NCBI RefSeq assembly: GCF_025717675.1
Contig: NZ_JAJIRT010000007.1
Span: 186,001 to 250,000 of the forward strand
DNA: 64,000 bases
From: Paucibacter sp. DJ2R-2
GTDB lineage: Bacteria > Pseudomonadota > Gammaproteobacteria > Burkholderiales > Burkholderiaceae_C
Direction of reading: 5' to 3'
This document shows positions 1-64,000 of the stretch, piece by piece. Position 1 is the stretch's first letter. Each line of letters begins with the position of its first letter. The notes beneath the pieces were generated by a model that saw only the letters and a list, made by a program, of their open reading frames with translations, ran no database searches and was not told where the DNA came from. Position numbers and translations under genes: made by a program.

Positions 1-2
1 TG

Positions 3-1187
3 CCCTTGCTGGAGATGAGCGGCGAACAGGCCGGCGCACTGCGCCAGGTCGAAAGTCTGAGCCTGAGCCGGGCGGGCGAACTGCAGTGGCAGGCCGGCCG
101 CCCCATCACCGAACGTCTGCGTCTGGACGCCAGTGCCTACCTCAGCTACCGCCATGGGCCGCAGCAGAACAGCCTGGTGCTGCAGAACTACCTGGACCTG
201 CCGCCTGGCCTGAACCCGCGCAGCCTGCAATGGGCCGCCGACCTGCGCCGCCAAAACCGCTTTGCCGGTCTCGAAGAAGCGCAGCTGACGCCGTTGCTGG
301 TGGAAGCACTGCTCAAGCACATTCGCACGGCTGACTTCAGCTACACCCTGGCGCCAGGCCGTTATGGCGAGAACTCGCCGCACCTGATCGATGAGTTCTG
401 GCTCGACCGGCGAATGGGTTTTTGTGAGCATTTCTCGGCGGCCATGGTGGTCGTCTTGCGTGCCATGGGCGTGCCGGCACGCATCGTCACCGGCTTTCAG
501 GGCATGGACAGCCAGCCGCAGGACGGCTACTGGATCGTGCGCAACAGCAATGCCCATGCCTGGGTCGAGTACTGGCTGCCCGGCCGCGGCTGGCTGCGCG
601 CCGACCCGACCGCCGCGGTGGCGCCCGAACGCGTCATGCAAGGTCAGGCCTTGCGCCCCGCGCCCGGCGTGCTGGCAGGTGCCCTGGGCCAGATCAACCC
701 AACCCTGTGGTTGAACCTGCGGCGCGGCTGGGAGGCGCTCAACAACCGCTGGCAGCAACAGGTGCTGAACTACTCGCGCCAGAACCAATTCGATCTGCTC
801 AAGCAATTAGGCGTCAGCCAGCCCGACTGGACCGCCCTGGGCCAGCTCAGCGCCGCCGTGATCGCCAGCCTGGGGCTGTTCGGCGCCGCCTGGAGCCTGT
901 GGCAGCGCCACCGTCCGCAGGACGCCTGGAGCCGCCAGCGGGGCCAGGTCTTGCGCGAGCTGCAGGCCTTGGGCCTGCGCGAGGCCGCGCCGCACCAGAG
1001 CCCGGGTGCATGGGCGCAGCTGCTGCAGGAGCGCTTCGGCGAGGCTGCCGAGCCCGCGGCACGCTTGCTTCGCGAACAAGAAGCTGCGCGCTACGGCAGG
1101 AGCGCCAGCGCCCAGGCACCGGGCTGGCGCGAGCGTCGGCGTTGGCTGGCGGCCTTCCGCGCAGCCTGCCGGCCTTGCCGCAGCTGA
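3..1187 (+). CDS. Transglutaminase-like membrane protein (TgpA type), C-terminal part
   Basis: The gene enters from outside the window, so its N-terminal multi-membrane region is missing. The visible part holds a transglutaminase core with a plausible Cys-His-Asp triad: Cys in GFCEHFSAAM (about residue 140 of the visible part), His in NAHAWVEYW (about 184) and Asp in RADPT (about 200). A single membrane segment follows at about 279-299, then an Arg-rich cytoplasmic tail like the DUF4129 tail of TgpA. In this family the core faces the periplasm. The physiological substrate is not clear; TgpA is essential in Pseudomonas aeruginosa. The gene ends 100 bp before mltB. Confidence 0.85.
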   Translation, partial: PLLEMSGEQAGALRQVESLSLSRAGELQWQAGRPITERLRLDASAYLSYRHGPQQNSLVLQNYLDLPPGLNPRSLQWAADLRRQNRFAGLEEAQLTPLLVEALLKHIRTADFSYTLAPGRYGENSPHLIDEFWLDRRMGFCEHFSAAMVVVLRAMGVPARIVTGFQGMDSQPQDGYWIVRNSNAHAWVEYWLPGRGWLRADPTAAVAPERVMQGQALRPAPGVLAGALGQINPTLWLNLRRGWEALNNRWQQQVLNYSRQNQFDLLKQLGVSQPDWTALGQLSAAVIASLGLFGAAWSLWQRHRPQDAWSRQRGQVLRELQALGLREAAPHQSPGAWAQLLQERFGEAAEPAARLLREQEAARYGRSASAQAPGWRERRRWLAAFRAACRPCRS

Positions 1188-1287
1188 AGCCACCCGCCGA
1201 ACCCGGCGATCAAGCCGGGTATGCTGAGCTCATTGCGCCCCCGGGGTGAGCTGCCACTTTCTAGTTTTCCGACCGATCTGATTCTTG

Positions 1288-2517
1288 ATGCGCCCGCCTT
1301 TTCTTTCGCTTTCCTCCCTGCCACGCGCCCTGAGTTCATTGCGGCACGCTCTCAAGACGCCACCGCGGCCGGGCTTGTTCTCCTCTGTGATGCTCAGCGC
1401 GGCGCTTCTGATGATGAGCGCGCCCATGCCGGCCTTGGCCGCGCTCGCCCAGCTTGACGCCAAGCATCCGCAAGCCAAAAAGAAGAAGGCTCAGGCCAAA
1501 GCGGCGGCCAAACCCGTCGCCAAGTCCAAAGCCAAGACGGCCGCGCTCAAGGCTTTCGGCACTCGGCCCGATCTGCTGGCCTTTGCCGCCGGCCTGGCCA
1601 GCGAGCAAGGCTGGGACGAGGCCAGCCTGCAGCAAGTTCAAACCCAGCTGGCGCAAGCCCATATCCACCCGAGCGTGCAGCGCCTGATCATGCCGCCGCC
1701 GGCCGGCACCGCCAAAGACTGGGCCGCCTACCGCGCCCGCTTTGTCGAGCCGCGGCGCCTGCAGGCCGGCCTGCAGTTCTGGGAACAAAACGCCGCCAGC
1801 CTGGCGCGGGCCGAGAACGAGTACGGCGTGCCGGCCGAGTTGATCGCCGGCCTGATCGGCGTTGAGACCTTTTACGGCCAGATCACCGGCGGCTTTTCGG
1901 TGCTGGATGCCCTGGCCACCCTGGCCTTCGAGTTCCCCAGTGGGCGCAGCGACCGCAGCGCCTTCTTCCGCAGCGAGCTGGCCGAGTTCCTGAAGCTTTG
2001 CCGCCGCGAAGGTTTCAATCCCGCCGAGGTGAAAGGCTCTTACGCCGGAGCGATGGGATGGCCGCAGTTCATGCCCGGCAGCTGGAACCGCTATGCCGTG
2101 GACTTTGACGGTGATGGCCACATCGACCTGATCAAGAGCCAGGCCGACGCCATCGGCAGCGTCGCCCATTACCTGGCCCGCCACGGCTGGCAGCGCGGCC
2201 TGCCCACCCACTACAGCCTGGCCATGCCGGTGGACACCAGCGCCCGCGCCCGCCTGCTGGCGCCCGACATCAAACCCACGTTCACTGCGCAAGACCTGCA
2301 GGCCGCCGGCGCCCAGCTGAGCGAAGCGACGCTGGAACACCCGCCCAAGCAGTTGCTCGCCGTGGTGGAGCTGCAAAATGGCGAGGCCGCGCCCAGCTAC
2401 TGGATCGGGACGGAAAACTTCTATGTGCTGACCCGCTACAACTGGTCCAGCTACTACGCTTTCGCGGTGATCGAGATGGGTCGCGCGCTGGCCAGCATGC
2501 GAGCGGCGGGACGCTGA
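1288..2517 (+). CDS. mltB: Lytic murein transglycosylase B
   Basis: This enzyme cleaves the MurNAc-GlcNAc bond of peptidoglycan with formation of a 1,6-anhydro product. The N-terminus is a signal peptide without a lipobox Cys, so the protein looks soluble and periplasmic rather than lipid-anchored like E. coli MltB. A Lys/Ala-rich linker (about residues 60-88) precedes the SLT2 domain. The catalytic Glu lies in LIGVETFYG (about residue 193), and the family motif GAMGWPQFMPGS follows. The length of about 409 aa is normal. ATG at 1288 is preferred to the overlapping TTG at 1285. Confidence 0.92.
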   Translation: MRPPFLSLSSLPRALSSLRHALKTPPRPGLFSSVMLSAALLMMSAPMPALAALAQLDAKHPQAKKKKAQAKAAAKPVAKSKAKTAALKAFGTRPDLLAFAAGLASEQGWDEASLQQVQTQLAQAHIHPSVQRLIMPPPAGTAKDWAAYRARFVEPRRLQAGLQFWEQNAASLARAENEYGVPAELIAGLIGVETFYGQITGGFSVLDALATLAFEFPSGRSDRSAFFRSELAEFLKLCRREGFNPAEVKGSYAGAMGWPQFMPGSWNRYAVDFDGDGHIDLIKSQADAIGSVAHYLARHGWQRGLPTHYSLAMPVDTSARARLLAPDIKPTFTAQDLQAAGAQLSEATLEHPPKQLLAVVELQNGEAAPSYWIGTENFYVLTRYNWSSYYAFAVIEMGRALASMRAAGR

Positions 2518-2547
2518 TAGCCCTGGAAAACAGCGGGAGAGGATGAA

Positions 2548-2886
2548 ATGAATTTGAAGCAAGTTGCTTGTGGAATCGCCACCTCATGCCTGTTCTCGGC
2601 GCAGGCCTACCAGCCGGTCGAGTCGGGTGTATTGCCTTTGCAGGAGCGCCTGAGCGTGATGGCGCAAGACCAGAAGCGTCTGGACGAACAACTGAGCCGC
2701 GAGGACAGCAGCGCCGAGGCTCGCGCCCTGGCCTGGCGACGGAGCAAGGAGCTGGCCGCCGAGCGAGAGCAGCTGGAGCGTGACATTGCGCAAGCGAAGT
2801 CCTGGGCGCAATCGCCCCTGCTGATGCACGCGGCCCCGGCCCAGGTCGAACTGCGCCGCGAGGCGCAAGAAAGCACAAAGCCATGA
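2548..2886 (+). CDS. Small exported coiled-coil protein, function unknown
   Basis: This 112-aa protein is not recognised. It starts with a short signal-like segment (MNLKQVACGIATSCLFSAQA) and continues as a highly charged Glu/Arg/Ala-rich helix (about residues 30-90), probably a coiled coil. A purine-rich ribosome-binding site (GGGAGAGGA) sits just upstream of ATG 2548. The stop overlaps the next start by 4 bp (ATGA), so the two genes are probably translationally coupled. Location in the periplasm is an inference. Confidence 0.65.
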   Translation: MNLKQVACGIATSCLFSAQAYQPVESGVLPLQERLSVMAQDQKRLDEQLSREDSSAEARALAWRRSKELAAEREQLERDIAQAKSWAQSPLLMHAAPAQVELRREAQESTKP

Positions 2887-3572
2887 GCGACAGCAGCGGC
2901 AAACACAGCAGCGCTGGCCACGTCAGCGCGCGGCAATTTCTGCAGGCCGTGTTGCAACGCTATGCCAGCCTGAACGAATACGCCGACCGCGGCCAAGTCC
3001 AGAGTTGGCGGGGCCGCGAACCGTATGCCATCGAGTTCCGCACGGCACGCAACGCGGCGGGCGATTTCCGTTTCGACTTCGACTGCCCTCACCCCTACCC
3101 GCCGCTGCGCCACCACATAAGCCACCACAGCTTGGGCTGGGTGGCCGATGAGGCCTACCTGACCCTGGGCTACCCGACCGCAGAGCAGCCCTTGAGCCGA
3201 CGCTTTGACGATCGCGGCTTTGCAGTGGCGGCGGCCACCGGCATCTCGCGTGGTGCGGCCCACACCATCGCGAGTCTGCTGTTCCCTGAGACCGGAGGCC
3301 GCACCTTGCTGGCGCTCCAGCGCCTGCGCTTTCGCGGCCCAAAACAGGTGGACGGGGTCGCCTGCTACCGCATCACCGGGCAATGGGACCGGTCTCGGGT
3401 CACGCTGCTGATCGGCATGCAGGACCTCTTGCTGCGCGAGTGCAGCGAACACCGCCGGCGCCGTGTGGAGCGGCGCTGGCCCTGTGAGTTGAGCACGGTT
3501 GCCGGTCCCGAGACCTTCACACCACCTCCAGCCTCGGCAGCGGCAAGCACCACACTCACGACCAGCCCATGA
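2883..3572 (+). CDS. Hypothetical protein, possible LolA-like/DUF2092-like fold
   Basis: A 229-aa protein that I cannot assign. The pattern of short beta-strand segments (AIEFRTARNAAGDFRFDFD, then VACYRITGQWDRSRVTLLIG) recalls lipoprotein-localisation-like beta sheets that bind a lipid or carry a cargo, but no diagnostic motif is present. No signal peptide is visible, which argues against a periplasmic LolA role. It overlaps its neighbours on both sides by 4 bp, placing it in the middle of a three-gene unit with the coiled-coil protein and the GNAT gene. The C-terminus is a Pro/Ala/Thr-rich tail. Confidence 0.6.
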   Translation: MSDSSGKHSSAGHVSARQFLQAVLQRYASLNEYADRGQVQSWRGREPYAIEFRTARNAAGDFRFDFDCPHPYPPLRHHISHHSLGWVADEAYLTLGYPTAEQPLSRRFDDRGFAVAAATGISRGAAHTIASLLFPETGGRTLLALQRLRFRGPKQVDGVACYRITGQWDRSRVTLLIGMQDLLLRECSEHRRRRVERRWPCELSTVAGPETFTPPPASAAASTTLTTSP

Positions 3573-4009
3573 ACCGCAGCACCTTGAATGCTTACACCGT
3601 CCAACTGGCAACGCCCAGCGTCGAGACCTATCGCCATCTGCGCAGCGCCAGCGGCCTGAGCGCCAAGACCGAGGACGCTGCACGCCGTGGCTTGGCCGGC
3701 ACCTTGTTTGCCGTGCAGATTCAGCACCAGGGCGAAACCGTGGCCATGGGTCGCCTGATCGGTGACGGGGGCTGCTTCTACCAAGTGACCGACATCGCCG
3801 TCCTGCCCGCTCACCAAGGCCGCGGTCTGGGCAAGCGGGTGATGCGCGAGATCATGAAGCACATCGAGACCGAGCTGCCCGAGTCGGCCTATATCAGCTT
3901 GATCGCCGACGGCCAGGCCCATGAGCTCTATGCCCAATTTGGCTTCAAGCTGACCGCGCCGCGCTCGGTAGGCATGGCCATGCTGATCCGGCCCGCAGCC
4001 ACTGACTGA
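3569..4009 (+). CDS. GNAT family N-acetyltransferase
   Basis: A compact 146-aa acetyltransferase. The acetyl-CoA binding motif A is clear: strand DIAVLPAHQGRGLGKRVM with the Q/R-x-x-G-x-G/A pyrophosphate loop (QGRGLG). The C-terminal YAQFGFKLTAP segment is the usual motif B end. The substrate cannot be predicted. The start codon overlaps the stop of the preceding gene (ATGA), so it is likely expressed with it. Confidence 0.88.
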   Translation: MNRSTLNAYTVQLATPSVETYRHLRSASGLSAKTEDAARRGLAGTLFAVQIQHQGETVAMGRLIGDGGCFYQVTDIAVLPAHQGRGLGKRVMREIMKHIETELPESAYISLIADGQAHELYAQFGFKLTAPRSVGMAMLIRPAATD

Positions 4010-4044
4010 GCGCCCTCCTCACGACTTTTCTGAAAGCACAAACC

Positions 4045-4446
4045 ATGTCCGCTCCCGTCGCTTATGGCTCGGTGGTGTTTGCCAAGGATGTCGAACGCCT
4101 GGCCCGCTTTTACGAGGCCGTGCTCGGCCTGCAAGTCCTGCACACCGCAGCCGACCACTGGGTGCTGCGGGCGGACTCGGGCATGGAGTTGGTGGTGCAC
4201 GGCATCCCTCCCGCCATCGCAGAAACCTTCAGCATCAGCACGCCGCCCGAGCGCCGCGAGGACTGCGCCCTCAAGCTCTTTTTTCCGGTGCCCAGCTTGG
4301 CCGCTGCGCGCGCCCGCGCCCGTGCCCTGGGTGGCGGTCTACAAGGCCCCGAGCGCGAGTGGGAGATGCGCGGTTTCCGAGCCTGCGACGGGCATGACCC
4401 GGAAGGCAATGTGCTGCAGTTGAGAGAAGCTGGATTGTCAGCCTGA
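4045..4446 (+). CDS. VOC family protein (glyoxalase/bleomycin-resistance/dioxygenase fold)
   Basis: A 133-aa protein with the paired beta-alpha-beta-beta-beta modules of the vicinal oxygen chelate superfamily: FAKDVERLARFYEAVLGLQV at the start and DGHDPEGNVLQLREAG at the end. The final Glu-bearing strand is the usual position of one metal ligand. The substrate is unknown; members include glyoxalases, resistance proteins and dioxygenases. It lies 35 bp after the GNAT gene on the same strand. Confidence 0.85.
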   Translation: MSAPVAYGSVVFAKDVERLARFYEAVLGLQVLHTAADHWVLRADSGMELVVHGIPPAIAETFSISTPPERREDCALKLFFPVPSLAAARARARALGGGLQGPEREWEMRGFRACDGHDPEGNVLQLREAGLSA

Positions 4447-4652
4447 TCGGCTGGGCCATACAGACCGCTGAGGTGCTGCACTACTTGTGCGCATCTCGGT
4501 CATTGGGCGACCACGAATGTCTCTTGCCCCTTGACTTTGCAAGCCACCAAGGTTGGGCCGTGCGAACATCGCGACCAGCCAGTCCGGACTTGCAAGAAAA
4601 ACCGGGCCTCAGGCCTCATCCATGACCTTCAACGATACGGGAGCGCAAACAC

Positions 4653-5177
4653 ATGAACACACGCACCTCCGCCTGCCGGGGCCTGATCCTGGCCGTGCTG
4701 CTGCAGCTCGCAGGCTTGAGCCCAACGCTCGCGGCCGATTTACCCAAAAAGCAGATGAGTTTGATGGAAGACGAAACCGGCACCCGTTTCAAGCAGGTTT
4801 GGGCCACTTCCAAGGTGATTCCCTTGAATCGCCGCTACGCCGAGTTGGATGAAGCAGAGAAAGCTGCCCTGCAGTCCATGTACGAGGACATGAAGCCAGG
4901 GGACGAGCCGCCTTTCCCTGCCGATGGCCTGCTGCCGGTGTACAACGCCATCAAAAAAGGCATGGAGGCCTACAGCGCTCGCGGTGAATTGGACCTGCTG
5001 GTCGATGTGGACAGCCAAGGCCGAGCCACCCATGTGTCGGCCCATGGCAAGGTCGACCCCGACATGGCCAAGTTCGCAGCGCGCGTGCTGATGGCCACGA
5101 GCTTCAAACCCGCCGTCTGCAGTGGCCAGCCCTGCAAGATGCAGTACCTGTTCCAGATCACCTTTGCCATGCGCTGA
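4653..5177 (+). CDS. Exported protein with TonB-C-like domain
   Basis: A 174-aa protein with an N-terminal signal peptide ending near SPTLAA. The C-terminal half (about residues 105-174) resembles the TonB C-terminal fold: a GELDLLVDVDSQGRATHVSAHG strand pair, a helix, then SFKPAVCSGQPCKMQYLFQITF. Proteins of this type are often annotated as energy-transducer-like, but there is no Pro-rich periplasmic spacer or clear retained membrane anchor, so a true TonB role is doubtful. Two Cys near the C-terminus could form a disulfide. It appears monocistronic or leads into the GFA gene. Confidence 0.6.
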   Translation: MNTRTSACRGLILAVLLQLAGLSPTLAADLPKKQMSLMEDETGTRFKQVWATSKVIPLNRRYAELDEAEKAALQSMYEDMKPGDEPPFPADGLLPVYNAIKKGMEAYSARGELDLLVDVDSQGRATHVSAHGKVDPDMAKFAARVLMATSFKPAVCSGQPCKMQYLFQITFAMR

Positions 5178-5200
5178 GGCAAGCACAAGAAGAGCACGCC

Positions 5201-5653
5201 TTGAACAAGTCCCACTGGCGAGCCGCTTGCTACTGCGGTGCGGCCTCGCTCCTTTGCAGCGCCGCACCGCGTGGCTTCATGCACTGCCACTGCGGTCAGT
5301 GCCGGCGGCTTAGCGGCGCGGCGTTCAGTTCCTGGCTGAGTTTGCCTGCAGAGGATGTGCAGATCGAAGGTCAGGCCGCTCTGCGCGAGTACACGCCCAC
5401 GGCGAATGGCCAGCGCTTTTTCTGCGCCCGGTGCGGCAGCCACCTCTACACCGTGGATGCACGCATGCCCGAAATCATCGGTGTGCCAGCTGGTGCCGTG
5501 CTCTCAGCCGAGGCCGGTGGCCCGGCTGTCGAGGACTGGCCCTCCGCCAGCGGGCATTACTTCTGCAGCGATGGTGCACCCTGGGTGGCCCTGCCGGGCG
5601 ATGCGCTGCCGCGCCGCGGCGGCGCTGACGGCATGAGCCCGCTGCCGGACTGA
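5201..5653 (+). CDS. GFA/CENP-V domain zinc-binding protein
   Basis: A 150-aa member of the family named after glutathione-dependent formaldehyde-activating enzyme. The zinc-binding Cys pattern is visible: CYCGAAS near the N-terminus, HCHCGQCRR at about residues 29-36, and FFCARCGSHLY at about 75-84. Most small members have no demonstrated formaldehyde activity, so the biochemical role stays open. No in-frame ATG precedes the first Cys motif; the TTG at 5201 gives a normal family length. Confidence 0.85.
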   Translation: MNKSHWRAACYCGAASLLCSAAPRGFMHCHCGQCRRLSGAAFSSWLSLPAEDVQIEGQAALREYTPTANGQRFFCARCGSHLYTVDARMPEIIGVPAGAVLSAEAGGPAVEDWPSASGHYFCSDGAPWVALPGDALPRRGGADGMSPLPD

Positions 5654-5780
5654 GTGTGGATCACCGCCGCAGCGGCAGTGCCGCCGGCCCCAGTACGTCT
5701 GCTGAGGCACACTGCGGCCTGCGCGGCGCCGCGCACAGCACGCATCGCACCGCCCCCCCCTCAACCATCGAACCACTCTC

Positions 5781-6638
5781 ATGACCCCTGCCGCCCTGCC
5801 GCCCAACCGCCGCACCTGGTTTCGCCATGGTCTGAGCTTGGCCTTGCTCGGGGCTGCGCTGACCCTGGGAGGCTGGAGCCCGCTGGCACGGGCGCAGCGC
5901 GTGGCCCTGCCGGTGGACGAACCGGAGATCGTGAATCGCCACCCCCATGACCCCACGGCCTTCACCCAAGGCCTGCTGTTCCGTGACGGCCAGCTGTTCG
6001 AGAGCACGGGCCTGAACGGCCGCTCCAGCATCCGCCGTGTGCGCCTGGAAGACGGCCAGGTGCAACAGAAACGCGACATCGCCCAAGAACACTTCGCCGA
6101 AGGCCTGACGGCCTGGAAGGACGAGCTCTACCTGCTGACCTGGACCACCCATAAGGTCTTTGTCTTCGACCTCAAGACCTTCGAGCCCAAGCGCGAGTAC
6201 AAGCTACCCGGCGAAGGCTGGGGCCTGACCCACGATGGCCAGCAGCTCTACCTCAGCGACGGCAGCGCCGAGCTGCGCGTGCTCGACCCCAAGACCTTCC
6301 GCGAGCTGCGCCGCATCTCCGTGCGCGCCTTGGGCCAGCCGGTCGATCAGCTCAACGAGCTGGAATGGGTGGACGGCGAGATCTACGCCAACATCTGGCA
6401 AGCCGACATCATTGCCCGCATCGACCCGGCCAGCGGCCAGGTGCGCGGCTGGATCGACCTGCGCAGCCTGCGCAGCCAGTTGCCAGCCCCGGCCCAGTTC
6501 GGCCCGCGCAAGCCTCGGCCCGAGGAAGCGCCCGAGGTGCTCAACGGCATCGCCTGGGACGCGACCGGCAAACGCCTCTTCGTCACCGGCAAGCTCTGGC
6601 CAACGCTGTTCGAGATTCGCCTGAAGCGGCGCGGCTGA
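5781..6638 (+). CDS. Glutaminyl-peptide cyclotransferase (bacterial/plant type)
   Basis: A 285-aa exported enzyme of the Glu_cyclase_2 (five-bladed propeller) family, which converts N-terminal glutamine of peptides to pyroglutamate. Family signatures are seen in HPHDPTAFTQGLLF and ESTGLNGRSSIRRV near the N-terminus, then TWTTHKVFVFDLKT, LYLSDGSAEL and VLNGIAWDATGKRLFVTGK. The N-terminus has a double Arg (NRRTWFRHG) and a hydrophobic stretch, compatible with Sec or possibly Tat export. It converges with the sigma-factor gene 24 bp away. Confidence 0.9.
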   Translation: MTPAALPPNRRTWFRHGLSLALLGAALTLGGWSPLARAQRVALPVDEPEIVNRHPHDPTAFTQGLLFRDGQLFESTGLNGRSSIRRVRLEDGQVQQKRDIAQEHFAEGLTAWKDELYLLTWTTHKVFVFDLKTFEPKREYKLPGEGWGLTHDGQQLYLSDGSAELRVLDPKTFRELRRISVRALGQPVDQLNELEWVDGEIYANIWQADIIARIDPASGQVRGWIDLRSLRSQLPAPAQFGPRKPRPEEAPEVLNGIAWDATGKRLFVTGKLWPTLFEIRLKRRG

Positions 6639-6662
6639 GGCCGCGCCGCCCGACCGCGGGGC

Positions 6663-7202
6663 TCAGCCCTCCGACCAGTAGTCACTGGCCAGCAGATGCT
6701 CGCGCATCTGGGCCCGCGCGCGGTGCAGGCGGCTTTTCACGGCCGCCAGGCTCAGGCCCAACTGGGCGGCCACTTCGGGCGCCGTCAACTCGTGCACATC
6801 GCGCAAAAGCAGGACCTCGCGGTAGGGTGGCGCCAGTTGTTGCATGGCACGGACCAGGTCGGCGCGCAAATCGGCGGGCACCGCCAGCGCCGCCGGCAAC
6901 TCATGCTCTGCCAAGTCTTCGAGCGACTCTGCCTTGCTGCGGCCTCGGTACAGCCGGTAGCACTCGCGTTCGACGATGCGAAACAGCCAGGTGGCAAACG
7001 TGGCCACGGTGCGCAAGGCACCGACACGGCGGTACAGCTGCCAAAGCGCCAGCTGCACCGCATCCTCGGCGTCTTCGGTGCTGGAACAGCTGCGCCGGGC
7101 GAAGCGTTTCAGGTCAGGCTGGCAGACCTTCAAAAGCTCGGCCAGGGCCAGGCTGTCGCCGCGAGTGGCTGCCTCGATCAGGGGCAGCGAGGCCCGGATC
7201 AT
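6663..7202 (-). CDS. RNA polymerase sigma factor, ECF subfamily
   Basis: A 179-aa sigma factor. Region 2 is recognisable in DAEDAVQLALWQLYRRVGALRTVATFATWLFRIVERECYRLYR (about 46-88), and region 4 as a helix-turn-helix in LAPPYREVLLLRDVHELTAPEVAAQLGLSLAAVKSRLHRAR. ATG at 7202 is chosen because it overlaps the stop of the upstream membrane gene (ATGA) and gives the normal ECF length. No anti-sigma factor is adjacent. The partner is the 75-aa membrane protein encoded just upstream. Confidence 0.9.
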   Translation of the reverse strand: MIRASLPLIEAATRGDSLALAELLKVCQPDLKRFARRSCSSTEDAEDAVQLALWQLYRRVGALRTVATFATWLFRIVERECYRLYRGRSKAESLEDLAEHELPAALAVPADLRADLVRAMQQLAPPYREVLLLRDVHELTAPEVAAQLGLSLAAVKSRLHRARAQMREHLLASDYWSEG

Positions 7203-7426
7203 GAACGCGGGCCCAGACTGCGCCGGCCCAGCATGGCGCAGGCCGGGCAAAACCCGACAAAAGCCGTCAGGCCCAGGCTTGCTGCGCTTGCCACCATCAG
7301 CCAGCCCAACCAGCCGCTGAACAGGCCACCCAGGCCCAAGCCCAGGGCGCCGAGCAGGCCTGCGGCCAGCAGGCGCAAGCCGCGTTCCCAGACCGGAAGA
7401 TTGCGTTTGAAGTAGAGGTTTGCCAT
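7199..7426 (-). CDS. Small DUF2892-like inner-membrane protein
   Basis: A 75-aa protein with two predicted membrane helices (LRLLAAGLLGALGLGLGGLF and LMVASAASLGLTAFVGF) followed by FCPACAMLGRRS. DUF2892/YgaP-type proteins show this layout with a C-P-x-C-like motif after the second helix. It is translationally coupled to the sigma factor. A role as sensor or anti-sigma partner is only inferred from this coupling. ATG at 7426 is preferred to longer upstream starts. Confidence 0.75.
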   Translation of the reverse strand: MANLYFKRNLPVWERGLRLLAAGLLGALGLGLGGLFSGWLGWLMVASAASLGLTAFVGFCPACAMLGRRSLGPRS

Positions 7427-7453
7427 GGCAGTGATCCAAAAATGAAGTGAATG

Positions 7454-7482
7454 ACACCGACCTAGAGTCAAACCTAGGGCCA
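7454..7482 (-). promoter_or_regulatory. Candidate promoter/operator of the DUF2892-sigma unit
   Basis: The 28-58 bp upstream of the DUF2892 gene contain two direct copies of ACCTAG (460-465 and 472-477 of kilobase 7, plus strand), 12 bp apart. Read on the minus strand, TTGACT lies between the copies and could be a -35 element with a long (19-bp) spacer to TTCATT. This is a weak motif-level call. Confidence 0.25.
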
Positions 7483-7535
7483 AAGGATTCAGGCCCGGCT
7501 TCAAAAAACCAAAAGTAACAGACAAGCGCTGGACT

Positions 7536-8768
7536 TCAGGGCCGCGCAGCGCCGGCATCGGCCGTCGCGGGTTTGCCGGCATCCAGTTGCCGGACGATGG
7601 CAGCCACCACATCGCGGGTCGACTCCCAGCTCATGCCGGTGATGAGGCGGCCATCGACTTCCACATGAGATTGATTGCGCGGGCCCTGCGTGAACAGGCC
7701 CTTGCGCTCTTGCAGCCGCTGCTCAATCGAGAACGGGAAACTCTTGTAGTAGGGTGCATTCTTGTTCTCGAAGGCGTCAGGGTAGCCCGTGACACGCTTG
7801 CCGCTGACCAGCGCGCTGCCATCGGCCAGCATCAGGTCGGCCAGCCCGGCGCTGCCATGGCAGACCGCAGCAATGACCGCCTGCTGCTGCTCATAGAGCC
7901 GTGCCGCCAGGGTGCGCAGTGCCGGGTTGTCGGCCAGGCCGAACATGGCGGCGCTGCCGCCGATGTACATCAAGGCGGCATAGTCCTCTGCCTTCACCTC
8001 CTCGGGCTTGCGCGTGTGGGCCAGGGACCACATGAAGTCGGCGTCATAGACCCTCGAACGCTGTTCCGCATCGCTGGTGTCCACATAGGCCAAGGGCACA
8101 GCCCCGCCCTCGGGGCTGATGAATTGCACGCCATAGCCTGCCGCGCGGAACTGGGCATAGGCATGAACCAGCTCGACAAAGCTGTTGCCGGAACTGAGCG
8201 CAGTGCCGGGCATCTTGCTCACATTCGACACCACCAGCAGCACCTGCCGGCCATGCGTGGGCGCGGGAGTGGCGTGGCGGGTGGCGGTCTTGCTGATGAT
8301 CTTCCACTGTCCTTCGGAACGTCGCAGCAGGAACAGGTCGACAAAACGCGCGGGCTCGCGACTCATCACGATCTCGGCCTTGGCGCTGGCGATGTCCCCG
8401 TCCACCTGCACATTCAGCAAACTCCCCACCCTGCCGTTGAATTGCCCTGGCGACTTGCTGAACCAGGCCGCGTAATCCTCGATACCCACTTCCCGCATGG
8501 CGCCGTCCTTGCCGTTCAGGTAGAGCCGGGCGTCGGCATGAAAGGCACGGCGCAGCTGTTCGCTGCGGTTGTAGGAACTGCCGTCGAGATAGTCCTGGAT
8601 GACCGCGGCGACCCGCGCGCTCTCGTTCGGTGCCGCAGCAGAGGCCTCCGCACTTGCCAAAAACAGACTGGCAAGCAGGGTCAGACTCCAAAGCCCGGCA
8701 CCCGTCAGGCGCTGAGCCAGCGCAGCCAGAGGACGGAAGGATGCGAAGGACGGAAGGCAAAACAGCAT
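7536..8768 (-). CDS. Exported lumazine-binding-like/DJ-1-PfpI fusion protein
   Basis: A 410-aa protein. After a signal peptide (to about residue 45), residues 50-165 form an NTF2-like domain of the putative lumazine-binding type (VIQDYLDGSSYNRSEQLRRAFHADARLYL, GQWKIISKTA). Residues 175-400 are a DJ-1/PfpI glutamine-amidotransferase-like domain with the nucleophile elbow AAVCHGSAGL (Cys about 303, His next to it). Such domains include glyoxalase III, chaperone and peptidase activities. ATG at 8768 has GGAG at good spacing; a TTG lies two codons upstream. It follows the AraC-type gene at 93 bp. Confidence 0.8.
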   Translation of the reverse strand: MLFCLPSFASFRPLAALAQRLTGAGLWSLTLLASLFLASAEASAAAPNESARVAAVIQDYLDGSSYNRSEQLRRAFHADARLYLNGKDGAMREVGIEDYAAWFSKSPGQFNGRVGSLLNVQVDGDIASAKAEIVMSREPARFVDLFLLRRSEGQWKIISKTATRHATPAPTHGRQVLLVVSNVSKMPGTALSSGNSFVELVHAYAQFRAAGYGVQFISPEGGAVPLAYVDTSDAEQRSRVYDADFMWSLAHTRKPEEVKAEDYAALMYIGGSAAMFGLADNPALRTLAARLYEQQQAVIAAVCHGSAGLADLMLADGSALVSGKRVTGYPDAFENKNAPYYKSFPFSIEQRLQERKGLFTQGPRNQSHVEVDGRLITGMSWESTRDVVAAIVRQLDAGKPATADAGAARP

Positions 8769-8861
8769 GGACAAGCTCCGAGTGGAAAAGTGCCGCCATG
8801 CTGCTGAAGTTACTTGTGAATCAACAGCTTTCCATCGGTTTCCGGAGTCCCAAAACCTGTT

Positions 8862-9941
8862 TCAGGAGCCTGCCTCCCTCAATTTGGCCTGCCGCCATGC
8901 CGCCGGCGTGGCGCCCTCGGCCTTCTTGAAGCTGCTGTAAAAGGTCGACATCGACAGGTATCCCGAGGCTTCGGCGACCTGTTCCATGGACGAAGGGCCC
9001 GGCGCGCCGAGCAACTGCTTGGCGGCTTCAATGCGGTGCTGGTTGAGGTATTGCCGGAAAGTGATGTCGTGGTTGTCGTTCAGCAGCTGTGACAAACGCG
9101 CCGGCGGCATGGACAAGCGCCGGGCGAGCTTGTTCAGGCTGAGGCTGGGGTCGCGGTAGAGCTGTTCTTCGACCATCAGGCGATGCAAGGCCGCGAGCTC
9201 CGCCTCGGCTTCGGCCGGGGCAATCTTGCGTTGCTGGTAGGGCTCGCTGAGCGGGGCTGGCGCAGGCAACGCAGGCCGGCGAAACACCGCGAAGGCAATG
9301 CTCAGGCAAACCAGCACCGAGAAGGACAAGGCGCCGGAGATGTAGGAGGTCCAGCCCGACCAAAAATAGGCCGCCCAGACCAGGCTGACCCCGGCCGTGA
9401 CGGCCGCGGCAAAGCCCGTCCCAAAGTCCAGCGGTGCGGCCTCGGTCACCCCGCTTGCAGACGCATCCATCGCTGGCGGCCGGCGCCACAGAAGCCACAA
9501 GCTGGCCGCGCTCAGCAGCAAGCAGGCGAGCCAGAAATACTGGATCGAGCGCCAGATCGGCCCTTGCCACAAGGCGGTATGGACCGAATAGGGGTAGAGC
9601 AGGCCGAATCCCAGCACCAGAGTCAGCAAGGCCAGCAGCCAGATCGGGTCCCGGCGCGTGCGTTCACCCTGCGCATCGCCGCAGGCGCGCACGAAAGCGA
9701 TCAAGCAGGGGCCGATCAGGAAGCATGCGGACAGACCGATCTGCAGCACCAGCTTGGCAATGTCCGGCCAAAAATAGAACAGCACCGACTTGCCCGTGCG
9801 CACACTGAGCATCAGCACCACGGCGGCCAGCCAGCGCTGAGCGGGGCTGACCGGCCGGCGCCAGAGCAACCAGGCTGTGAGCGCCAATCCATTGAAAGCA
9901 CCGAGGCCGGCAAAAAAGAACAGCAAATAGGACAGATCCAT
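8862..9941 (-). CDS. AraC-family regulator with N-terminal membrane domain
   Basis: About 359 aa. Residues 1-220 contain roughly seven hydrophobic helices (LSYLLFFFAGLGAFNGLALT, AAVVLMLSVRTGKSVLFYFW, and so on). Residues 255-355 are the AraC DNA-binding domain with two helix-turn-helices (LNKLARRLSMPPARLSQLLN and MEQVAEASGYLSMSTFYSSFKK). Membrane-bound AraC regulators of this form sense signals at the inner membrane. It is directly upstream of, and probably controls, the exported PfpI-fusion gene; this is inference. ATG 9941 is preferred to TTG 9953. Confidence 0.85.
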   Translation of the reverse strand: MDLSYLLFFFAGLGAFNGLALTAWLLWRRPVSPAQRWLAAVVLMLSVRTGKSVLFYFWPDIAKLVLQIGLSACFLIGPCLIAFVRACGDAQGERTRRDPIWLLALLTLVLGFGLLYPYSVHTALWQGPIWRSIQYFWLACLLLSAASLWLLWRRPPAMDASASGVTEAAPLDFGTGFAAAVTAGVSLVWAAYFWSGWTSYISGALSFSVLVCLSIAFAVFRRPALPAPAPLSEPYQQRKIAPAEAEAELAALHRLMVEEQLYRDPSLSLNKLARRLSMPPARLSQLLNDNHDITFRQYLNQHRIEAAKQLLGAPGPSSMEQVAEASGYLSMSTFYSSFKKAEGATPAAWRQAKLREAGS

Positions 9942-10092
9942 CGAACAAACCAAGTTTGAACAAGCCAGCAGTCGCAGCAGCGGCCTGCGCTTGCAGTATC
10001 AGGGCTCGCGATGAAGCCACCCGCCACGCTACACCAGCCACTCCCATGCCCAAAGTGACACAGGACATGCACAAAGCAAGAATCAAGCGACC

Positions 10093-12594
10093 CTAGTCTT
10101 CCTCGCCGCTTCGTTCCGCCTCCGGCGGCCCTACCCGTTCCCGGTCGGCTCCCATCGACAAAGGCCGGCGGTGCCAATAGCGCCGGTCCAGCAGGCGCTG
10201 ACAGCTGGCCGCCTCCTTTTCGCTGCGCCAGCGCCAGGCGCCGCAGTCCGGGCTGTTGAAGACCTCTATGCCGGCCGCCTGGTAACGCGCCAAGACCGGC
10301 AAAGCCGGGTGGCCAAAGCGGTTGCGGTAGCCCGACTGGACCACCGCCCAGCGCGGCGCCACCGCGGCCAGCAGCTCGGGCGTGGACGAGGTCTTGCTGC
10401 CGTGGTGCGGCACCAGCAGCAGCTCGGCCCGCAGCGCCCCAGGCCGATGGCGGCGCAGCAGTTCCGCCTCCTGCCCCGCCTCCAGATCGCCCATCAAGAG
10501 CGCGGTCTGCTGGCCCGAGGCATTGCGCACATGCAGCACGCAAGACAGCTCATTGCTCTTGAGCTGCTGCTGACGGACCTGCTCAGCGCTCGGATGCAGC
10601 AGCTCAAACTGCACGCCGTCCCAGACCCAGCGCTCGCCAGCATTGCAAGGCAACGAGCTCTGAAACAAGCGGTGCAAGGGATGGCTGGGCTCCAACGAGC
10701 TGCGCAAACCCTGCACCGGCAGGCCGGCCGCCACCGAGGCGGCACCGCCGACATGGTCGCTGTCGCGGTGGCTGAGCATCAATTGATCCAGTTGGCGCAC
10801 ACCCAGCGCGCGCAGCAGCGGCAGCAACACGCGCTGGCCGGCGTCCACCCCGGGCGCGTACTGCGGGCCGGCGTCATAGAGCAAAGCGTGATGCGCGGTG
10901 CGCAGCAGCACGGCGGTGCCCTGCCCCACATCGGCGGCCAGAAACTCGAACTCACCCTCGCTCGGGCGCTCAGGCGCCGGCCACAGCAGGGGCAAAGCCA
11001 GCGCCATGCCCAAGGCACGCAGACGCCATGGCAGAGGCAGCACCAACAAGACACCGGCCGCCAAACCCGCGGCCTGCGCCCACAAGGGCGCCACCGGCAC
11101 CGTCCAGACCGCCAGCGGCCAGCTCACCAGCCAGCGCAGCAAGGCCATCATCAGCTCCACACACCAAGCGCCCCAGATCCACAGCCCTGGCAGGATCGCG
11201 CCGCCGAGCGCCAAGGGCGTGATGACCAAGCTGACCCAGGGGATGGCCAAAAGATTCGCCAACACACCGACCAGAGACAGCTGCTGAAAGAACAAGAGGC
11301 TCAGCGGTGCCAGGCCCAGCGTGGCCACCGCCTGGTTGCGCAAGCCGGCCATCAGCTGCGCGCGCCAGCCACGCGCAGGTTCATCGTCACCAGCCGCCAT
11401 CAAGAGGCCCACGGCGCAAAAAGACAGCCAGAAGCCCGCCTGGCAAACCGCCCAGGGATCGACCACAGTGACCACAAGGGCAGAGAGCAGCAAAGCCAGC
11501 GGCCAGGGCCAACGCAAGCCCAGGCTGCGCAACAGGGCCAGGCTGGCCAGCATCCAGACGGTGCGCTGCGCCGGCACGCCCCAACCCGAAAACAAGGCAT
11601 AGGCCAGGGCTGCCGCCACGCCGCCCCACCGCGCCACCGCGGGCGCCGGGCAGCGCAGGCACAGGCGCGCACTGCCGCGCCAGGCCCAGCCCAGCAGGCC
11701 CTGGGCCGCCCAGGCGAACATGGTCACATGCAAGCCGCTGACGCTGAGCAAATGGCTCAGGCCGGTGTCGCGGAACAAGGCCCAGTCGGCGCGGCTGATG
11801 GCTGCCTGGTCGCCCAGGCTGAGTGCCGCCAGCACGCCGGCCGCGCCGGGCTCGCCGACGCGGCGCTGCAAGGCCTCGCGCAGTCGCTGACGCGCCGCAT
11901 CGATGCTGGTGATGGGGGCTTCCGCCAAGCGCCGCTGCGCTCCGCCAGGCCGCAGCACGCCGCTGGCACGCAGGCCTTGTTCGAACAGCCAGAGCTCGTA
12001 GTCAAAGCCATGCGGATTCATCAGCCCCTGTGGCTGCTTGAGCCGCACGAGCAACTGCCAGCGCTCTCCTGCTCGCAGGGGCGGCGGCGCGGCATCGGCA
12101 TGCTCGGCGTAAGCGCTCAGCAGCAGGCGCGACGGCAAAGTCAGCGGTGGATCGCTGGACAGAGGCCCGGCACGGGCGGACTCCAGCTCAAACTCAAAGC
12201 GCCAGCCAGGCGCGCCGGCCTGGCCCAGGGTGGCGGCCGGCAGCGAATCGACGCGGCCGATTAAGAGCAGGTCGCGCCCCTCCCAGGCTTCGGGCAGGCG
12301 CTCGGCCAAACGCAGCTCAGCACGCCAGCTGGCATAGCTGAAAGCCAGCAGCAAGCCCGCCAGGGCGGCCCACAGCAGCGCTGCGCGGCGCCGGCCCCAC
12401 CAGCGGCCGACCATGACGCAGCAGCCCAGACCCGCCAGCAAGCTGGCGGTGAACTCGGCCTCACCGGGCAGTTCGCGCTGGGTCTGCAGCAGCACCAGCC
12501 CGCCCAGCCAAGCCAGGACCGGCAAGGCCAAGAGCACCGGCCAGAGAACAGCTCCAGCAGGACCAGGGGATTCATCGAATGCGGGAGAGCGCAT
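10093..12594 (-). CDS. comEC: DNA internalisation channel protein ComEC/Rec2
   Basis: About 833 aa. The N-terminal membrane segments and OB-like DUF4131 region (with RVDSLPAATLGQAGAPGWRF) are followed by the competence domain (DTGLSHLLSVSGLHVTMFAW, then many membrane helices to about residue 540) and a C-terminal metallo-beta-lactamase domain with LMLSHRDSDHVGGAASV and LLVPHHGSKTSS. ComEC carries transforming DNA through the inner membrane and degrades one strand. ATG 12594 is chosen over 12687 because it begins directly before the first hydrophobic stretch and has GGAG upstream. No other competence gene is in the window. Confidence 0.9.
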   Translation of the reverse strand: MRSPAFDESPGPAGAVLWPVLLALPVLAWLGGLVLLQTQRELPGEAEFTASLLAGLGCCVMVGRWWGRRRAALLWAALAGLLLAFSYASWRAELRLAERLPEAWEGRDLLLIGRVDSLPAATLGQAGAPGWRFEFELESARAGPLSSDPPLTLPSRLLLSAYAEHADAAPPPLRAGERWQLLVRLKQPQGLMNPHGFDYELWLFEQGLRASGVLRPGGAQRRLAEAPITSIDAARQRLREALQRRVGEPGAAGVLAALSLGDQAAISRADWALFRDTGLSHLLSVSGLHVTMFAWAAQGLLGWAWRGSARLCLRCPAPAVARWGGVAAALAYALFSGWGVPAQRTVWMLASLALLRSLGLRWPWPLALLLSALVVTVVDPWAVCQAGFWLSFCAVGLLMAAGDDEPARGWRAQLMAGLRNQAVATLGLAPLSLLFFQQLSLVGVLANLLAIPWVSLVITPLALGGAILPGLWIWGAWCVELMMALLRWLVSWPLAVWTVPVAPLWAQAAGLAAGVLLVLPLPWRLRALGMALALPLLWPAPERPSEGEFEFLAADVGQGTAVLLRTAHHALLYDAGPQYAPGVDAGQRVLLPLLRALGVRQLDQLMLSHRDSDHVGGAASVAAGLPVQGLRSSLEPSHPLHRLFQSSLPCNAGERWVWDGVQFELLHPSAEQVRQQQLKSNELSCVLHVRNASGQQTALLMGDLEAGQEAELLRRHRPGALRAELLLVPHHGSKTSSTPELLAAVAPRWAVVQSGYRNRFGHPALPVLARYQAAGIEVFNSPDCGAWRWRSEKEAASCQRLLDRRYWHRRPLSMGADRERVGPPEAERSGEED

Positions 12595-12777
12595 CACAAA
12601 CACAGGCTCCGGGGTCCGCGCGCTGCGGGCCTCACCCGGCCCTGAGGAAAGGGGGCGGCAGGCCGCTCGGTGTAGGATGCGCGCCACCCGATCGTAGCCA
12701 GGGCAGCGCCGCTTTCACAGCCGCCCGCCCACGCAGCGATCCTCCGAATTCAGCATGCAGAAGAAAGCGGCCTCGCC

Positions 12778-13254
12778 ATGAGCAACAGCACTCCCAACGT
12801 CTACACCACGCTCGAAACCCTGGGCATCACCCTGCCGCCACTGGCCGTTCCCGCCGCGGCATACGTGCCTTTCGTGCGCACCGGCAATCTGGTCTTCTTG
12901 TCCGGCCACCTGGCCAAGCAAGACGGCAAGGTTTGGGTCGGCCAGCTGGGCCGCGACACCGACACCGCCACCGGCCAGGCCGCCGCGCGCGCCATCGCCA
13001 TCGATCTGATGGGCACCTTGCACGCTGCCGTGGGCGATTTGAACAAGATCAAGCGCATCGTCAAGCTTATGAGCCTGGTCAACAGCGCCCCCGATTTCAC
13101 CGAACACCATCTGGTCACCAATGGCGCGTCCGAGCTGATCGGCCAGGTCTTCGGCGCCAAGGGGGCCCACGCCCGCAGCGCGTTTGGCGTGGCGCAGATC
13201 CCCATGGGTGCCTGCGTCGAGATCGAGATGATTGTGGAAGTGGAAGCCGACTGA
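12778..13254 (+). CDS. RidA/YjgF family protein
   Basis: A 158-aa member of the longer RidA-like class. RidA proper deaminates reactive enamine/imine intermediates formed by PLP enzymes. Features are the strand-rich core GNLVFLSGHLA, and ARSAFGVAQIPMGACVEIEMIVEV with the conserved Arg that binds the substrate carboxylate. The paralogue class (about 155 aa) is less well characterised than RidA itself. The stop shares one base with the start of dsbB, so the two are co-translated. Confidence 0.88.
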   Translation: MSNSTPNVYTTLETLGITLPPLAVPAAAYVPFVRTGNLVFLSGHLAKQDGKVWVGQLGRDTDTATGQAAARAIAIDLMGTLHAAVGDLNKIKRIVKLMSLVNSAPDFTEHHLVTNGASELIGQVFGAKGAHARSAFGVAQIPMGACVEIEMIVEVEAD

Positions 13255-13748
13255 TGTTCCTCAAGGTCTCAAAGTTCCCCGATCAGGCGCTGGCCGCCAT
13301 CGGCTTGGGCAGCCTGGCTGCCGTGGCCTTCGCCCTGATCGCCCAGCATGGTTTCGGGGTCAAGCCCTGCCCCTGGTGCGTGATGCAGCGTGGCATCTTT
13401 TTATTGATTGCCGCAGTCGCCCTCTTAGGCTGGTTGTTCAAGCGCCAGCGGCCGCTTCGCACAGCCAGCCTGCTTGGGCTGCTGCTGCTGGCTGTAGCTG
13501 GCTTGGCCTCGGCCTATTACCAGCATGAGGTGGCCGCGCTGATGGACACCTGCAAGCTGACCTTCGCCGAGACCGTGCTCGAGGCGCTGGATCTGGAAAT
13601 GCGCTGGCCGTTTGTCTTCATGGTCACTGCCACCTGCAAAGAGGCCGCGGCCTATCGCTTGTTGGGCCTGCCCTATGAGATCTGGAGCGGCCTGTCCTTC
13701 CTGCTGATCGGCGGCCTGAGTCTGCTGGCGCTCAACAAGAAACGCTGA
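13254..13748 (+). CDS. dsbB: Disulfide bond formation protein B
   Basis: A 164-aa four-helix inner-membrane protein that reoxidises DsbA and passes electrons to quinones. The first redox pair is Cys39-Pro-Trp-Cys42 in the first periplasmic loop (KPCPWCVMQR). The second periplasmic pair is Cys101 (MDTCKLTF) and Cys129 (TATCKEA). The Arg after CPWCVMQ is the usual quinone-site residue. The start overlaps the stop of the RidA gene (TGATG), while dsbA is not in the window. Confidence 0.93.
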   Translation: MFLKVSKFPDQALAAIGLGSLAAVAFALIAQHGFGVKPCPWCVMQRGIFLLIAAVALLGWLFKRQRPLRTASLLGLLLLAVAGLASAYYQHEVAALMDTCKLTFAETVLEALDLEMRWPFVFMVTATCKEAAAYRLLGLPYEIWSGLSFLLIGGLSLLALNKKR

Positions 13749-13794
13749 TCCCGATCAAGGCTGAGACGGCAGCCCGGCCTTAGGCTGGGCACCC

Positions 13795-15078
13795 ATGTCG
13801 ATCCAGCCTTCCCCTTCATCCCCTCCAAAGGCCCCAGCCGCTGACACCGAGCGCGTGCTCATCGTCGGCGGCGGCCCCGCGGGCCTCAGCATGGCCTGCG
13901 CCCTGGCCGATGCCGGCATCAGCAGCTGCGTGCTGGAAGCCGCGCCGCTCAGCGCCCTGCAAGATCCGGCCGAAGACGGCCGCGAAATCGCCCTGACCCA
14001 CCCGGGCCGCGCCGTGCTGGAAGCGCTGGGCCAATGGGCCTTGCTGCCGCCGGAGGAAATCGCACCCTTGCGCCGCGCCCATGTCTTTAACGGCGAGGCG
14101 CCCGAGCACCTGGGCTTTGGCACCACCGATGGCCAAGGCGAGCTGGGCTATCTGGTGGCCAACCACTGGCTGCGGCGCATCGCTTACCGGGCGGTGGAGC
14201 GGCGAGCAGACCGCATCGAGCTGCGCACCGACTGCCGCGTCAGCGGCCTGAATCTGAACGCCACGCCCGAGCTGGCCGAAGTGCGCTTGAGCACAGGCGA
14301 AAGCCTGCGCGCGCCGCTGGTGATCGCCGCCGACAGCCGCTTTTCCACGGTGCGGCGCATGGCCGGCATCGGTGCGCAGATGCGCGACTTCGGCCGCAGC
14401 GTCATCGTCTGCCGCTTGGCCCACAGCGGGCCGAACGAGGGCATCGCGCTGGAGTGTTTTCACTATGGCCACACCTTGGCCCTGCTGCCGCTCAACGGCG
14501 GCTGCAGCTCCCTGGTCTTGACCGTCAGCGCCGAGCGCGCGGCCGAGATGCAGGCCTGGGATGCGGAGCGCTTCCGCGCCTGGGTGCAGGCCCAGCTGCA
14601 AGGCCGCCTCGGCGAGATCAGCCTGGCCAGCCCGCGCCACCTCTACCCCCTGGTCGCCTGCTACGCCCACCGTTTCACCACCCGGCGCCTGGCCCTGGTC
14701 GGCGACGCCGCCGTGGGCATGCATCCGGTCACCGCGCATGGCTACAACTTCGGACTCTACGGGGTGCAGAAGCTGGCAAACATCCTGGGCACGGCCCATG
14801 CGCAGTGCCAGGACCTCGGTGATGCCGCGCTGCTGCAACGTTATGCTGCCAAGCACCGCCGCCGCACCTGGGCGATCTACCAGGGCACCAATGCGGTGGT
14901 GAATCTATTCACCGACGAGCGCGCACCGGCCCGGCTTTTGCGCAAGGGCGTGCTGCAAATCGCCCGCCGACTACCGCCGCTGCAGGCGGCCATCAGCGCC
15001 CAGCTGACCGGCCGCACGCCGCCGCTGCCACTACCGCTGTTGCGCGGCTTGCAGGCGCTGCGCGCGATCCGGAGCTAG
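13795..15078 (+). CDS. ubiM: FAD-dependent ubiquinone-type hydroxylase, likely UbiM
   Basis: A 427-aa flavoprotein monooxygenase of the UbiH/UbiF/VisC group. The N-terminal FAD dinucleotide motif is VLIVGGGPAGLSMACALADAG (about residues 21-41, broken here by length), followed by the second FAD motif around RRLALVGDAAVGMHPVTAHG (about 299-318). The phrase GMHPVTAHGYNFGLYG resembles UbiM, the hydroxylase that replaces other Ubi hydroxylases in several proteobacteria, more than UbiH or UbiI. The exact ring position is not determinable here. Confidence 0.7.
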   Translation: MSIQPSPSSPPKAPAADTERVLIVGGGPAGLSMACALADAGISSCVLEAAPLSALQDPAEDGREIALTHPGRAVLEALGQWALLPPEEIAPLRRAHVFNGEAPEHLGFGTTDGQGELGYLVANHWLRRIAYRAVERRADRIELRTDCRVSGLNLNATPELAEVRLSTGESLRAPLVIAADSRFSTVRRMAGIGAQMRDFGRSVIVCRLAHSGPNEGIALECFHYGHTLALLPLNGGCSSLVLTVSAERAAEMQAWDAERFRAWVQAQLQGRLGEISLASPRHLYPLVACYAHRFTTRRLALVGDAAVGMHPVTAHGYNFGLYGVQKLANILGTAHAQCQDLGDAALLQRYAAKHRRRTWAIYQGTNAVVNLFTDERAPARLLRKGVLQIARRLPPLQAAISAQLTGRTPPLPLPLLRGLQALRAIRS

Positions 15079-15091
15079 GCGGCGGACTTCA

Positions 15092-15547
15092 TCAACGATC
15101 GTCGCCGTGGCCACGGTGGCGGCCGCGATCATGATGGTGGTCGTGGTCCCGGCCATGGCGGCTCGAGCGCCAGCCCTCATCATCGCCACGGCGAGGGCCA
15201 TAAGGCTCGCGATACCAGCCCTCCTGAACGAAGTACACCGGCCGGCCGCAGGCGCCGTAATAGCCGCAATGGCGCGCCCAGTGGCGGGCATGGCCGGGCG
15301 GCACAAAGAGATACCAGGGCTCCACACGCAGACGTTCACGGTGGTGGTGTGGCCGCCCCTGCACCCAAACCGGTTCGTTGTAGATCAGGCGTGGCGCCGA
15401 GCCGGCCGAGCCCAGGTCGATGCGGCCATAAAAGCCCGGCTGACCGACCGACACGGACACGCCGATGTCGGACGCCTGGGCGGCTTGCCCCAAACAGGCC
15501 AGGCCCAAGGCCAGGCCGGCAAAAACGGAAGTGCGCAAGGTCCACAT
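15092..15547 (-). CDS. Secreted His/Arg-rich small protein, function unknown
   Basis: A 151-aa protein with a signal peptide ending at AAQAS. The middle is rich in Tyr/Trp/Gly, and the last 35 residues are a run of His, Asp, Arg and Gly (HGRDHDHHHDRGRHRGHGD). This tail could bind divalent metal, but that is a composition-based guess. Proteins of this layout are common in Burkholderiales and have no known function. It converges with the UbiM-like gene. Confidence 0.65.
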   Translation of the reverse strand: MWTLRTSVFAGLALGLACLGQAAQASDIGVSVSVGQPGFYGRIDLGSAGSAPRLIYNEPVWVQGRPHHHRERLRVEPWYLFVPPGHARHWARHCGYYGACGRPVYFVQEGWYREPYGPRRGDDEGWRSSRHGRDHDHHHDRGRHRGHGDDR

Positions 15548-15658
15548 GATTCAAGCTCCGAGGGGCCGGTGATGCCCTCAGCAACGCTCGAACGCGACAG
15601 GCCGATGACGACAAGGATCCTCAGGCTGTAAGCAAATGCGCGCCGCTCGCCTGAACAC

Positions 15659-17488
15659 TCAGTCGCCACGCACCGCGCCGTCGCGCCGCGGGTCGGCCCC
15701 GCCGAGCCAGCCCGTGGGACTGCGCTGAATGGCCTGGATACCGCTGGTCAGCTCGGTTTCCACCAAGCGGTGGCCGCGCGCCTGCAAGTCCTCGCGCGTG
15801 GCCGCCGGAAAACGCCCTTGCTCCAAAAACACAGGGCCGCCGAAGTTGCCGAAATTGGGCAGGTCCAGCGCCTGCTGCACATCGAGCTGCCAGTCGGCCG
15901 TGGCCAGCAATGTCTTGGCCACGAAATGGATGATGGCCGGCCCGCCGGGCGAGCCCAGGCTCATGCTCAGGCGGCGTCCGCTGGCGTCAAACACCAGCGT
16001 CGGCGCCATGCTGGAGCGCGGGCGCTTGCCCGGCTGCAGGCGGTTGGCGACCGGCCGGCCCTGCTCATCGCGCGGCGCCAGGGCAAAGTCGGTCAGCTGG
16101 TTGTTGAGCATGAAGCCACCGGCCAGGCCGGTGCCGCCGTCGCTCATCAGGCGGGCGCCAAAACCGGCCTCGATCGAGGTGGTCATGGCCACGGCCCGGC
16201 CGGCCGCGTCGATGATGCTGATGTGGCTGGTGCCATGCTCGGGCTGATCGGGCATGGGCGCCCAGCCCACGCGCACGGGCGCGGCTGGCTGGCCCGCGGC
16301 GGCGCTGGCCATGCTGCGCGGGCCGATCAGGGCCGCGCGCCCCTGCAGGTATTCGGGCGCCAGCAGGCTGCGCCAGTCGCCGCCGGGCGCGGCCACGAAA
16401 TCGGGGTCGGCGATGTACTGCGCGCGGTCGGCAAAGGCCAGCTTGCTGGCCTCGGCATAACGGTGCAGCCAGGCGGCACTGGGCACGCCTTCGCTGAAAG
16501 CCTGGGCCGGGGTCTGCGCCGGCATCATGCCCAGCATCTGCATCACGGTCAGATGACCGGAGGACGGCGGCGGGAAACCGCAGACCTGCTGGCTGCGCCA
16601 GGGCGTGCACAGCACCTCGCGCTGGCGTGGCTGATAGCCGGCCAGATCGGCCTCGCTGAGCAGGCCGGGGTTGCTGGCATGGCCGCGCACGCGGCGCACG
16701 ATGTCCTGAGCGACAGTGCCTTTCAAAAAGGCATCGGCGCCGCCGGCCGCCACTTGGCGCAGCACAGCGGCCAGGGCCGGGTTGCGCAGCCGAGTCCCCT
16801 CGGGGAGGGCCTGGCCTTGGGCATCGAAAAAGTAGGCGCCGGCCTGCGGGTCCTGGCGCAGCGCGGCATTGTTGGCCAGTTGTTTGTGGCTGCGCCCGCT
16901 CAAGGCATAGCCCTGCTCGCAGAGGCGGATGGCCGGATCGAACAGACGGGCCCAGGGCAGCTTGCCGTGCTGCGCATGGGCTTGCTCCAGCATGCGCAAG
17001 AGACCCGGCGTGCCGACCGAGCGGCCACCGACCACGGCCTGCAGATAGGGCATGGGCTTGCCGTCGGGCTTGAGGAAGAGGTTCTCGTCGGCCGCAGCCG
17101 GGGCGGTCTCGCGGCCATCAAAGGCCTGCACCTTGGCGCCATCCCAATGCAGCAAGAAGGCCCCGCCGCCGATGCCACTGGACTGCGGCTCGACCAGGGT
17201 CAGCACCATTTGCACGGCGATCGCGGCATCGAGCGCGCTGCCGCCGGCCAACAGGATCTCGCGCCCGGCATCCGAGGCCAGCGGGTGGGCCGCGGCCACG
17301 GCGAAATGGGCGCTGGCCTGGGCCTGCTTGGCTGTCCAGCCGCTGGCAGACTCGGGCTGAATCAGGTCCGCTGCACCCGACTTGGCGGCTTGGGGTGAAG
17401 AGTCCGGTGTGGAACAGGCGGCCAGCGCCAGCAAGGCCAAGACGCTCAGGGACAGCGCCGGACTCAGGGTGCGAACAACAAAAGACAT
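15659..17488 (-). CDS. ggt: Gamma-glutamyltransferase, predicted lipoprotein
   Basis: A 609-aa Ntn-hydrolase that cleaves gamma-glutamyl bonds of glutathione. The lipobox LALAACSTP suggests a lipid-attached Cys25, so the enzyme is probably periplasmic and membrane-anchored. Self-cleavage is expected before Thr420 in PEHGTSHISIID, which becomes the catalytic N-terminal Thr of the small subunit. Conserved GIGGGAF (near 106) and SMAPTLVFD lie in the large and small subunits. Length is normal. Confidence 0.93.
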   Translation of the reverse strand: MSFVVRTLSPALSLSVLALLALAACSTPDSSPQAAKSGAADLIQPESASGWTAKQAQASAHFAVAAAHPLASDAGREILLAGGSALDAAIAVQMVLTLVEPQSSGIGGGAFLLHWDGAKVQAFDGRETAPAAADENLFLKPDGKPMPYLQAVVGGRSVGTPGLLRMLEQAHAQHGKLPWARLFDPAIRLCEQGYALSGRSHKQLANNAALRQDPQAGAYFFDAQGQALPEGTRLRNPALAAVLRQVAAGGADAFLKGTVAQDIVRRVRGHASNPGLLSEADLAGYQPRQREVLCTPWRSQQVCGFPPPSSGHLTVMQMLGMMPAQTPAQAFSEGVPSAAWLHRYAEASKLAFADRAQYIADPDFVAAPGGDWRSLLAPEYLQGRAALIGPRSMASAAAGQPAAPVRVGWAPMPDQPEHGTSHISIIDAAGRAVAMTTSIEAGFGARLMSDGGTGLAGGFMLNNQLTDFALAPRDEQGRPVANRLQPGKRPRSSMAPTLVFDASGRRLSMSLGSPGGPAIIHFVAKTLLATADWQLDVQQALDLPNFGNFGGPVFLEQGRFPAATREDLQARGHRLVETELTSGIQAIQRSPTGWLGGADPRRDGAVRGD

Positions 17489-17558
17489 GGGGCAGCCGAT
17501 CGGGGCAGAAGGGTGACGGGAATGACCCGTCGATCCTAGTCCAGCCGCCGCCCTGCCC

Positions 17559-18950
17559 TCACTGGAAGAATCCCAGGTCTTTCTGCGTGTAGTTGCTGAT
17601 CTGCGGCATGACGCGACTCAGATCCGTGGCCGGCACGCCCATCCAGCTGGCCAAGGTGGCGCCGAGCTGGTCGACCGAGCTGCTGGGCAGCAGCCGGCCC
17701 TGGCCGACATCGTCCGGCCCGTTGACCGCGACCACCGGGGCCTGGCCCCAGAAGCGGCCGCCCTGGACGGCGCCACCCAGCACGAAATGATGGCTGCCCC
17801 AGCCATGGTCGGAACCGTCGCCATTGCTGCTCAAGGTGCGACCAAAATCGCTTGCGGTGAAAGCAGTGACCTGGTTGGCCACGCCCAGCTCCACCGTGGC
17901 ATCGTAAAAACTGCCCAGCGCCTCGGAGACCTTGCGCAGCAGGCCCGGGTGCTGGTCGGGCAGGAAATCGTGCAGATCGAAGCCGCCGATGGAGACGAAG
18001 AACACCTGGCGCTTGGCGCCCATGCTGCTGCGCGCGGCAATCATCTTGGCCACCATCTGCAGCTGGGTGGCTAGGTTGTTGGTCGTGTCGAATACCGTAC
18101 TCAGGGCCGGCAAGGTGTTCAGGGCCGAAGCGACGATGGACTGAGCATTGACCGAGCGGCTGACCACGCGGTTGAGCTCCTGCTCCATCCAGTGGCTGCG
18201 CTCGGCCGTGATCAAGCTGCGCAGCGCATCGGCGCAGGCTTGTGAGCCGTACATCGGCCGGGTGACGCCGTTGATGGCGACCGCGCCGCTGGTGGACATC
18301 TGGTACTGCACCGCCTGCTGTCCGGCCATGAAAACCGCATTGCCCGAGACATTGATGCAGGTGAAGGTGGCATTGCCGTTGGCGCCGAGGAACTGGTCGC
18401 CCAGGCGACCGCCCCAGCCAGAGATGGCGCCTTCGGGCGTGCTGGCCTGCCAGACGCTTTGCTGATCGTTGTGCGAGAACAGCTTGGGCGGCAAGGGCAC
18501 GCTCTGCGCCTTGTACTGGGCCAGGGTGGTGGGCTGAACCAGGGTGCCGACATTGAGCAGCACGCCGAGCTTGCCGGCGTCGAAGATGGTTTTCAGCCGC
18601 CCCATCTGCGGCGCCAGCGCCAGCTGCCGCGCACCGGGCAAGGCCACGCGCGGCGTCAGCGCCGTGGCGGCCAGTTGGTCACGCGGAATGGCCAGGGTCT
18701 GACGTATGGTCTGGTAGGCGGCGTGGTTGGGCGCGTCGTAGGGAATGACGGTGTTGCCATAGTCATTGCCGCCGTAAAGAAACACACAGACCAGAGCCTT
18801 GTAGTCGTTCGGCGCTGTCTGCGCCGCGGCTTCTCCGAGAGCGGCCAGATTGAGGGCCCAGGGCGCGGCCGCGCCGGCCACGCCGAGGGCGGAGGCGCGA
18901 CGCAGGAACTCGCGGCGTTGCAGGGTCTGGAGGCGGTGAACCGATGTCAT
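17559..18950 (-). CDS. DUF1501 family Tat-exported protein
   Basis: A 463-aa protein with a twin-arginine signal (QRREFLRRASALGVAGAAAPWAL) and the DUF1501 sulfatase-like fold: KALVCVFLYGGNDYGNTVIPYD at the start, FSHNDQQSVWQAS, and TAFTASDFGRTLSSNGDGSDHGWG near the end. The family is exported; no activity is firmly established. It directly follows the DUF1800 gene (17 bp), the usual pairing. ATG 18950 is chosen because it begins at the Tat signal; longer starts extend into the DUF1800 gene. Confidence 0.88.
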   Translation of the reverse strand: MTSVHRLQTLQRREFLRRASALGVAGAAAPWALNLAALGEAAAQTAPNDYKALVCVFLYGGNDYGNTVIPYDAPNHAAYQTIRQTLAIPRDQLAATALTPRVALPGARQLALAPQMGRLKTIFDAGKLGVLLNVGTLVQPTTLAQYKAQSVPLPPKLFSHNDQQSVWQASTPEGAISGWGGRLGDQFLGANGNATFTCINVSGNAVFMAGQQAVQYQMSTSGAVAINGVTRPMYGSQACADALRSLITAERSHWMEQELNRVVSRSVNAQSIVASALNTLPALSTVFDTTNNLATQLQMVAKMIAARSSMGAKRQVFFVSIGGFDLHDFLPDQHPGLLRKVSEALGSFYDATVELGVANQVTAFTASDFGRTLSSNGDGSDHGWGSHHFVLGGAVQGGRFWGQAPVVAVNGPDDVGQGRLLPSSSVDQLGATLASWMGVPATDLSRVMPQISNYTQKDLGFFQ

Positions 18951-18967
18951 GACAGGTCTCTCTCGCT

Positions 18968-20716
18968 TCACTTCTGGATCAGGTATTCGGGGCTGGCCAT
19001 GACCAGGAGGATGGCGGCCTGCACACGGTTCAGCTTGCCGGCATCGCTGCTGGCATTGATGGTCGCCACAGCAGTAGCGATGGTGTTGACCGTGGTGGGG
19101 CTCAAACCACCGCCGGCCAGCAGCAGGGCCACCCGCTGCACCAAGGCCGGCACATCGGCCGCCAGCGCCAGCTCGGCCGTGTAACTGGGCTTGACCTCGC
19201 CAGCGCCGCTGGCAATCACGGTCTGCATGTAGTTGAGGTAGCCGGCGACCGTGCTCTCGTTGCAGAGCTGGAACTCGGGCGCAGTGATCTGGGCCGTGCC
19301 CAGCTGCGAGTTGGGCGGCACATAGCCGGGCCGGAAAAAATTGAAAACCGAAGAGCTGCGCAGCGGGCTCTGGCCCAGACGGGTGGCCGGGTTGCTCAGA
19401 TCGCCGATGTTCCAGAGCTCGGTGGGCGAGTTCAGGCCGAAGCTGCGGCCCCACTGGATGAAGCGCTGGATGGGCTCACGCAAGCGGCCGCTGGAGGGCG
19501 AGCTGCCGGGCGTGCGCGCCTCGCTGTCCAGCAGCACCGCGCGGATCACGGCCTTGAGATCGCCGCGCTGGCCCTGGCCGTTGTTGTTGAACACGGCCGC
19601 CACCCGCTGCACATAGGCCGGACTGGGGTTGGAGGCAACCAGGCGCTGGATCAGCTGGCGGCTGAAGAAGGGGCCGGCATTGGCATGGTTGGCCAGGGTG
19701 TCGAGTGCGATCTTGAGCGCTTCCGGCCCGGTGGCCGAGGCCGGCACATCGACCGTCAACACCTTTTTGGGCCCGACTGAAAAGCGCGTGGCCAGATGCA
19801 CCATGGGCTTTTTCATGAAGGCCGGGTCGGTGGCGCTGGCGCCGTCGAACTCCCAGCCGGTCAGCACCCGCGCCAGCTCGCTGATCTGGGCCTGGGTGTA
19901 GGTGTCCTTGGGCTTGCCTGCGGCATCGAGCACCGGCGTGCCATCGGCCTTCAGCTCGACCAGGCCGATGGTGAAGAGCTGCATCAGCTCGCGCGCATAG
20001 TTCTCGTCGGGCAGACGGCCGCTGGCGGTGTCTTCCTTTTTGTTGCCGCGCATATTGAGGTAGACGCCCATGGCATTGGACAAGCTGACGCCGTCCAGCA
20101 AGTCACGGAAGCTACCAAAGGCGCGCTGCTCCAACATGTCCACATAGGCCGCCACGGCAAAACCTGGCCAGCTGATCGGCAGGCCGGCCATGGACACCAC
20201 GAAAATCTCCGACAACGCCAGCACCACCTTCTGCCGCAGCGGGTCGGGCGAGCTCATCAGCTTGCGCCAGAGCGAGTTGTCCACGCCATTGAAGTTGTTC
20301 TTGTTGGCCTCAACCGCATAGCCCTTGGCCACCATCCAGTCGAAATGCCCCTGGCTGATAGGCGCCGCGAACTGGGTATCGAGCCAGGCGGTGTAACCCT
20401 GGGCCTGGACCTTGGTGATCTCGGCCGTGCTGGCGGCAAAACCGGCCTGGGCCAGGAAGCGAGCCGCTTCGGCTTCGGTCGGCGGAGCAGGAGGTGGCGG
20501 CGGCGGCGGTGGTGGAGGAGCGGGCGTCGGCGAAGGCGCCGGGCTGCCATCGCTGCCGCCGCCTCCACCTCCGCAGGCGGCCAGGGGCGTCGCAGACAAG
20601 AGGCTGAGCCATCGCAGAGTCTGCGCCGGCGCATGTTCTGCGGCAGGAGCCGGCGCCGGCACGTTTGCCTCTGGCGCATCCACCGCAAGCAAGGATGGGG
20701 TGTCGTCTTGGATCAT
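18968..20716 (-). CDS. DUF1800 family exported protein
   Basis: A 582-aa protein. A hydrophobic segment with a lipobox-like end (LLSATPLAACGGGGGGS, Cys about residue 48) is followed by a low-complexity Gly/Ser then Pro-rich linker, and then the DUF1800 domain (FLAQAGFAASTAEITKVQAQGY to MASPEYLIQK). FTIGLVELKADGTP and LTGWEFDG are family-typical. Function unknown. The n-region before the lipobox is unusually long. ATG 20716 has a strong GAGAGAAG ribosome-binding site. Confidence 0.88.
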   Translation of the reverse strand: MIQDDTPSLLAVDAPEANVPAPAPAAEHAPAQTLRWLSLLSATPLAACGGGGGGSDGSPAPSPTPAPPPPPPPPPPAPPTEAEAARFLAQAGFAASTAEITKVQAQGYTAWLDTQFAAPISQGHFDWMVAKGYAVEANKNNFNGVDNSLWRKLMSSPDPLRQKVVLALSEIFVVSMAGLPISWPGFAVAAYVDMLEQRAFGSFRDLLDGVSLSNAMGVYLNMRGNKKEDTASGRLPDENYARELMQLFTIGLVELKADGTPVLDAAGKPKDTYTQAQISELARVLTGWEFDGASATDPAFMKKPMVHLATRFSVGPKKVLTVDVPASATGPEALKIALDTLANHANAGPFFSRQLIQRLVASNPSPAYVQRVAAVFNNNGQGQRGDLKAVIRAVLLDSEARTPGSSPSSGRLREPIQRFIQWGRSFGLNSPTELWNIGDLSNPATRLGQSPLRSSSVFNFFRPGYVPPNSQLGTAQITAPEFQLCNESTVAGYLNYMQTVIASGAGEVKPSYTAELALAADVPALVQRVALLLAGGGLSPTTVNTIATAVATINASSDAGKLNRVQAAILLVMASPEYLIQK

Positions 20717-20832
20717 GGCTTCTCTCGGAACAGGCTGCCACTCTAGCCTGCGCCTGCTCGGGCATTGAGCTGCCAACAGGCCTGCTTTGCAAGCGAATGT
20801 TGCAGGCTCGCGCCACATTCACCGCGACCATG

Positions 20833-20858
20833 AAAAAAGGCCGGTATGGACCGGCCTT
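20833..20858 (-). terminator. Rho-independent terminator of scoAB
   Basis: On the minus strand a 9-bp perfect stem (AAGGCCGGT with ACCGGCCTT) and a 4-nt loop are followed by a run of six T, 30 bp after the scoB stop. Confidence 0.88.
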
Positions 20859-20890
20859 GGCGGGAATAGGTGAAGCTCGCCTCGGCGGCC

Positions 20891-21529
20891 TCAGAGCAAA
20901 GGCACGCCGGTCTTGCTCTGCACTTCTTCGCGGCTGACACCCTCGGCCAGCTCCACCAGCTTGAGGCCTTGCGGTGTCACGTCCATCACCGCCAGGTCGG
21001 TGATGATGCGGTTGACCACGCCCAGGCCGGTCAGCGGCAGGGTGCATTGGGGCAGGATCTTGAGGTCGGTGCTGCCGTCTTTCTTGCGCGCCACATGCTC
21101 CATCAACACGATCACGCGCTTGACGCCGGCCACCAGGTCCATGGCGCCGCCCATGCCCTTGACCATCTTGCCCGGGATCATCCAGTTGGCCAGATCACCC
21201 TTCTCGCTGACCTGCATGGCGCCGAGGATGGACAGATTGATCTTGCCGCCGCGGATCATGGCGAAGCTCTCATGACTGCCGAAGATGCTGGAGCCGGGGA
21301 TGGTGGTAACGGTCTGCTTGCCGGCGTTGATCAGGTCGGCGTCGACCTCGTCCTCGGTCGGGAAGGGGCCGATGCCCAGCATGCCGTTCTCGCTCTGCAG
21401 CCAGACCTCGATGTCCTTGGGCACGAAATTGGCCACCAGGGTGGGGATGCCGATGCCGAGGTTGACGTAGAAACCGTCTTGCAGTTCCTGGGCCGCACGG
21501 GCGGCCATTTGGTCTTGTGTCCAGGCCAT
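20891..21529 (-). CDS. scoB: 3-oxoacid CoA-transferase subunit B
   Basis: A 212-aa beta subunit that moves CoA from succinyl-CoA (or another donor) to acetoacetate or a related 3-oxoacid. The catalytic Glu lies in [15 protein letters not shown], whose ENG motif is typical of family-I CoA transferases. The GGGK-like segment [18 protein letters not shown] is conserved. ATG 21529 is chosen (AAGGA upstream); a TTG at 21535 overlaps the scoA stop. The donor and acceptor acids cannot be fixed; atoA or pcaJ type enzymes are alternatives. Confidence 0.88.
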
Positions 21530-21531
21530 GA

Positions 21532-22236
21532 TCAAGCATCCTTCACAGTCAGGGTACGTTTTTCAATGCGCTTTTCGGGCGTGGCATTGACCACGATGCG
21601 CTGGACATAGATGCCGGGCAGGTGCACGGCATCGGGGTCGATCTCGCCGACCTCGACCAGTTGTTCCACCTCGACCACCGTGATCTTGCCGGCCATGGCC
21701 ACAGCCGGGTTGAAGTTACGCGCCGTGCGGCGGAACACCAGATTGCCGCTCTTGTCGGCCTTCCAGGCCTTGACCAGGGAAACATCGGGCGTCAGCGCAT
21801 GCTCCAGCACATAGGTCTGGCCGTCGAACTCGCGCAGTTCCTTGCCTTCGGCGACGATGGTGCCCACACCGGTGCGGGTGTAGAAGGCCGGGATGCCAGC
21901 GCCGCCGGCGCGCAGCTTCTCGGCCAGCGTGCCTTGCGGGGTGAACTCCAGCTGCAGCTCACCGGCCAGGTACTGGCGCTCGAACTCCTTGTTCTCCCCC
22001 ACATAGCTGGAGATCATCTTCTGGATCTGGCGGGTTTCCAGCAACTGGCCCAGGCCAAAGCCGTCCACGCCGGCATTGTTGGAAATCACGGTCAAATCCT
22101 TGACGCCGCTGTCGCGTAGCGCGGCAATCAAAGCCTCGGGAATGCCGCAGAGGCCGAAGCCGCCCACGGCCAGCAGCTGCCCGTCACGGACTAGGCCGGA
22201 CAGGGCCTCAGCCGCACTCGCAAAAACCTTGTTCAT
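21532..22236 (-). CDS. scoA: 3-oxoacid CoA-transferase subunit A
   Basis: A 234-aa alpha subunit forming a heteromer with ScoB. The CoA-binding signature [22 protein letters not shown] lies near residue 24, and [16 protein letters not shown] follows. A strong ribosome-binding site (GGAGAAG) precedes ATG 22236. It is the first gene of the scoAB unit, divergent from the barrel/binding-protein operon with a 148-bp shared upstream region. Confidence 0.9.
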
Positions 22237-22296
22237 CGATGCTTCTCCATCCATCAATCAATCAAACAAACGATCCACCGGAAGGCGCTGAGCGTA

Positions 22297-22316
22297 CTAC
22301 CTAAGAGATTAGGTAG
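22297..22316. promoter_or_regulatory. Operator-like perfect inverted repeat
   Basis: CTACCTAA-GAGA-TTAGGTAG is a perfect 8-bp inverted repeat midway between divergent scoA and the barrel gene at 22385. A further CCTAA occurs at 22333-22337. TAGAAT at 22325-22330 could be a -10 element for the rightward operon, with no clear -35, so activation by a bound regulator is plausible. The regulator is not identified. Confidence 0.55.
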
Positions 22317-22384
22317 GCATTACGTAGAATCGCCTAACACTCGACGGTCGGAATGCGCACCCGCGCTCACTCCAGGAGAACCGC

Positions 22385-23617
22385 ATGAAGGGATGGCAAA
22401 CGCCTTGGCTCGCGTGGCTGTTGTACGGCCTCTGCGGCAGCGCGCTCGCGGACGGCGTGCAGCTGGAGGGCTTCGGCACCTTGTCGGCCTACCGCAATGA
22501 CGATGCGGTCGCTGCAGCCCGCCCCGGCGAACGCGTGAAGCAGGCATCTCAGGCTGGCCACTGGCGTGCCGACGGCGACACCGTCCTGGGCCTGCAGCTG
22601 CGCTGGCAGAGCAGCGACACCTTGGAATGGGTCTGGCAGGTGCAAGCCCGGGATGAGTTGACCCGCGGCTACCGACCGAACACCGAATGGGCCTATCTGG
22701 CTTGGCAGCTCGACCCCGAATGGACTCTGCGTATCGGGCGCCAGCCGCTACCGATCTTTCTGAGCTCCGAGAGCACGCGCGTGGGCTTTGCCCACACCTC
22801 CATCCGGCCCATGTCGGCGGTTTACGGCCTGAACAGCAGCGAGCCGGTCGACGGCATCAATGCCAGCTGGACCGGTACAGCACTGGGCGGCAACCTCAGC
22901 TGGGATCTGGGCGCCGGCCGCAACAGCCTCACCGTACCGACCGGACGCGTGGACACCCATGCGCTGCTGGCCAGTGCCTTGCGATGGCAGCGCGAAGGCC
23001 TGTCCTTGCGTCTGGGCGTGGCTGCGTTTCGCTTTGATTTGATCTCCCCAAGCCTGGAGACGCAATTGCAGGCGCTGACAAACTCGCAACAAGTCTGCGC
23101 CAATTGCAGCGAGGTCTTGCCGCAACGCGCGCGCTTCTCGGGCATGGAGGGGCGCTTATTCAATCTCGCCCTGGTCTGGGAGCATGAAGACTGGACGCTG
23201 ACGGCCGAAGCCATGCGACGGAGCGGCAATTCGGTTTTCAGCCCCGGGGTGCATGCCTGGTACGCCTTGCTATCGCGTCGCTATGGTCGGTGGACACCTT
23301 ATGTCGCGATCGGTCAATCCGCTTACACCGAGTCGCCGCTGGGCTTGCTAGCAGCAGCGGGCAGCCCCGAATCCAGCGCGCAAAGACTGGCGGACCTGGA
23401 CCGCAGCCTGCAACGCCCCTGGGACCGCCGCATCGAGCTGCTGGGCCTGCGCTGGGATTGTTTCGAGAAACTGGCCCTCAAGCTGCAGGTCGAACGCTGG
23501 ACCGCTACCCGCGACCGCAGCAGCCAGCGCGACGGCGAAATCCGCCTCCTACCGAACAGCGCGCCCTGGGATGGGCGTTTGAACATGCTGACGGTCAGCG
23601 CGGATTTTGTGTTCTGA
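22385..23617 (+). CDS. Predicted outer-membrane beta-barrel protein, copy 1
   Basis: A 410-aa protein with a signal peptide ending near GSALA and alternating amphipathic strands throughout. It ends in SADFVF, the C-terminal aromatic signature of outer-membrane porins. A Cys pair (CANC, about residues 239-242) lies in the middle. It is about the same length as, and clearly related to, the second barrel at 25214; both share EGFGTLSAYR/DGFGTLSAYR near the N-terminus and RxxTEWxYLxWxLDP. The substrate is unknown. A strong AGGAGAA precedes ATG 22385. It is the first gene of a seven-gene same-strand run. Confidence 0.75.
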   Translation: MKGWQTPWLAWLLYGLCGSALADGVQLEGFGTLSAYRNDDAVAAARPGERVKQASQAGHWRADGDTVLGLQLRWQSSDTLEWVWQVQARDELTRGYRPNTEWAYLAWQLDPEWTLRIGRQPLPIFLSSESTRVGFAHTSIRPMSAVYGLNSSEPVDGINASWTGTALGGNLSWDLGAGRNSLTVPTGRVDTHALLASALRWQREGLSLRLGVAAFRFDLISPSLETQLQALTNSQQVCANCSEVLPQRARFSGMEGRLFNLALVWEHEDWTLTAEAMRRSGNSVFSPGVHAWYALLSRRYGRWTPYVAIGQSAYTESPLGLLAAAGSPESSAQRLADLDRSLQRPWDRRIELLGLRWDCFEKLALKLQVERWTATRDRSSQRDGEIRLLPNSAPWDGRLNMLTVSADFVF

Positions 23618-23630
23618 ACACGGAGTGGAC

Positions 23631-24788
23631 ATGCCCAGCAGCCTCACTCAAAGAATGGACCCGGCCCTGGGTCGCAGCACCGCTTCGGGGTGGCTGACTC
23701 TGACATCGGCCCTGCTTCTGTGCCTTGCGATTCCCGACCAAGCTTGGTGCGCGGAGGACGTCCCGGCCTTGCGCGTCGCGGTCTCGAGAGCGATCAGCCC
23801 GCCCTTCGTCGTGTGGCGAGAGCAGCAAGCGAGTGCCGGCATTGATGTGGAGATTGCGCAAGAGCTGGCGGCCGGGCTCAAAACCCGCGTGGAGTGGGTG
23901 GCTTTGCCCAGGCTGCGGATTGAGGGCGCCTTGCTCAGTGGTGAAGCCGATATCGCCTGCAATCTGAGCCCCCTGCAAACTCTGCGCTCCGACAGCTTGC
24001 CCCAAAGCTCGCCCCTGTTCGACCTGCAAGACATGCTCAGCGCTCACCCAGATGCGACGGGCGTGGACGCCCTAGAGCAGCTGCCCAATGGCGCTGTGAT
24101 CGGCACCTTGCAAGGTCAGGCCTACCCGCAGCTCGACGCGCTGTTCCTGCAAGGGCGTGTCAAGCGAGACGATGCGCTCGACGAAGAGCGCATGCTGCGC
24201 AAGCTGGCGAAGGACCGCCATCCCTACGGCATCAGCAGTCGCCAGACCTTGAGCTGGTTCAGCAACCCGGGAGGCGAGGAGCGGCTGGCGTCCTGGCGCT
24301 TGCTTCTGGGTTCGCGCCCCTACCGGTGTACCGTGTCGCCACGGGGGCGATTTGAGGTCAAGCAGTTGCTGGCCGGCCTCGAACAACTGCTCAGCAGCGG
24401 CCGTATCGACCAAATCGTAGCCGCCCGAACCGCTCCGGCGCTGGCTGTGGTGGTGTCAGTGCGCAGCCCGGTGCGCGATGTCAGTCGCAGCGCCTTGATC
24501 GAGCTGTTCATGGGGAAACGCCAGAACCTGATGGACGAGGTTCCAACGCTCCCCGTGATGAGCGCCGGGCCTGAGCGCCAGCAGTTCTTTGCGGCCATCC
24601 TCAAGCGCGAACCGGCCCAGTACCGCGCGTCCTGGGCCACGCAACAGTTCGGTGGGCGGAGACGCGCACCCACAGAGTTGAGCAGCGCCGAGGCCACCAA
24701 AACATACTTGCAGCGCCATACTGAAGCCATCGGCTACCTGCCCCTGACCTTGGTCGACAGCTCCTTGCGCATCGTCTATCTGCCCTGA
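23631..24788 (+). CDS. Dual-domain periplasmic binding protein, copy 1
   Basis: A 385-aa exported protein. Residues about 45-250 resemble the SBP_bac_3 fold (LRVAVSRAISPPFVVWREQQASAGIDVEIAQELAAG; EADIACNLSP). Residues about 265-385 resemble the short PstS-like domain (VVVSVRSPVRDVSRSALIELFMGK, ending EAIGYLPLTLVDSSLRIVYLP). Cys in DIACNLSP and YRCTV match those in the second copy and may form a disulfide. ATG 23631 has GGAG 5 nt upstream and lies 13 bp after the barrel gene. No ABC permease is linked. Confidence 0.7.
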   Translation: MPSSLTQRMDPALGRSTASGWLTLTSALLLCLAIPDQAWCAEDVPALRVAVSRAISPPFVVWREQQASAGIDVEIAQELAAGLKTRVEWVALPRLRIEGALLSGEADIACNLSPLQTLRSDSLPQSSPLFDLQDMLSAHPDATGVDALEQLPNGAVIGTLQGQAYPQLDALFLQGRVKRDDALDEERMLRKLAKDRHPYGISSRQTLSWFSNPGGEERLASWRLLLGSRPYRCTVSPRGRFEVKQLLAGLEQLLSSGRIDQIVAARTAPALAVVVSVRSPVRDVSRSALIELFMGKRQNLMDEVPTLPVMSAGPERQQFFAAILKREPAQYRASWATQQFGGRRRAPTELSSAEATKTYLQRHTEAIGYLPLTLVDSSLRIVYLP

Positions 24789-24797
24789 AGGAACGCC

Positions 24798-25217
24798 ATG
24801 ACACCTGCTTCCACGATACAAGCCGCGGACCTGCAAGCCGCCCTGCCGCGAATTTTTGCGCCGTGGATTGCGAACATGGGACTGGAGGTGCTGAGCAGCG
24901 CGCCCGGTGAAGTGGAGCTGCGCCTGCCCGTGAAGCCCGAGTTCGTCCATGTCGGCGGCGTGATGTGCGGCCAGGTCGCCATGGCTGCGGCTGACACGGC
25001 CATGGTGCTGGCCATGATGGCCGAGTTGGGGGAATTCAAGCCCATGACGACGGTGCAGTTGCAGACCAGCTTTCTGCGCCCGGTCTCGGGACCGTTCTGC
25101 CTGATCCGCGCCAAGGTGCTGCGCAGTGGCAAAAGCCTGGCCTTCGGCAGCATCGACATCCTCAACCCCGACGGGCGCTTGGCCGCCCAGGCCACCACCA
25201 CCTACGCCCTGCTATGA
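24798..25217 (+). CDS. Hotdog-fold thioesterase, PaaI-like
   Basis: A 139-aa single hotdog domain: a helix region followed by FVHVGGVMCGQVAMAAADTAMVLA and the strands MTTVQLQTSFLRPVSGPFCLIRAKVLRSGKSLAFGSIDIL. PaaI/YdiI-type proteins hydrolyse acyl- or aryl-CoA thioesters. The usual catalytic Asp/Glu position is within ADTAM. It sits between the two barrel/binding-protein pairs and overlaps the next start (ATGA), so the thioesterase is likely co-expressed with the binding system. Confidence 0.8.
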   Translation: MTPASTIQAADLQAALPRIFAPWIANMGLEVLSSAPGEVELRLPVKPEFVHVGGVMCGQVAMAAADTAMVLAMMAELGEFKPMTTVQLQTSFLRPVSGPFCLIRAKVLRSGKSLAFGSIDILNPDGRLAAQATTTYALL

Positions 25218-26488
25218 AAACGCACTGGATCTGGCTCGGTCTGCTGCTGGCTGCTGGCCTGGCCCGCGCCGAACCCGTGGCCGTGGAGGCCAGAGGCGAG
25301 CTCGGCGACTGGCTCAAGCTGGACGGCTTCGGCACCCTGAGCGCTTACCGCGCCGACGATCCCGTCGCCAGCGTGCGGCCGGATGCCCGCAATGCCGTGG
25401 CCTCCTTGCGCGACTGGCGCTTGGACGGCGACAGCCAGCTCTCAACCCAGCTGACCGTGAACCCCAACGGCGCACTGCGCCTGGTCTGGCAGGTGCTGGC
25501 CAAGGACGACATCGTGCTGCGCTTCCGCCCGCGCACCGAATGGCTCTACCTGGACTGGGATCCCTCGGTCAACTTGAGTCTGCATGCCGGCCGCCTGGCC
25601 CTGCCGGTCTTCCAGCTGTCCGAGACCCGCAATGTGGCTTACGCGCAGACCAATGTGCGCCCCTACAGCTCGCTCTACCACCTGAACCCGATCACCAAGG
25701 TCGATGGCCTGGGAGCCGTCTGGCGCCAGCCTGTGGGTGCGGCCGAGCTGAGCCTGGACTGGGTGCATGGCCGGACGCAAGTGGACCTGAGCACGGGCCG
25801 GGTCAAGGCCAGTGCCATCAACGCCCTGGCTGCGCAGTGGAAACAAGGGCCCTGGAGCGTGCGCCTGGGGCGCTCGGACTACCGGCTGGATGCGCAGCTG
25901 CCCGGCACCCTGGCCCAGCTGCAAGTGCTGGCCTCGGGCGCCACCGGCTGCAGCAATTGCGCAGCCGTGCTGGCCGAACGGGCGCCGGCGCGGGTGCGCG
26001 CCGCCATCAACACCCTGGGCTTCAACCTGGAGCTCGGCCGCTGGAGCTTCAACAGCGAATGGATGCAGCGCCGCTCCGATTCCATTTTGGTGGCCGACGC
26101 CGATGCCTGGTATGCGCAGCTCGCGCATCGCCAAGGCGCTTTCACGCCTTTTATCGGCGTGGGCCGAACCCGCTTTGTCGAAGCGCCGCTGGGCTTTCAG
26201 ACCCGGGCTGGCGCACCGCCCGCCGCCCAAGCCGCCAACGCGGCTTTTGATCGCTTTTTGCAGAGCGCCAACGGCCGCCGCAGCTGGCAGGCTGGTCTGC
26301 GCTGGGACTGCGCGGAAAACCTGGCCCTCAAGCTGCATCTTGAGTGGCTGAAAAACACCCAGGAGATCCGCCTCGGCCAGACCGGCAGCATCAGCTACCC
26401 GGCCACGCCACCGATCGGCAACTACCAAGGTCCGGCTTGGGATGGCCATGTGCGCGTCTTGAGCCTGAACCTGGACTTTGTCTTCTGA
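25214..26488 (+). CDS. Predicted outer-membrane beta-barrel protein, copy 2
   Basis: A 424-aa paralogue of the barrel at 22385. Signal peptide to about residue 20, then strand-rich sequence ending SLNLDFVF with a terminal aromatic residue. A Cys pair CSNC (about residues 254-257) aligns with CANC in copy 1. Shared phrases include the N-terminal DGFGTLSAYRADDPVASVRPDAR and ENLALKLHLEW near the C-terminus. The copies are clearly diverged, so the duplication is old. The start overlaps the thioesterase stop by 4 bp. Confidence 0.75.
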   Translation: MKTHWIWLGLLLAAGLARAEPVAVEARGELGDWLKLDGFGTLSAYRADDPVASVRPDARNAVASLRDWRLDGDSQLSTQLTVNPNGALRLVWQVLAKDDIVLRFRPRTEWLYLDWDPSVNLSLHAGRLALPVFQLSETRNVAYAQTNVRPYSSLYHLNPITKVDGLGAVWRQPVGAAELSLDWVHGRTQVDLSTGRVKASAINALAAQWKQGPWSVRLGRSDYRLDAQLPGTLAQLQVLASGATGCSNCAAVLAERAPARVRAAINTLGFNLELGRWSFNSEWMQRRSDSILVADADAWYAQLAHRQGAFTPFIGVGRTRFVEAPLGFQTRAGAPPAAQAANAAFDRFLQSANGRRSWQAGLRWDCAENLALKLHLEWLKNTQEIRLGQTGSISYPATPPIGNYQGPAWDGHVRVLSLNLDFVF

Positions 26489-26505
26489 GCGCGGGGCCAA
26501 ACGCC

Positions 26506-27684
26506 ATGAGCCCAAGCCACACCCCGCACTCCCGGAAGGCCTTTGTCTACAAAGCCTTCGCCTGGCCCTGGCTGCTGAGCCTGGCGGTGCTGGCGGCGGC
26601 CGGCTTGGCCCAGGCCCAAAGTAGGACCGAACAGCGGGTTCTGCGCGTACCGGCCGTGCAATCCTGGTCTGCGCCCTATGCGCTGTACCGTGATGGCGCC
26701 CCGGTGGCCGGCATCAATCACGACATCGTCCAAGCCCTGGCCGAGCATTTGGGCATGAGCTTGCAGACCCTGGTGCTGCCGCGCACCCGGGTTGATGCAG
26801 CCGTCGCGGCCGGTGAACTGGACCTGCGCTGCCACCTCAGCCCCGACTGGGTGCGCGCGCCCGAGACCTACAGCTGGAGCGCGCCGCTGTTCGAATTGGC
26901 CACGGTGATGGTCGGCCATGAATCAGCAGTGCCGGTCTCCCACCTCGACCAGCTGCATCGCGGCCAGACCGTGGGCACGGTGCTGGGCTTTGTCTATCCA
27001 GGCCTGGAAGAGCGTTTCAGCGACGGGCGCCTGCGCCGTGACGACACCTTCGCGGTCGACCGCAATCTGCAAAAGCTCAAGCTGATCCGTTCACCCTATG
27101 CAGTGGCCGACACCCGCGAGATCGCCTGGCATCTGCGCCAGGACCCTGGCCACCAGTTCGCAGCGTGGCGCCTGCCCATCACAAGAACCGAATACCGCTG
27201 TGCCGTGCCCCGCAACGGCCGCATCGAGGCCACATTGCTGCTGGCCGGCTTCGAACGCCTGCTGGCCAGCGGTCAAATCGAGCGCATCGTTCGCAACTAC
27301 AGCCCGCCGCAGCCGGTGCTGGTGATGGCCGCGAACAGCGCTGTGCAGCAGCTGAGCCGGCAGCAGATCAGCGCCTTGTTTCTGGGCGAGGTGTTGGAGC
27401 TGCCCGGAGGCGGGCGGGTGGCGCTGGGCAGCCTCGGTGGCGCCTTGCGCCAGGAGTTCTTCAGCCAGGTGCTGGAAAAGGACGCCGCCCAACTCAAGGC
27501 CATCTGGTCGCGCATGACCTTCAGCGGCCGCGGCCGAGCACCACGCGAATTCAACACGGCCGCGGCCCTGCGGGCCTGGCTGATCAGCACGCCGAACGCC
27601 CTGGCCTTTCTGGACAGCAGCAGCCTCGACCCCACGCTGAAGGTTGTCTATATGCCAACGCCCGCCTCAGCGGCCAGCCCCTGA
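26506..27684 (+). CDS. Dual-domain periplasmic binding protein, copy 2
   Basis: A 392-aa paralogue of the protein at 23631 with the same architecture: signal peptide, SBP_bac_3-like half (LRVPAVQSWSAPYALYRDGAPVAGINHDIVQALAEHLG; LDLRCHLSPDW), then a PstS-like half (VLVMAANSAVQQLSRQQISALFLGE; ending NALAFLDSSSLDPTLKVVYM). The two Cys (LRCHLSP, YRCAV) match copy 1. ATG 26506 is chosen; the longer frame upstream lies inside the barrel gene. The substrate is unknown. Confidence 0.7.
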   Translation: MSPSHTPHSRKAFVYKAFAWPWLLSLAVLAAAGLAQAQSRTEQRVLRVPAVQSWSAPYALYRDGAPVAGINHDIVQALAEHLGMSLQTLVLPRTRVDAAVAAGELDLRCHLSPDWVRAPETYSWSAPLFELATVMVGHESAVPVSHLDQLHRGQTVGTVLGFVYPGLEERFSDGRLRRDDTFAVDRNLQKLKLIRSPYAVADTREIAWHLRQDPGHQFAAWRLPITRTEYRCAVPRNGRIEATLLLAGFERLLASGQIERIVRNYSPPQPVLVMAANSAVQQLSRQQISALFLGEVLELPGGGRVALGSLGGALRQEFFSQVLEKDAAQLKAIWSRMTFSGRGRAPREFNTAAALRAWLISTPNALAFLDSSSLDPTLKVVYMPTPASAASP

Positions 27685-27728
27685 GCCTGGCTGAGCCACA
27701 ATCGCGCCCTTGCACACACGGCTCCCTC

Positions 27729-28274
27729 ATGCCTCTCGACTACCGCACCGCCTTCGAGCTGGCGCCGATCGGCCTGCTGCTCTCGGCTCAGCGCCTGATC
27801 CAGGACTGCAACCAGCAGTTGCTGGACATCTTCCAGGCGCCGCGCTCGGCCTTGATCGGCCAGAGTCTGGAGCTGCTGTACCCCAGCGTGGTCGAGTTCG
27901 AACGCACCGGCGAACGCATCGTCGCCAGCCTCGACGCCCAAGGCTGCTATGCCGACGACAGGGTCATGCGCCGCTTGAGCACAGGCCAGCTGTTCTGGTG
28001 CCATGTCTCGGGCCGGGCCCTCAAGCCCGACGATCCCCATGCGGAAGGGATCTGGAGCTTTGCCGACTTGTCCGCCCATCGCCAGCTCAAGGCGGAGCTG
28101 ACCCCACGCGAACGCGAGATCGCCGCCCTGCTGATTGAAGGCCTGACCAGCAAGCTGATCGGCCGCCGCCTGGCCATCAGCCCGCGCACGGTCGATGTCT
28201 ACCGGGCGCGTTTGATGAAGAAGTACGGCGCGGCCTCAACGCCGGACCTGGTCCACAAGCTGCTGGTCATCTGA
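27729..28274 (+). CDS. PAS-LuxR transcriptional regulator
   Basis: A 181-aa regulator. Residues about 5-115 form a PAS-like sensory domain (FELAPIGLLLSAQRLIQDCNQQLLDIF; FWCHVSGRALKPDD). Residues 120-181 are a LuxR/NarL helix-turn-helix (LTPREREIAALLIEGLTSKLIGRRLAISPRTVDVYRARLMKKYGA). No receiver domain or phospho-Asp is present, so it senses a ligand or redox signal directly. As the only regulator in the 22.4-28.8 kb run it is the candidate controller of that operon. ATG 27729. Confidence 0.88.
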   Translation: MPLDYRTAFELAPIGLLLSAQRLIQDCNQQLLDIFQAPRSALIGQSLELLYPSVVEFERTGERIVASLDAQGCYADDRVMRRLSTGQLFWCHVSGRALKPDDPHAEGIWSFADLSAHRQLKAELTPREREIAALLIEGLTSKLIGRRLAISPRTVDVYRARLMKKYGAASTPDLVHKLLVI

Positions 28275-28294
28275 ATCCACCCACCGTCGCCCCC

Positions 28295-28774
28295 ATGAAG
28301 CAAAACCCTGTGCGCAGCATCTTCGACCCCGAGTTCACTGAGCGCCTGTGCGAGATGTTCGAGCGCCAGATCTGCTTCAACCAGGTGCTGGGCCTGCAGA
28401 TCGAATCGCTGGCCGCTGACGCAGCCAGCGCCAGCCTACAGATGCGGCCCGAGCTGATCGGCCATTTCACCCACCAGCGCCTGCATGGCGGCGTCATCAG
28501 CGCCACGCTGGATGCCATGGGCGGCCTGGCCGTGATGGCCGCCATCGGCGCGCGGCACCCGCTTGAGAGCGCCGAGGCCCGCCTGCAGCGCTTCGGCAAG
28601 CTGGGCACCATCGACCTGCGCATTGACTACCTGCGACCCGGCCATGGACCCGCCTTTCGCGCCACGGCCCAAGTGCTTCGCCTGGGCAGCCGCGTGGCCT
28701 CCACCCGCATGGAGTTCTTCGACACTGAAGACCGCCTGCTCAGCTGCGGCGCCGGCGCCTACATCGTTTCCTGA
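28295..28774 (+). CDS. yigI: Acyl-CoA thioesterase YigI-like
   Basis: A 159-aa hotdog thioesterase closely matching the E. coli YigI layout: helix MFERQICFNQVLGLQIESL, then HQRLHGGVISATLDAMGGLAVMAAI, and GTIDLRIDYLRPGHGPAFRATAQVLRLGSRVASTRMEF. YigI acts on medium- to long-chain acyl-CoA. It follows the PAS-LuxR gene by 20 bp and overlaps the convergent MFS gene by 16 bp. It may belong to the preceding operon or be independent. Confidence 0.82.
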   Translation: MKQNPVRSIFDPEFTERLCEMFERQICFNQVLGLQIESLAADAASASLQMRPELIGHFTHQRLHGGVISATLDAMGGLAVMAAIGARHPLESAEARLQRFGKLGTIDLRIDYLRPGHGPAFRATAQVLRLGSRVASTRMEFFDTEDRLLSCGAGAYIVS

Positions 28775-30030
28775 ACCTCCTGCGGCCGGGCCGCTTCACG
28801 CCGCGCCAGGCGCAGCAGCAGCAAAGACGCGGCCACGCAGCAGACACCGCCCAAGCCCATGATCCAGCGTGTGGACAGCAGGGCCAGGCCGCCGCCGATC
28901 ACCGCCATCAAGACATTCGACAGGCAGAACACCGTGGACAGCAGGCCCATCACCCGGCCCTGGCCATGGGCTGCAAAGCGCTCCGACATCCAGGCAGGCA
29001 GCACCGCGTTGTAGAGCGCCAGCGGCAAGCCCAGACTCACGATGGCGGCCAGGCCCAAAGGACCGGGCAACAGCACCAGGCTGCTCAGGCCCAGAGCCGC
29101 GCACAGCGCCAGCAAGGCCGCGCGCCGCAGGGGCCGGCGGCTGGCCGGCAAGCGGCCCGCCACCACGCTGGCCGTGGTCATGGCTGCGCATTGCGCCGCC
29201 GTCACCCAGGCGATGCCGGCGCTGCCCAGGCCCATGTTCTCCAGCATCCACAGCGGCGCGAACTCATACAGCGCATTGACGCCCAGGCAGTAGAGCAGCT
29301 GCAGCGCAAACAAGGCCGCCAAGACCGGATCGGCACGGAGCAGACCCAAGACCTGCTGCTCGCGCAACTGGCGCCAGAAACCCGGCTGTGGGGCGCCGCT
29401 GACCGCCGAGATTGGCCGCCAATCGGGAACCCACAGCGTCAGCACCAGCAGGCAGGGCAACATGGCCAGGCCGGCCAGCAGAAACGGCACGCTTTCGCCC
29501 AGCGGCAGGGTCAGGCCACCGACCAGCGGGCCTAGCAGCCAGCCCATGTAGAGGCAGGCATTGAGCCAGGCAAAAGCCTGCGTGCGGTCGATCTGCTCAT
29601 GCATATCGGCCAGCAAGGCGCGCGCCACCGCCACATTGCCTTCGGTCAGGCCGGTGATGAAGCGCGCCAGCACGAACAACAGGTACCAGCGCTGACCGAG
29701 AGCGAAGGCGGTCAAACCATAGCTGAGCAAGGTGGCGGTGATGGTCACGGCCAGCACACGGCGCCGGCCATGGCGATCGGACAGCGGGCCGATGAAGAGA
29801 TTGCCGATTAGGATGCCGAGCGGATTGGCCGCCAGGGCCAACCCCATCAGCAAGCGCGGGTCCAGCCCGGCGAAATGGGTGAAGTCGTCGACCGGCCCGC
29901 CGACAAAGATTGGCGCCAGGATGGGATAGGGCAAGGCCATGCCCACCGTGCTCATCAAGGACAGGGCGCAGATGGCCAGCAGCACCCAGCGTGGATGGCG
30001 GATGGCGGGCGCGGCAGGAGGTTGGCTCAT
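28759..30030 (-). CDS. MFS transporter (TetA/drug-efflux-like)
   Basis: About 423 aa with twelve predicted membrane helices. Motif A is visible between helices 2 and 3 (NLFIGPLSDRHGRRRVLA), and the proton-linked antiporter layout follows, with GMALPYPILAPIF in helix 1. The substrate is unknown; TetA-like drug exporters and sugar exporters share this pattern. ATG 30030 (MSQPPAAP) is chosen over 30063 because it starts just before the first helix. Confidence 0.82.
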   Translation of the reverse strand: MSQPPAAPAIRHPRWVLLAICALSLMSTVGMALPYPILAPIFVGGPVDDFTHFAGLDPRLLMGLALAANPLGILIGNLFIGPLSDRHGRRRVLAVTITATLLSYGLTAFALGQRWYLLFVLARFITGLTEGNVAVARALLADMHEQIDRTQAFAWLNACLYMGWLLGPLVGGLTLPLGESVPFLLAGLAMLPCLLVLTLWVPDWRPISAVSGAPQPGFWRQLREQQVLGLLRADPVLAALFALQLLYCLGVNALYEFAPLWMLENMGLGSAGIAWVTAAQCAAMTTASVVAGRLPASRRPLRRAALLALCAALGLSSLVLLPGPLGLAAIVSLGLPLALYNAVLPAWMSERFAAHGQGRVMGLLSTVFCLSNVLMAVIGGGLALLSTRWIMGLGGVCCVAASLLLLRLARREAARPQEVQETM

Positions 30031-30174
30031 TCGGGAACGTGGAAAAAAGAAAGCAGACGCCATGCGCCATGGAGGCGGCCGCCATCATGACAGCTCAGCT
30101 GCGTGCCGGGCCGCATGCAGGGCACAATCGCAACGCCTGTCGCCCTGCCCTTCAACGCTATTCCTCCTCTTCTC

Positions 30175-30903
30175 ATGCGCATCAAAGACTGCAACTGGTC
30201 CATGGTCGAGCGCTACCTGCGCCAGGACGATCGCGCCGTGCTGCCCCTCGGCAGCGTCGAGCAGCACGCTTTTCTGTCCCTGGCCGTGGATGCCATCCTG
30301 GCCGAAGAGGTGGCGGCGGCTGCGGCCGAGCCGCTGGGGGTGCCGGTCTTTCCGGCCCAGGCCTACGGCGTCACGCCGACCTATATGGCCTACCCGGGCA
30401 CCATGAGCTTGCGTCTGGAGACCCTGCTGCAGGTCTTGCGTGACCTGATCGGCTCGCTGCACCAGCATGGCTTTCGCCGCATCGTCATCGTCAACGGCCA
30501 TGGAGGCAACAACGGCGCAGCCGCACTTTTGCAAGCGCTGGGCGCGGAGCTTCCTGGCGCCCAGCTCAAATGGCACAACTGGTGGGCCGCGCCGCGCACC
30601 ATGGCTTTTGTGCGCGCCCAAGACCCGCAGGCTTCGCACGCCAGTTGGATGGAAAACTTCGAGGGCCTGACCCGCCTGCCCGGCGTCGCCCTGCCCGATG
30701 CACCCAAGCCTCTGGTCGACTACGCCCGCATGGCCTTGATGGACCCGGTCGCCAAGCGCGCCTACCTCGGCGACGGCTGCTACGGCGGCCACTACCAGCA
30801 GCCGCCGGCTGTGATGGATCAGCTCTGGGCCATCGCTGTGCAAGAAACCCGCGATATCCTCGACGGCCCCTGGTTGAGCACCCCATCCGCCTCCCAGGGC
30901 TGA
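30175..30903 (+). CDS. Creatininase family amidohydrolase
   Basis: A 242-aa protein of the creatininase/MftE family, whose members hydrolyse cyclic amides or peptides with two metals. The N-terminal metal site PLGSVEQHAFLSLAVDAILAEEVAAA keeps the Glu, His and Asp but departs from the common EQHGPHLPL form, losing one His. The second metal segment is RRIVIVNGHGGNNGAA with the conserved NGHGGN. ATG 30175 is chosen; upstream starts lie in a poorly coding stretch. The substrate is unknown. Confidence 0.82.
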   Translation: MRIKDCNWSMVERYLRQDDRAVLPLGSVEQHAFLSLAVDAILAEEVAAAAAEPLGVPVFPAQAYGVTPTYMAYPGTMSLRLETLLQVLRDLIGSLHQHGFRRIVIVNGHGGNNGAAALLQALGAELPGAQLKWHNWWAAPRTMAFVRAQDPQASHASWMENFEGLTRLPGVALPDAPKPLVDYARMALMDPVAKRAYLGDGCYGGHYQQPPAVMDQLWAIAVQETRDILDGPWLSTPSASQG

Positions 30904-30927
30904 GCCCTCCCTGTTTCTCCTAACGCC

Positions 30928-31413
30928 ATGCCTTTTCGTCCCGTCCCCGTCCCCGATCTGGGCAGCCCAATCCCCGGCCGGCTGTGGCTGCAGTCCATGC
31001 CCGGCCGGCTGGAATCCTGGCCCGCATTCCTTGACGAAGCCCGGCTGCGCCAGCTGCATTTGGTGGTCTGCCTGAATCCGCTGGAAGAAGTGGCCCAGCT
31101 ATCACCCGGCTATCACAAGGCCATTTCTGAGGGCCGCCTGCCCTTTCGCTGGCAACACTTGCCCATGCGCGACTTCGGCCTGGGCGCCGACCCGCAAGCC
31201 TTCCGCCAAGGCGTGGAGCAGATCGCCCACAGCCTGGTGCTGGGCGAACAGGTGCTGCTGCACTGCGCCGCCGGCATCGGCCGCACCGGCACGGTGGCCG
31301 CCTGCGTGCTGAAAAGCCTGGGGCTGCCGCGTGAAGCGGCCCTGGCCACCGTGCGCGCGGCCGGCTCCAACCCGCAATCGGCCCTGCAGTCGGGCTGGGT
31401 GGACCAGTTCTGA
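30928..31413 (+). CDS. Cys-dependent protein tyrosine/dual-specificity phosphatase
   Basis: A 161-aa protein with the active-site P-loop HCAAGIGRTG (Cys113, Arg119) of the Cys-x5-Arg phosphatases. The general-acid Asp is probably Asp82 in LPMRDFG. It belongs to the small dual-specificity-like group. The target is unknown. It is 24 bp after the creatininase gene and 2 bp before rluA, so it is part of a same-strand run. Confidence 0.88.
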   Translation: MPFRPVPVPDLGSPIPGRLWLQSMPGRLESWPAFLDEARLRQLHLVVCLNPLEEVAQLSPGYHKAISEGRLPFRWQHLPMRDFGLGADPQAFRQGVEQIAHSLVLGEQVLLHCAAGIGRTGTVAACVLKSLGLPREAALATVRAAGSNPQSALQSGWVDQF

Positions 31414-31415
31414 GC

Positions 31416-32060
31416 GTGAGCCCGGCACCGTTTCTGGACCCGTTTCTGAATCTCTTCGCCGAGCACGACGAAGCCCTGCTGCTGAACAAGCCCAGCGGCC
31501 TGCTGTCCGTGCCTGGTCGTGGCGAAGACAAGCAAGACTGCGCCATCCACCGCGCCCAGACCCGTTTCCCCGAAGCCCTGATCGTCCACCGACTGGACAT
31601 GGCCACGTCGGGTCTGCTGCTACTGGCCAGAGGCCCCGACTGGCAGCGACGATTAAGTCTGGACTTTGCCGAGCGCCGCGTGCACAAGCGCTATATCGCG
31701 GTCGTGCGCGGCAGCCTGCCGGCGGGAGCGGACTGGCAGCTGATCGACCTGCCCCTGATCACCGACTGGCCGAACCGCCCGCGCCAGAAGGTCTGCTTCG
31801 AACAAGGCAAGCCTTCGCAGACCCGCTACCGCGTGCTCGGCCATGAGCTGCACGATGGCCAGGTCTGCACCCGCGTCGAGCTGGAGCCCATCACCGGCCG
31901 CACCCACCAATTGCGCATGCATATGCTGGCCCTGGGACACCCCATCGTCGGCGATGCCTTGTACGCACCCGAAGACCCGGCTCCGCGTCTGCTGCTGCAC
32001 GCCTGCCACCTCAGCCTGCCCGAACGCGGCTGGTGTTTCGATTGCCCCCCGGAGTTTTGA
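31416..32060 (+). CDS. rluA: Dual-specificity RNA pseudouridine synthase RluA
   Basis: A 214-aa enzyme that makes pseudouridine in 23S rRNA (746) and several tRNAs (32) in E. coli. The catalytic Asp61 lies in VHRLDMATSGLLLL. The sequence closely tracks E. coli RluA, including NKPSGLLSVPGR, LPLITDWPNRPRQKVCFEQGKPSQT and ITGRTHQLRMHMLALGHPIVGD. It starts with GTG, 2 bp after the phosphatase stop, and its stop overlaps the following start. Confidence 0.93.
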   Translation: MSPAPFLDPFLNLFAEHDEALLLNKPSGLLSVPGRGEDKQDCAIHRAQTRFPEALIVHRLDMATSGLLLLARGPDWQRRLSLDFAERRVHKRYIAVVRGSLPAGADWQLIDLPLITDWPNRPRQKVCFEQGKPSQTRYRVLGHELHDGQVCTRVELEPITGRTHQLRMHMLALGHPIVGDALYAPEDPAPRLLLHACHLSLPERGWCFDCPPEF

Positions 32061-32680
32061 TGCATTCATCCCTGCCCGACTCACCCTGCGCCCTGCACTC
32101 GCCCGCCGCCGAGCGCAACAAGCAGCCCATCCTGGAGGCCTTGCAAGCCCTGCTGCCGCCCAGCGGCCGGGCGCTGGAGATCGCCAGCGGCAGCGGCCAA
32201 CACATCGCCCATTTCGCGGCCGGCCTGCCCGGCTGGCTTTGGCTGGCCTCCGACCCTTCGCCCGAGGCCCGCGCCTCCATCGCCGCCTGGTGGCCACAGG
32301 GACCGGCGGCCCTGGCGCTGGATGTACAAAACACCGACTGGGACCTGCCCGCCGAGCATCTGCCGCTGGATTTGATCCACTGCGCGAACATGCTGCACAT
32401 CTCGCCGTGGGCCAGCAGTGCCGCGCTGTTCCAAGGTGCAGCAAGGCATCTGGCCGAAACGGGCCTGCTGACGGTCTACGGCCCTTTTGTCGTGCCAGGC
32501 GAGCCGACGGCGCCCAGCAATCTGGCCTTCGATGCCGATCTGCGCAGCCGCAACCCGGCCTGGGGCCTGCGCAGCCTCGACGAAGTGCAGGCCTGCGCGC
32601 ACGACGCCGATTTGCAACTGCGTCAGCGCCTGAAGCTGCCGGCCAACAATCTGCTGCTGGTGTTTGCGCGCCAGGTCTGA
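32060..32680 (+). CDS. DUF938 family SAM-dependent methyltransferase
   Basis: A 206-aa class-I methyltransferase-like protein. It opens with the family phrase AAERNKQPILEALQALLP, followed by the SAM-binding motif I LEIASGSGQHIAHFAAGLP. HCANMLHISPWASSAALFQGA is also family-typical. The substrate is unknown. ATG 32060 overlaps the rluA stop by one base and has GGAG in rluA's 3' end as its ribosome-binding site. Confidence 0.87.
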   Translation: MHSSLPDSPCALHSPAAERNKQPILEALQALLPPSGRALEIASGSGQHIAHFAAGLPGWLWLASDPSPEARASIAAWWPQGPAALALDVQNTDWDLPAEHLPLDLIHCANMLHISPWASSAALFQGAARHLAETGLLTVYGPFVVPGEPTAPSNLAFDADLRSRNPAWGLRSLDEVQACAHDADLQLRQRLKLPANNLLLVFARQV

Positions 32681-32705
32681 ATTCCACCCACTGTTTGGAG
32701 CCGCC

Positions 32706-33476
32706 ATGACTGCCCCCCAAGAACTCTTCATCATCACCGGCGCCTCGCGCGGCATGGGCGAGGCCATCGCCCTGCAGCTGCTGGCACCCGAACATCAGGT
32801 GATCGGCATCTCGCGGGGCCGCAGCGAGGCATTGCAAGGCGAAGCCGACACGCACGGCTGGGCTCTGGAGCAATGGCAGGCCGACCTGGCCGCCCCCCTG
32901 GAGGCAGCCGAGCGCCTGGCGGCCTGGCTGGCCCAGCAAGACCTGAGCCGCTTCCGCCGCGCCACCTTGATCAACAACGCCGGCGTGGTCAGCACGCCTG
33001 GCCCGGTGGACAGCGTGCCGCTGGCCGAGCTGTCCATGGCCTTGCGTGTGGGCCTGGAGGCCACGCTGCTGCTCAGCAGCGCCTTCTTGCGCGGCACGGT
33101 AGCCCTGGGGTCGAACCGACGCATCCTCAACATTTCCTCCGGCCTGGGTCGCCGCGCCATGGCCGGCAGCGCGCCCTACTGCGCGGCCAAGGCCGGCATG
33201 GACAACCTCTCCCGTGCCATGGCCCTGGACGAAGAGGCCAAACCCGCCGGACAGGGCGCGGCCATCGTCTCGCTGGCGCCCGGCATCATCGACACCGACA
33301 TGCAGCTGCAACTGCGCAGCGGCGACCCGGCCAAATTCCCGAACCAACAGGTGTTTGCCGACTTCAAGAGTGGCGGCCAGTTGATGAGCCCCGAACAAGC
33401 GGCCACAAAGATTGTGGGCTTTCTGAACACAGCCGGCTTTGGCTCTACAGTCATCGCCGATGTGCGGGATGCTTGA
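32706..33476 (+). CDS. SDR family oxidoreductase
   Basis: A 256-aa classical short-chain dehydrogenase. The cofactor motif is TGASRGMGEA (TGxxxGxG) at residues about 11-20, NNAGVVS follows, Ser lies in NISSGLGR, and the catalytic YxxxK is YCAAK. The substrate is unknown. ATG 32706 is chosen because it lies just before the first strand. It is the last gene of the creatininase-phosphatase-rluA-methyltransferase run. Confidence 0.88.
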   Translation: MTAPQELFIITGASRGMGEAIALQLLAPEHQVIGISRGRSEALQGEADTHGWALEQWQADLAAPLEAAERLAAWLAQQDLSRFRRATLINNAGVVSTPGPVDSVPLAELSMALRVGLEATLLLSSAFLRGTVALGSNRRILNISSGLGRRAMAGSAPYCAAKAGMDNLSRAMALDEEAKPAGQGAAIVSLAPGIIDTDMQLQLRSGDPAKFPNQQVFADFKSGGQLMSPEQAATKIVGFLNTAGFGSTVIADVRDA

Positions 33477-33534
33477 AGTCTCCTTCAAGAGCCCCATCTA
33501 GCGACCAGGCCGTTGTCGGCCGCAAGGAGATTTT

Positions 33535-34488
33535 GTGAAACGTGCTTTTCTGTCTGCCCTGATCGCCCTGACCGCGGTCTCGGCCCTCAGCCTGACGTCC
33601 TTCGATGCCGAGGCCAAACGCCTGGGCGGCGGAGGTTCGGCCGGCATGAAGCGGACGACCCCTAGCCAGACCGACGCCGGCAAAGCCAGCCCGCCAGCCC
33701 AACAGGCTGCGCCCGCGCCGCAACAAGCGGCTCCTGCTGTGCCTGCCGCTGCCGGCGCAGCTGCCGCAGCACCCAAGCGCAACTGGATGGGCCCGATCGC
33801 TGGCCTGGCGGCCGGTTTGGGTCTGGCTGCCCTGGCCAGCCACTTTGGCATGGGCGGCGCCCTGGCCAATATCATGACCATGCTCTTGATCGGCGGCGCA
33901 CTGCTGCTGCTGGTGACCTTCCTGATGCGACGCTTCGGCGGCGCCAAGGCCCAGGCGCCCGGCATGCAGTACGCCGGCGCTGGTGCCGGTGCAGGCAATG
34001 GCAGCGGCAACAACATGCCCATGCCCTTCCAGACAGCGCAGCCAAGCCCCGCGCAGCAGCCGGCCTCGCTGGCCCCGCTTGCGGCCGTGCCTAGCGCCCC
34101 TGCAGCACAGGCAGCGCCTGGCAACAGCGAAGACGCGGCCTTTGAGCAATTGGCCAAGCGCGTCTTCATCCGACTGCAAGCGGCCAATGACGCTGGCGAC
34201 CAGACCGACCTGCGCCGCTTCACGACGCCCGAAATGTATGGCGCCGTGCAACAGGAGCTGCTGGACCGCAAGGGCGCGGTGCAACGCACCGATGTGCTGC
34301 AGCTGGACGCTCGTGTGATCGAGCGCGTGCAGGAAAACGGCCAACAAATCGTCAGCGTGCGCTTCTGGGGCTTGATTCGCGAACAGAGCGAGGCCGCCGC
34401 CGAGAATTTCGACGAGGTCTGGCACTTGGTTCGCCCCCTGGACGAAAGCCGCGAATGGGCGATTGCAGGGATTCAGGCGACGGTCTGA
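33535..34488 (+). CDS. Tim44-like domain membrane protein
   Basis: A 317-aa protein starting with GTG after a strong AAGGAGA. The signal peptide or N-terminal anchor (FLSALIALTAVSALSLTSF) is followed by a Gly/Ser/Pro/Ala-rich stretch, two membrane segments (GPIAGLAAGLGLAALASHF and LANIMTMLLIGGALLLLVTFL), another Pro/Ala linker, and a C-terminal Tim44-like domain (FEQLAKRVFIRLQAANDAGDQTDLRRFTTPEMY). Bacterial Tim44-like proteins have no clear import role. Confidence 0.88.
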   Translation: MKRAFLSALIALTAVSALSLTSFDAEAKRLGGGGSAGMKRTTPSQTDAGKASPPAQQAAPAPQQAAPAVPAAAGAAAAAPKRNWMGPIAGLAAGLGLAALASHFGMGGALANIMTMLLIGGALLLLVTFLMRRFGGAKAQAPGMQYAGAGAGAGNGSGNNMPMPFQTAQPSPAQQPASLAPLAAVPSAPAAQAAPGNSEDAAFEQLAKRVFIRLQAANDAGDQTDLRRFTTPEMYGAVQQELLDRKGAVQRTDVLQLDARVIERVQENGQQIVSVRFWGLIREQSEAAAENFDEVWHLVRPLDESREWAIAGIQATV

Positions 34489-34544
34489 GCGCTTGTAGGG
34501 TCCCGTCCATCGACCGGGGCCCAACACAATCCAGCAAGCAAACA

Positions 34545-34568
34545 AAAGGCCCGCAGCTGCGGGCCTTT
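34545..34568. terminator. Bidirectional rho-independent terminator
   Basis: AAAGGCCCGC-AGCT-GCGGGCCTTT is a 10-bp stem with 4-nt loop flanked by T on both sides, ending the Tim44-like transcript and facing the 34595 gene. Confidence 0.9.
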
Positions 34569-34594
34569 TTCATGGTCGCTATGGGAGCGTGTCG

Positions 34595-35191
34595 TCAGTA
34601 GCTGCGGCCACTGCGGGCCACATCTTCATAGGCCTTCAGTTCGACCAAGGTCTGGCGCCGGGTGGCCTCAGCGGCCGACTCCGGCTGCGTCGACTTCTTG
34701 CCGTCCAAAGTCGGGTAGTTGAAGTCATAAATCTTGCGCTCCATCACATCGACGGCGCCGTCCTGATTGGCATCGGCCTCATCGAAGTTGGGCGTACTCA
34801 GATCCGCCTGGGTTTGCTTGGCGCTGCCAGCGGCACCATTCGCCACCTTGCTGCCAGCCTCGTCAACGGTGCTCGCTGTGGCGACTTGAGCGCTGGAAGG
34901 GTTGTCAGCGGGAAGGCTGATGGGGGCGGCATCCTTGTCGGGCGATGTTTCTTGTGCCACCGCGGGTGTGCTGGGTGGGCTCTGTGGCCCCTGACGGACG
35001 GGAGCCGCTTGAGCGCGGCGCGCGCCTTCGCTAGAGATGGCCACCACGGCGGACTCAGCCTCGCCCACGTTGGTTTCCAGCTTGGCGGGCAGGCTGCGCC
35101 GCCGCTGAACTTCATCGCCGACGCTGGCACGGGCGGGCACCGCCGAGGCAGCACCGGGAGACTCATTGAGACTTGAAACTGCGTTGATCAT
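34595..35191 (-). CDS. Alanine/serine-rich protein with EF-hand-like loop
   Basis: A 198-aa low-complexity protein rich in Ala, Ser, Pro, Glu and Gln. Near the C-terminus, FDEADANQDGAVDVMERKIYDF carries a 12-residue EF-hand-type calcium loop (D-A-N-Q-D-G-A-V-D-V-M-E), one loop only. No signal peptide is clear. Convergent with the Tim44-like gene. Function unknown. Confidence 0.6.
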   Translation of the reverse strand: MINAVSSLNESPGAASAVPARASVGDEVQRRRSLPAKLETNVGEAESAVVAISSEGARRAQAAPVRQGPQSPPSTPAVAQETSPDKDAAPISLPADNPSSAQVATASTVDEAGSKVANGAAGSAKQTQADLSTPNFDEADANQDGAVDVMERKIYDFNYPTLDGKKSTQPESAAEATRRQTLVELKAYEDVARSGRSY

Positions 35192-35280
35192 GGCAAACCT
35201 CCACGAGAGAGACTTTGCAGGGCTGGCCTACCCAAGGCTGGATCTGAAGCAACAGACCGCACAGCAAGCGACCAGTACAT

Positions 35281-35306
35281 GTGAAGGATTTCGACAACTC
35301 CTTCAC
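35281..35306. promoter_or_regulatory. Operator-like inverted repeat upstream of the EF-hand-like gene
   Basis: GTGAAGGA and TCCTTCAC form a perfect 8-bp inverted repeat separated by 10 bp, 90 bp upstream of the start at 35191. A regulator is not identified. Confidence 0.35.
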
Positions 35307-35450
35307 GCAACTTGAATACATCCACTTTAATGCTTGAAGGCAGCCACTGCCCAATCATGTCGGGTCCGCGGGCCCGCAATCACCGAAAACAAGGCAAAAA
35401 AACCACCCAATCCGGCCCATGCGGCGAAGTGCCGCCAAGAAATCGCAATT

Positions 35451-36440
35451 TCAACCGACCAGATTGGCCAGCGTCAACAGAGCCAGCAAGAGCATCCACA
35501 AGACGACCGAACGCCAGATCAGGCCGACCACGCTTTGCAAATGGCCGAACTGGGCCGGCTGACCCGGCGTGCTGCCGTCGGCCCGGGTGGCATCGGCATC
35601 AACGCCGGCCTCAAAGGTCTTGCTGCGATCTGGCGTCACGCCGGGCGCCGCAACACCCCCCAGCTGCAAACCCAAAGCACCGGCGGCCGAAGCCAGGATG
35701 ATGCCTTCATTGGGGTGCAACCAGAGGCCGGCATCACGACGCCAGCCGTTCACCGCCTCTTCGAAATTGCCGACGATGGTGAAGCCGGTGGCGGTGAAAC
35801 GGGCCGGCAAGTAATCGATCCAACCGAACAAGCGGCGCGACAGCAGCATCAGGCGCTCATTGGTCGGCGCATCCAGCGTGCGGCTTTTGAAGGCCCAGTA
35901 GCGGCTGGCAAACTCGGCCATGCGATACAGCACGGCCCCCGCCGGGCCCAAGCCCAGCGTAGACAAGACCACAAACCAGAAGAACACGCCGAACACATGG
36001 CGGTGCGCAGCCAGCAGGGAATGCTCGATCGCATGGCGAACCAGTTCGGTGCGCGGCAGCTCGCTGGCATCGAGATGGCGCCATTCCGACAGAAGACGTC
36101 GCGCTTCTTGATCGTCGCCCCGTTCCAGCGCGTCACGGATGTCGGTGAAGTAGTGACTGAACTGGCGGAAGCCCAAAGTCAGATAAAGCACCAGGACATC
36201 GAGGGCCAGAGCCAGCAGCACGCTGAAGTGATGCACGGCCAAATAGACCGCCGTGGTCAGCAAGGCCGGCCCCAGCGCCGTGATCGCCCAGACCACCGAC
36301 GCATGATGCTCGTCACCAGCGTCGAAATTGCGCCCGGTCCAGCGCACCCAGCTGATCACGCCATGATGGATGCCATTGCCATGGCGCAAAGGTTTGAGCT
36401 GCTCGCACAGCAATGCCAGAAGGACCGCGAAGAAGTTCAT
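35451..36440 (-). CDS. CobD/CbiB family-like membrane protein
   Basis: A 329-aa membrane protein with hydrophobic helices in the N-terminal half and at the C-terminus (VVLWMLLLALLTLANLVG). Phrases such as LTLGFRQFSHYFTDIRDALERGDDQEARRLL and FNEEAVNGWRRD-like text (FEEAVNGWRRDAGLW) match proteins named CobD/CbiB family or AmpE-like in Burkholderiales. No cobalamin genes are linked here, so the adenosylcobinamide-phosphate role is doubtful. ATG 36440 is chosen over 36593. Confidence 0.7.
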   Translation of the reverse strand: MNFFAVLLALLCEQLKPLRHGNGIHHGVISWVRWTGRNFDAGDEHHASVVWAITALGPALLTTAVYLAVHHFSVLLALALDVLVLYLTLGFRQFSHYFTDIRDALERGDDQEARRLLSEWRHLDASELPRTELVRHAIEHSLLAAHRHVFGVFFWFVVLSTLGLGPAGAVLYRMAEFASRYWAFKSRTLDAPTNERLMLLSRRLFGWIDYLPARFTATGFTIVGNFEEAVNGWRRDAGLWLHPNEGIILASAAGALGLQLGGVAAPGVTPDRSKTFEAGVDADATRADGSTPGQPAQFGHLQSVVGLIWRSVVLWMLLLALLTLANLVG

Positions 36441-36468
36441 GGGCCGGGATGATAGCGGGCGCTGTTGC

Positions 36469-37155
36469 TCAGGCTGAAAGGAAGCGGTAGAAGTTGCGCA
36501 GAATCGCGGCCGTCGCGCCCCAGATGAAGTCGTCTCGCTCGCCCGCAAGGCCAGACCACGGCATGGACAGGAACTGTCGCTGCCCACCGGCAAACTCGAA
36601 GCGATGATGGCGGTGGTGGGCCGGCGTCATCAGAAACTGCAGCGGCACCTCGAAGGCCTCATCGACCTCTCCATGGTCCAGGCGCAGCTCGAAGCCGGTC
36701 TGCACCAACGCGACCACGGGCGTGACCAGAAAGGAAGTCACCGTGGTGTAGATCGGCAGGCTGCCCAGCACCTCGATGTGCCGGCGCGCCAGACCAATTT
36801 CCTCTTCGGTTTCCCGCAGTGCCGTGGCCGAGGCATCTGGGTCCGAGGCTTCGGTCTTGCCGCCCGGCAGACTGATCTGTCCGGCATGGTTGCGCAGATG
36901 CTCGGTACGCCGGGTCAGAAGCAGATGCAGGCCGTCAGCGCGCTCCACCAAGGGCAGCAACACGGCAGCTGCAGCGGGCTCGCGCTCGCTGAAGCGGCCG
37001 CCGTCGCCCGCCAACTCGGGCTGCCAGGTCGGCGGCCGGGCAAAACGCTGCCGCAGTGCAGTGGCTGTCAGGCGGTCCCCGGCCACCGGCGGCAGATCCG
37101 TGTCGACCTGCGTCACAGGCACTGCGCGGGGGTCAAGAATGGGAGCTCGGCTCAT
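36469..37155 (-). CDS. NUDIX hydrolase, CoA pyrophosphatase type
   Basis: A 228-aa NUDIX enzyme. The Nudix box is GGKTEASDPDASATALRETEEEIGL, with the metal-binding REUxEE part intact. LHLLLTRRTEHLRNHAGQISLPGGKTE resembles the NudL/CoA pyrophosphatase group (UPF0035 flank LLTxRxxxLRxHxGQxxFPGG). The likely reaction splits CoA into 4'-phosphopantetheine and 3',5'-ADP. ATG 37155 is chosen. It lies downstream of rplS but is separated by a terminator. Confidence 0.85.
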   Translation of the reverse strand: MSRAPILDPRAVPVTQVDTDLPPVAGDRLTATALRQRFARPPTWQPELAGDGGRFSEREPAAAAVLLPLVERADGLHLLLTRRTEHLRNHAGQISLPGGKTEASDPDASATALRETEEEIGLARRHIEVLGSLPIYTTVTSFLVTPVVALVQTGFELRLDHGEVDEAFEVPLQFLMTPAHHRHHRFEFAGGQRQFLSMPWSGLAGERDDFIWGATAAILRNFYRFLSA

Positions 37156-37217
37156 GACATCAGCATAAGGTCTGGCAGGGGCGACCCCGGCCGGGTAGCA
37201 AGCGAAAATCGGGCAAA

Positions 37218-37243
37218 AAAAAGCCGCCCGAAGGCGGCTTTTT
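37218..37243. terminator. Rho-independent terminator after rplS
   Basis: AAAAAGCCGCC-CGAA-GGCGGCTTTTT is a perfect stem with U-tracts on either strand, 25 bp past the rplS stop. Confidence 0.92.
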
Positions 37244-37267
37244 CGTCGGGAAACCCAGTTGCCTGGA

Positions 37268-37621
<354 letters not shown>

Positions 37622-37655
37622 GAGGTTCTCCATGTGATCGTGGCGGCGCCGACGC

Positions 37656-37680
37656 TTTGTGGTCTCACATGAGACCCAAA
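37656..37680 (-). promoter_or_regulatory. Hairpin in the rplS leader
   Basis: TTTG-(t)-GGTCTCA-CA-TGAGACC-CAAA folds into an 11-bp stem with one bulge and a 2-nt loop gap (probably opening to a larger loop), about 40 bp upstream of rplS. Flanking GGCGCC-rich segments may extend the fold. It could be a leader control element, but no known Rfam class was recognised. Confidence 0.4.
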
Positions 37681-37845
37681 GACTGCTGAAAATGGCGCCG
37701 GCGGCGTCGGGTCATGTGCCAGAGCGATTTGCGTTCCCGCAACTCACGACTTGAGCGCACTTCCTTGTTTCACCGGCATGTGGGATCAAAGGACTTTGCA
37801 GCTCTTGATCTCACCTCGACCCGCCAGAGGATCGGACAGCCCGCC

Positions 37846-37874
37846 ATTATAGCGCGCTTTTGCCGCGATCCAAA
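37846..37874 (-). promoter_or_regulatory. Putative promoter of rplS
   Basis: On the minus strand TTTGGA (37874-37869), a 17-bp spacer and a perfect TATAAT (37851-37846) directly follow the trmD stop. Transcription would start near 37840, giving a leader of about 215 nt. Confidence 0.6.
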
Positions 37875-37875
37875 C

Positions 37876-38679
37876 TCAAGACGCCGGAGTACTCGATGAC
37901 GCGGCCTGCAAATGCGACAGATAACGCTCATCGGCCTTGCTCAAGCGCCCTGCCGCGCGCGCCGCAGTGATCAGATCCGGGCGACGGCGCAGGGTGATTT
38001 CAAGCGAGCGTTCACGGCGCCAGCGGGCAATCTGCGCATGGTGGCCGGACATCAGCACCGCGGGCACCGGCAGGTCCTCGACCTGACCCGGCAAGCCACT
38101 CAACACTTCAGGCCGGCTGTAATGCGGGCAGTCAAGCAGGCCATCGGAAAAACTATCCTGCACATGGGACTGGGCATCATTGAGCACGCCCTCTTGCAGG
38201 CGCGCCACGGCATCAAGCAGGGCCAGGGCCGGCAGTTCACCGCCGGACAGAACGAAGTCGCCGAGACTCAGTTCCAGCGTGACATGGCGATCCAGGAAGC
38301 GCTGATCCATACCCTCGTAACGGCCACAGAGGAGAACCGCACCGGGCCCTGCCGCGAGTTCCTGCACCAAGGCCTGATCCATGCGCCGCCCGGTCGGGCT
38401 GAAGTGGATGATGGCCGGCGCAGCTTCCGCCACTGCCACCTCCTGCCGCGCTGCCTTGGCAGCAGCAAGTGCGCGCTCCAGCGGCTCGGCCAGCATGACC
38501 ATACCCGGCCCACCACCAAAGGGTCGATCGTCGACGCGGCGGTAATTGTCGCTCGCGTAATCGCGCAACTGCCAGAGCTGGACATCGACTTGCCGGCTTT
38601 CGAAAGCACGGCGTGTCACGCCCTGACTCAGGTGCGGACCGAACAATTCGGGGAACAGGGTCAGGATGTCGAAACGCAT
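37876..38679 (-). CDS. trmD: tRNA (guanine-N1)-methyltransferase
   Basis: A 267-aa SPOUT-fold enzyme that methylates G37 of tRNAs reading NNG-type codons and prevents frameshifting. Family phrases: [45 protein letters not shown] (the SAM-knot) and [20 protein letters not shown]-like [23 protein letters not shown] 38679 begins at the canonical N-terminus. It lies 77 bp after rimM in the ribosomal cluster. Confidence 0.97.
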
Positions 38680-38756
38680 GGCGGACAGATGGCCGATGGC
38701 CGAAACAAAGAAGCCGACAGCAAAGGTTGCGGCGACATGTCTGCGCCGCGCCGGAC

Positions 38757-39383
38757 TCAGTAGTCCATGCCCCAATCGACCGTGATCTGCCGCTGCTCGA
38801 GATCGACATCGTCGACGAAGGCAGCCACAAAAGGCACGAGGCGCTCCTGATCGGGCTTGATCGGCGCGGTCAGCCCGGGCGGCATGATGCGCAACACGCT
38901 GTGCGGGCCCGCATCGATCAAGCCGAGCACTTCACCCAAGACCTCGCCTTGGCGGTTGCTGACGCTCAGGCCAATCAGGTCCACCCAGTAGTACTCATTG
39001 GGGTCGGCAGCCGGGAAAGCCGAGCGCGAGATGAAGATGCGCGCGCCGCGCAGCGATTCGGCTGCGTTGCGATCCGCGTAGTCCTGCGCGTTGGCCACCA
39101 GGCCCTCGCCATGCTCGCGGATCGAGAGAATTTTCAGCAGGCGCGGCAAGGGCTTGTTGACCTTGACCACCGCCGGCGCGTTGCCCTCGGGCGCACGGAG
39201 AAACCAGCGCCGAGAGGAAAACAAGGCCTGGGCATCGCTGGAATAGGCTTGCACCTTGAACCAACCCTTGACGCCCCAGGCATCAAGAATGCACCCAACT
39301 TCAACCGCGTCCTCGGGCCAGGCCAGCTCGTCGGAGCCGACGGGGGCGGAAGCGCGCGGATCGGAGCCGGGTGTTCTCGACAT
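38757..39383 (-). CDS. rimM: Ribosome maturation factor RimM
   Basis: A 208-aa 16S rRNA-processing factor that binds S19 during 30S assembly. [24 protein letters not shown] is the N-terminal RimM motif and [34 protein letters not shown] is the PRC-barrel entry. An N-terminal extension of about 25 residues is common in this order. The ATG is immediately after the rpsP stop. Confidence 0.95.
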
Positions 39384-39635
39384 TTAGACCGCAGCCTTCT
39401 TGGCTTCGGTCACCAGACGCTCAACGGTCGGCGACAGCTGAGCACCCACGCCCACCCAGTAGCTGACGCGGTCGATGGCGACGCGCAGGGATTCAGCAGC
39501 ACCGGAAGCGACCGGGTTGTAGAAACCGACCTTCTCAATGAAGCGGCCGTCACGGCGCTGGCGGCTGTTGGCCACGACGATGTTGTAGAAGGGGCGCTTC
39601 TTGGAGCCGCCGCGAGCCAGTCGAATAACAACCAT
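39384..39635 (-). CDS. rpsP: 30S ribosomal protein S16
   Basis: An 83-aa small-subunit protein. [21 protein letters not shown] and [19 protein letters not shown] are diagnostic. It heads the operon rpsP-rimM-trmD, with rimM starting the base after the stop codon. The 303-bp space upstream to the divergent GNAT gene carries its likely promoter and a leader of about 260 nt; no coding gene is seen there. Confidence 0.97.
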
Positions 39636-39905
39636 GATGTTTCCTATGAATCTATTGCATCCATCGCACCAGGAGACACTCAGGGCGAGTAGATCGGGGT
39701 GGCACCAAGTCGCATCAACCGCTGACCGCACGCTGTGCTTTTGAAGTGCGCATCTCAAGGATTGCACTGCACAATGCGCTGCCCGCTTTGTTGTTGAAAC
39801 CGGCTGCCGTGGATGGCCCTGTAGATACGCCGCACTTGACGCCCTTGTTGCCCACGAAATGCGAGCCGCAATGACAGATAAGTTCGACCAAGGCCAAAAC
39901 CCAGC

Positions 39906-39934
39906 ATTATAAACTCGGCTCAACCGATCTCTAA
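39906..39934 (-). promoter_or_regulatory. Putative promoter of the rpsP operon
   Basis: On the minus strand TTAGAG, 17 bp, and a perfect TATAAT (39911-39906). The -35 match is weak. It lies almost at the start codon of the divergent GNAT gene. Confidence 0.5.
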
Positions 39935-39938
39935 CGAT

Positions 39939-40493
39939 ATGCCCGCAGAAAAAATCACAAACAAGCCAGGCGCCCTGACCCTGCGCCCCAGCACGGAAGC
40001 CGACCTCCCCGCCATCCAGGCCATTTACGCCCATGCTGTGCTGAACGGCACCGGCACATTTGAAACCGAAGTGCCCGACCAGGCCGAAATGGCGCGCCGC
40101 CGCAGCGAGGTGCTGAGCCGCGGCCTGCCCTGGCTGATCGCCGAGCGTGAAGGCGAGCTGCTGGGCTATGCCTATGCCAACTATTTCCGCCCGCGCATGG
40201 CCTACCGCTTCTGCCTGGAGGACTCCATCTATTTGCGCCACGACAGCCAGGGCCTAGGCTTGGGCCGCTTGCTGCTGGCCGAGCTGATGGCGCGCTGCGA
40301 AGCGCTGGGCGCTCGCCAGATGCTGGCCGTGATCGGCGACGCCGACAACCTCGGCTCCATCGGCCTGCACCGCTCCCTGGGCTTCACAGACACGGGCGTT
40401 CTGAAAAGTGCGGGTTGGAAGTTTGGCCGCTGGCTGGATGTGGTGCTGATGCAGCGCCAGCTCGGCCTCGGCGACACAGGCAGCCCGGAATGA
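39939..40493 (+). CDS. GNAT acetyltransferase, phosphinothricin-type
   Basis: A 184-aa acetyltransferase resembling Pat/Mna[28 protein letters not shown], then [23 protein letters not shown], the acetyl-CoA motif [15 protein letters not shown] and [22 protein letters not shown]. Family members act on phosphinothricin, methionine sulfoximine and similar amino acids. The natural substrate here is unknown. The stop overlaps the start of the TM2 gene by 4 bp. Confidence 0.88.
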
Positions 40494-40942
40494 GCGGCAC
40501 CGCACACTACAAGTCCAAGACCGTCGCGACCTGGCTGGCCTTGCTGCTGGGCAGCCTGGGCCTGCATCGTTTCTATTTGTACGGGCTCAGCGATCGCCTG
40601 GCCTGGCTGCACCCCTGGCCCACCCTGCTGGGTCTCTACGGCTTGCAGCGCATGGAGCTCCTGGGCCAAGACGACCACCTGAGCTGGCTCCTCATGCCCT
40701 GGATGGGGCTGATGCTGGTCAACGCGATGATTTGCGGCATCGTCTATGGCCTGACATCCGACGAAAAATGGGACGCACAACACAACCCAGGGCAGCGCGG
40801 ACAGGCCAGCGGCTGGGCAGCAGTGATTGGCGTCGTGGCCTGCGTTTTCATCGGCGGCATCTGTCTGATGACCACCATCGCCTTCAGCGCCCAGCGCTAC
40901 TTCGAATCCCAGGTCGAGGCAGCCCAGGAAATCAGCCAGTAA
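40490..40942 (+). CDS. TM2-domain membrane protein
   Basis: A 150-aa protein with the TM2 start YKSKTVATWLALLLGSLGLHRFYLYG, where the polar-aromatic loop HRFYLYG is the family mark, followed by further membrane helices (LLMPWMGLMLVNAMICGIVYGL and AAVIGVVACVFIGGICLMTTIAF). Function unknown. It is coupled to the upstream acetyltransferase (ATGA). It converges with folK 9 bp away. Confidence 0.85.
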   Translation: MSGTAHYKSKTVATWLALLLGSLGLHRFYLYGLSDRLAWLHPWPTLLGLYGLQRMELLGQDDHLSWLLMPWMGLMLVNAMICGIVYGLTSDEKWDAQHNPGQRGQASGWAAVIGVVACVFIGGICLMTTIAFSAQRYFESQVEAAQEISQ

Positions 40943-40951
40943 CCGAGCCCA

Positions 40952-41467
40952 TCACAGGGCTCCCTGGCATTCGATCGCCTGGTCCTGCAGGCACAGCAGG
41001 CATTCCTGCAGCGGCGGCAGGCCGGACACTTGCAGATCGGGCGCCAGTTCCAGCAAAGGCTTCAGCACGAAGGCGCGCTGATGCAGGCGCGGATGCGGCA
41101 CCGACAAGCGGGCTTCCGAGAGCTGATCCTGGCCATACAGAAGCAGGTCAAGATCAAGGGTCCGCGGCGCATTGACATAGGGGCGTTCACGGCCATGGGC
41201 CTGCTCGATCGCTTGCAAGGCATCCAGTAGCTCCAGCGGCTCCATGCAGGTGCGCAACTCCGCCACCGCGTTGAGATAGTCAGGGCCGCCCGCATCGACC
41301 GGAGCACTCCGGTAGGCGCTGGAAACAGCGACAAGCTCACAGCCTGACAAGGCCCGCAAATCCCGCAGAGCCAAGCGCAGGGTGGCCGCCAGATCACCAC
41401 CGAGATTCGCCCCCAGACCGACAAAGGCTCGCACCTCACGCGAGCCTTGCCGAGCAGCCGTCGACAT
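40952..41467 (-). CDS. folK: 2-amino-4-hydroxy-6-hydroxymethyldihydropteridine pyrophosphokinase
   Basis: A 171-aa HPPK that transfers pyrophosphate from ATP to the pterin in folate synthesis. [22 protein letters not shown] and the signature [18 protein letters not shown] with metal-binding Asp pair are present. It shares one base with the pcnB stop, at the end of the hda-HAD-pcnB-folK unit. Confidence 0.95.
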
Positions 41468-43086
41468 CAGAGCTCGCCGTTGCCGCCCTCAGCGGCGGGC
41501 GCAGCGCCGCCAGCGCCCTCACCGGCCGCGCGCGCACCGGGCTTGCGCCGACGGCGACGCTTCTTGGCCGGAGCCTTGCCTTCCGACAGCGCTTCTTCCA
41601 CATCATCGGGCGCGCCGACGGGGCCGATACCTTCCTTGCGGGGCAACTGGTGGGTCTTGGCGCTGCGGCGCTGCGACTTTTCCAGCTCGCGCACATCTTC
41701 CAGCAAGGCTTCACGCTCCTCGTCGCTGCCGAGGGCAAAGTCTTCCCACCAATCAGCAAGAGCAGGGTCGATCTCACCCGCATCGGCACGCAGGCGCAGG
41801 AAGTCGAAGCCAGCACGGTAGCGAGGCTGCTCGATCAATGTGTAGACGCCACTGCCGCTGCGCCGCTCGAAACGAGGCTGCATCATCCAGATTTCGCGCA
41901 TCTCGGTGGCCAGCTTGCCGCGACCGGAGATGTCGCCGATGCGGGCATCGAAGACCGTGTCGATGGCCTGTTGCAAGGCCGGCACCACCGGCTCACCCGC
42001 TTCACGCAGGCGCGTCCAGCGCTCCAGCACCTCGAACCACAGCATGCAGGCCAGCATGAAGTTGGGCGACACACCGCGGCCCTCACGCACGCGCAGGTCG
42101 GTGTCTTCAAAGGCCATGCGCACGAAATCGCCGCGCGTGCCTTCGGCCAGCTCACCGCGCTCATTGAGCATGGCGTCAAGCACGGGGAACACGCCGCGCG
42201 CCAAGCCTTGCTTGCGCAGCTCTTCCAGGCTGGCCAGGGAATGGCCGGTCTGCAGCAGCTTGATCATCTCGTCGAACATGCGCGAGATCGGCACATTGGC
42301 CAGCAGTGCAGCACTGGCCTTGACCGGCGCGCGCGTCTTGGGCTCGAGCTCAAAGCCCAGCTTGGCCGCGAAACGCACGGCGCGAATGATGCGCACAGGG
42401 TCTTCGCGGTAGCGGGCTTCCGGGTCGCCGATCATGCGCAGCACGCGCTTCTTGGCGTCGGCCAAGCCGCCGTGGTAATCGACCACCAACTGACGGCGCG
42501 GGTCGTAGTACAGGGCATTGACCGTGAAATCGCGACGTGCGGCGTCCTCGATCTGCGGGCCCCAGACGTTGTCGCGCAAGACCCGACCCTCGGCATCGAC
42601 CACATGGCTCTTGCCCGCCAACTCGGCCTTGGAAGTCTTCTCGTTGCCGGCGACTTGCTCGGCCGTTTCCTGACCCAGCAGAGCCCGGAAGGTGGACACC
42701 TCGATCACCTCATGTTCCCGCCCGCGTCCGTAGACCACATGGACGATGCGGAAGCGCCGGCCGATGATGAAGGCGCGGCGGAACAAGCCCTTGACCTGCT
42801 CGGGCGTGGCGTTGGTGGCCACATCAAAATCCTTGGGGCGCATGCCCAGCAGCAGGTCGCGCACCGCGCCGCCGACGATATAGGCCTCAAAGCCGGCATC
42901 GGCCAAGGTCTCCACCACGCGTACCGCACGCTCGTCGAGCAGGCTGGGGTCAATGCCATGCTCGGACACGCCCACTTCAACCCGCTTGCCCAAGGAGCCA
43001 TGCCCGGGCTTCGCTTCCTTCGGCGCCTTGGCGGCCTTGCCGGCGGAAGGCTTGCCCAGCAGCTTGTCAATGAATTTTTTGATCAT
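41467..43086 (-). CDS. pcnB: Poly(A) polymerase I
   Basis: A 539-aa nucleotidyltransferase that adds 3' poly(A) tails to RNAs. [23 protein letters not shown] carries the catalytic DxD, and [26 protein letters not shown] and [13 protein letters not shown] follow. The C-terminus ends in an Arg-rich segment ([10 protein letters not shown]) with Gly/Ala-rich tail. A Lys-rich N-terminal extension precedes the core. It overlaps the HAD gene by 4 bp. Confidence 0.95.
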
Positions 43087-43769
43087 GCGAAGAGGTTCAG
43101 TTGAGGCCAGCCGCGAGCGGACGCGATGTCCGCCAGAGCCGGCGAAGGATTGGTGGCCACCGGGTGACTGACCAAGTCCAGAAGCGGCAAATCATTGATC
43201 GAGTCGCTGTAGAAATTCACACGCTCGAAGTCCTGCCATTGTCGCCCCAAGCCCGCCAGCCATTGCTGGACACGCTCGATCTTGCCGGACTGGAAGGAAG
43301 GCACACCTTCGATGCGCCCCGTGCAAGCACCCTGCTCATCACGCGCCAGGCGCACGGCGATCAGGTGCTCGATGCCAAAAGCAGCAGCAATCGGGGCCGT
43401 CACGAATTCGTTGGTCGCGGTGACGATGGCCAGCAAATCCCCGGCCTCGGCATGGCGGCGGACCAAGGCCCGCGCATTGTCACCGATCAAGGGCTGCATC
43501 ACCTCGGCCATGAAACGCTCACGCATGGCCAGGGCCTCGGCCAGCGGACGGCGGCGCCAGACGGAGGTGGCGAACTCGATATAGGCGTCCAGATCCAGGC
43601 AACCGGCCTGGTACTGGGCGTAGAACTCATCATTGCGAGCCTGCCATTGAGCCCCATCGGCCCAGCCGACCGCCACCATGAAGCTACCAAAGGCATGGTC
43701 CGAATCATTGGGAATCAAAGTGCCGTCGAGATCGAACAAGGTCAGCGCCTGTCCTGCGTTCTGACTCAT
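43083..43769 (-). CDS. HAD-IB family phosphatase
   Basis: A 228-aa haloacid-dehalogenase-type phosphatase. Motif I is LFDLDGTLIPNDSD, motif II is IVTATNEF, and motif III/IV is YSDSINDLPLLDLV. These HAD-IB enzymes resemble phosphoserine phosphatase; the substrate is not known. It is the conserved middle gene between hda and pcnB, overlapping both by 4 bp. Confidence 0.9.
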   Translation of the reverse strand: MSQNAGQALTLFDLDGTLIPNDSDHAFGSFMVAVGWADGAQWQARNDEFYAQYQAGCLDLDAYIEFATSVWRRRPLAEALAMRERFMAEVMQPLIGDNARALVRRHAEAGDLLAIVTATNEFVTAPIAAAFGIEHLIAVRLARDEQGACTGRIEGVPSFQSGKIERVQQWLAGLGRQWQDFERVNFYSDSINDLPLLDLVSHPVATNPSPALADIASARGWPQLNLFA

Positions 43770-44449
43770 CCGGAAACTCCTTCATCGGCCAGCATTTGGC
43801 GCAGCAGTGGCACCGTGACCGCGCGCTTGGCGGCCAGGGCAAATTCATCGAGTCGATCCAGCAAGCACATCAGATGTTTGAGATCACGGGCAAAGCGGGT
43901 CAGCAGATAGTCGATCACTTCATCGGCCAGCAGGATGCCGCGGCGATCGGCCTCGCGGCGCAAAGCAGCGCGCATTTCCTGCTCGCTCAGAGGCTGCAAG
44001 GCAAAGGTCGGGCCCCAGCCCAGCCGCGTGCGCAAGTCTTCGCGCAGCGCCAGATCGACCGGCGGCGCGCTGCCGCTGGCCACCACCGCCAGACCATGGG
44101 TGGCCGCCTCAACGAACAAGGCGAAGGCCGCATGCTGCTGACCGGCGTCGAAACGTTCGCAGTCATCCATCAGCAGCAGGCTGGGTTGGCTTGGCAGCTC
44201 CCAGGGCAGCGGCGTGTCAGCGTCGTACCAGCCGACCTGAGCGCCCGCGTCCTGCCAAGCATGAGCCAAAGCACGCAGCACATGGGTCTTGCCGCAACCA
44301 GGCAGACCCCAGAGAAACACCGGCGGCGGCGCCACAGCACCGGCCCGCAGAGACTGCAAATGTGCCAGGACCGCACTGTTGGCGCCGGGCAGGAAATTAT
44401 CAAAGGTGAACATCGGCGCGGGGCCGATGGCAAGCGGAATCTGCTTCAA
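43766..44449 (-). CDS. hda: DnaA regulatory inactivator Hda
   Basis: A 227-aa AAA+ protein that works with the DNA clamp to promote hydrolysis of DnaA-bound ATP. Walker A is GLPGCGKTHV, Walker B is LLLMDDCERF, and sensor/arginine-finger region TRLGWGPTFAL follows. I choose TTG 44449 over ATG 44413 because the extra residues MKQIPLAIGPAP contain a beta-clamp-binding motif (QIPLAI), which Hda needs. GGAG lies upstream at a slightly long spacing. Confidence 0.9.
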   Translation of the reverse strand: MKQIPLAIGPAPMFTFDNFLPGANSAVLAHLQSLRAGAVAPPPVFLWGLPGCGKTHVLRALAHAWQDAGAQVGWYDADTPLPWELPSQPSLLLMDDCERFDAGQQHAAFALFVEAATHGLAVVASGSAPPVDLALREDLRTRLGWGPTFALQPLSEQEMRAALRREADRRGILLADEVIDYLLTRFARDLKHLMCLLDRLDEFALAAKRAVTVPLLRQMLADEGVSG

Positions 44450-44575
44450 AACCGGGTCATCTCCAAGACCAAATGCAGCTCGAAATCCATCAGGGAACCC
44501 GCAGCGACAGCAGGCCCGGGTGGGGCGGCGGCAATTCTAAGGGCGGCGCCTCATGGCAGTCGACGAGGTGCTCCT

Positions 44576-45445
44576 TCAGTGCAAGGCCGGCCCGCCACGC
44601 TGGCGCAGCTGCGCCACACGCTCCTGCAGCAAGGGGCCATCGGGGGCCTGAGGCTCCTGAGCCAAATAAGCCTCCAGATCCTCGGCCGCAGCCGGCCAAT
44701 GGCCCAGCGATTCGAGCACCAGGCCGCGGTCGCGCCGCTCGATCGCCGCATGCGGCAGCAGCACCACCAGACGCTGCTGCACGGCCAGCAAGCGCGGCCA
44801 GTCGCCGGCAGCACGGTGGATCTCCTTCAGATTGCGCAACATGCGCGCCAGGATGTCGCGCGCCGAGGCCGGCTGCAAAAACAGATCAACGGGCAAATCC
44901 ACCTCGCCCTGCAGACCGGTGCTGCCACGAAACGCTTGCAGCATTTCGTCCAGCCGGCTGCGCGACAAGGAGTCGCCGCTGAAGGGATCCAGCACGACCT
45001 CGCCATTGCCCATGCGCACGCGCACCAAGAAATGCCCAGGGAAGGCCAGACCTTGAGCCCGCAGGCCCAGCTGACTGGCCAGCTCCAGAAAGATCACCGC
45101 CAGGCTGACCGGGATACCGCGGCGCGTCGCCAGCACCTGGTGGACATAGCTGTTGCCACGCTCGTAGTAATTATTGACATTGCCACCGAATCCAAGCTCC
45201 TCATGGAAGAAGCGACACAGGCTGCGCAACTTGACTTGGGCCGAGGCATCGGCGGGCAGGCGCTGCCGCAGGCGCCGGGCCAGACCATCGACCTCGGCCA
45301 GCACCGCTTGCACATCGAGAGCCGGCTGCTCATCCTGGGCCAGAGAGGCCGCAGCCTCCAGCAAGTTCAGGCTGACATCCTCCTGCACCAAGGCGGCGAA
45401 GTACTCCAGCGGGGTTGGCGCATCCAGGCGCAAGGAAGAGCTCAT
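44576..45445 (-). CDS. SirB1 family protein
   Basis: A 289-aa protein with a transglutaminase-like core and a C-terminal helical/TPR-like part. Typical phrases are LCRFFHEELGFGGNVNNYYERGNSYVHQVLATRRGIPVSLAVIFLELASQLGL and GLAFPGHFLVRV. No catalytic Cys is evident in the core, so it may be non-enzymatic. Role unknown in detail; E. coli SirB1 is a relative. It follows murJ by 28 bp. Confidence 0.9.
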   Translation of the reverse strand: MSSSLRLDAPTPLEYFAALVQEDVSLNLLEAAASLAQDEQPALDVQAVLAEVDGLARRLRQRLPADASAQVKLRSLCRFFHEELGFGGNVNNYYERGNSYVHQVLATRRGIPVSLAVIFLELASQLGLRAQGLAFPGHFLVRVRMGNGEVVLDPFSGDSLSRSRLDEMLQAFRGSTGLQGEVDLPVDLFLQPASARDILARMLRNLKEIHRAAGDWPRLLAVQQRLVVLLPHAAIERRDRGLVLESLGHWPAAAEDLEAYLAQEPQAPDGPLLQERVAQLRQRGGPALH

Positions 45446-45473
45446 AAGGCGAGTTTAGAGGGACGAGACGATT

Positions 45474-47036
45474 TCAGCCGCGCCGCATGAACTGACGCAG
45501 ACGCAAGCCGAGCAGGGCCAGGATGCCGAAATACAGCAGAGCCGAGGCCGCCAGGCTGCCGGCCATGACCAAGGCCCGCAAACCTTCACTCTGACCCAAA
45601 GCAATCCAGTCCAGACGCTGCGCCAACTGCCATTGCAGCACGGCCATTGCCGCGCTCGCCAGCAGCACCCTGAGGGCAAAACGCACCCAGCCGGGCTCGG
45701 GTGTGTAACTACCCTGACGGCGAAGTCCACGAAGCAGCCAGAAAGCATTGACCATGGCGCCGAGGCCGATGGACAGCGCCAAGCCGGCCACACCCACCCA
45801 GGGCACGAAAACCAGATTGAGCAGCTGGGTCAGCGCCAGCACGCCAATGGCGATGCGCACCGGGGTGCGCGTGTCCTGCTTGGCGTAAAAGCCCGGCGCC
45901 AGCACTTTGATGGCCAGAAGTCCCAGAAGACCGACACCCCAACCCATGACCGCCTGCGCGGTATTCACCACGTCGACGGCCAGAAAGGCCTTGCGGTGAT
46001 ACAGCACGGCCACCAAGGGCTCGGCAAAAACCAGCAAAGCCAGCGCACAAGGCAGACCAAACAACACCACCAGGCGCAGACCCCAGTCCAGCATGTCCGA
46101 ATAGCGCTGCGTATCGCCCTCAGCCTGGGCCGAGGAAAGCTGGGGCGTCAGCACCGCCCCCAGCGCCACGCCCAGCAAGGCCATGGGGAACTCCATCAAG
46201 CGGTCGGCATAGTTGAGCCAGGAAGTGGCACCGACAGCGATGTGGCTGGAAATCTGCGTATTGATCAGCAGCGAGAGTTGCGCAACCCCGACGCCCAGCA
46301 GGGCCGGCCCCATCTGACGCAAGATCGTGCCCACACCCGGGTGGGTGCTGGCACGGCGCACATCCGAAGGGCGAAACGCAATGCGCGGACGCACGCCGAT
46401 GTGGCGGAGCGCGGGAAACTGAATCAGCAACTGCAAGACGCCTCCGACCATCACGCCCATGGCCATTGAATAGATTGGCGGGTAACCCCAGTCCGCCACC
46501 ACCGGCGTCATCCACCAGCCGAAGGCCAGCACGCAGAGATTCAGGATCACCGGCGTGACCGCCGGCACCATGAAACGCTTCCAGGTGTTGAGAATGCCGG
46601 CCGCCAAAGCCACCATGGACATGCAGCCGATGTAGGGAAACATCCAGCGCGTCATCACCACGGCCGCGTCCTGCCCCTTGCCCGGCATGCCAGAACCCAG
46701 CATCCAGACCAGCACCGGCGCGGCCAGCACGCCGATCACGCAGGTGGCCGCCAAGGCCCAAGCCAGCACCGAGGCCACGGCATCAATCAAATCGCGGGTT
46801 GCCTCGTCGCCATGCTTGGCGCGCGTGGCCGCCAGCACCGGCACAAAGGCCTGCGAGAAGGCCCCTTCCGCAAACAGGCGACGCAACATGTTCGGAATGC
46901 GGAAGGCGACCAGGAATGCATCAGACAGCACGCCTGCGCCAAACATGGCGGCCACCATCTGCTCCCGCATCAGCCCGGTGATGCGGGAGACCAAGGTGAA
47001 GACGGAGATCAGAGACGCAGCACGCAACAGATTCAT
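45474..47036 (-). CDS. murJ: Lipid II flippase MurJ
   Basis: A 520-aa integral membrane protein of the MOP superfamily with about 14 helices. It flips lipid II for peptidoglycan synthesis. The start MNLLRAASLISVFTLVSRITGLMREQMVA and LFAEGAFSQAFVPVLAATRAKHG are diagnostic of MurJ. ATG 47036 is canonical; upstream in-frame sequence lacks family similarity. It diverges from rpsT. Confidence 0.96.
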   Translation of the reverse strand: MNLLRAASLISVFTLVSRITGLMREQMVAAMFGAGVLSDAFLVAFRIPNMLRRLFAEGAFSQAFVPVLAATRAKHGDEATRDLIDAVASVLAWALAATCVIGVLAAPVLVWMLGSGMPGKGQDAAVVMTRWMFPYIGCMSMVALAAGILNTWKRFMVPAVTPVILNLCVLAFGWWMTPVVADWGYPPIYSMAMGVMVGGVLQLLIQFPALRHIGVRPRIAFRPSDVRRASTHPGVGTILRQMGPALLGVGVAQLSLLINTQISSHIAVGATSWLNYADRLMEFPMALLGVALGAVLTPQLSSAQAEGDTQRYSDMLDWGLRLVVLFGLPCALALLVFAEPLVAVLYHRKAFLAVDVVNTAQAVMGWGVGLLGLLAIKVLAPGFYAKQDTRTPVRIAIGVLALTQLLNLVFVPWVGVAGLALSIGLGAMVNAFWLLRGLRRQGSYTPEPGWVRFALRVLLASAAMAVLQWQLAQRLDWIALGQSEGLRALVMAGSLAASALLYFGILALLGLRLRQFMRRG

Positions 47037-47247
47037 GACGGGGACGCAGTCAGCAAGAAGAGCGAGGGAAACACATGCAGAGGCATACAGCAGACCTATT
47101 GCAGGCTTTGAGCGGCCAGATTCAGCCGCTGGAATCCATACCGGGCCGACCCAGACCTCAAACAGCATGGCCGCTTGATGACAGGCCGGGCGCCGCATTA
47201 TCATGTGCCCCCTCGCCGCTTCCGAGTGGCCAACGCCGCATCGGCCT

Positions 47248-47276
47248 TTGTTTCACTGTTATTTCAGTGCTATACT
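47248..47276 (+). promoter_or_regulatory. Promoter of rpsT
   Basis: TTGTTT, a 17-bp spacer and TATACT (47271-47276). The spacer contains a small inverted repeat CACTG/CAGTG. The start would be near 47283, about 28 nt before the rpsT ATG. Confidence 0.7.
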
Positions 47277-47310
47277 CGCGGTCTTTGCACCAACTGGGTA
47301 GATTTACAGC

Positions 47311-47604
47311 ATGGCATCCTCTTCCAAAGTCAAGAAGACAGTCCGTACGGCATCGGGCCTCAAGCGCGCTCGCCAGGACATCAAGCTCAACGCAGCCAAC
47401 ACGGCTCTGCGCTCCCATTTCCGCACGGTCATCAAGAACGTGCAAAAAGCCGTGGTCATTGGCGACAAGACCAAGGCTGCCGAACTGTTCAAGACAGCTC
47501 AATCCGTGATCGACTCGGTCGCTGACAAGGGCATCTTCCACAAGAACAAGGCTGCTCGTCACAAGAGCCGTCTGTCGGCAAAGATCAAGGCGCTGGCCGC
47601 CTAA
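47311..47604 (+). CDS. rpsT: 30S ribosomal protein S20
   Basis: A 97-aa highly basic ribosomal protein. [43 protein letters not shown] and the C-terminal [21 protein letters not shown] are diagnostic. Monocistronic between its own promoter and a strong terminator. No clear Shine-Dalgarno sequence precedes the ATG. Confidence 0.97.
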
Positions 47605-47626
47605 CAACCAGTTCTGGTGCAAAGTC

Positions 47627-47653
47627 AAAAAGCCCGCGCAAGCGGGCTTTTTT
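47627..47653 (+). terminator. Rho-independent terminator of rpsT
   Basis: AAAAAGCCCGC-GCAA-GCGGGCTTTTTT stem-loop with U-run, 23 bp after the rpsT stop. Confidence 0.93.
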
Positions 47654-47708
47654 GCGTCTGGATGCGAGCCAGCGGAAGCCCTCTTCTTCCGCTCGGGCCG
47701 GGGCTCAA

Positions 47709-48557
47709 TCAATGCCACTCGCCGTGATCCAGACCCTGCATACGCCGCATCTTCAGCCAGTCCGCCACGGCCTGTGCCACCCACGGCGCGTCGTCGAGCG
47801 GCAAATCATGGCCGGCATGCTCATGCAGGCGCAGGGGCGCACCCCAGGCTCGGCTGATGGCTTGCGAACAGCGCCAGTCGACCAGCCTATCGGCCTTGCT
47901 GCACAGCAGCAAGATCGGCGCCGCCGGACGCCGCCGGGTGGCCTCGTACCGAGCCGCCGCCAGCAACTGCCGCATGGTGTTGCGCACCCCCACAGGCCGC
48001 TCGCGCTGCAAGGACACCCAATGGTCCAGCACTTCTTCAGGACGCGGCAGCAAGCGGGTGGTCATGCGCAAGACCTTGGCCTCGCGCTGCCGGTAACCCA
48101 GGCGACTCAGGCTCAGCATCAACAAAGTGAAGTAGTTGAGCGGCCGCAGGCGGCGGTAAAAGGGACTGAAGGGACGCAGGCTGGTATTGATCAGGACGCC
48201 GGCGCAGACCTCTTTGGGGTAGCGCGCGATCCAGTCGCTGGCGACCATGGCACCCAGGGACATGGCCAGAACATGGACCGGCCCCTTGATTCCCAAACGA
48301 GCCACTTGCGAGCGGCAGGCTTCCACCATGGCCGGCACCTCGCTCGGACTGGTCTGTCGGTGCAGCATGCCATTGCCCGGCAGGTCCAGCAAAATCAGCT
48401 GAGCCCCGGGCTGCTGCTCGCGGATCTTGCGCAGCAACAGGCGAGGAAAGTCCCCCCAATGACCGGACTCGCGCGAAAGCCCACGCAGCAAAACCCAGGT
48501 GCTGGCAGCCTGCGGCTGCGCCTCCACCGGCGCGGGCGCTGGAACCGGCCCCGTCAT
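47709..48557 (-). CDS. Alpha/beta hydrolase
   Basis: A 282-aa serine hydrolase. The nucleophile elbow is LAMSLGAMVA (Ser in A-M-S-L-G), the oxyanion segment is LLRGLSRESGHWGDF, and the acid and His are probable in CSKADRLVDW and HEHAGHDLPLDDA. The substrate is unknown. ATG 48557 overlaps the stop of the M14 peptidase gene by 4 bp, so the two are co-expressed. Confidence 0.87.
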   Translation of the reverse strand: MTGPVPAPAPVEAQPQAASTWVLLRGLSRESGHWGDFPRLLLRKIREQQPGAQLILLDLPGNGMLHRQTSPSEVPAMVEACRSQVARLGIKGPVHVLAMSLGAMVASDWIARYPKEVCAGVLINTSLRPFSPFYRRLRPLNYFTLLMLSLSRLGYRQREAKVLRMTTRLLPRPEEVLDHWVSLQRERPVGVRNTMRQLLAAARYEATRRRPAAPILLLCSKADRLVDWRCSQAISRAWGAPLRLHEHAGHDLPLDDAPWVAQAVADWLKMRRMQGLDHGEWH

Positions 48558-49648
48558 GCGCCAGCACTCCGGCGATACCAACGTTGCAGCGCCTGCTGCT
48601 CATGTCTGGCACGTTGTTCGCCCTGGGGCAACCAGCGCGGCATGCCAGCTGCCGCACGAAGCATGAAGTCCAGCCATGCGATATGGCGGCGCAGCACACG
48701 CTGCTGTCGATGACTGACCAGAGGATTGAACATGCCGTGGCGAGAAAAAAGTTGCTTGGGATTCTTCCTGACCCAGAGCCAGGAGCCCATTTCCAAGGTC
48801 AGAGGCAGGTGCAGACAATCGTCGCGCGCACAGGCCTGTAAGTAGAGATGGTCCCACAGGTCTCCGTGGGTCAAGTATTGTCGGCTCTGTGGCTCGAACA
48901 CGTAGCGATGCTGGGCATGGGTCTGATCCAGGATCTGACACAAGGCATGCATTTCCGCCAAATGCGGCAAAGGCCGAGCCGTGTGGGCATAAGGGAACCA
49001 GATGCGATCGGCCAGACCGAATCCCGAGTGGCAGTCCACCGCGACCGACTGCCTGTGGCTCAGCAACTCGCGCTGCACCAAGTCGCACAGCGCCTGGCTT
49101 TCAGTCTCCATACCTGCCGCTTCCGCGCCGCGATACCAGGGCAGCCTGGGGCTCAGACGCTGACCTCCGACCCAGGGCGACACCCCTGGGCCCGCCTCCA
49201 CCGGCGCATTGCGCATCAGGTCCACGCCACGCGGATTGGCGCGAGTGCCGTTCCAGATCCCGCCCGGGTTGACCAGCGGCAAAAACACGACACGCAAGGA
49301 CTCCAGCATGCGGTGCAAGCTGCTGTCCCAGTGCAACCGCGAGATCAGGCTGGCCAAAAAAGCCATGACCACCTCCGCTCCAATGCGCTCCAGGCCATGG
49401 ACGCCGCCAAAGAAGCCCACCGCCGGCACGGCCGGATCCGGGTTGCCCAGTGTCAAAGCCAGCAAGGGCAAGCTGCCGCCGCCCACCGCCACCTGACCGA
49501 GTTCATGCTGTTGCAGCAAGGGCCCGGCCTGGCGCAGCAGCAACTCCAGCTCAGCGAGTTCAGGCAAGGCCGGCAGCAAAGAGACAGAGGAAGACACCAG
49601 GATCAGATCCGCTGAAGAAAAGGGTTTGGGCGCGAAGCCGGCAAGCAT
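48554..49648 (-). CDS. M14-family zinc metallopeptidase
   Basis: A 364-aa zinc carboxypeptidase-like or succinylglutamate-desuccinylase-like enzyme. Zinc ligands fit HGLE (GGVHGLERIGAEV) and the later His in VDCHSGFG; the catalytic Glu fits LTLEMGSWLW. NPGGIWNGTRANPRGVDLMRN resembles the family's substrate loop. No signal peptide. It is translationally coupled to the downstream hydrolase. Confidence 0.87.
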   Translation of the reverse strand: MLAGFAPKPFSSADLILVSSSVSLLPALPELAELELLLRQAGPLLQQHELGQVAVGGGSLPLLALTLGNPDPAVPAVGFFGGVHGLERIGAEVVMAFLASLISRLHWDSSLHRMLESLRVVFLPLVNPGGIWNGTRANPRGVDLMRNAPVEAGPGVSPWVGGQRLSPRLPWYRGAEAAGMETESQALCDLVQRELLSHRQSVAVDCHSGFGLADRIWFPYAHTARPLPHLAEMHALCQILDQTHAQHRYVFEPQSRQYLTHGDLWDHLYLQACARDDCLHLPLTLEMGSWLWVRKNPKQLFSRHGMFNPLVSHRQQRVLRRHIAWLDFMLRAAAGMPRWLPQGEQRARHEQQALQRWYRRSAGA

Positions 49649-49750
49649 AGCCGCAGGCCCGGCCGGACTCCAGCATCACACCGCAGCACATGCTGAACGC
49701 CTTATATGCGCGTCATCAGATCGTCACGAAGCCGACATAGCCTAGCCGCC

Positions 49751-49906
49751 ATGCAACCCCTCAAAAACGAGCGCTGCAGCGATGCGGACCACTTCCTTCC
49801 CGCCGGCCTTGTCGGCAGCCTGCGTCGTCGCATGATCTGGCTGATGTGCCTGCTCGGCGGCAGCCTGGAATTGCTGGCCCTGCAAAGGGCGCGCCGACAG
49901 CGCTGA
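49751..49906 (+). CDS. Possible small membrane-associated protein
   Basis: A 51-aa reading frame with a hydrophobic segment (MIWLMCLLGGSLELLAL) and Arg-rich ends. It lies in a 282-bp intergenic space between two convergent-away genes. No strong ribosome-binding site is seen, so it may not be real. Confidence 0.28.
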   Translation: MQPLKNERCSDADHFLPAGLVGSLRRRMIWLMCLLGGSLELLALQRARRQR

Positions 49907-49930
49907 AGCTCAGTCAGCGCTGGCCGCGGC

Positions 49931-50275
49931 TCAGTCCGCCGAGCGCTTTTCCGCGCTGGGGCTGTCCGGCAACAAGCAAGCCTCGGCCACCTGCAGGCTG
50001 TTGTCGCGGGCGAAGTTCATGACGAAGTCCCAGGCCATGGGCTCAAGGCGGCGCAACTCTTCGTTGACGATCACGCACTTCACACCGTTGATCACCCGCG
50101 GCACGCACAGTGGCGAGTAGCCGATGTAGGCGCCGATACCGCCACGGGCGCCGCCAGGGCGGAAGCAGGACATGGCGCCTGCCAGACGCTCGGCCCAGTC
50201 GCTCGGCCGGAAGGTCCGGCCCTCCAGGGTGAGGCCCTGGATGAATACTTCGCGCGATTTGGGGGACTGGCTCAT
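49931..50275 (-). CDS. DUF3579 protein
   Basis: A 114-aa protein of a betaproteobacterial family of unknown function. EVFIQGLTLEGRTFRPSDWAERLAGAMSCF, GIGAYIGYSPLCVPRVINGVKCVIVNEELRRLEPMAWDFVMNFARDN are the family text. It is divergent from argD, a conserved neighbourhood. Confidence 0.9.
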   Translation of the reverse strand: MSQSPKSREVFIQGLTLEGRTFRPSDWAERLAGAMSCFRPGGARGGIGAYIGYSPLCVPRVINGVKCVIVNEELRRLEPMAWDFVMNFARDNSLQVAEACLLPDSPSAEKRSAD

Positions 50276-50465
50276 GGGTGGGCGACTTCGACGCCGGGCT
50301 GGGTTCCAGCCCCGCGGCCGCGAAAATAGACGGTTTTACGACAGACGCTATTGTGCCTTGGATGTGTTGCGCCGCAGCACAGGCAGCTCGGCAAGACCGG
50401 ACATTCGCACGCGTCAGGCCCGTGTCAGGGCCTCGGGAAAGACCTGGCCCTTAGAATCCGCCGAC

Positions 50466-50494
50466 GTTTCGGCGAGGTTCCGCCGCGCCGAAAC
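50466..50494. promoter_or_regulatory. Hairpin in the argD leader
   Basis: GTTTCGGCG and CGCCGAAAC form a perfect 9-bp stem with 11-nt loop, 39 bp before argD. It could be a leader structure or a regulator site; not recognised. Confidence 0.35.
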
Positions 50495-50532
50495 GCCACC
50501 CTGTTTGCTTGTCCCCCACCTATGGAGAGTTG

Positions 50533-51753
50533 ATGAACGCCCCCGTTGTCCCGTCTGCTGTTGTGCCGTCCGAACCTCACGTGATGCAAACCTATGGCCG
50601 CCTGCCCATCGCCCTGGCGCGCGGTGAAGGCTGCTGGGTCTGGGACGTGAACGGCCGACGATACCTGGACGGGCTGGGCGGCATCGCCGTCAACACCCTG
50701 GGCCATGCGCATCCGCGCCTGGTGCCGGCCCTGCAGGCGCAGGTGGCCACGTTGATGCACAGCAGCAACTACTACCACGTACCCTTGCAAGAGCAGCTGG
50801 CTGCCAAGCTGTGCGAGCTGTCCGGCCTGGACGTGGCCTTCTTCTGCAACAGCGGCCTGGAGGCCAACGAAGCGGCACTCAAGATCGCCCGCAAATTCGG
50901 CAACGACCGCGGCAACCATGCACCCGAGGTGATGGTGTTCGAGGGCGCCTTCCATGGCCGCTCGATCGCCACCCTCTCCGCCACCGCCAACCCCAAGATC
51001 CATGCCGGCTTCGGCCCCTTGGTGCCCGGCTTTGTGCGCGTGCCGCTGAATGATCTGCCTGCCGTTGAAGCGGCGCTGGACGCCCATCCGAACATCACCG
51101 CCATCTTTCTGGAAACCATCCAGGGCGAAGGCGGCATCAACGAGTCGCGCATCGAATTTCTGCAAGGCCTGCGCCGCATCTGCGACCAGCGCGATCTGCT
51201 GCTGATGCTGGACGAAGTTCAGTGCGGCATCGGCCGCACCGGCAAGTGGTTCGCCCATCAGTGGGCCGGCATCCGCCCCGATGTCATGCCCTTGGCCAAG
51301 GGCCTGGGTTCGGGCGTGCCCATCGGTGCCGTGGTTTGCGGCCCACGCGCCGCCAAGATCATGCAGCCGGGCAACCACGGCACCACCTTCGGCGGCAACC
51401 CGCTGGCCATGCGCGCCGGCGTTGAGACGCTGAAGATCATGGAAGAAGACGGCCTGCTGGCGCATGCCGAGAAGGTTGGAGGCGAGCTCAAGGCCGCCCT
51501 GAAAGCGGGCCTGGAAGGCGTGCCTGGTGTCGTCGAAGTGCGCGGTCAGGGCCTGATGCTGGGCGTGGCCCTGGATCGCCCCTGCGGTGTCTTGCTGCAG
51601 CGCGCGGCCGATGCCGGCCTGATGATCAGCGTCACCGCCGAGCGCGTGGTGCGCCTGGTGCCCGCCCTGATCCTGAGCAGCGAGGAAGCTGCCCAGATCG
51701 CCGCCATTCTCGTGCCCTTGATCAAGGCCTTTCTGGCGGAGCCCCAGGCATGA
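50533..51753 (+). CDS. argD: Acetylornithine aminotransferase
   Basis: A 406-aa class-III PLP aminotransferase for arginine synthesis. GLGGIAVNTLGHAHP near the N-terminus, FFCNSGLEANEAALKIAR, the substrate Glu in FLETIQGEGGI, DEVQCGIGRTG, and the PLP Lys in MPLAKGLGSGVPIGA are diagnostic. ATG 50533 has GGAGAG upstream. The stop overlaps the argF start (ATGA). Confidence 0.92.
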   Translation: MNAPVVPSAVVPSEPHVMQTYGRLPIALARGEGCWVWDVNGRRYLDGLGGIAVNTLGHAHPRLVPALQAQVATLMHSSNYYHVPLQEQLAAKLCELSGLDVAFFCNSGLEANEAALKIARKFGNDRGNHAPEVMVFEGAFHGRSIATLSATANPKIHAGFGPLVPGFVRVPLNDLPAVEAALDAHPNITAIFLETIQGEGGINESRIEFLQGLRRICDQRDLLLMLDEVQCGIGRTGKWFAHQWAGIRPDVMPLAKGLGSGVPIGAVVCGPRAAKIMQPGNHGTTFGGNPLAMRAGVETLKIMEEDGLLAHAEKVGGELKAALKAGLEGVPGVVEVRGQGLMLGVALDRPCGVLLQRAADAGLMISVTAERVVRLVPALILSSEEAAQIAAILVPLIKAFLAEPQA

Positions 51754-52712
51754 AGCCCGGCCAAGGCCTGATGCGCCACTACCTTCAGTTCAAGGACTTC
51801 CGCGCCGAGGAATACGCCCATCTGTTTGAGCGCGCCGCCATCATCAAGCGCCGCTTCAAGAACTACGAGCGCTACCAGCCCCTGGCCGACCGCACGCTGG
51901 CCATGATCTTCGAGAAAGCCAGCACGCGCACCCGCGTCAGCTTCGAGGCCGGCATGTACCAGATGGGCGGCTCAGTGGTCCACCTGACCACCGGCGACAG
52001 CCAGCTGGGCCGCGCCGAGCCCATCGAGGACAGCGCCCGCGTGATCAGCCGCATGGTCGACCTGGTGATGATCCGAACCTTCGAGCAGACCAAGATCGAA
52101 CGCTTCGCCGCCCACTCGCGCGTGCCCGTGATCAACGGCCTGACCAACGAGTACCACCCCTGCCAGATCCTGGCCGATCTGTTCACCTTCATCGAAGCGC
52201 GCGGCATGAACCAGCGCGGCATCGTCGATGTCGACTGCCTCAAGGGCCGGGTCGTGGCCTGGGTCGGTGACGGCAACAATATGGCCAACACCTGGCTGCA
52301 GGCAGCGGAGATCCTGGGCTTCACCGTCCATGTCAGCACGCCCAGCGGCTACGAGGTGGACGCCCAGGTCGCCGGCATCCAGAACGGCGATTGCTACAAG
52401 GTCTTCAAGAACCCGCTCGACGCCTGCCGCGGCGCCGACCTGGTGACCACCGATGTCTGGACCAGCATGGGCTATGAAGCCGAGAACGACAAACGCCGCG
52501 CGGCCTTTGCCGACTGGTGCGTCGATGCCGAGATGATGGGCGTGGCCAAGCCCGACGCCCTCTTCATGCACTGCCTGCCGGCCCACCGTGGCGAAGAAGT
52601 GACCGCCGAGGTCATCGACGGCCCCCAATCCGTGGTCTGGGACGAGGCGGAGAATCGCATGCATGTGCAGAAGGCACTCATGGAGTACCTTCTGCTGGGT
52701 CGCATCGGCTGA
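51750..52712 (+). CDS. argF: Ornithine carbamoyltransferase
   Basis: A 320-aa carbamoyltransferase making citrulline from ornithine. The carbamoyl-phosphate motif is EKASTRTRVSFE, and the ornithine loop FMHCLPAHRGEEVT is present. The first residues MKPGQGLM may be an extension before MRHYLQFKDF. It is coupled to argD. Its last 38 bp recur 200 bp later (see the repeat), so the 3' end is duplicated. Confidence 0.94.
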   Translation: MKPGQGLMRHYLQFKDFRAEEYAHLFERAAIIKRRFKNYERYQPLADRTLAMIFEKASTRTRVSFEAGMYQMGGSVVHLTTGDSQLGRAEPIEDSARVISRMVDLVMIRTFEQTKIERFAAHSRVPVINGLTNEYHPCQILADLFTFIEARGMNQRGIVDVDCLKGRVVAWVGDGNNMANTWLQAAEILGFTVHVSTPSGYEVDAQVAGIQNGDCYKVFKNPLDACRGADLVTTDVWTSMGYEAENDKRRAAFADWCVDAEMMGVAKPDALFMHCLPAHRGEEVTAEVIDGPQSVVWDEAENRMHVQKALMEYLLLGRIG

Positions 52713-52947
52713 CCAGCCGATGTGAACCCTGCCCGTCAGGGCAGCATGCGATTCGGGGTGCACTCACTTGGCGCCCGCCAAGTGAAGCCGCGTCAGCGGC
52801 GGGTGCACACCAAAACAGAATGAACGTGCAAAAGGCTGAGTCAGGACCGAAGACAGGCCCGACGGCCTGTCTGACGCCTGACGAAGGCCAGCCCATGTCC
52901 GCAAGGGCTGGCACTCATGGAGTACCTTCTGCTGGGTCGCATCGGCT
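52673..52947 (+). repeat. Duplicated argF 3' end as direct repeat
   Basis: A 38-bp perfect direct repeat at 52673-52710 and 52910-52947, separated by 199 bp. The second copy would encode the argF C-terminus ALMEYLLLGRIG, with TAA in place of TGA. The pattern is that left by insertion into a gene's 3' end that restores it, or by a short tandem duplication that has decayed. No integrase gene lies between. Confidence 0.85.
52704..52912. other. Hairpin-rich spacer after argF
   Basis: Between argF and the next gene five inverted repeats occur: 52704-52721 (ATCGGCT/AGCCGAT), 52729-52744 (CTGCCC/GGGCAG), 52764-52785 (10-bp stem TCACTTGGCG/CGCCAAGTGA, 2-nt spacer), 52851-52872 (AGACAGGCC/GGCCTGTCT) and 52887-52912 (GCCAGCCC/GGGCTGGC). 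None has a T-run. GGGTGCAC also recurs at 52756 and 52801. No gene is seen in 52713-52970. Confidence 0.6.
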
Positions 52948-52970
52948 AACAGCCGCCGCGTGCGGCCCGC

Positions 52971-53825
52971 TCACCGCTGCCGAATGCTGCCCGTCAGACT
53001 CCCCGGAGGGTAGTGTTTGACGAACTCGCGCCACACTTGCCCCGACTTGGCCGCGCGCTCCAGCAGCACCAGCAAGCTCTGACGGTCGGCCTCCGACAAA
53101 GCGGTCTTGGACACGTACACACCGCTCTCGCCCCAGGGCAGCTCGTCCACCGGCTCGTAGCGCAGCTGTTCCAGCAGAGGCCGCACGCGAGCATCGCCCA
53201 GCAAGGCACCCACCAGAATGCTGGGCGCCATCACCGTGACTTCGGCCATGCCATTGCCCAGCATGCGTGCCACTGAAACGGCATCGGACGCCAATGACAA
53301 GCGCCCCTGCTGCTCCAGCTCCTTGATCAAGGCTTGGTAGGACTCGCCGTAATCAAAACCCCGCACCAGCACCACGCGCATCTCGCGCCGGGCCTGCAAC
53401 TCGGCCAGGCTGCGCAGCGGTGCACGCTCGGAGCTCAGAGAAATCAGGGTGGCCCGGCTGCTGACCATGGGCACAAACACGCCGGCCTCGTCACGCTTGG
53501 GCGTGCGTGTCGCCGGCACCAGCAGATCGGCGCGGCCGGTCTCGAACATCAGCTCCTGCCGCGCCCGCGGCACGACGGAGAACTTCAGCGGACAACCTTC
53601 CCGCGCTACGCTGTTGCGCAAGACCTCCGGATAGACACCCGCCACATCCTCACCTGCCACCGTGACGCTGAGCCCGATCGGTGCCACCGGCACGGCAATA
53701 TCGCGCGAACAGACGGTCTGGGCCCAGGCGCTCCAGGGCAAGGCCGCTGAGGCGAGCGCCACAAGCCAAACCGAGCAATTCCGCTGGAACCCCGCCACTC
53801 CATCGCACCACGGCCACCGCAACAT
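52971..53825 (-). CDS. Periplasmic solute-binding protein
   Basis: A 284-aa exported SBP_bac_3-like protein (signal peptide to about WSAWAQ). DIAVPVAPIGLSVTVAGEDVAGVYPEVLRNSVAREGCPLKFSVVPRARQELMFETGRADLLVPATRT shows the ligand fold. Cys in VCSRDIA and EGCPLKF may pair. No permease or ATPase is linked. ATG 53825 with AAGGTG upstream. Related more to amino-acid-binding proteins than to the 24-27 kb dual-domain proteins. Confidence 0.78.
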   Translation of the reverse strand: MLRWPWCDGVAGFQRNCSVWLVALASAALPWSAWAQTVCSRDIAVPVAPIGLSVTVAGEDVAGVYPEVLRNSVAREGCPLKFSVVPRARQELMFETGRADLLVPATRTPKRDEAGVFVPMVSSRATLISLSSERAPLRSLAELQARREMRVVLVRGFDYGESYQALIKELEQQGRLSLASDAVSVARMLGNGMAEVTVMAPSILVGALLGDARVRPLLEQLRYEPVDELPWGESGVYVSKTALSEADRQSLLVLLERAAKSGQVWREFVKHYPPGSLTGSIRQR

Positions 53826-54173
53826 CAGGCACCTTTTGAGAGTTGTGAGAAGCAAGCATGCACGAAATTGAGAAACCCACATCTCGATTTGATGTTCCGC
53901 TGAGCGGCACGCTGAGAGCGTGCCGCCCATCTGCGGGTCGCCCGCAGCTTACGCGATCTGGCGTTTTCGCGTGTCGCCACCGCGCCAATGCTGGGGCGGG
54001 TCAATCCTGTTGTAGTTTGCGCCAACAGGCGGCAAGCTGTAGGCGCACGAACCGAGCAATGTGCGTCGTCACACCCACGCCATCTCGGCGGCCTTCCCCA
54101 TCCTTCTCCCGCCCTCACCGCCCTCACCGCCTTCAGCCTGCCGTCAGCCGCTCATGGCAAGCTCAGCATCGCC
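53826..54173. other. Intergenic region with two hairpins
   Basis: A 348-bp space between divergent genes. Two perfect stems lie at 53904-53926 (GCGGCACGC/GCGTGCCGC) and 53931-53947 (CTGCGGG/CCCGCAG). They are in the upstream region of the binding-protein gene. No gene was found here. Confidence 0.4.
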
Positions 54174-54917
54174 ATGAAAATTGCCCTTATCTCTGACATT
54201 CATTCCAATGCGCAGGCTTTCGCCGCGGTGCTTGAGCATGCTCAGGCCCAGGGCGTCAATGACTACGCCTTGCTCGGCGATTTCGTCGGTTACGGCGGCG
54301 ACCCTGCCTGGGTGCTGGACAAGGTCGCCGACTTGGTCAGGCAAGGTGCCGCGGCCGTCATGGGCAACCACGATGCCGCCGTGGTGCAAGGCAGCTCCAG
54401 CAGCATGCGCGAGGACGCACGCCTGGCGGTGGAGTGGACCCATGCGCACCTGAACCCCGCGCAGCTCGACTTCTTGTCCAAGTTGCCGATGAGCGTCACC
54501 CGAGAAGATCGGCTCTACGTCCATGCCAATGCCTTCGACCCGGGCGGCTACGAATACATCCAGGGCCGCCTGGAAGCCATGCGCAGCCTGCATGCCACCG
54601 AATGCCGCTACACCTTCTGCGGCCATATGCACGAACCCATGCTCTACCACCTGAGCTCGACCGGCAAGGCGGGCGAGTTCACGCCCGCTGCGGGCGTCAC
54701 CATCCCCTTGCTGCCGAACCGCCAATGGCTGGCCATCCCGGGCTCCTGCGGCCAGCCACGCGACGGCAACCCGGCGGCCTGCTACGCCATCTTTGACAGT
54801 ACGGCCGGCGAGCTCAGCTTCCAGCGCGTGGCCTACGACGCCGAAGCCGCCGCCGCGCAAATCCGCGCCGCCGGCCTGCCCGAACGGCTGGCGGCCCGCC
54901 TGCTGCAAGGCGAGTAG
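54174..54917 (+). CDS. Metallophosphoesterase
   Basis: A 247-aa calcineurin-like phosphoesterase. Metal motifs are ISDIHSN, LLGDFVGYGGDP, MGNHDAAVV and FCGHMHEP, resembling PPP/ApaH-like enzymes. It may dephosphorylate proteins or nucleotides. It is directly upstream of the kinase-Usp gene (90 bp), so a phosphatase/kinase pair is possible. ATG 54174 is the canonical start. Confidence 0.87.
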   Translation: MKIALISDIHSNAQAFAAVLEHAQAQGVNDYALLGDFVGYGGDPAWVLDKVADLVRQGAAAVMGNHDAAVVQGSSSSMREDARLAVEWTHAHLNPAQLDFLSKLPMSVTREDRLYVHANAFDPGGYEYIQGRLEAMRSLHATECRYTFCGHMHEPMLYHLSSTGKAGEFTPAAGVTIPLLPNRQWLAIPGSCGQPRDGNPAACYAIFDSTAGELSFQRVAYDAEAAAAQIRAAGLPERLAARLLQGE

Positions 54918-55007
54918 CATCAGGGTCAAAGGCAAGACCTGACCCCATCCCGACAGGACCACGGCACCCGGCACCTTCACAGGCCTCCGAACAGGACTCT
55001 CTTCACC

Positions 55008-56483
55008 ATGCCCAGCTCCGATTCCGGCCCCCTCAGCACCCAGTTCATCTCGCCGCCCCTGGGGCCCTTGGAGCCGGGCATGGAGCTCGACGGTTTCCGG
55101 CTGGAGGAGCGCATGCATCAGGGTGGCATGGCCCATATCTGGCGCGTCACCCGGCTGCAAGCCAAGCCCGGTGAGGACTTCCCCCTGATCATGAAAGTGC
55201 CGCGCATCAAGGGCGGCGAGGACCCGGCCACCATCGTCGGCTTCGAGGTTGAGCAGATGCTGATGCCGGCGCTCAAAGGCCCACATGTGCCGCGCTTCGT
55301 CGCGCGCGGCGACTGGACACGACAAGCCTATATCGTCATGGAGCAGGTGCAGGGTCAGTCCTTGCGCCCGCGCCTGGACGAAGCTCCGCTGCCACTGGAC
55401 GAGGTGGTGGACATCGGCATCCGTGTCGCCACCGCCTTGCAGGACTTGCACCGCCAGCATGTGGTGCACCTGGACATCAAGCCCAGCAACATCATGTTCC
55501 GGCCGGATGGGCTGGCCGTGTTGGTCGACTTCGGGCTTTCGCGTCACGACCACCTGCCCGACCTGCTGGAGGAAGAGTTCTCCCTGCCCATGGGCACGGG
55601 GCCGTACATGTCGCCCGAACAGGTGCAGTTCGTGCGCAACGACCCACGCAGCGATCTGTTTGCCCTGGGCGTCATGCTCTACCACCTGGCCACCGGCGAG
55701 CGGCCTTTCGGCCAGCCCAGCTCGGTGCGCGGCTTGCGCCGCCGGCTCTACATCGAACCGGTACCACCGCGCGCCATCGACCCCGAACTGCCCCCATGGT
55801 TCCAGGAGGTGGTCTTGCATTGCCTGGAGGTCAAGCCCGAGCGCCGCTACCAAAGCGCGGCACAGCTGGTCCTGGATCTGCAACAACCCGAGGGCGTGAG
55901 CCTGACCCGCCGCGCCGAAAAGATGACGGGCAGCAGCAGCCTCAAGACCCTGAAGCGCTGGTTCTTCGCCCTCGGCTCGGAGCCGGCACCGCAGGCCACC
56001 GTCAGCAACCAGGTGACGCGCAGCCCCATCATCATGGCGGCAGTCGACACCCAGCACGCCACACCCGCCCTGCTCGACCAGTTGCGCGAGACCGTGCGCC
56101 GCATCGTCCAGACCGAGCCGGGCGCCCGTCTGGCCTGCGTCAGCGTGATGAAGACGGCCCGCATCGGCATGGACGAGCTGACCGACAAGGACGGCAAGAG
56201 CGTGCACGTGAAGCAGCTGATCGCCCTCAAGCATTGGGCGCGTCCGATCAGCAAGGCGCTGAATCTGGAGGACGGCCGCTTGACCTTCCATGTGCTTGAG
56301 GCGCCCGACGCGGCCACGGCCATCATCGAGTTTGCGGCCAAGAATGGCGCCGACCACATCGTCATGGGCGCACGCGGCGCTTCGGCCTTGCGACGCTATC
56401 TGGGCAGTGTCTCGGCCCAGGTGGTGACACAGTCGGAATGCTCGGTCACCGTGGTGCGCGAGCCGGCTGGCGCCGAGGCCTGA
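55008..56483 (+). CDS. Bifunctional serine/threonine protein kinase-universal stress protein
   Basis: A 491-aa fusion. Residues about 28-295 are a Hanks-type kinase with Lys63 (LIMKVP), catalytic loop HLDIKPSN (Asp156, Asn161), DFG Asp174 and GTGPYMSPEQ. The HRD motif is HLD, so activation is not of the RD type. Residues about 340-488 are a UspA domain with ATP-binding motif GARG-x8-GS. No membrane segment is evident, so it is cytosolic. It likely phosphorylates stress-response or metabolic targets; the partner phosphatase is encoded just upstream. Confidence 0.9.
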   Translation: MPSSDSGPLSTQFISPPLGPLEPGMELDGFRLEERMHQGGMAHIWRVTRLQAKPGEDFPLIMKVPRIKGGEDPATIVGFEVEQMLMPALKGPHVPRFVARGDWTRQAYIVMEQVQGQSLRPRLDEAPLPLDEVVDIGIRVATALQDLHRQHVVHLDIKPSNIMFRPDGLAVLVDFGLSRHDHLPDLLEEEFSLPMGTGPYMSPEQVQFVRNDPRSDLFALGVMLYHLATGERPFGQPSSVRGLRRRLYIEPVPPRAIDPELPPWFQEVVLHCLEVKPERRYQSAAQLVLDLQQPEGVSLTRRAEKMTGSSSLKTLKRWFFALGSEPAPQATVSNQVTRSPIIMAAVDTQHATPALLDQLRETVRRIVQTEPGARLACVSVMKTARIGMDELTDKDGKSVHVKQLIALKHWARPISKALNLEDGRLTFHVLEAPDAATAIIEFAAKNGADHIVMGARGASALRRYLGSVSAQVVTQSECSVTVVREPAGAEA

Positions 56484-56497
56484 ACGGACACCCAAGC

Positions 56498-56842
56498 ATG
56501 ACCGCCCCCGAAACCACGAACAACCCCTGCATTCCGTGCGGCGCCTGCTGCGCCAGTTTTCGCGTGGACTTCGCTCGGGAGGAACTGCAAAGCGAGGGCG
56601 GCTGCGTGCCCGACGGACTGACAGTGGAACTGACCGACACCCTGGCCCGCATGCGCGGCACCGACCACGCCCGGCCGCGCTGCGCCGCCCTGGTCGGCAC
56701 GGTGGGCCAGGCGGCCGGCTGCGGCATCTATGAATGGCGGCCCGGCCCTTGCCGGGAATTTGGCCTGCGCGCGCCCATGGGTATCGGCGACGAGGCCTGC
56801 GCGCTGGCGCGGGCAAAACATGGCTTGACGCCTCTGGCTTGA
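56498..56842 (+). CDS. YkgJ family cysteine cluster protein
   Basis: A 114-aa protein with a Cys cluster CIPCGACC (C-x2-C-x2-CC) at residues about 12-19, and further Cys in RCAALV, GCGIY and PCREFG. The cluster probably binds zinc or iron-sulfur. Function unknown. It lies 14 bp after the kinase-Usp gene and is probably co-transcribed. ATG 56498. Confidence 0.85.
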   Translation: MTAPETTNNPCIPCGACCASFRVDFAREELQSEGGCVPDGLTVELTDTLARMRGTDHARPRCAALVGTVGQAAGCGIYEWRPGPCREFGLRAPMGIGDEACALARAKHGLTPLA

Positions 56843-56856
56843 GGACCCAGCGCCGT

Positions 56857-58038
56857 TCAATGGAACATGTTCTTGCGAGATTTCAGCAAATCCATCTTGG
56901 CAGCGTAGAGCCGCTTGTCTCGTTCCGTGCTGCTGTTCTCCAAAGCCAAGACCATATGTTTGTGTGCGGTCTTGACATCGCCCAAGCCGTAGTTGGCCAA
57001 AGCCGCCCAAAAGTGGAATTCATGGAAAAACGCTGATCGGGCTAACTCACGGTCAAACAAGGCCTTGGCCTGCTGGTACTCCCCTCGTCGCATGGCAGCC
57101 ATACCTTCATCAAAAAACTTATAGGGCGGATGCGGTTGCAGCTCTCGCAGCTTGGCCGTCAGCAGGGCCGACTCCGAGCCGGGGCCGCCCTCGTCCAGCA
57201 CCAGCACCAGATTGGACAAGGCCTGGGTGTTGTCCGGCTCCTGGCGCAAGACATGGCGAAAGCTGGCCTGCGCCAGCTCGGGCAGACCGCGGCGCCGGTA
57301 GATCACACCGAGCGTGTTGTAGGCCGCCATCATGCGCGGGTCAGCCTTGAGCGAAGCACGCACCCACCAATAGGCATCGTCAATGGCGCCGGCGGCCAGG
57401 CTTTCAGCGGCGCGGTTGTTCATATACATGCCGATCACGGTCTGCTCATCGATCTCCCGGCTGCGCTGGCCGCGAATATCGGCGCCGGGCAGGAAGTCGA
57501 TGGTCAGTTGATCGGCCTCCATGGTAGTGAAGGCATGAACCTCGGGCTTGCGGCGCGCCAGCGTCAGGTTGACATGTCCGGTCAGGAAGTAGATATCGCC
57601 GTGCCGCGACCAGAAATCCTCGACATAGACGCTTTGGTAGCGCACCGGCAGCTGCAGATGCTTGGCGAACGCGCCGGTCATGATCACCAAGGACAGGCAG
57701 TTGCCGCGCCGCTGGGCGAAGGCCTCGGCGGCATTGCGGGTTCGGTCCGAGTCGTACTCGAGCTGCAACTGCCCCTTGGTGTAGAGCGAATCAAGCAAGG
57801 CATCGCGCGGACCGCGGTTGCGGATCTGGAAGGCGATCTCTCGGTCCAGATAGTCGCGCATGGCCGGGCTCAGGGCGAAGACCTGCTCCGGGTCCATGTT
57901 CATGGTGCTGGGCTTGAAGAGCTGGTCATGGAACAGCTCCTGCAAGGGCGCGTGTGGCGGCGGTGCGACCGTGGCGCAAGCCCCCAGCAGCAGGGTGCAC
58001 AGCAAGACCGAAAGCGTACGCAAGGCAAGCATATTCAT
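56857..58038 (-). CDS. TPR and transglutaminase-like lipoprotein
   Basis: A 393-aa protein with lipobox LLLGACATV (Cys about residue 21). The first part has a transglutaminase-like stretch (RNAAEAFAQRRGNCLSLVIMTGAFAKHL) with RGNCLS. The second part has TPR-like repeats (NTLGVIYRRRGLPELAQASFRHVLRQEPDN). Strong ribosome-binding site AAGGAAGAG before ATG 58038. Role unknown; envelope-located by inference. Confidence 0.82.
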   Translation of the reverse strand: MNMLALRTLSVLLCTLLLGACATVAPPPHAPLQELFHDQLFKPSTMNMDPEQVFALSPAMRDYLDREIAFQIRNRGPRDALLDSLYTKGQLQLEYDSDRTRNAAEAFAQRRGNCLSLVIMTGAFAKHLQLPVRYQSVYVEDFWSRHGDIYFLTGHVNLTLARRKPEVHAFTTMEADQLTIDFLPGADIRGQRSREIDEQTVIGMYMNNRAAESLAAGAIDDAYWWVRASLKADPRMMAAYNTLGVIYRRRGLPELAQASFRHVLRQEPDNTQALSNLVLVLDEGGPGSESALLTAKLRELQPHPPYKFFDEGMAAMRRGEYQQAKALFDRELARSAFFHEFHFWAALANYGLGDVKTAHKHMVLALENSSTERDKRLYAAKMDLLKSRKNMFH

Positions 58039-58204
58039 GGCTCTTCCTTTCCCGAAACCCCGCGAGGCCACGAAGGCCACGCAAGGCTCCACAAGGCCAG
58101 ACCCCAGCAAACGGCAGGGTCCAACGCTTCAAAGTGTAGTCATCAGCCTAGCGCCTTCAGCCCCAGATGAATACCCATGACTTCTGGCTGCAAGCCGCCC
58201 CGAT

Positions 58205-59002
58205 TCACAGCCAGGCTTGCAACCAGCCCAGACCCTCTGACGTGGCATGAGGCCGCTGGCCGCGAGCGGGCCGGTACTCGCAGCCGATCCAGGCCGGGTA
58301 GCCCAGTTGGTCCAGCAGCTGAAACAGGTAGCGGTAGTTCAGCTCGCCGACATCAGGCTCATGACGCTCGGGCACGCCGGCCACCTGGATGTGGCCGATA
58401 CGGCCACCAGCCAGGTAGCGGCGGATCTTGCTGGCCAGATCGCCCTCGCTGACCTGCAGGTGGTACAGGTCCATTTGCACCATGACATGGGGCGAGCCGA
58501 TCTCGTCCAGCAGGGCGTGGGCTTGCGCCTGCCGGTTCAGAAAGTAGCCGGGCATGTCTCGCTCGTTGATCGGCTCGATCATGATTTGCACGCCCTGCCA
58601 GGCCGCTGCCGCTGCGGCATAACGCAGATTCTCCAGGTAGGTGGAATGGCAGTCCTCCGGCCTCTGATTCGAAGGCACGACACCCGCCATGACATGGATG
58701 CGCGAGCAAGTCAGTGCCTGCGCAAAGGCCAGGGCTTGGTGGATGCCAGCCCGGAACTCGACCTCGCGGCCGGGCAGACAAGCCAGCCCCCGCTCGCCCG
58801 CATCCCAATCACCCGGAGGGGCATTGAAGAGCACCTGTTGAAGCTGATTTTCATGCAGCCGGGCGGCCAACTCCTCGGGCGCAAAGGCATAAGGGAACAG
58901 GAACTCGACCGCCTGGAAGCCATCGCGCGCGGCGGCGGCAAAGCGGTCGAGGAAATCCAGCTCGGTGTAAAGCATGGACAGATTGGCAGCAAAGCGGGGC
59001 AT
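58205..59002 (-). CDS. hyi: Hydroxypyruvate isomerase family protein
   Basis: A 265-aa TIM-barrel isomerase related to Hyi/OtnI, interconverting hydroxypyruvate and tartronate semialdehyde or a similar pair. [35 protein letters not shown] starts the barrel; [13 protein letters not shown] and WIGCEYRPA carry the metal-binding Glu residues. ATG 59002. No glyoxylate genes are adjacent, so substrate is uncertain. Confidence 0.87.
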
Positions 59003-59079
59003 GGCAGGTCCGGGCAGCAAGCAGTTTGGTAACCCGATTGATTGTGTCCCGCCAGTCCGGACTCACTAAGATGCCCGCC

Positions 59080-59451
59080 ATGAAACTCGCACTGATCGCC
59101 CACGACGGCAAGAAAAACGAGATGGTCGCCCTGGCGGCCGAGTTCAAGACCTTTTTGCAGGGCTGCCAGCTGATGGCCACCGGCACCACCGGCGGCCGCC
59201 TGGTGGCCGAACTGGGCCTGAGCGTGGAGCGCCTGCTCAGCGGCCCGCATGGTGGCGATTTGCAGATCGGCGCGCGCCTGGCCGTAGGCGAGGTGGATGC
59301 CGTGATCTTTCTGCGCGACCCGATGACTCCGCAGCCGCATGAGCCCGACATCAACGCCCTGGTGCGCGCCTGCGACGTGCACAACGTGCCCTGCGCCACC
59401 AACACGGCCGGCGCGCGGCTGATGCTGGAGCGCTGGGCTCAGCTGGGCTGA
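59080..59451 (+). CDS. mgsA: Methylglyoxal synthase
   Basis: A 123-aa enzyme that turns dihydroxyacetone phosphate into methylglyoxal. [79 protein letters not shown] are diagnostic, with catalytic Asp in GGDLQ and DPMTPQ. ATG at 59080 (or 59071, three codons earlier). It is followed at once by a long palindrome. Confidence 0.93.
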
Positions 59452-59462
59452 AAGCGAGCCGA

Positions 59463-59607
59463 CTCAGAGCTTGAGAATTTTTGTAGCGAGCGGCTGTCAT
59501 GCGAGGCGGACGGAGCGCAGGAACCGGAACGTACTAGCTGTACGTGAGGATTCTGAGCACCGGACCAACGACGCATGGCAGTCGCGCAGCAAAAAATTCA
59601 CAAGCTC

Positions 59608-59611
<4 letters not shown>
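59463..59611. repeat. 149-bp imperfect palindrome
   Basis: The two halves are near-complementary around 59537, with core ACGTAC-tagct-GTACGT (59529-59545) and outer arms CAGAGCTTG/CAAGCTCTC. It lies between convergent mgsA and pulA, and its right arm reaches into the pulA stop. It looks like a REP/MITE-like element or a bidirectional terminator. Other genomic copies cannot be checked here. Confidence 0.75.
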
Positions 59612-62421
<2,810 letters not shown>

Positions 62422-62587
62422 CGACAGCAATCCGTTCGGTGCAATGTGTGAAGTCGCTGCGCCCACATGATCCGCAGCCCGACGCCAAAATAGTAGCAAA
62501 ACTACATCAATAGCAACAGCACGGATTCCATGAGCCTCACAAAGCATCTAAGCTTTTCATCATTGAAATTTTGTCGAGGCGCGCCCC
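62422..62587. promoter_or_regulatory. Shared divergent promoter region of pulA and the GH13 gene
   Basis: This AT-richer spacer contains TAGTAGCAAAACTAC (GTAG/CTAC arms, 62493-62505) and TTTCA-TCAT-TGAAA (62555-62568), both candidate operators, plus TAGCAA repeats. No clear sigma-70 elements were assigned. Confidence 0.35.
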
Positions 62588-64000
62588 ATGAAACGTAATT
62601 CAATTACAAAATCTGAAAGCCGCCTTCCAAGGCTGAGACGCCTGCTCCCCAGCCTGGCACTCGGTGCCGCCCTGGTCAGCGGCACCAGCCTGGCCGCCCC
62701 GCCGGTGGATCTGTCCCTCGTGCCCCCTCGCCCCAAGGCCAGCACCCTGCCCCCGGGCTGGGAACATGGCGCCTTCATGGAAATCTTCGTGCGCGGCTAC
62801 CAGGACAGCGATGGCGATGGCATCGGCGACTTGCGCGGCCTGATCCAGCGCCTGGACTATCTCAAAGATTTGGGCATCAGCGGCATCTGGCTGATGCCCA
62901 TCACCGCCAGCGCCGACCACGACCATGGCTATGCCACCACCGACTTCCGCCGCATCGAGTCCCAGTACGGCAGCCTGCGCGATTTCGACGAGCTGATCCG
63001 TCAGGCCCACCGGCGCGGCATCGGCGTCATCATCGACTATGTGATCAACCACGCCTCGCACGAACACCCGCTGTTCCAGCAGGCGCTGAAAGATCGCCGC
63101 AGCCCCTACCGCGACTGGTTTGTCTGGCAGGACAGTGAGCCCCAGGGCTGGGACATCTGGGGCAAGAACCCCTGGACCGTGGCCACCTCGGCCGCCGATG
63201 GGAGCAAGCTGGGCGCCTACTTCGGCACCTTCGGCCCGCACATGCCGGATTTCAATCTACGCCACCCGGCCGTGCTCGACTACCACCGCAGCAGCCTGCG
63301 CTTCTGGCTGAACCGCGGTCTGGACGGCTTCCGGCTCGACGCCGTGCCGCACCTGATCGAGAACAACGCCGTCGACTGGAACGACCAACCCGAGAGCCGC
63401 CGCCTGAGCCGCGAGCTGCAAGCCCTGATCAAGCAATACCCGCGCCGCCATGTGGTCTGCGAAGCGACCGCCAACCCGCAGCAGTACGCCCGCCCCGAGG
63501 TCTGCGGCAGCGCTTTCGCCTTCGGCCTTGAAGCGCAGATGATCAAGGCCGCGCGCGGCGAGGCCGCTGCCGTGGGCGAGATCGCCCGCATCCTGAGCCA
63601 GGCCCCGAGCACCATGGCCAATGTGCTGGCCAACCACGACATCTTTGCCGGCTCGCGCGTCTGGGACCAGCTCGGTGGCGACGAGGCACGCTACAAGCTG
63701 GCGGCAGCCAGCTACCTGCTCGCGCCGGGCACGCCCTTCATCTACTACGGCGAAGAGATCGGCATGGCCGGCGTCTCGCAGCTGCCCGGCGACGAGCCCC
63801 TGCGGGCCCCCATGAGCTGGACGGCTGACATCAGCGGCTTCACTTCCAGCGCCACGCCCTACCGCCCGCTTTCACCCAATGCCGCCAGCCACAACGCCGC
63901 CGCGCAGGCGCGCGATCCTGGCTCGCTGCTGAACTTCTACAAAGCCATGATCGCCCTGCGCCGCCAGCTGCCCTCGATCGCGCGCGGCAGCTTCATCCAG
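62588..64000 (+). CDS. Secreted GH13 alpha-amylase/alpha-glucosidase, 5' part
   Basis: The frame is open from ATG 62588 to the window end (471 codons) and continues beyond. A signal peptide (LPSLALGAALVSGTSLAA) leads to a GH13 barrel: EIFVRGYQDSDGDGIGDLRGL, VIIDYVINHASHEHPLF, nucleophile Asp251 in GFRLDAVPH, acid/base Glu292 in VVCEATAN and Asp351 in LANHDIF. It is likely an alpha-glucosidase or amylase acting with pullulanase on starch or glycogen. Confidence 0.9.
   Translation, partial: MKRNSITKSESRLPRLRRLLPSLALGAALVSGTSLAAPPVDLSLVPPRPKASTLPPGWEHGAFMEIFVRGYQDSDGDGIGDLRGLIQRLDYLKDLGISGIWLMPITASADHDHGYATTDFRRIESQYGSLRDFDELIRQAHRRGIGVIIDYVINHASHEHPLFQQALKDRRSPYRDWFVWQDSEPQGWDIWGKNPWTVATSAADGSKLGAYFGTFGPHMPDFNLRHPAVLDYHRSSLRFWLNRGLDGFRLDAVPHLIENNAVDWNDQPESRRLSRELQALIKQYPRRHVVCEATANPQQYARPEVCGSAFAFGLEAQMIKAARGEAAAVGEIARILSQAPSTMANVLANHDIFAGSRVWDQLGGDEARYKLAAASYLLAPGTPFIYYGEEIGMAGVSQLPGDEPLRAPMSWTADISGFTSSATPYRPLSPNAASHNAAAQARDPGSLLNFYKAMIALRRQLPSIARGSFIQ

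Follow-up and report, generated by a model that had tools for sequence, protein, structure and literature searches.

The seven-gene locus examined here is a composite, in which a core unit made up of a PAS-LuxR regulator and the CoA-transferase genes scoAB has received two inserted pairs of genes, each encoding an outer-membrane barrel and a binding protein (BP). It lies in a window of 64,000 nucleotides from Paucibacter sp. DJ2R-2, and its features are collected in Table 1. Taken as a whole, we think it probable that PAS-LuxR is a switch on scoAB and that the inserted porin/fused-BP pairs serve a joint step of envelope capture and CoA metabolism. The regulator would control both scoA and the divergent operon by binding an array of half-sites in the region that separates them, perhaps as an activator, since a sigma-70 scan of positions 22000–29000 found no promoter-like site at the operator (the one weak match, elsewhere, is at chance level). 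A lineage within the family would have brought a porin-fold barrel and a clamshell/PstS-lobe protein into the PAS-LuxR/scoAB unit; the porin may admit a small organic acid, which the clamshell would capture in the periplasm, whilst the PstS lobe could serve as a docking part, anchoring the BP either at the porin or at an inner-membrane partner whose gene lies elsewhere. Expression of the operon would produce this envelope step along with ScoAB, which loads short-chain oxoacids onto CoA, and with the thioesterases. One point against this proposal is that none of the seven genes encodes an inner-membrane transporter or sensor, which leaves capture without an evident next step.

Table 1. Features of the locus, with positions numbered within the window
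Feature	Position	Strand	Assignment and evidence
scoB, CoA-transferase subunit B	20891-21535	-	translation; scoB relative after scoA in relatives' loci
scoA, 3-oxoacid CoA-transferase subunit A	21532-22236	-	TIGR02429 265.3 bits vs cut-off 128.5 (passed); CoA_trans 275.8 bits
Predicted operator box A	22295-22316	.	TACTAC plus inverted repeat CTACCTAAGAGATTAGGTAG at 22297-22316; same element in relatives
Predicted operator box B	22319-22337	+	ATTACGTAGAATCGCCTAA; match in 18 genus genomes
Barrel 1	22385-23617	+	16-strand porin-fold outer-membrane protein (AlphaFold2 model, Foldseek porin matches)
BP1	23631-24788, likely ATG	+	SBP_bac_3 clamshell ~42-270, then single PstS-like lobe ~271-385
Hotdog-fold thioesterase 1	24798-25217	+	PF03061 42.4 bits; TIGR00369 46.5 bits
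Barrel 2, other group than barrel 1	25214-26488	+	tree; CSNC motif
BP2, other group of fused SBP_bac_3 + PstS-lobe protein	26506-27684, likely ATG	+	tree
PAS-LuxR regulator, 181 aa, FixJ-like HTH	27729-28274, ATG	+	GerE 56.9 bits
YigI-like hotdog thioesterase	28295-28774	+	PRK11688 198.9 bits vs equivalog cut-off 107 (passed)
MFS gene, convergent	28759-30063	-	overlaps YigI-like thioesterase gene by 16 nt

The layout agrees with what an initial annotation had read from the letters. All seven genes are open frames on the plus strand, separated in order by 13, 9, −4, 17, 44 and 20 nt with the chosen starts (genes were called with a simple GC-position ORF finder, so that starts are approximate), and scoAB runs the opposite way from a shared intergenic region of 148 nt. 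The absence of a permease or ATPase was likewise borne out, none of the seven proteins matching such a family in the Pfam scan. A scoB relative follows scoA in the listed scoAB loci of relatives, except at contig ends; the YigI-like gene, among the loci examined, occupies the same place only in genomes G000, G011 and G002. Terminator-like hairpins between 22000 and 29000 are at chance level (4 found against 4.5 expected), and Rfam and tRNA scans returned nothing.

Among 59 relatives searched, PAS-LuxR was present in 32 of the 35 genomes of the family, and a second, weaker copy (E 1e-40) was seen in three of the family genomes. With G041, which lies outside the family, 33 genomes gave a PAS-LuxR match, and in 29 of these scoA lies divergent from it on the same contig; of the other four, contig ends interrupt the locus in G001 and G002, and in G015 and G008 the genes are apart. 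The regulator thus goes with scoAB, as the initial annotation had suggested, and in some genomes with the hotdog thioesterase too, which shares its operon in 12 of the 33. The barrel/BP pair is absent from 24 of the 29 genomes that have PAS-LuxR and scoA together, and we conclude that the pair is an addition to an older unit.

The predicted operator follows scoA closely. The box A repeat occurs once in the genome without mismatch and at two places with 3 mismatches, against 12 places per strand for the reversed control. Box B, with up to 2 mismatches allowed, is matched once per genome in 18 genomes of the genus; the site is upstream of scoA in 17 of them, and in G001, where the contig ends, it adjoins PAS-LuxR. 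The predicted operator as a whole, a FixJ-like array of TAC(C/G)TA half-sites, was found in 37 of 38 scoA upstream regions (one or more of four patterns matched with at most 2 mismatches; G001, where the contig ends, excluded) and in 1% of letter shuffles, the patterns having been derived from the very sequences that were then scored and the shuffles preserving letter content only. PAS-LuxR was seen for 37 of these 38 regions; the count includes G014 (79% complete), where the contig ends before any PAS-LuxR is found. None of four regions with scoA but without PAS-LuxR carries the operator, a contrast that kinship may explain in part, as three of the four genomes lie outside the family. It was also absent from all seven regions upstream of barrel or hotdog genes that lie away from scoA, and in G015 and G008, with PAS-LuxR apart from scoA, it remained at scoA. 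The exception that counts against our proposal is G041, in which PAS-LuxR is 54% identical and divergent from scoA and the operator was not found. For a regulator that most of the searched genomes of a large bacterial family carry, these data provide a predicted operator and one candidate target.

The NCBIfam model that PAS-LuxR matches best is FixJ, for the HTH part only and with 51.3 of the 255 bits needed. The SELEX consensus of FixJ, GTAMGTAG (PMC4999443), resembles the predicted half-sites and is present with at most 1 mismatch in 36 of the 38 scoA regions vs 19% of shuffles; the exact consensus occurs in only two of the 38, which counts against our proposal. Judged by sequence, the FixJ-like HTH may fit the predicted operator. 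The two proteins differ in that FixJ has a receiver domain and PAS-LuxR a PAS domain instead (a Pfam scan matched PAS and GerE only, with no receiver); moreover, PAS-LuxR has no partner kinase gene among the seven and is tied to scoAB. Its domains suggest that it is cytosolic. ErdR, the regulator of acetate control in Pseudomonas, is likewise of the LuxR type. In that system, MxtR/ErdR (CrbS/CrbR), the regulator controls scpC, a putative short-chain CoA-transferase gene, and binds its promoter (PMC8402216), a likeness to the arrangement proposed here. The two differ in that MxtR/ErdR is a two-component system with several targets and an ACTU motif, and PAS-LuxR a regulator of one component whose predicted site occurs roughly once in each genome.

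The barrel lies directly upstream of the BP in 19 of 19 fused-type pairs, from 16 genomes, so that the pairing, which the initial annotation had proposed to look for elsewhere, is indeed kept. Its proposed co-occurrence with scoAB and PAS-LuxR stands in part: the pair is at scoAB in 11 of the 16 genomes, but most PAS-LuxR/scoAB loci lack it, as noted above. The environmental strains Roseateles asaccharophilus DSM 25082 and Paucibacter oligotrophus CHU3 each have a single pair at scoAB. In the other five of the 16 genomes (G015, G008, Pelomonas UHG3, G271 and G188) it lies away from scoAB, which implies that the pair does not need scoAB and is a further point against our proposal. The pairs might simply have landed behind the scoA promoter by chance, with no functional tie to CoA metabolism. 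This we consider unlikely: their absence from so many loci and their location elsewhere in five genomes are as expected of chance insertion, but pairs of either group are found at one and the same position beside scoAB, across five genus codes, and the genes are closely spaced, with hotdog thioesterase 1 overlapping barrel 2.

That there are two groups of pairs bears on their origin. The window pairs are diverged paralogues in the same order, as had been noted (the barrels are 39% and the binding proteins 35% identical), but to call them tandemly duplicated, as was first done, is misleading. A recent duplication was rejected, since the two window pairs cluster with pairs from different genomes, and at scoAB in other genomes either group is found without the other. 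Type 1 is a supported group of 12 rows (BP 100/99, barrels 93/95) and is found at scoAB in nine genomes (G000, G011, G002, G006, G003, G076, G199, G219 and G115); type 2, defined as the remainder outside type 1 in an unrooted BP tree and a barrel tree without resolution there, is at scoAB in G024 and G245 besides the G000/G011/G002 trio. The BP tree holds 18 rows for the 19 pairs (a contig end truncates the second BP of G002, which was left out), and there is no conflict between the BP and barrel trees on supported branches. By these trees, the two pairs that stand side by side in the window represent two different old groups.

The AlphaFold2 model of barrel 1 (pLDDT 86.5, pTM 0.82) has 16 predicted strands, and Foldseek matches it to porins with E values down to 1e-14. 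In this fold the barrels resemble general porins such as Omp32, PorB and chitoporin; they differ in having no Pfam match at E 1, in being partnered with a binding protein and in a CxNC motif in predicted loop L5. The motif reads CANC at residues 238–241 of barrel 1 and CSNC in barrel 2, and is present in 19 of 19 fused-type barrels and in none of 27 others. Three standalone relatives were compared with Porin_4 (cut-off 27), giving 30.4 bits for L044, 38.3 bits for L045 and no match for L046. Net charges of the barrels gave no signal of anion selectivity.

The N-terminal domain of the binding proteins is of the SBP_bac_3 type. BP1 passes the PF00497 cut-off of 26.4 bits with 33.9 and BP2, at 22.0, falls under it. 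In the AlphaFold2 model of BP1 (pLDDT 86.0, pTM 0.79) this domain forms a full clamshell, which in structure best matches amino-acid binding proteins and the sensor domain of MltF (Z 17–19). The listed matches cover mainly residues 42–270, and the C-domain was assessed by sequence profile instead: it matches PstS1 residues ~72–185 (4exl, E 1.3e-9), the stretch to which a standalone single-lobe protein also aligns, and PstS-family matches for which scores are shown fall below curated cut-offs. Thus of the dual-domain binding protein first described, the N-terminal half stands; the C-terminal part resembles one lobe of PstS (TIGR02136, PF12849), which is itself a two-lobed clamshell, so that a fully dual binding protein was rejected on the profile match. 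Relatives in the SBP_bac_3 family (PF00497), such as GlnBP, LAO and the MltF sensor domain, share the N-domain sequence and predicted fold; in the window proteins, by contrast, the domain is joined to one PstS lobe, the partner is a porin and the operon has no ABC permease.

A complete clamshell of this kind would suit orphan uptake, with the BP feeding an ABC or other permease encoded elsewhere and the porin as the outer-membrane channel. We find this improbable, as the seven genes include no permease or ATPase and the fused PstS lobe would be left unexplained. Furthermore, the SBP_bac_3-type fold also serves without transport, in MltF and BvgS, both of which are among the matches. A point against our own proposal at this domain is that a basic residue near the usual position for the amino-acid carboxylate is, on our reading of the alignment, only loosely kept.

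The fused pair is similar to, and probably derived from, a widespread pair of a porin and a single-lobe PstS protein; both window pairs have a barrel adjoining a PstS lobe. In related genomes the PstS lobe on its own adjoins a barrel at every one of the 27 loci sampled, a part, mostly with better scores, of ~61 C-domain-only matches (hand count); the barrel HMM was built with six of the standalone barrels that it then found (L044, L045, L046, L051, L053 and L055). Unlike the window pairs, this module is often beside a sensor. An MCP gene neighbours it in 12 of the 27 loci, a kinase or HD-GYP protein in four and a GGDEF protein in one, and no sensor was recognised in the remaining 10. Of the proteins encoded next to single-lobe loci, in this sample and phylum-wide, twenty (one from Vibrio) and one MCP were scanned with Pfam; the rest were assigned from BLAST similarity to a reference MCP, kinase or HD-GYP protein, or from the presence of a GGDEF motif.

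These neighbours raise the possibility that the barrel/BP pairs are a sensory front end, in which porin and PstS lobe relay a signal to an inner-membrane receptor (MCP, kinase or cyclase) whose gene lies elsewhere, and that the link to scoAB reflects only shared regulation by nutrient state. We hold this to be doubtful, though the sensors beside the single-lobe pair speak for it, and G003 has an MCP gene just past scoB, ~1.6 kb from the barrel. That MCP is the sole match within 5 kb of fused-type pairs in the 16 genomes (G002 being cut by contig ends), by BLAST with a single reference each for MCP, kinase and HD-GYP and by a search for the GGDEF motif, and G005 has an MCP at that place without the pair. 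The 12 MCP loci, moreover, look like one inherited locus, and over a third of the 27 loci have no recognised sensor. At the window locus, no MCP, kinase or cyclase was found by Pfam among the seven genes and the flanking scoA, DUF1800 and MFS genes, nor by BLAST and GGDEF motif within 5 kb.

A wider reading, to which we would give only tentative credence, is that the porin and single-lobe PstS protein form a phylum-wide outer-membrane-to-periplasm signalling pair, in which the half binding protein reads the occupancy or contents of the pore on behalf of chemoreceptors, kinases and cyclases. The window lineage would have added a ligand-binding clamshell, the CxNC surface-loop motif and the one-target PAS-LuxR switch, coupling pore traffic to CoA activation of short-chain oxoacids. 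Were the pair to sense through its pore, Gram-negative cells would have a new means of monitoring their environment. Among the matches listed from the open-licence literature, there is no description of a porin paired with half a binding protein. The pair recurs across the phylum, often beside sensors: amongst the 29 best-scoring phylum-wide loci, all absent from the training of the barrel HMM, the PstS lobe alone adjoins a barrel in 28, and at the other, L203, an open frame of 421 aa stands in the barrel's place. A signalling gene lies within 1.5 kb in 13 of the 29 (recognised in two by the GGDEF motif alone, and in one lying on the opposite strand), and at two Vibrio loci a kinase-like gene, confirmed by Pfam in one of them, adjoins the pair.

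The best-supported reading of this locus is that the PAS-LuxR protein is a switch with about one target site, which controls scoAB and, in the lineage of the window's organism, also the porin/binding-protein pairs. The initial annotation had described seven same-strand genes with short gaps or overlaps, no permease or ATPase, and scoAB transcribed away from a common upstream region. This description is borne out: the gaps range from -4 to 44 nt, the domain-family matches of the seven genes include no permease, ATPase or membrane sensor, and 148 nt separate the operon from the oppositely directed scoA and scoB. The two barrels share 39% identity and the two binding proteins (BP1 and BP2) 35%; the YigI-like gene and scoA score above the cut-offs of PRK11688 and TIGR02429, respectively. 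Genes for DUF1800 and DUF1501 proteins adjoin scoAB in the window, and DUF1800 relatives, some with DUF1501, lie at or near scoAB in G011, L059, L060, G016, G017, G115 and G245.

Positions of the features discussed, in the window or in loci of relatives (L codes)
Feature	Position	Strand	Content
Seven-gene locus	window 22385-28774	+	barrel1, BP1, hotdog thioesterase, barrel2, BP2, PAS-LuxR, YigI-like thioesterase
Box A (predicted operator)	window 22295-22316		TACTAC + inverted repeat CTACCTAAGAGATTAGGTAG
Box B (predicted operator)	window 22319-22337		ATTACGTAGAATCGCCTAA
CxNC motif	window 23096-23107		in barrel1
DUF1800 and DUF1501 genes	window 17562-20818	minus
Creatininase-family and dual-specificity phosphatase-like genes	window 30103-31410		directly past MFS gene
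MCP-like genes adjoining scoB	L040:4267-5814 (G003); L106:5290-6837 (G005)		56-58% identical to MCP reference
Pair with bestrophin gene nearby	L041:8035-14268; L042		G015 and G008
TonB C-terminal-domain gene	L147:7009-8664 (G115); L061:11048-12817 (Roseateles asaccharophilus)	opposite	between BP and hotdog or PAS-LuxR genes

A search of 59 relatives (E 1e-40) detected PAS-LuxR in 32 of the 35 that belong to the family and in one genome from outside it; three of them have a second, weaker copy. The suggested co-occurrence with scoAB held when checked: in 29 of these 33 genomes PAS-LuxR shares a contig with scoA and is transcribed away from it, either immediately or behind other operon genes. 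Of the remaining four, G001 and G002 have loci cut by contig ends, and in G015 and G008 PAS-LuxR and the hotdog gene lie apart from scoA. Barrel and BP are present at this locus in only 5 of the 29 (the window genome G000, G011, G006, G003 and G024) and absent in 24, and the pairs are therefore additions to a scoAB/PAS-LuxR unit. A hotdog1 relative shares the PAS-LuxR operon in 12/33 genomes (G000, G011, G024, G015, G008, G009, G004, G013, G016, G017, G028 and G022). Thus PAS-LuxR, with hotdog1 in about one third of genomes, belongs with scoAB. Distant second PAS-LuxR copies, 49-50% identical, occur in L123 (G020) and L126 (G034), in the latter genome behind another scoAB-like pair with the same orientation.

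The stretch that separates scoA from the divergent gene contains conserved elements. Two layouts were recognised. In the genus and its near relatives, TACTAC-N20-TACGTAG precedes TCGCCTAA or a similar sequence; other genera have TACTACNTA-N6-TANGTAG. The predicted operator is present in 37 of 38 scoA regions (one or more of four patterns matched with at most 2 mismatches), a count that is in-sample because the patterns were drawn from the same sequences; 1% of 3,800 letter shuffles matched, and the sole miss was G041, from outside the family. It was found in none of four scoA regions of genomes lacking PAS-LuxR (G023 from the family; G055, G036 and G037 from outside) and in none of seven regions upstream of barrel or hotdog genes that lie apart from scoA, and G015 and G008 keep the element at scoA. 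The inverted repeat has one exact copy in the genome and two places at 3 mismatches, the reversed control giving 12 per strand. In a search to 3 mismatches, each of 18 genus genomes holds exactly one place matching box B with up to 2 mismatches. In 17 of them this place lies upstream of scoA; in G001 it is next to PAS-LuxR, where the contig ends. Three further places appear at 3 mismatches, and the reversed control gave 26 in total. Layout 2, at up to 2 mismatches among the 59 relatives, matches the scoA region in 25/35 family genomes and three places elsewhere in the family; the 24 non-family genomes hold 14 places, none at scoA. The closest match of the PAS-LuxR HTH is FixJ, whose SELEX site is GTAMGTAG (PMC4999443). 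This site occurs with at most one mismatch in 36/38 scoA regions versus 19% of shuffles, and exactly in 2/38. We infer that PAS-LuxR binds the predicted operator. A parallel, with no claim of homology, is ErdR of Pseudomonas putida, which binds the scpC promoter; scpC is a gene for a putative CoA-transferase (PMC8402216).

The barrel1 model (pLDDT 86.5, pTM 0.82) has 16 strands and a porin-like long loop behind strand 5, and its best PDB matches are general porins, chitoporin and Omp32 among them. A CxNC motif, predicted to lie at the exterior in the long loop behind strand 9, is found in 19/19 barrels paired with the fused BP versus 0/27 paired with a standalone lobe. In the BP1 model (pLDDT 86.0, pTM 0.79), residues 42-270 form a type II clamshell (matched by amino-acid binding proteins and MltF at Z 17-19) and about 271-385 a small alpha/beta domain; C110 and C233 are invariant across 18 aligned proteins. 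A profile of this C-domain and the standalone proteins matches PstS (residues 72-185 of 4exl, E 1.3e-9), by which the domain is predicted to be one PstS lobe only and not a second complete binding protein. Fold and context suggest that the pair would capture a small organic acid, the BP docking via its PstS lobe.

Within the family, 13/399 genomes match the fused BP at E 1e-50, 10 full-length and three in the N-domain only. The pairing proposed in the initial annotation proved to be conserved elsewhere: across 19 pairs with full-length BP in 16 genomes, the barrel is always directly upstream (in G002 the end of the contig truncates the second BP). The pair locus includes scoAB in 11 of the 16 (G000, G011, G002, G006, G003, G024, G076, G199, G219, G115 and G245), with a 414-aa open frame intervening in G219. 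In G015 and G008 one gene separates the pair from an acetyl-CoA hydrolase/transferase gene, a proximity that may be chance because the two genomes are closely related. No CoA-transferase was recognised near the pair in Pelomonas UHG3, G271 or G188. In L149 (G271) and L150 (G188) the pair stands beside a ZIP metal transporter (scanned for L149), and a further neighbour is presumably a universal-stress-type protein. Maximum-likelihood trees of BPs and of barrels both support type 1 as a group (12 rows: window pair 1, G011_1, G002_1, G006, G003, G076, G199, G219, Pelomonas, G115, G015 and G008); type 2 comprises all remaining rows, the name implying no single clade (window pair 2, G011_2, G024, G245, G271 and G188, to which the barrel tree adds G002_2). 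Only the window, G011 and G002 carry one pair of each type.

The standalone PstS-lobe protein, of about 145 aa, adjoins a barrel in 27/27 sampled loci of relatives. An MCP is next in 12 of these, a kinase or HD-GYP protein is adjacent or nearly so in four and a GGDEF protein in one; no sensor was recognised in the other 10. Phylum-wide, 64/398 genomes, the window genome counted, carry the lobe domain at E 1e-10. In the 29 best-scoring loci (window genome left out) a barrel adjoins the lobe in 28 and a signalling gene lies within 1.5 kb in 13: four kinase-like, four GGDEF (two by motif only, one on the opposite strand), two MCP-like, two PAS and one SpoIIE phosphatase. A Pfam scan of one neighbour in five of the other 16 found no sensor in those five. 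In two Vibrio loci a kinase-like gene adjoins the pair, Pfam-confirmed for L066. Neither the porin/half-PstS pair nor the scoAB operator is described among the titles and abstract starts listed, which is weak evidence of absence because preprints and most subscription papers lay outside the literature scope. The window form of the module is fused, without a sensor in cis, and within a metabolic regulon. A check up to 5 kb around the fused pairs found one MCP, past scoB in G003; G005 has an MCP at the same place and no pair at its scoAB locus.
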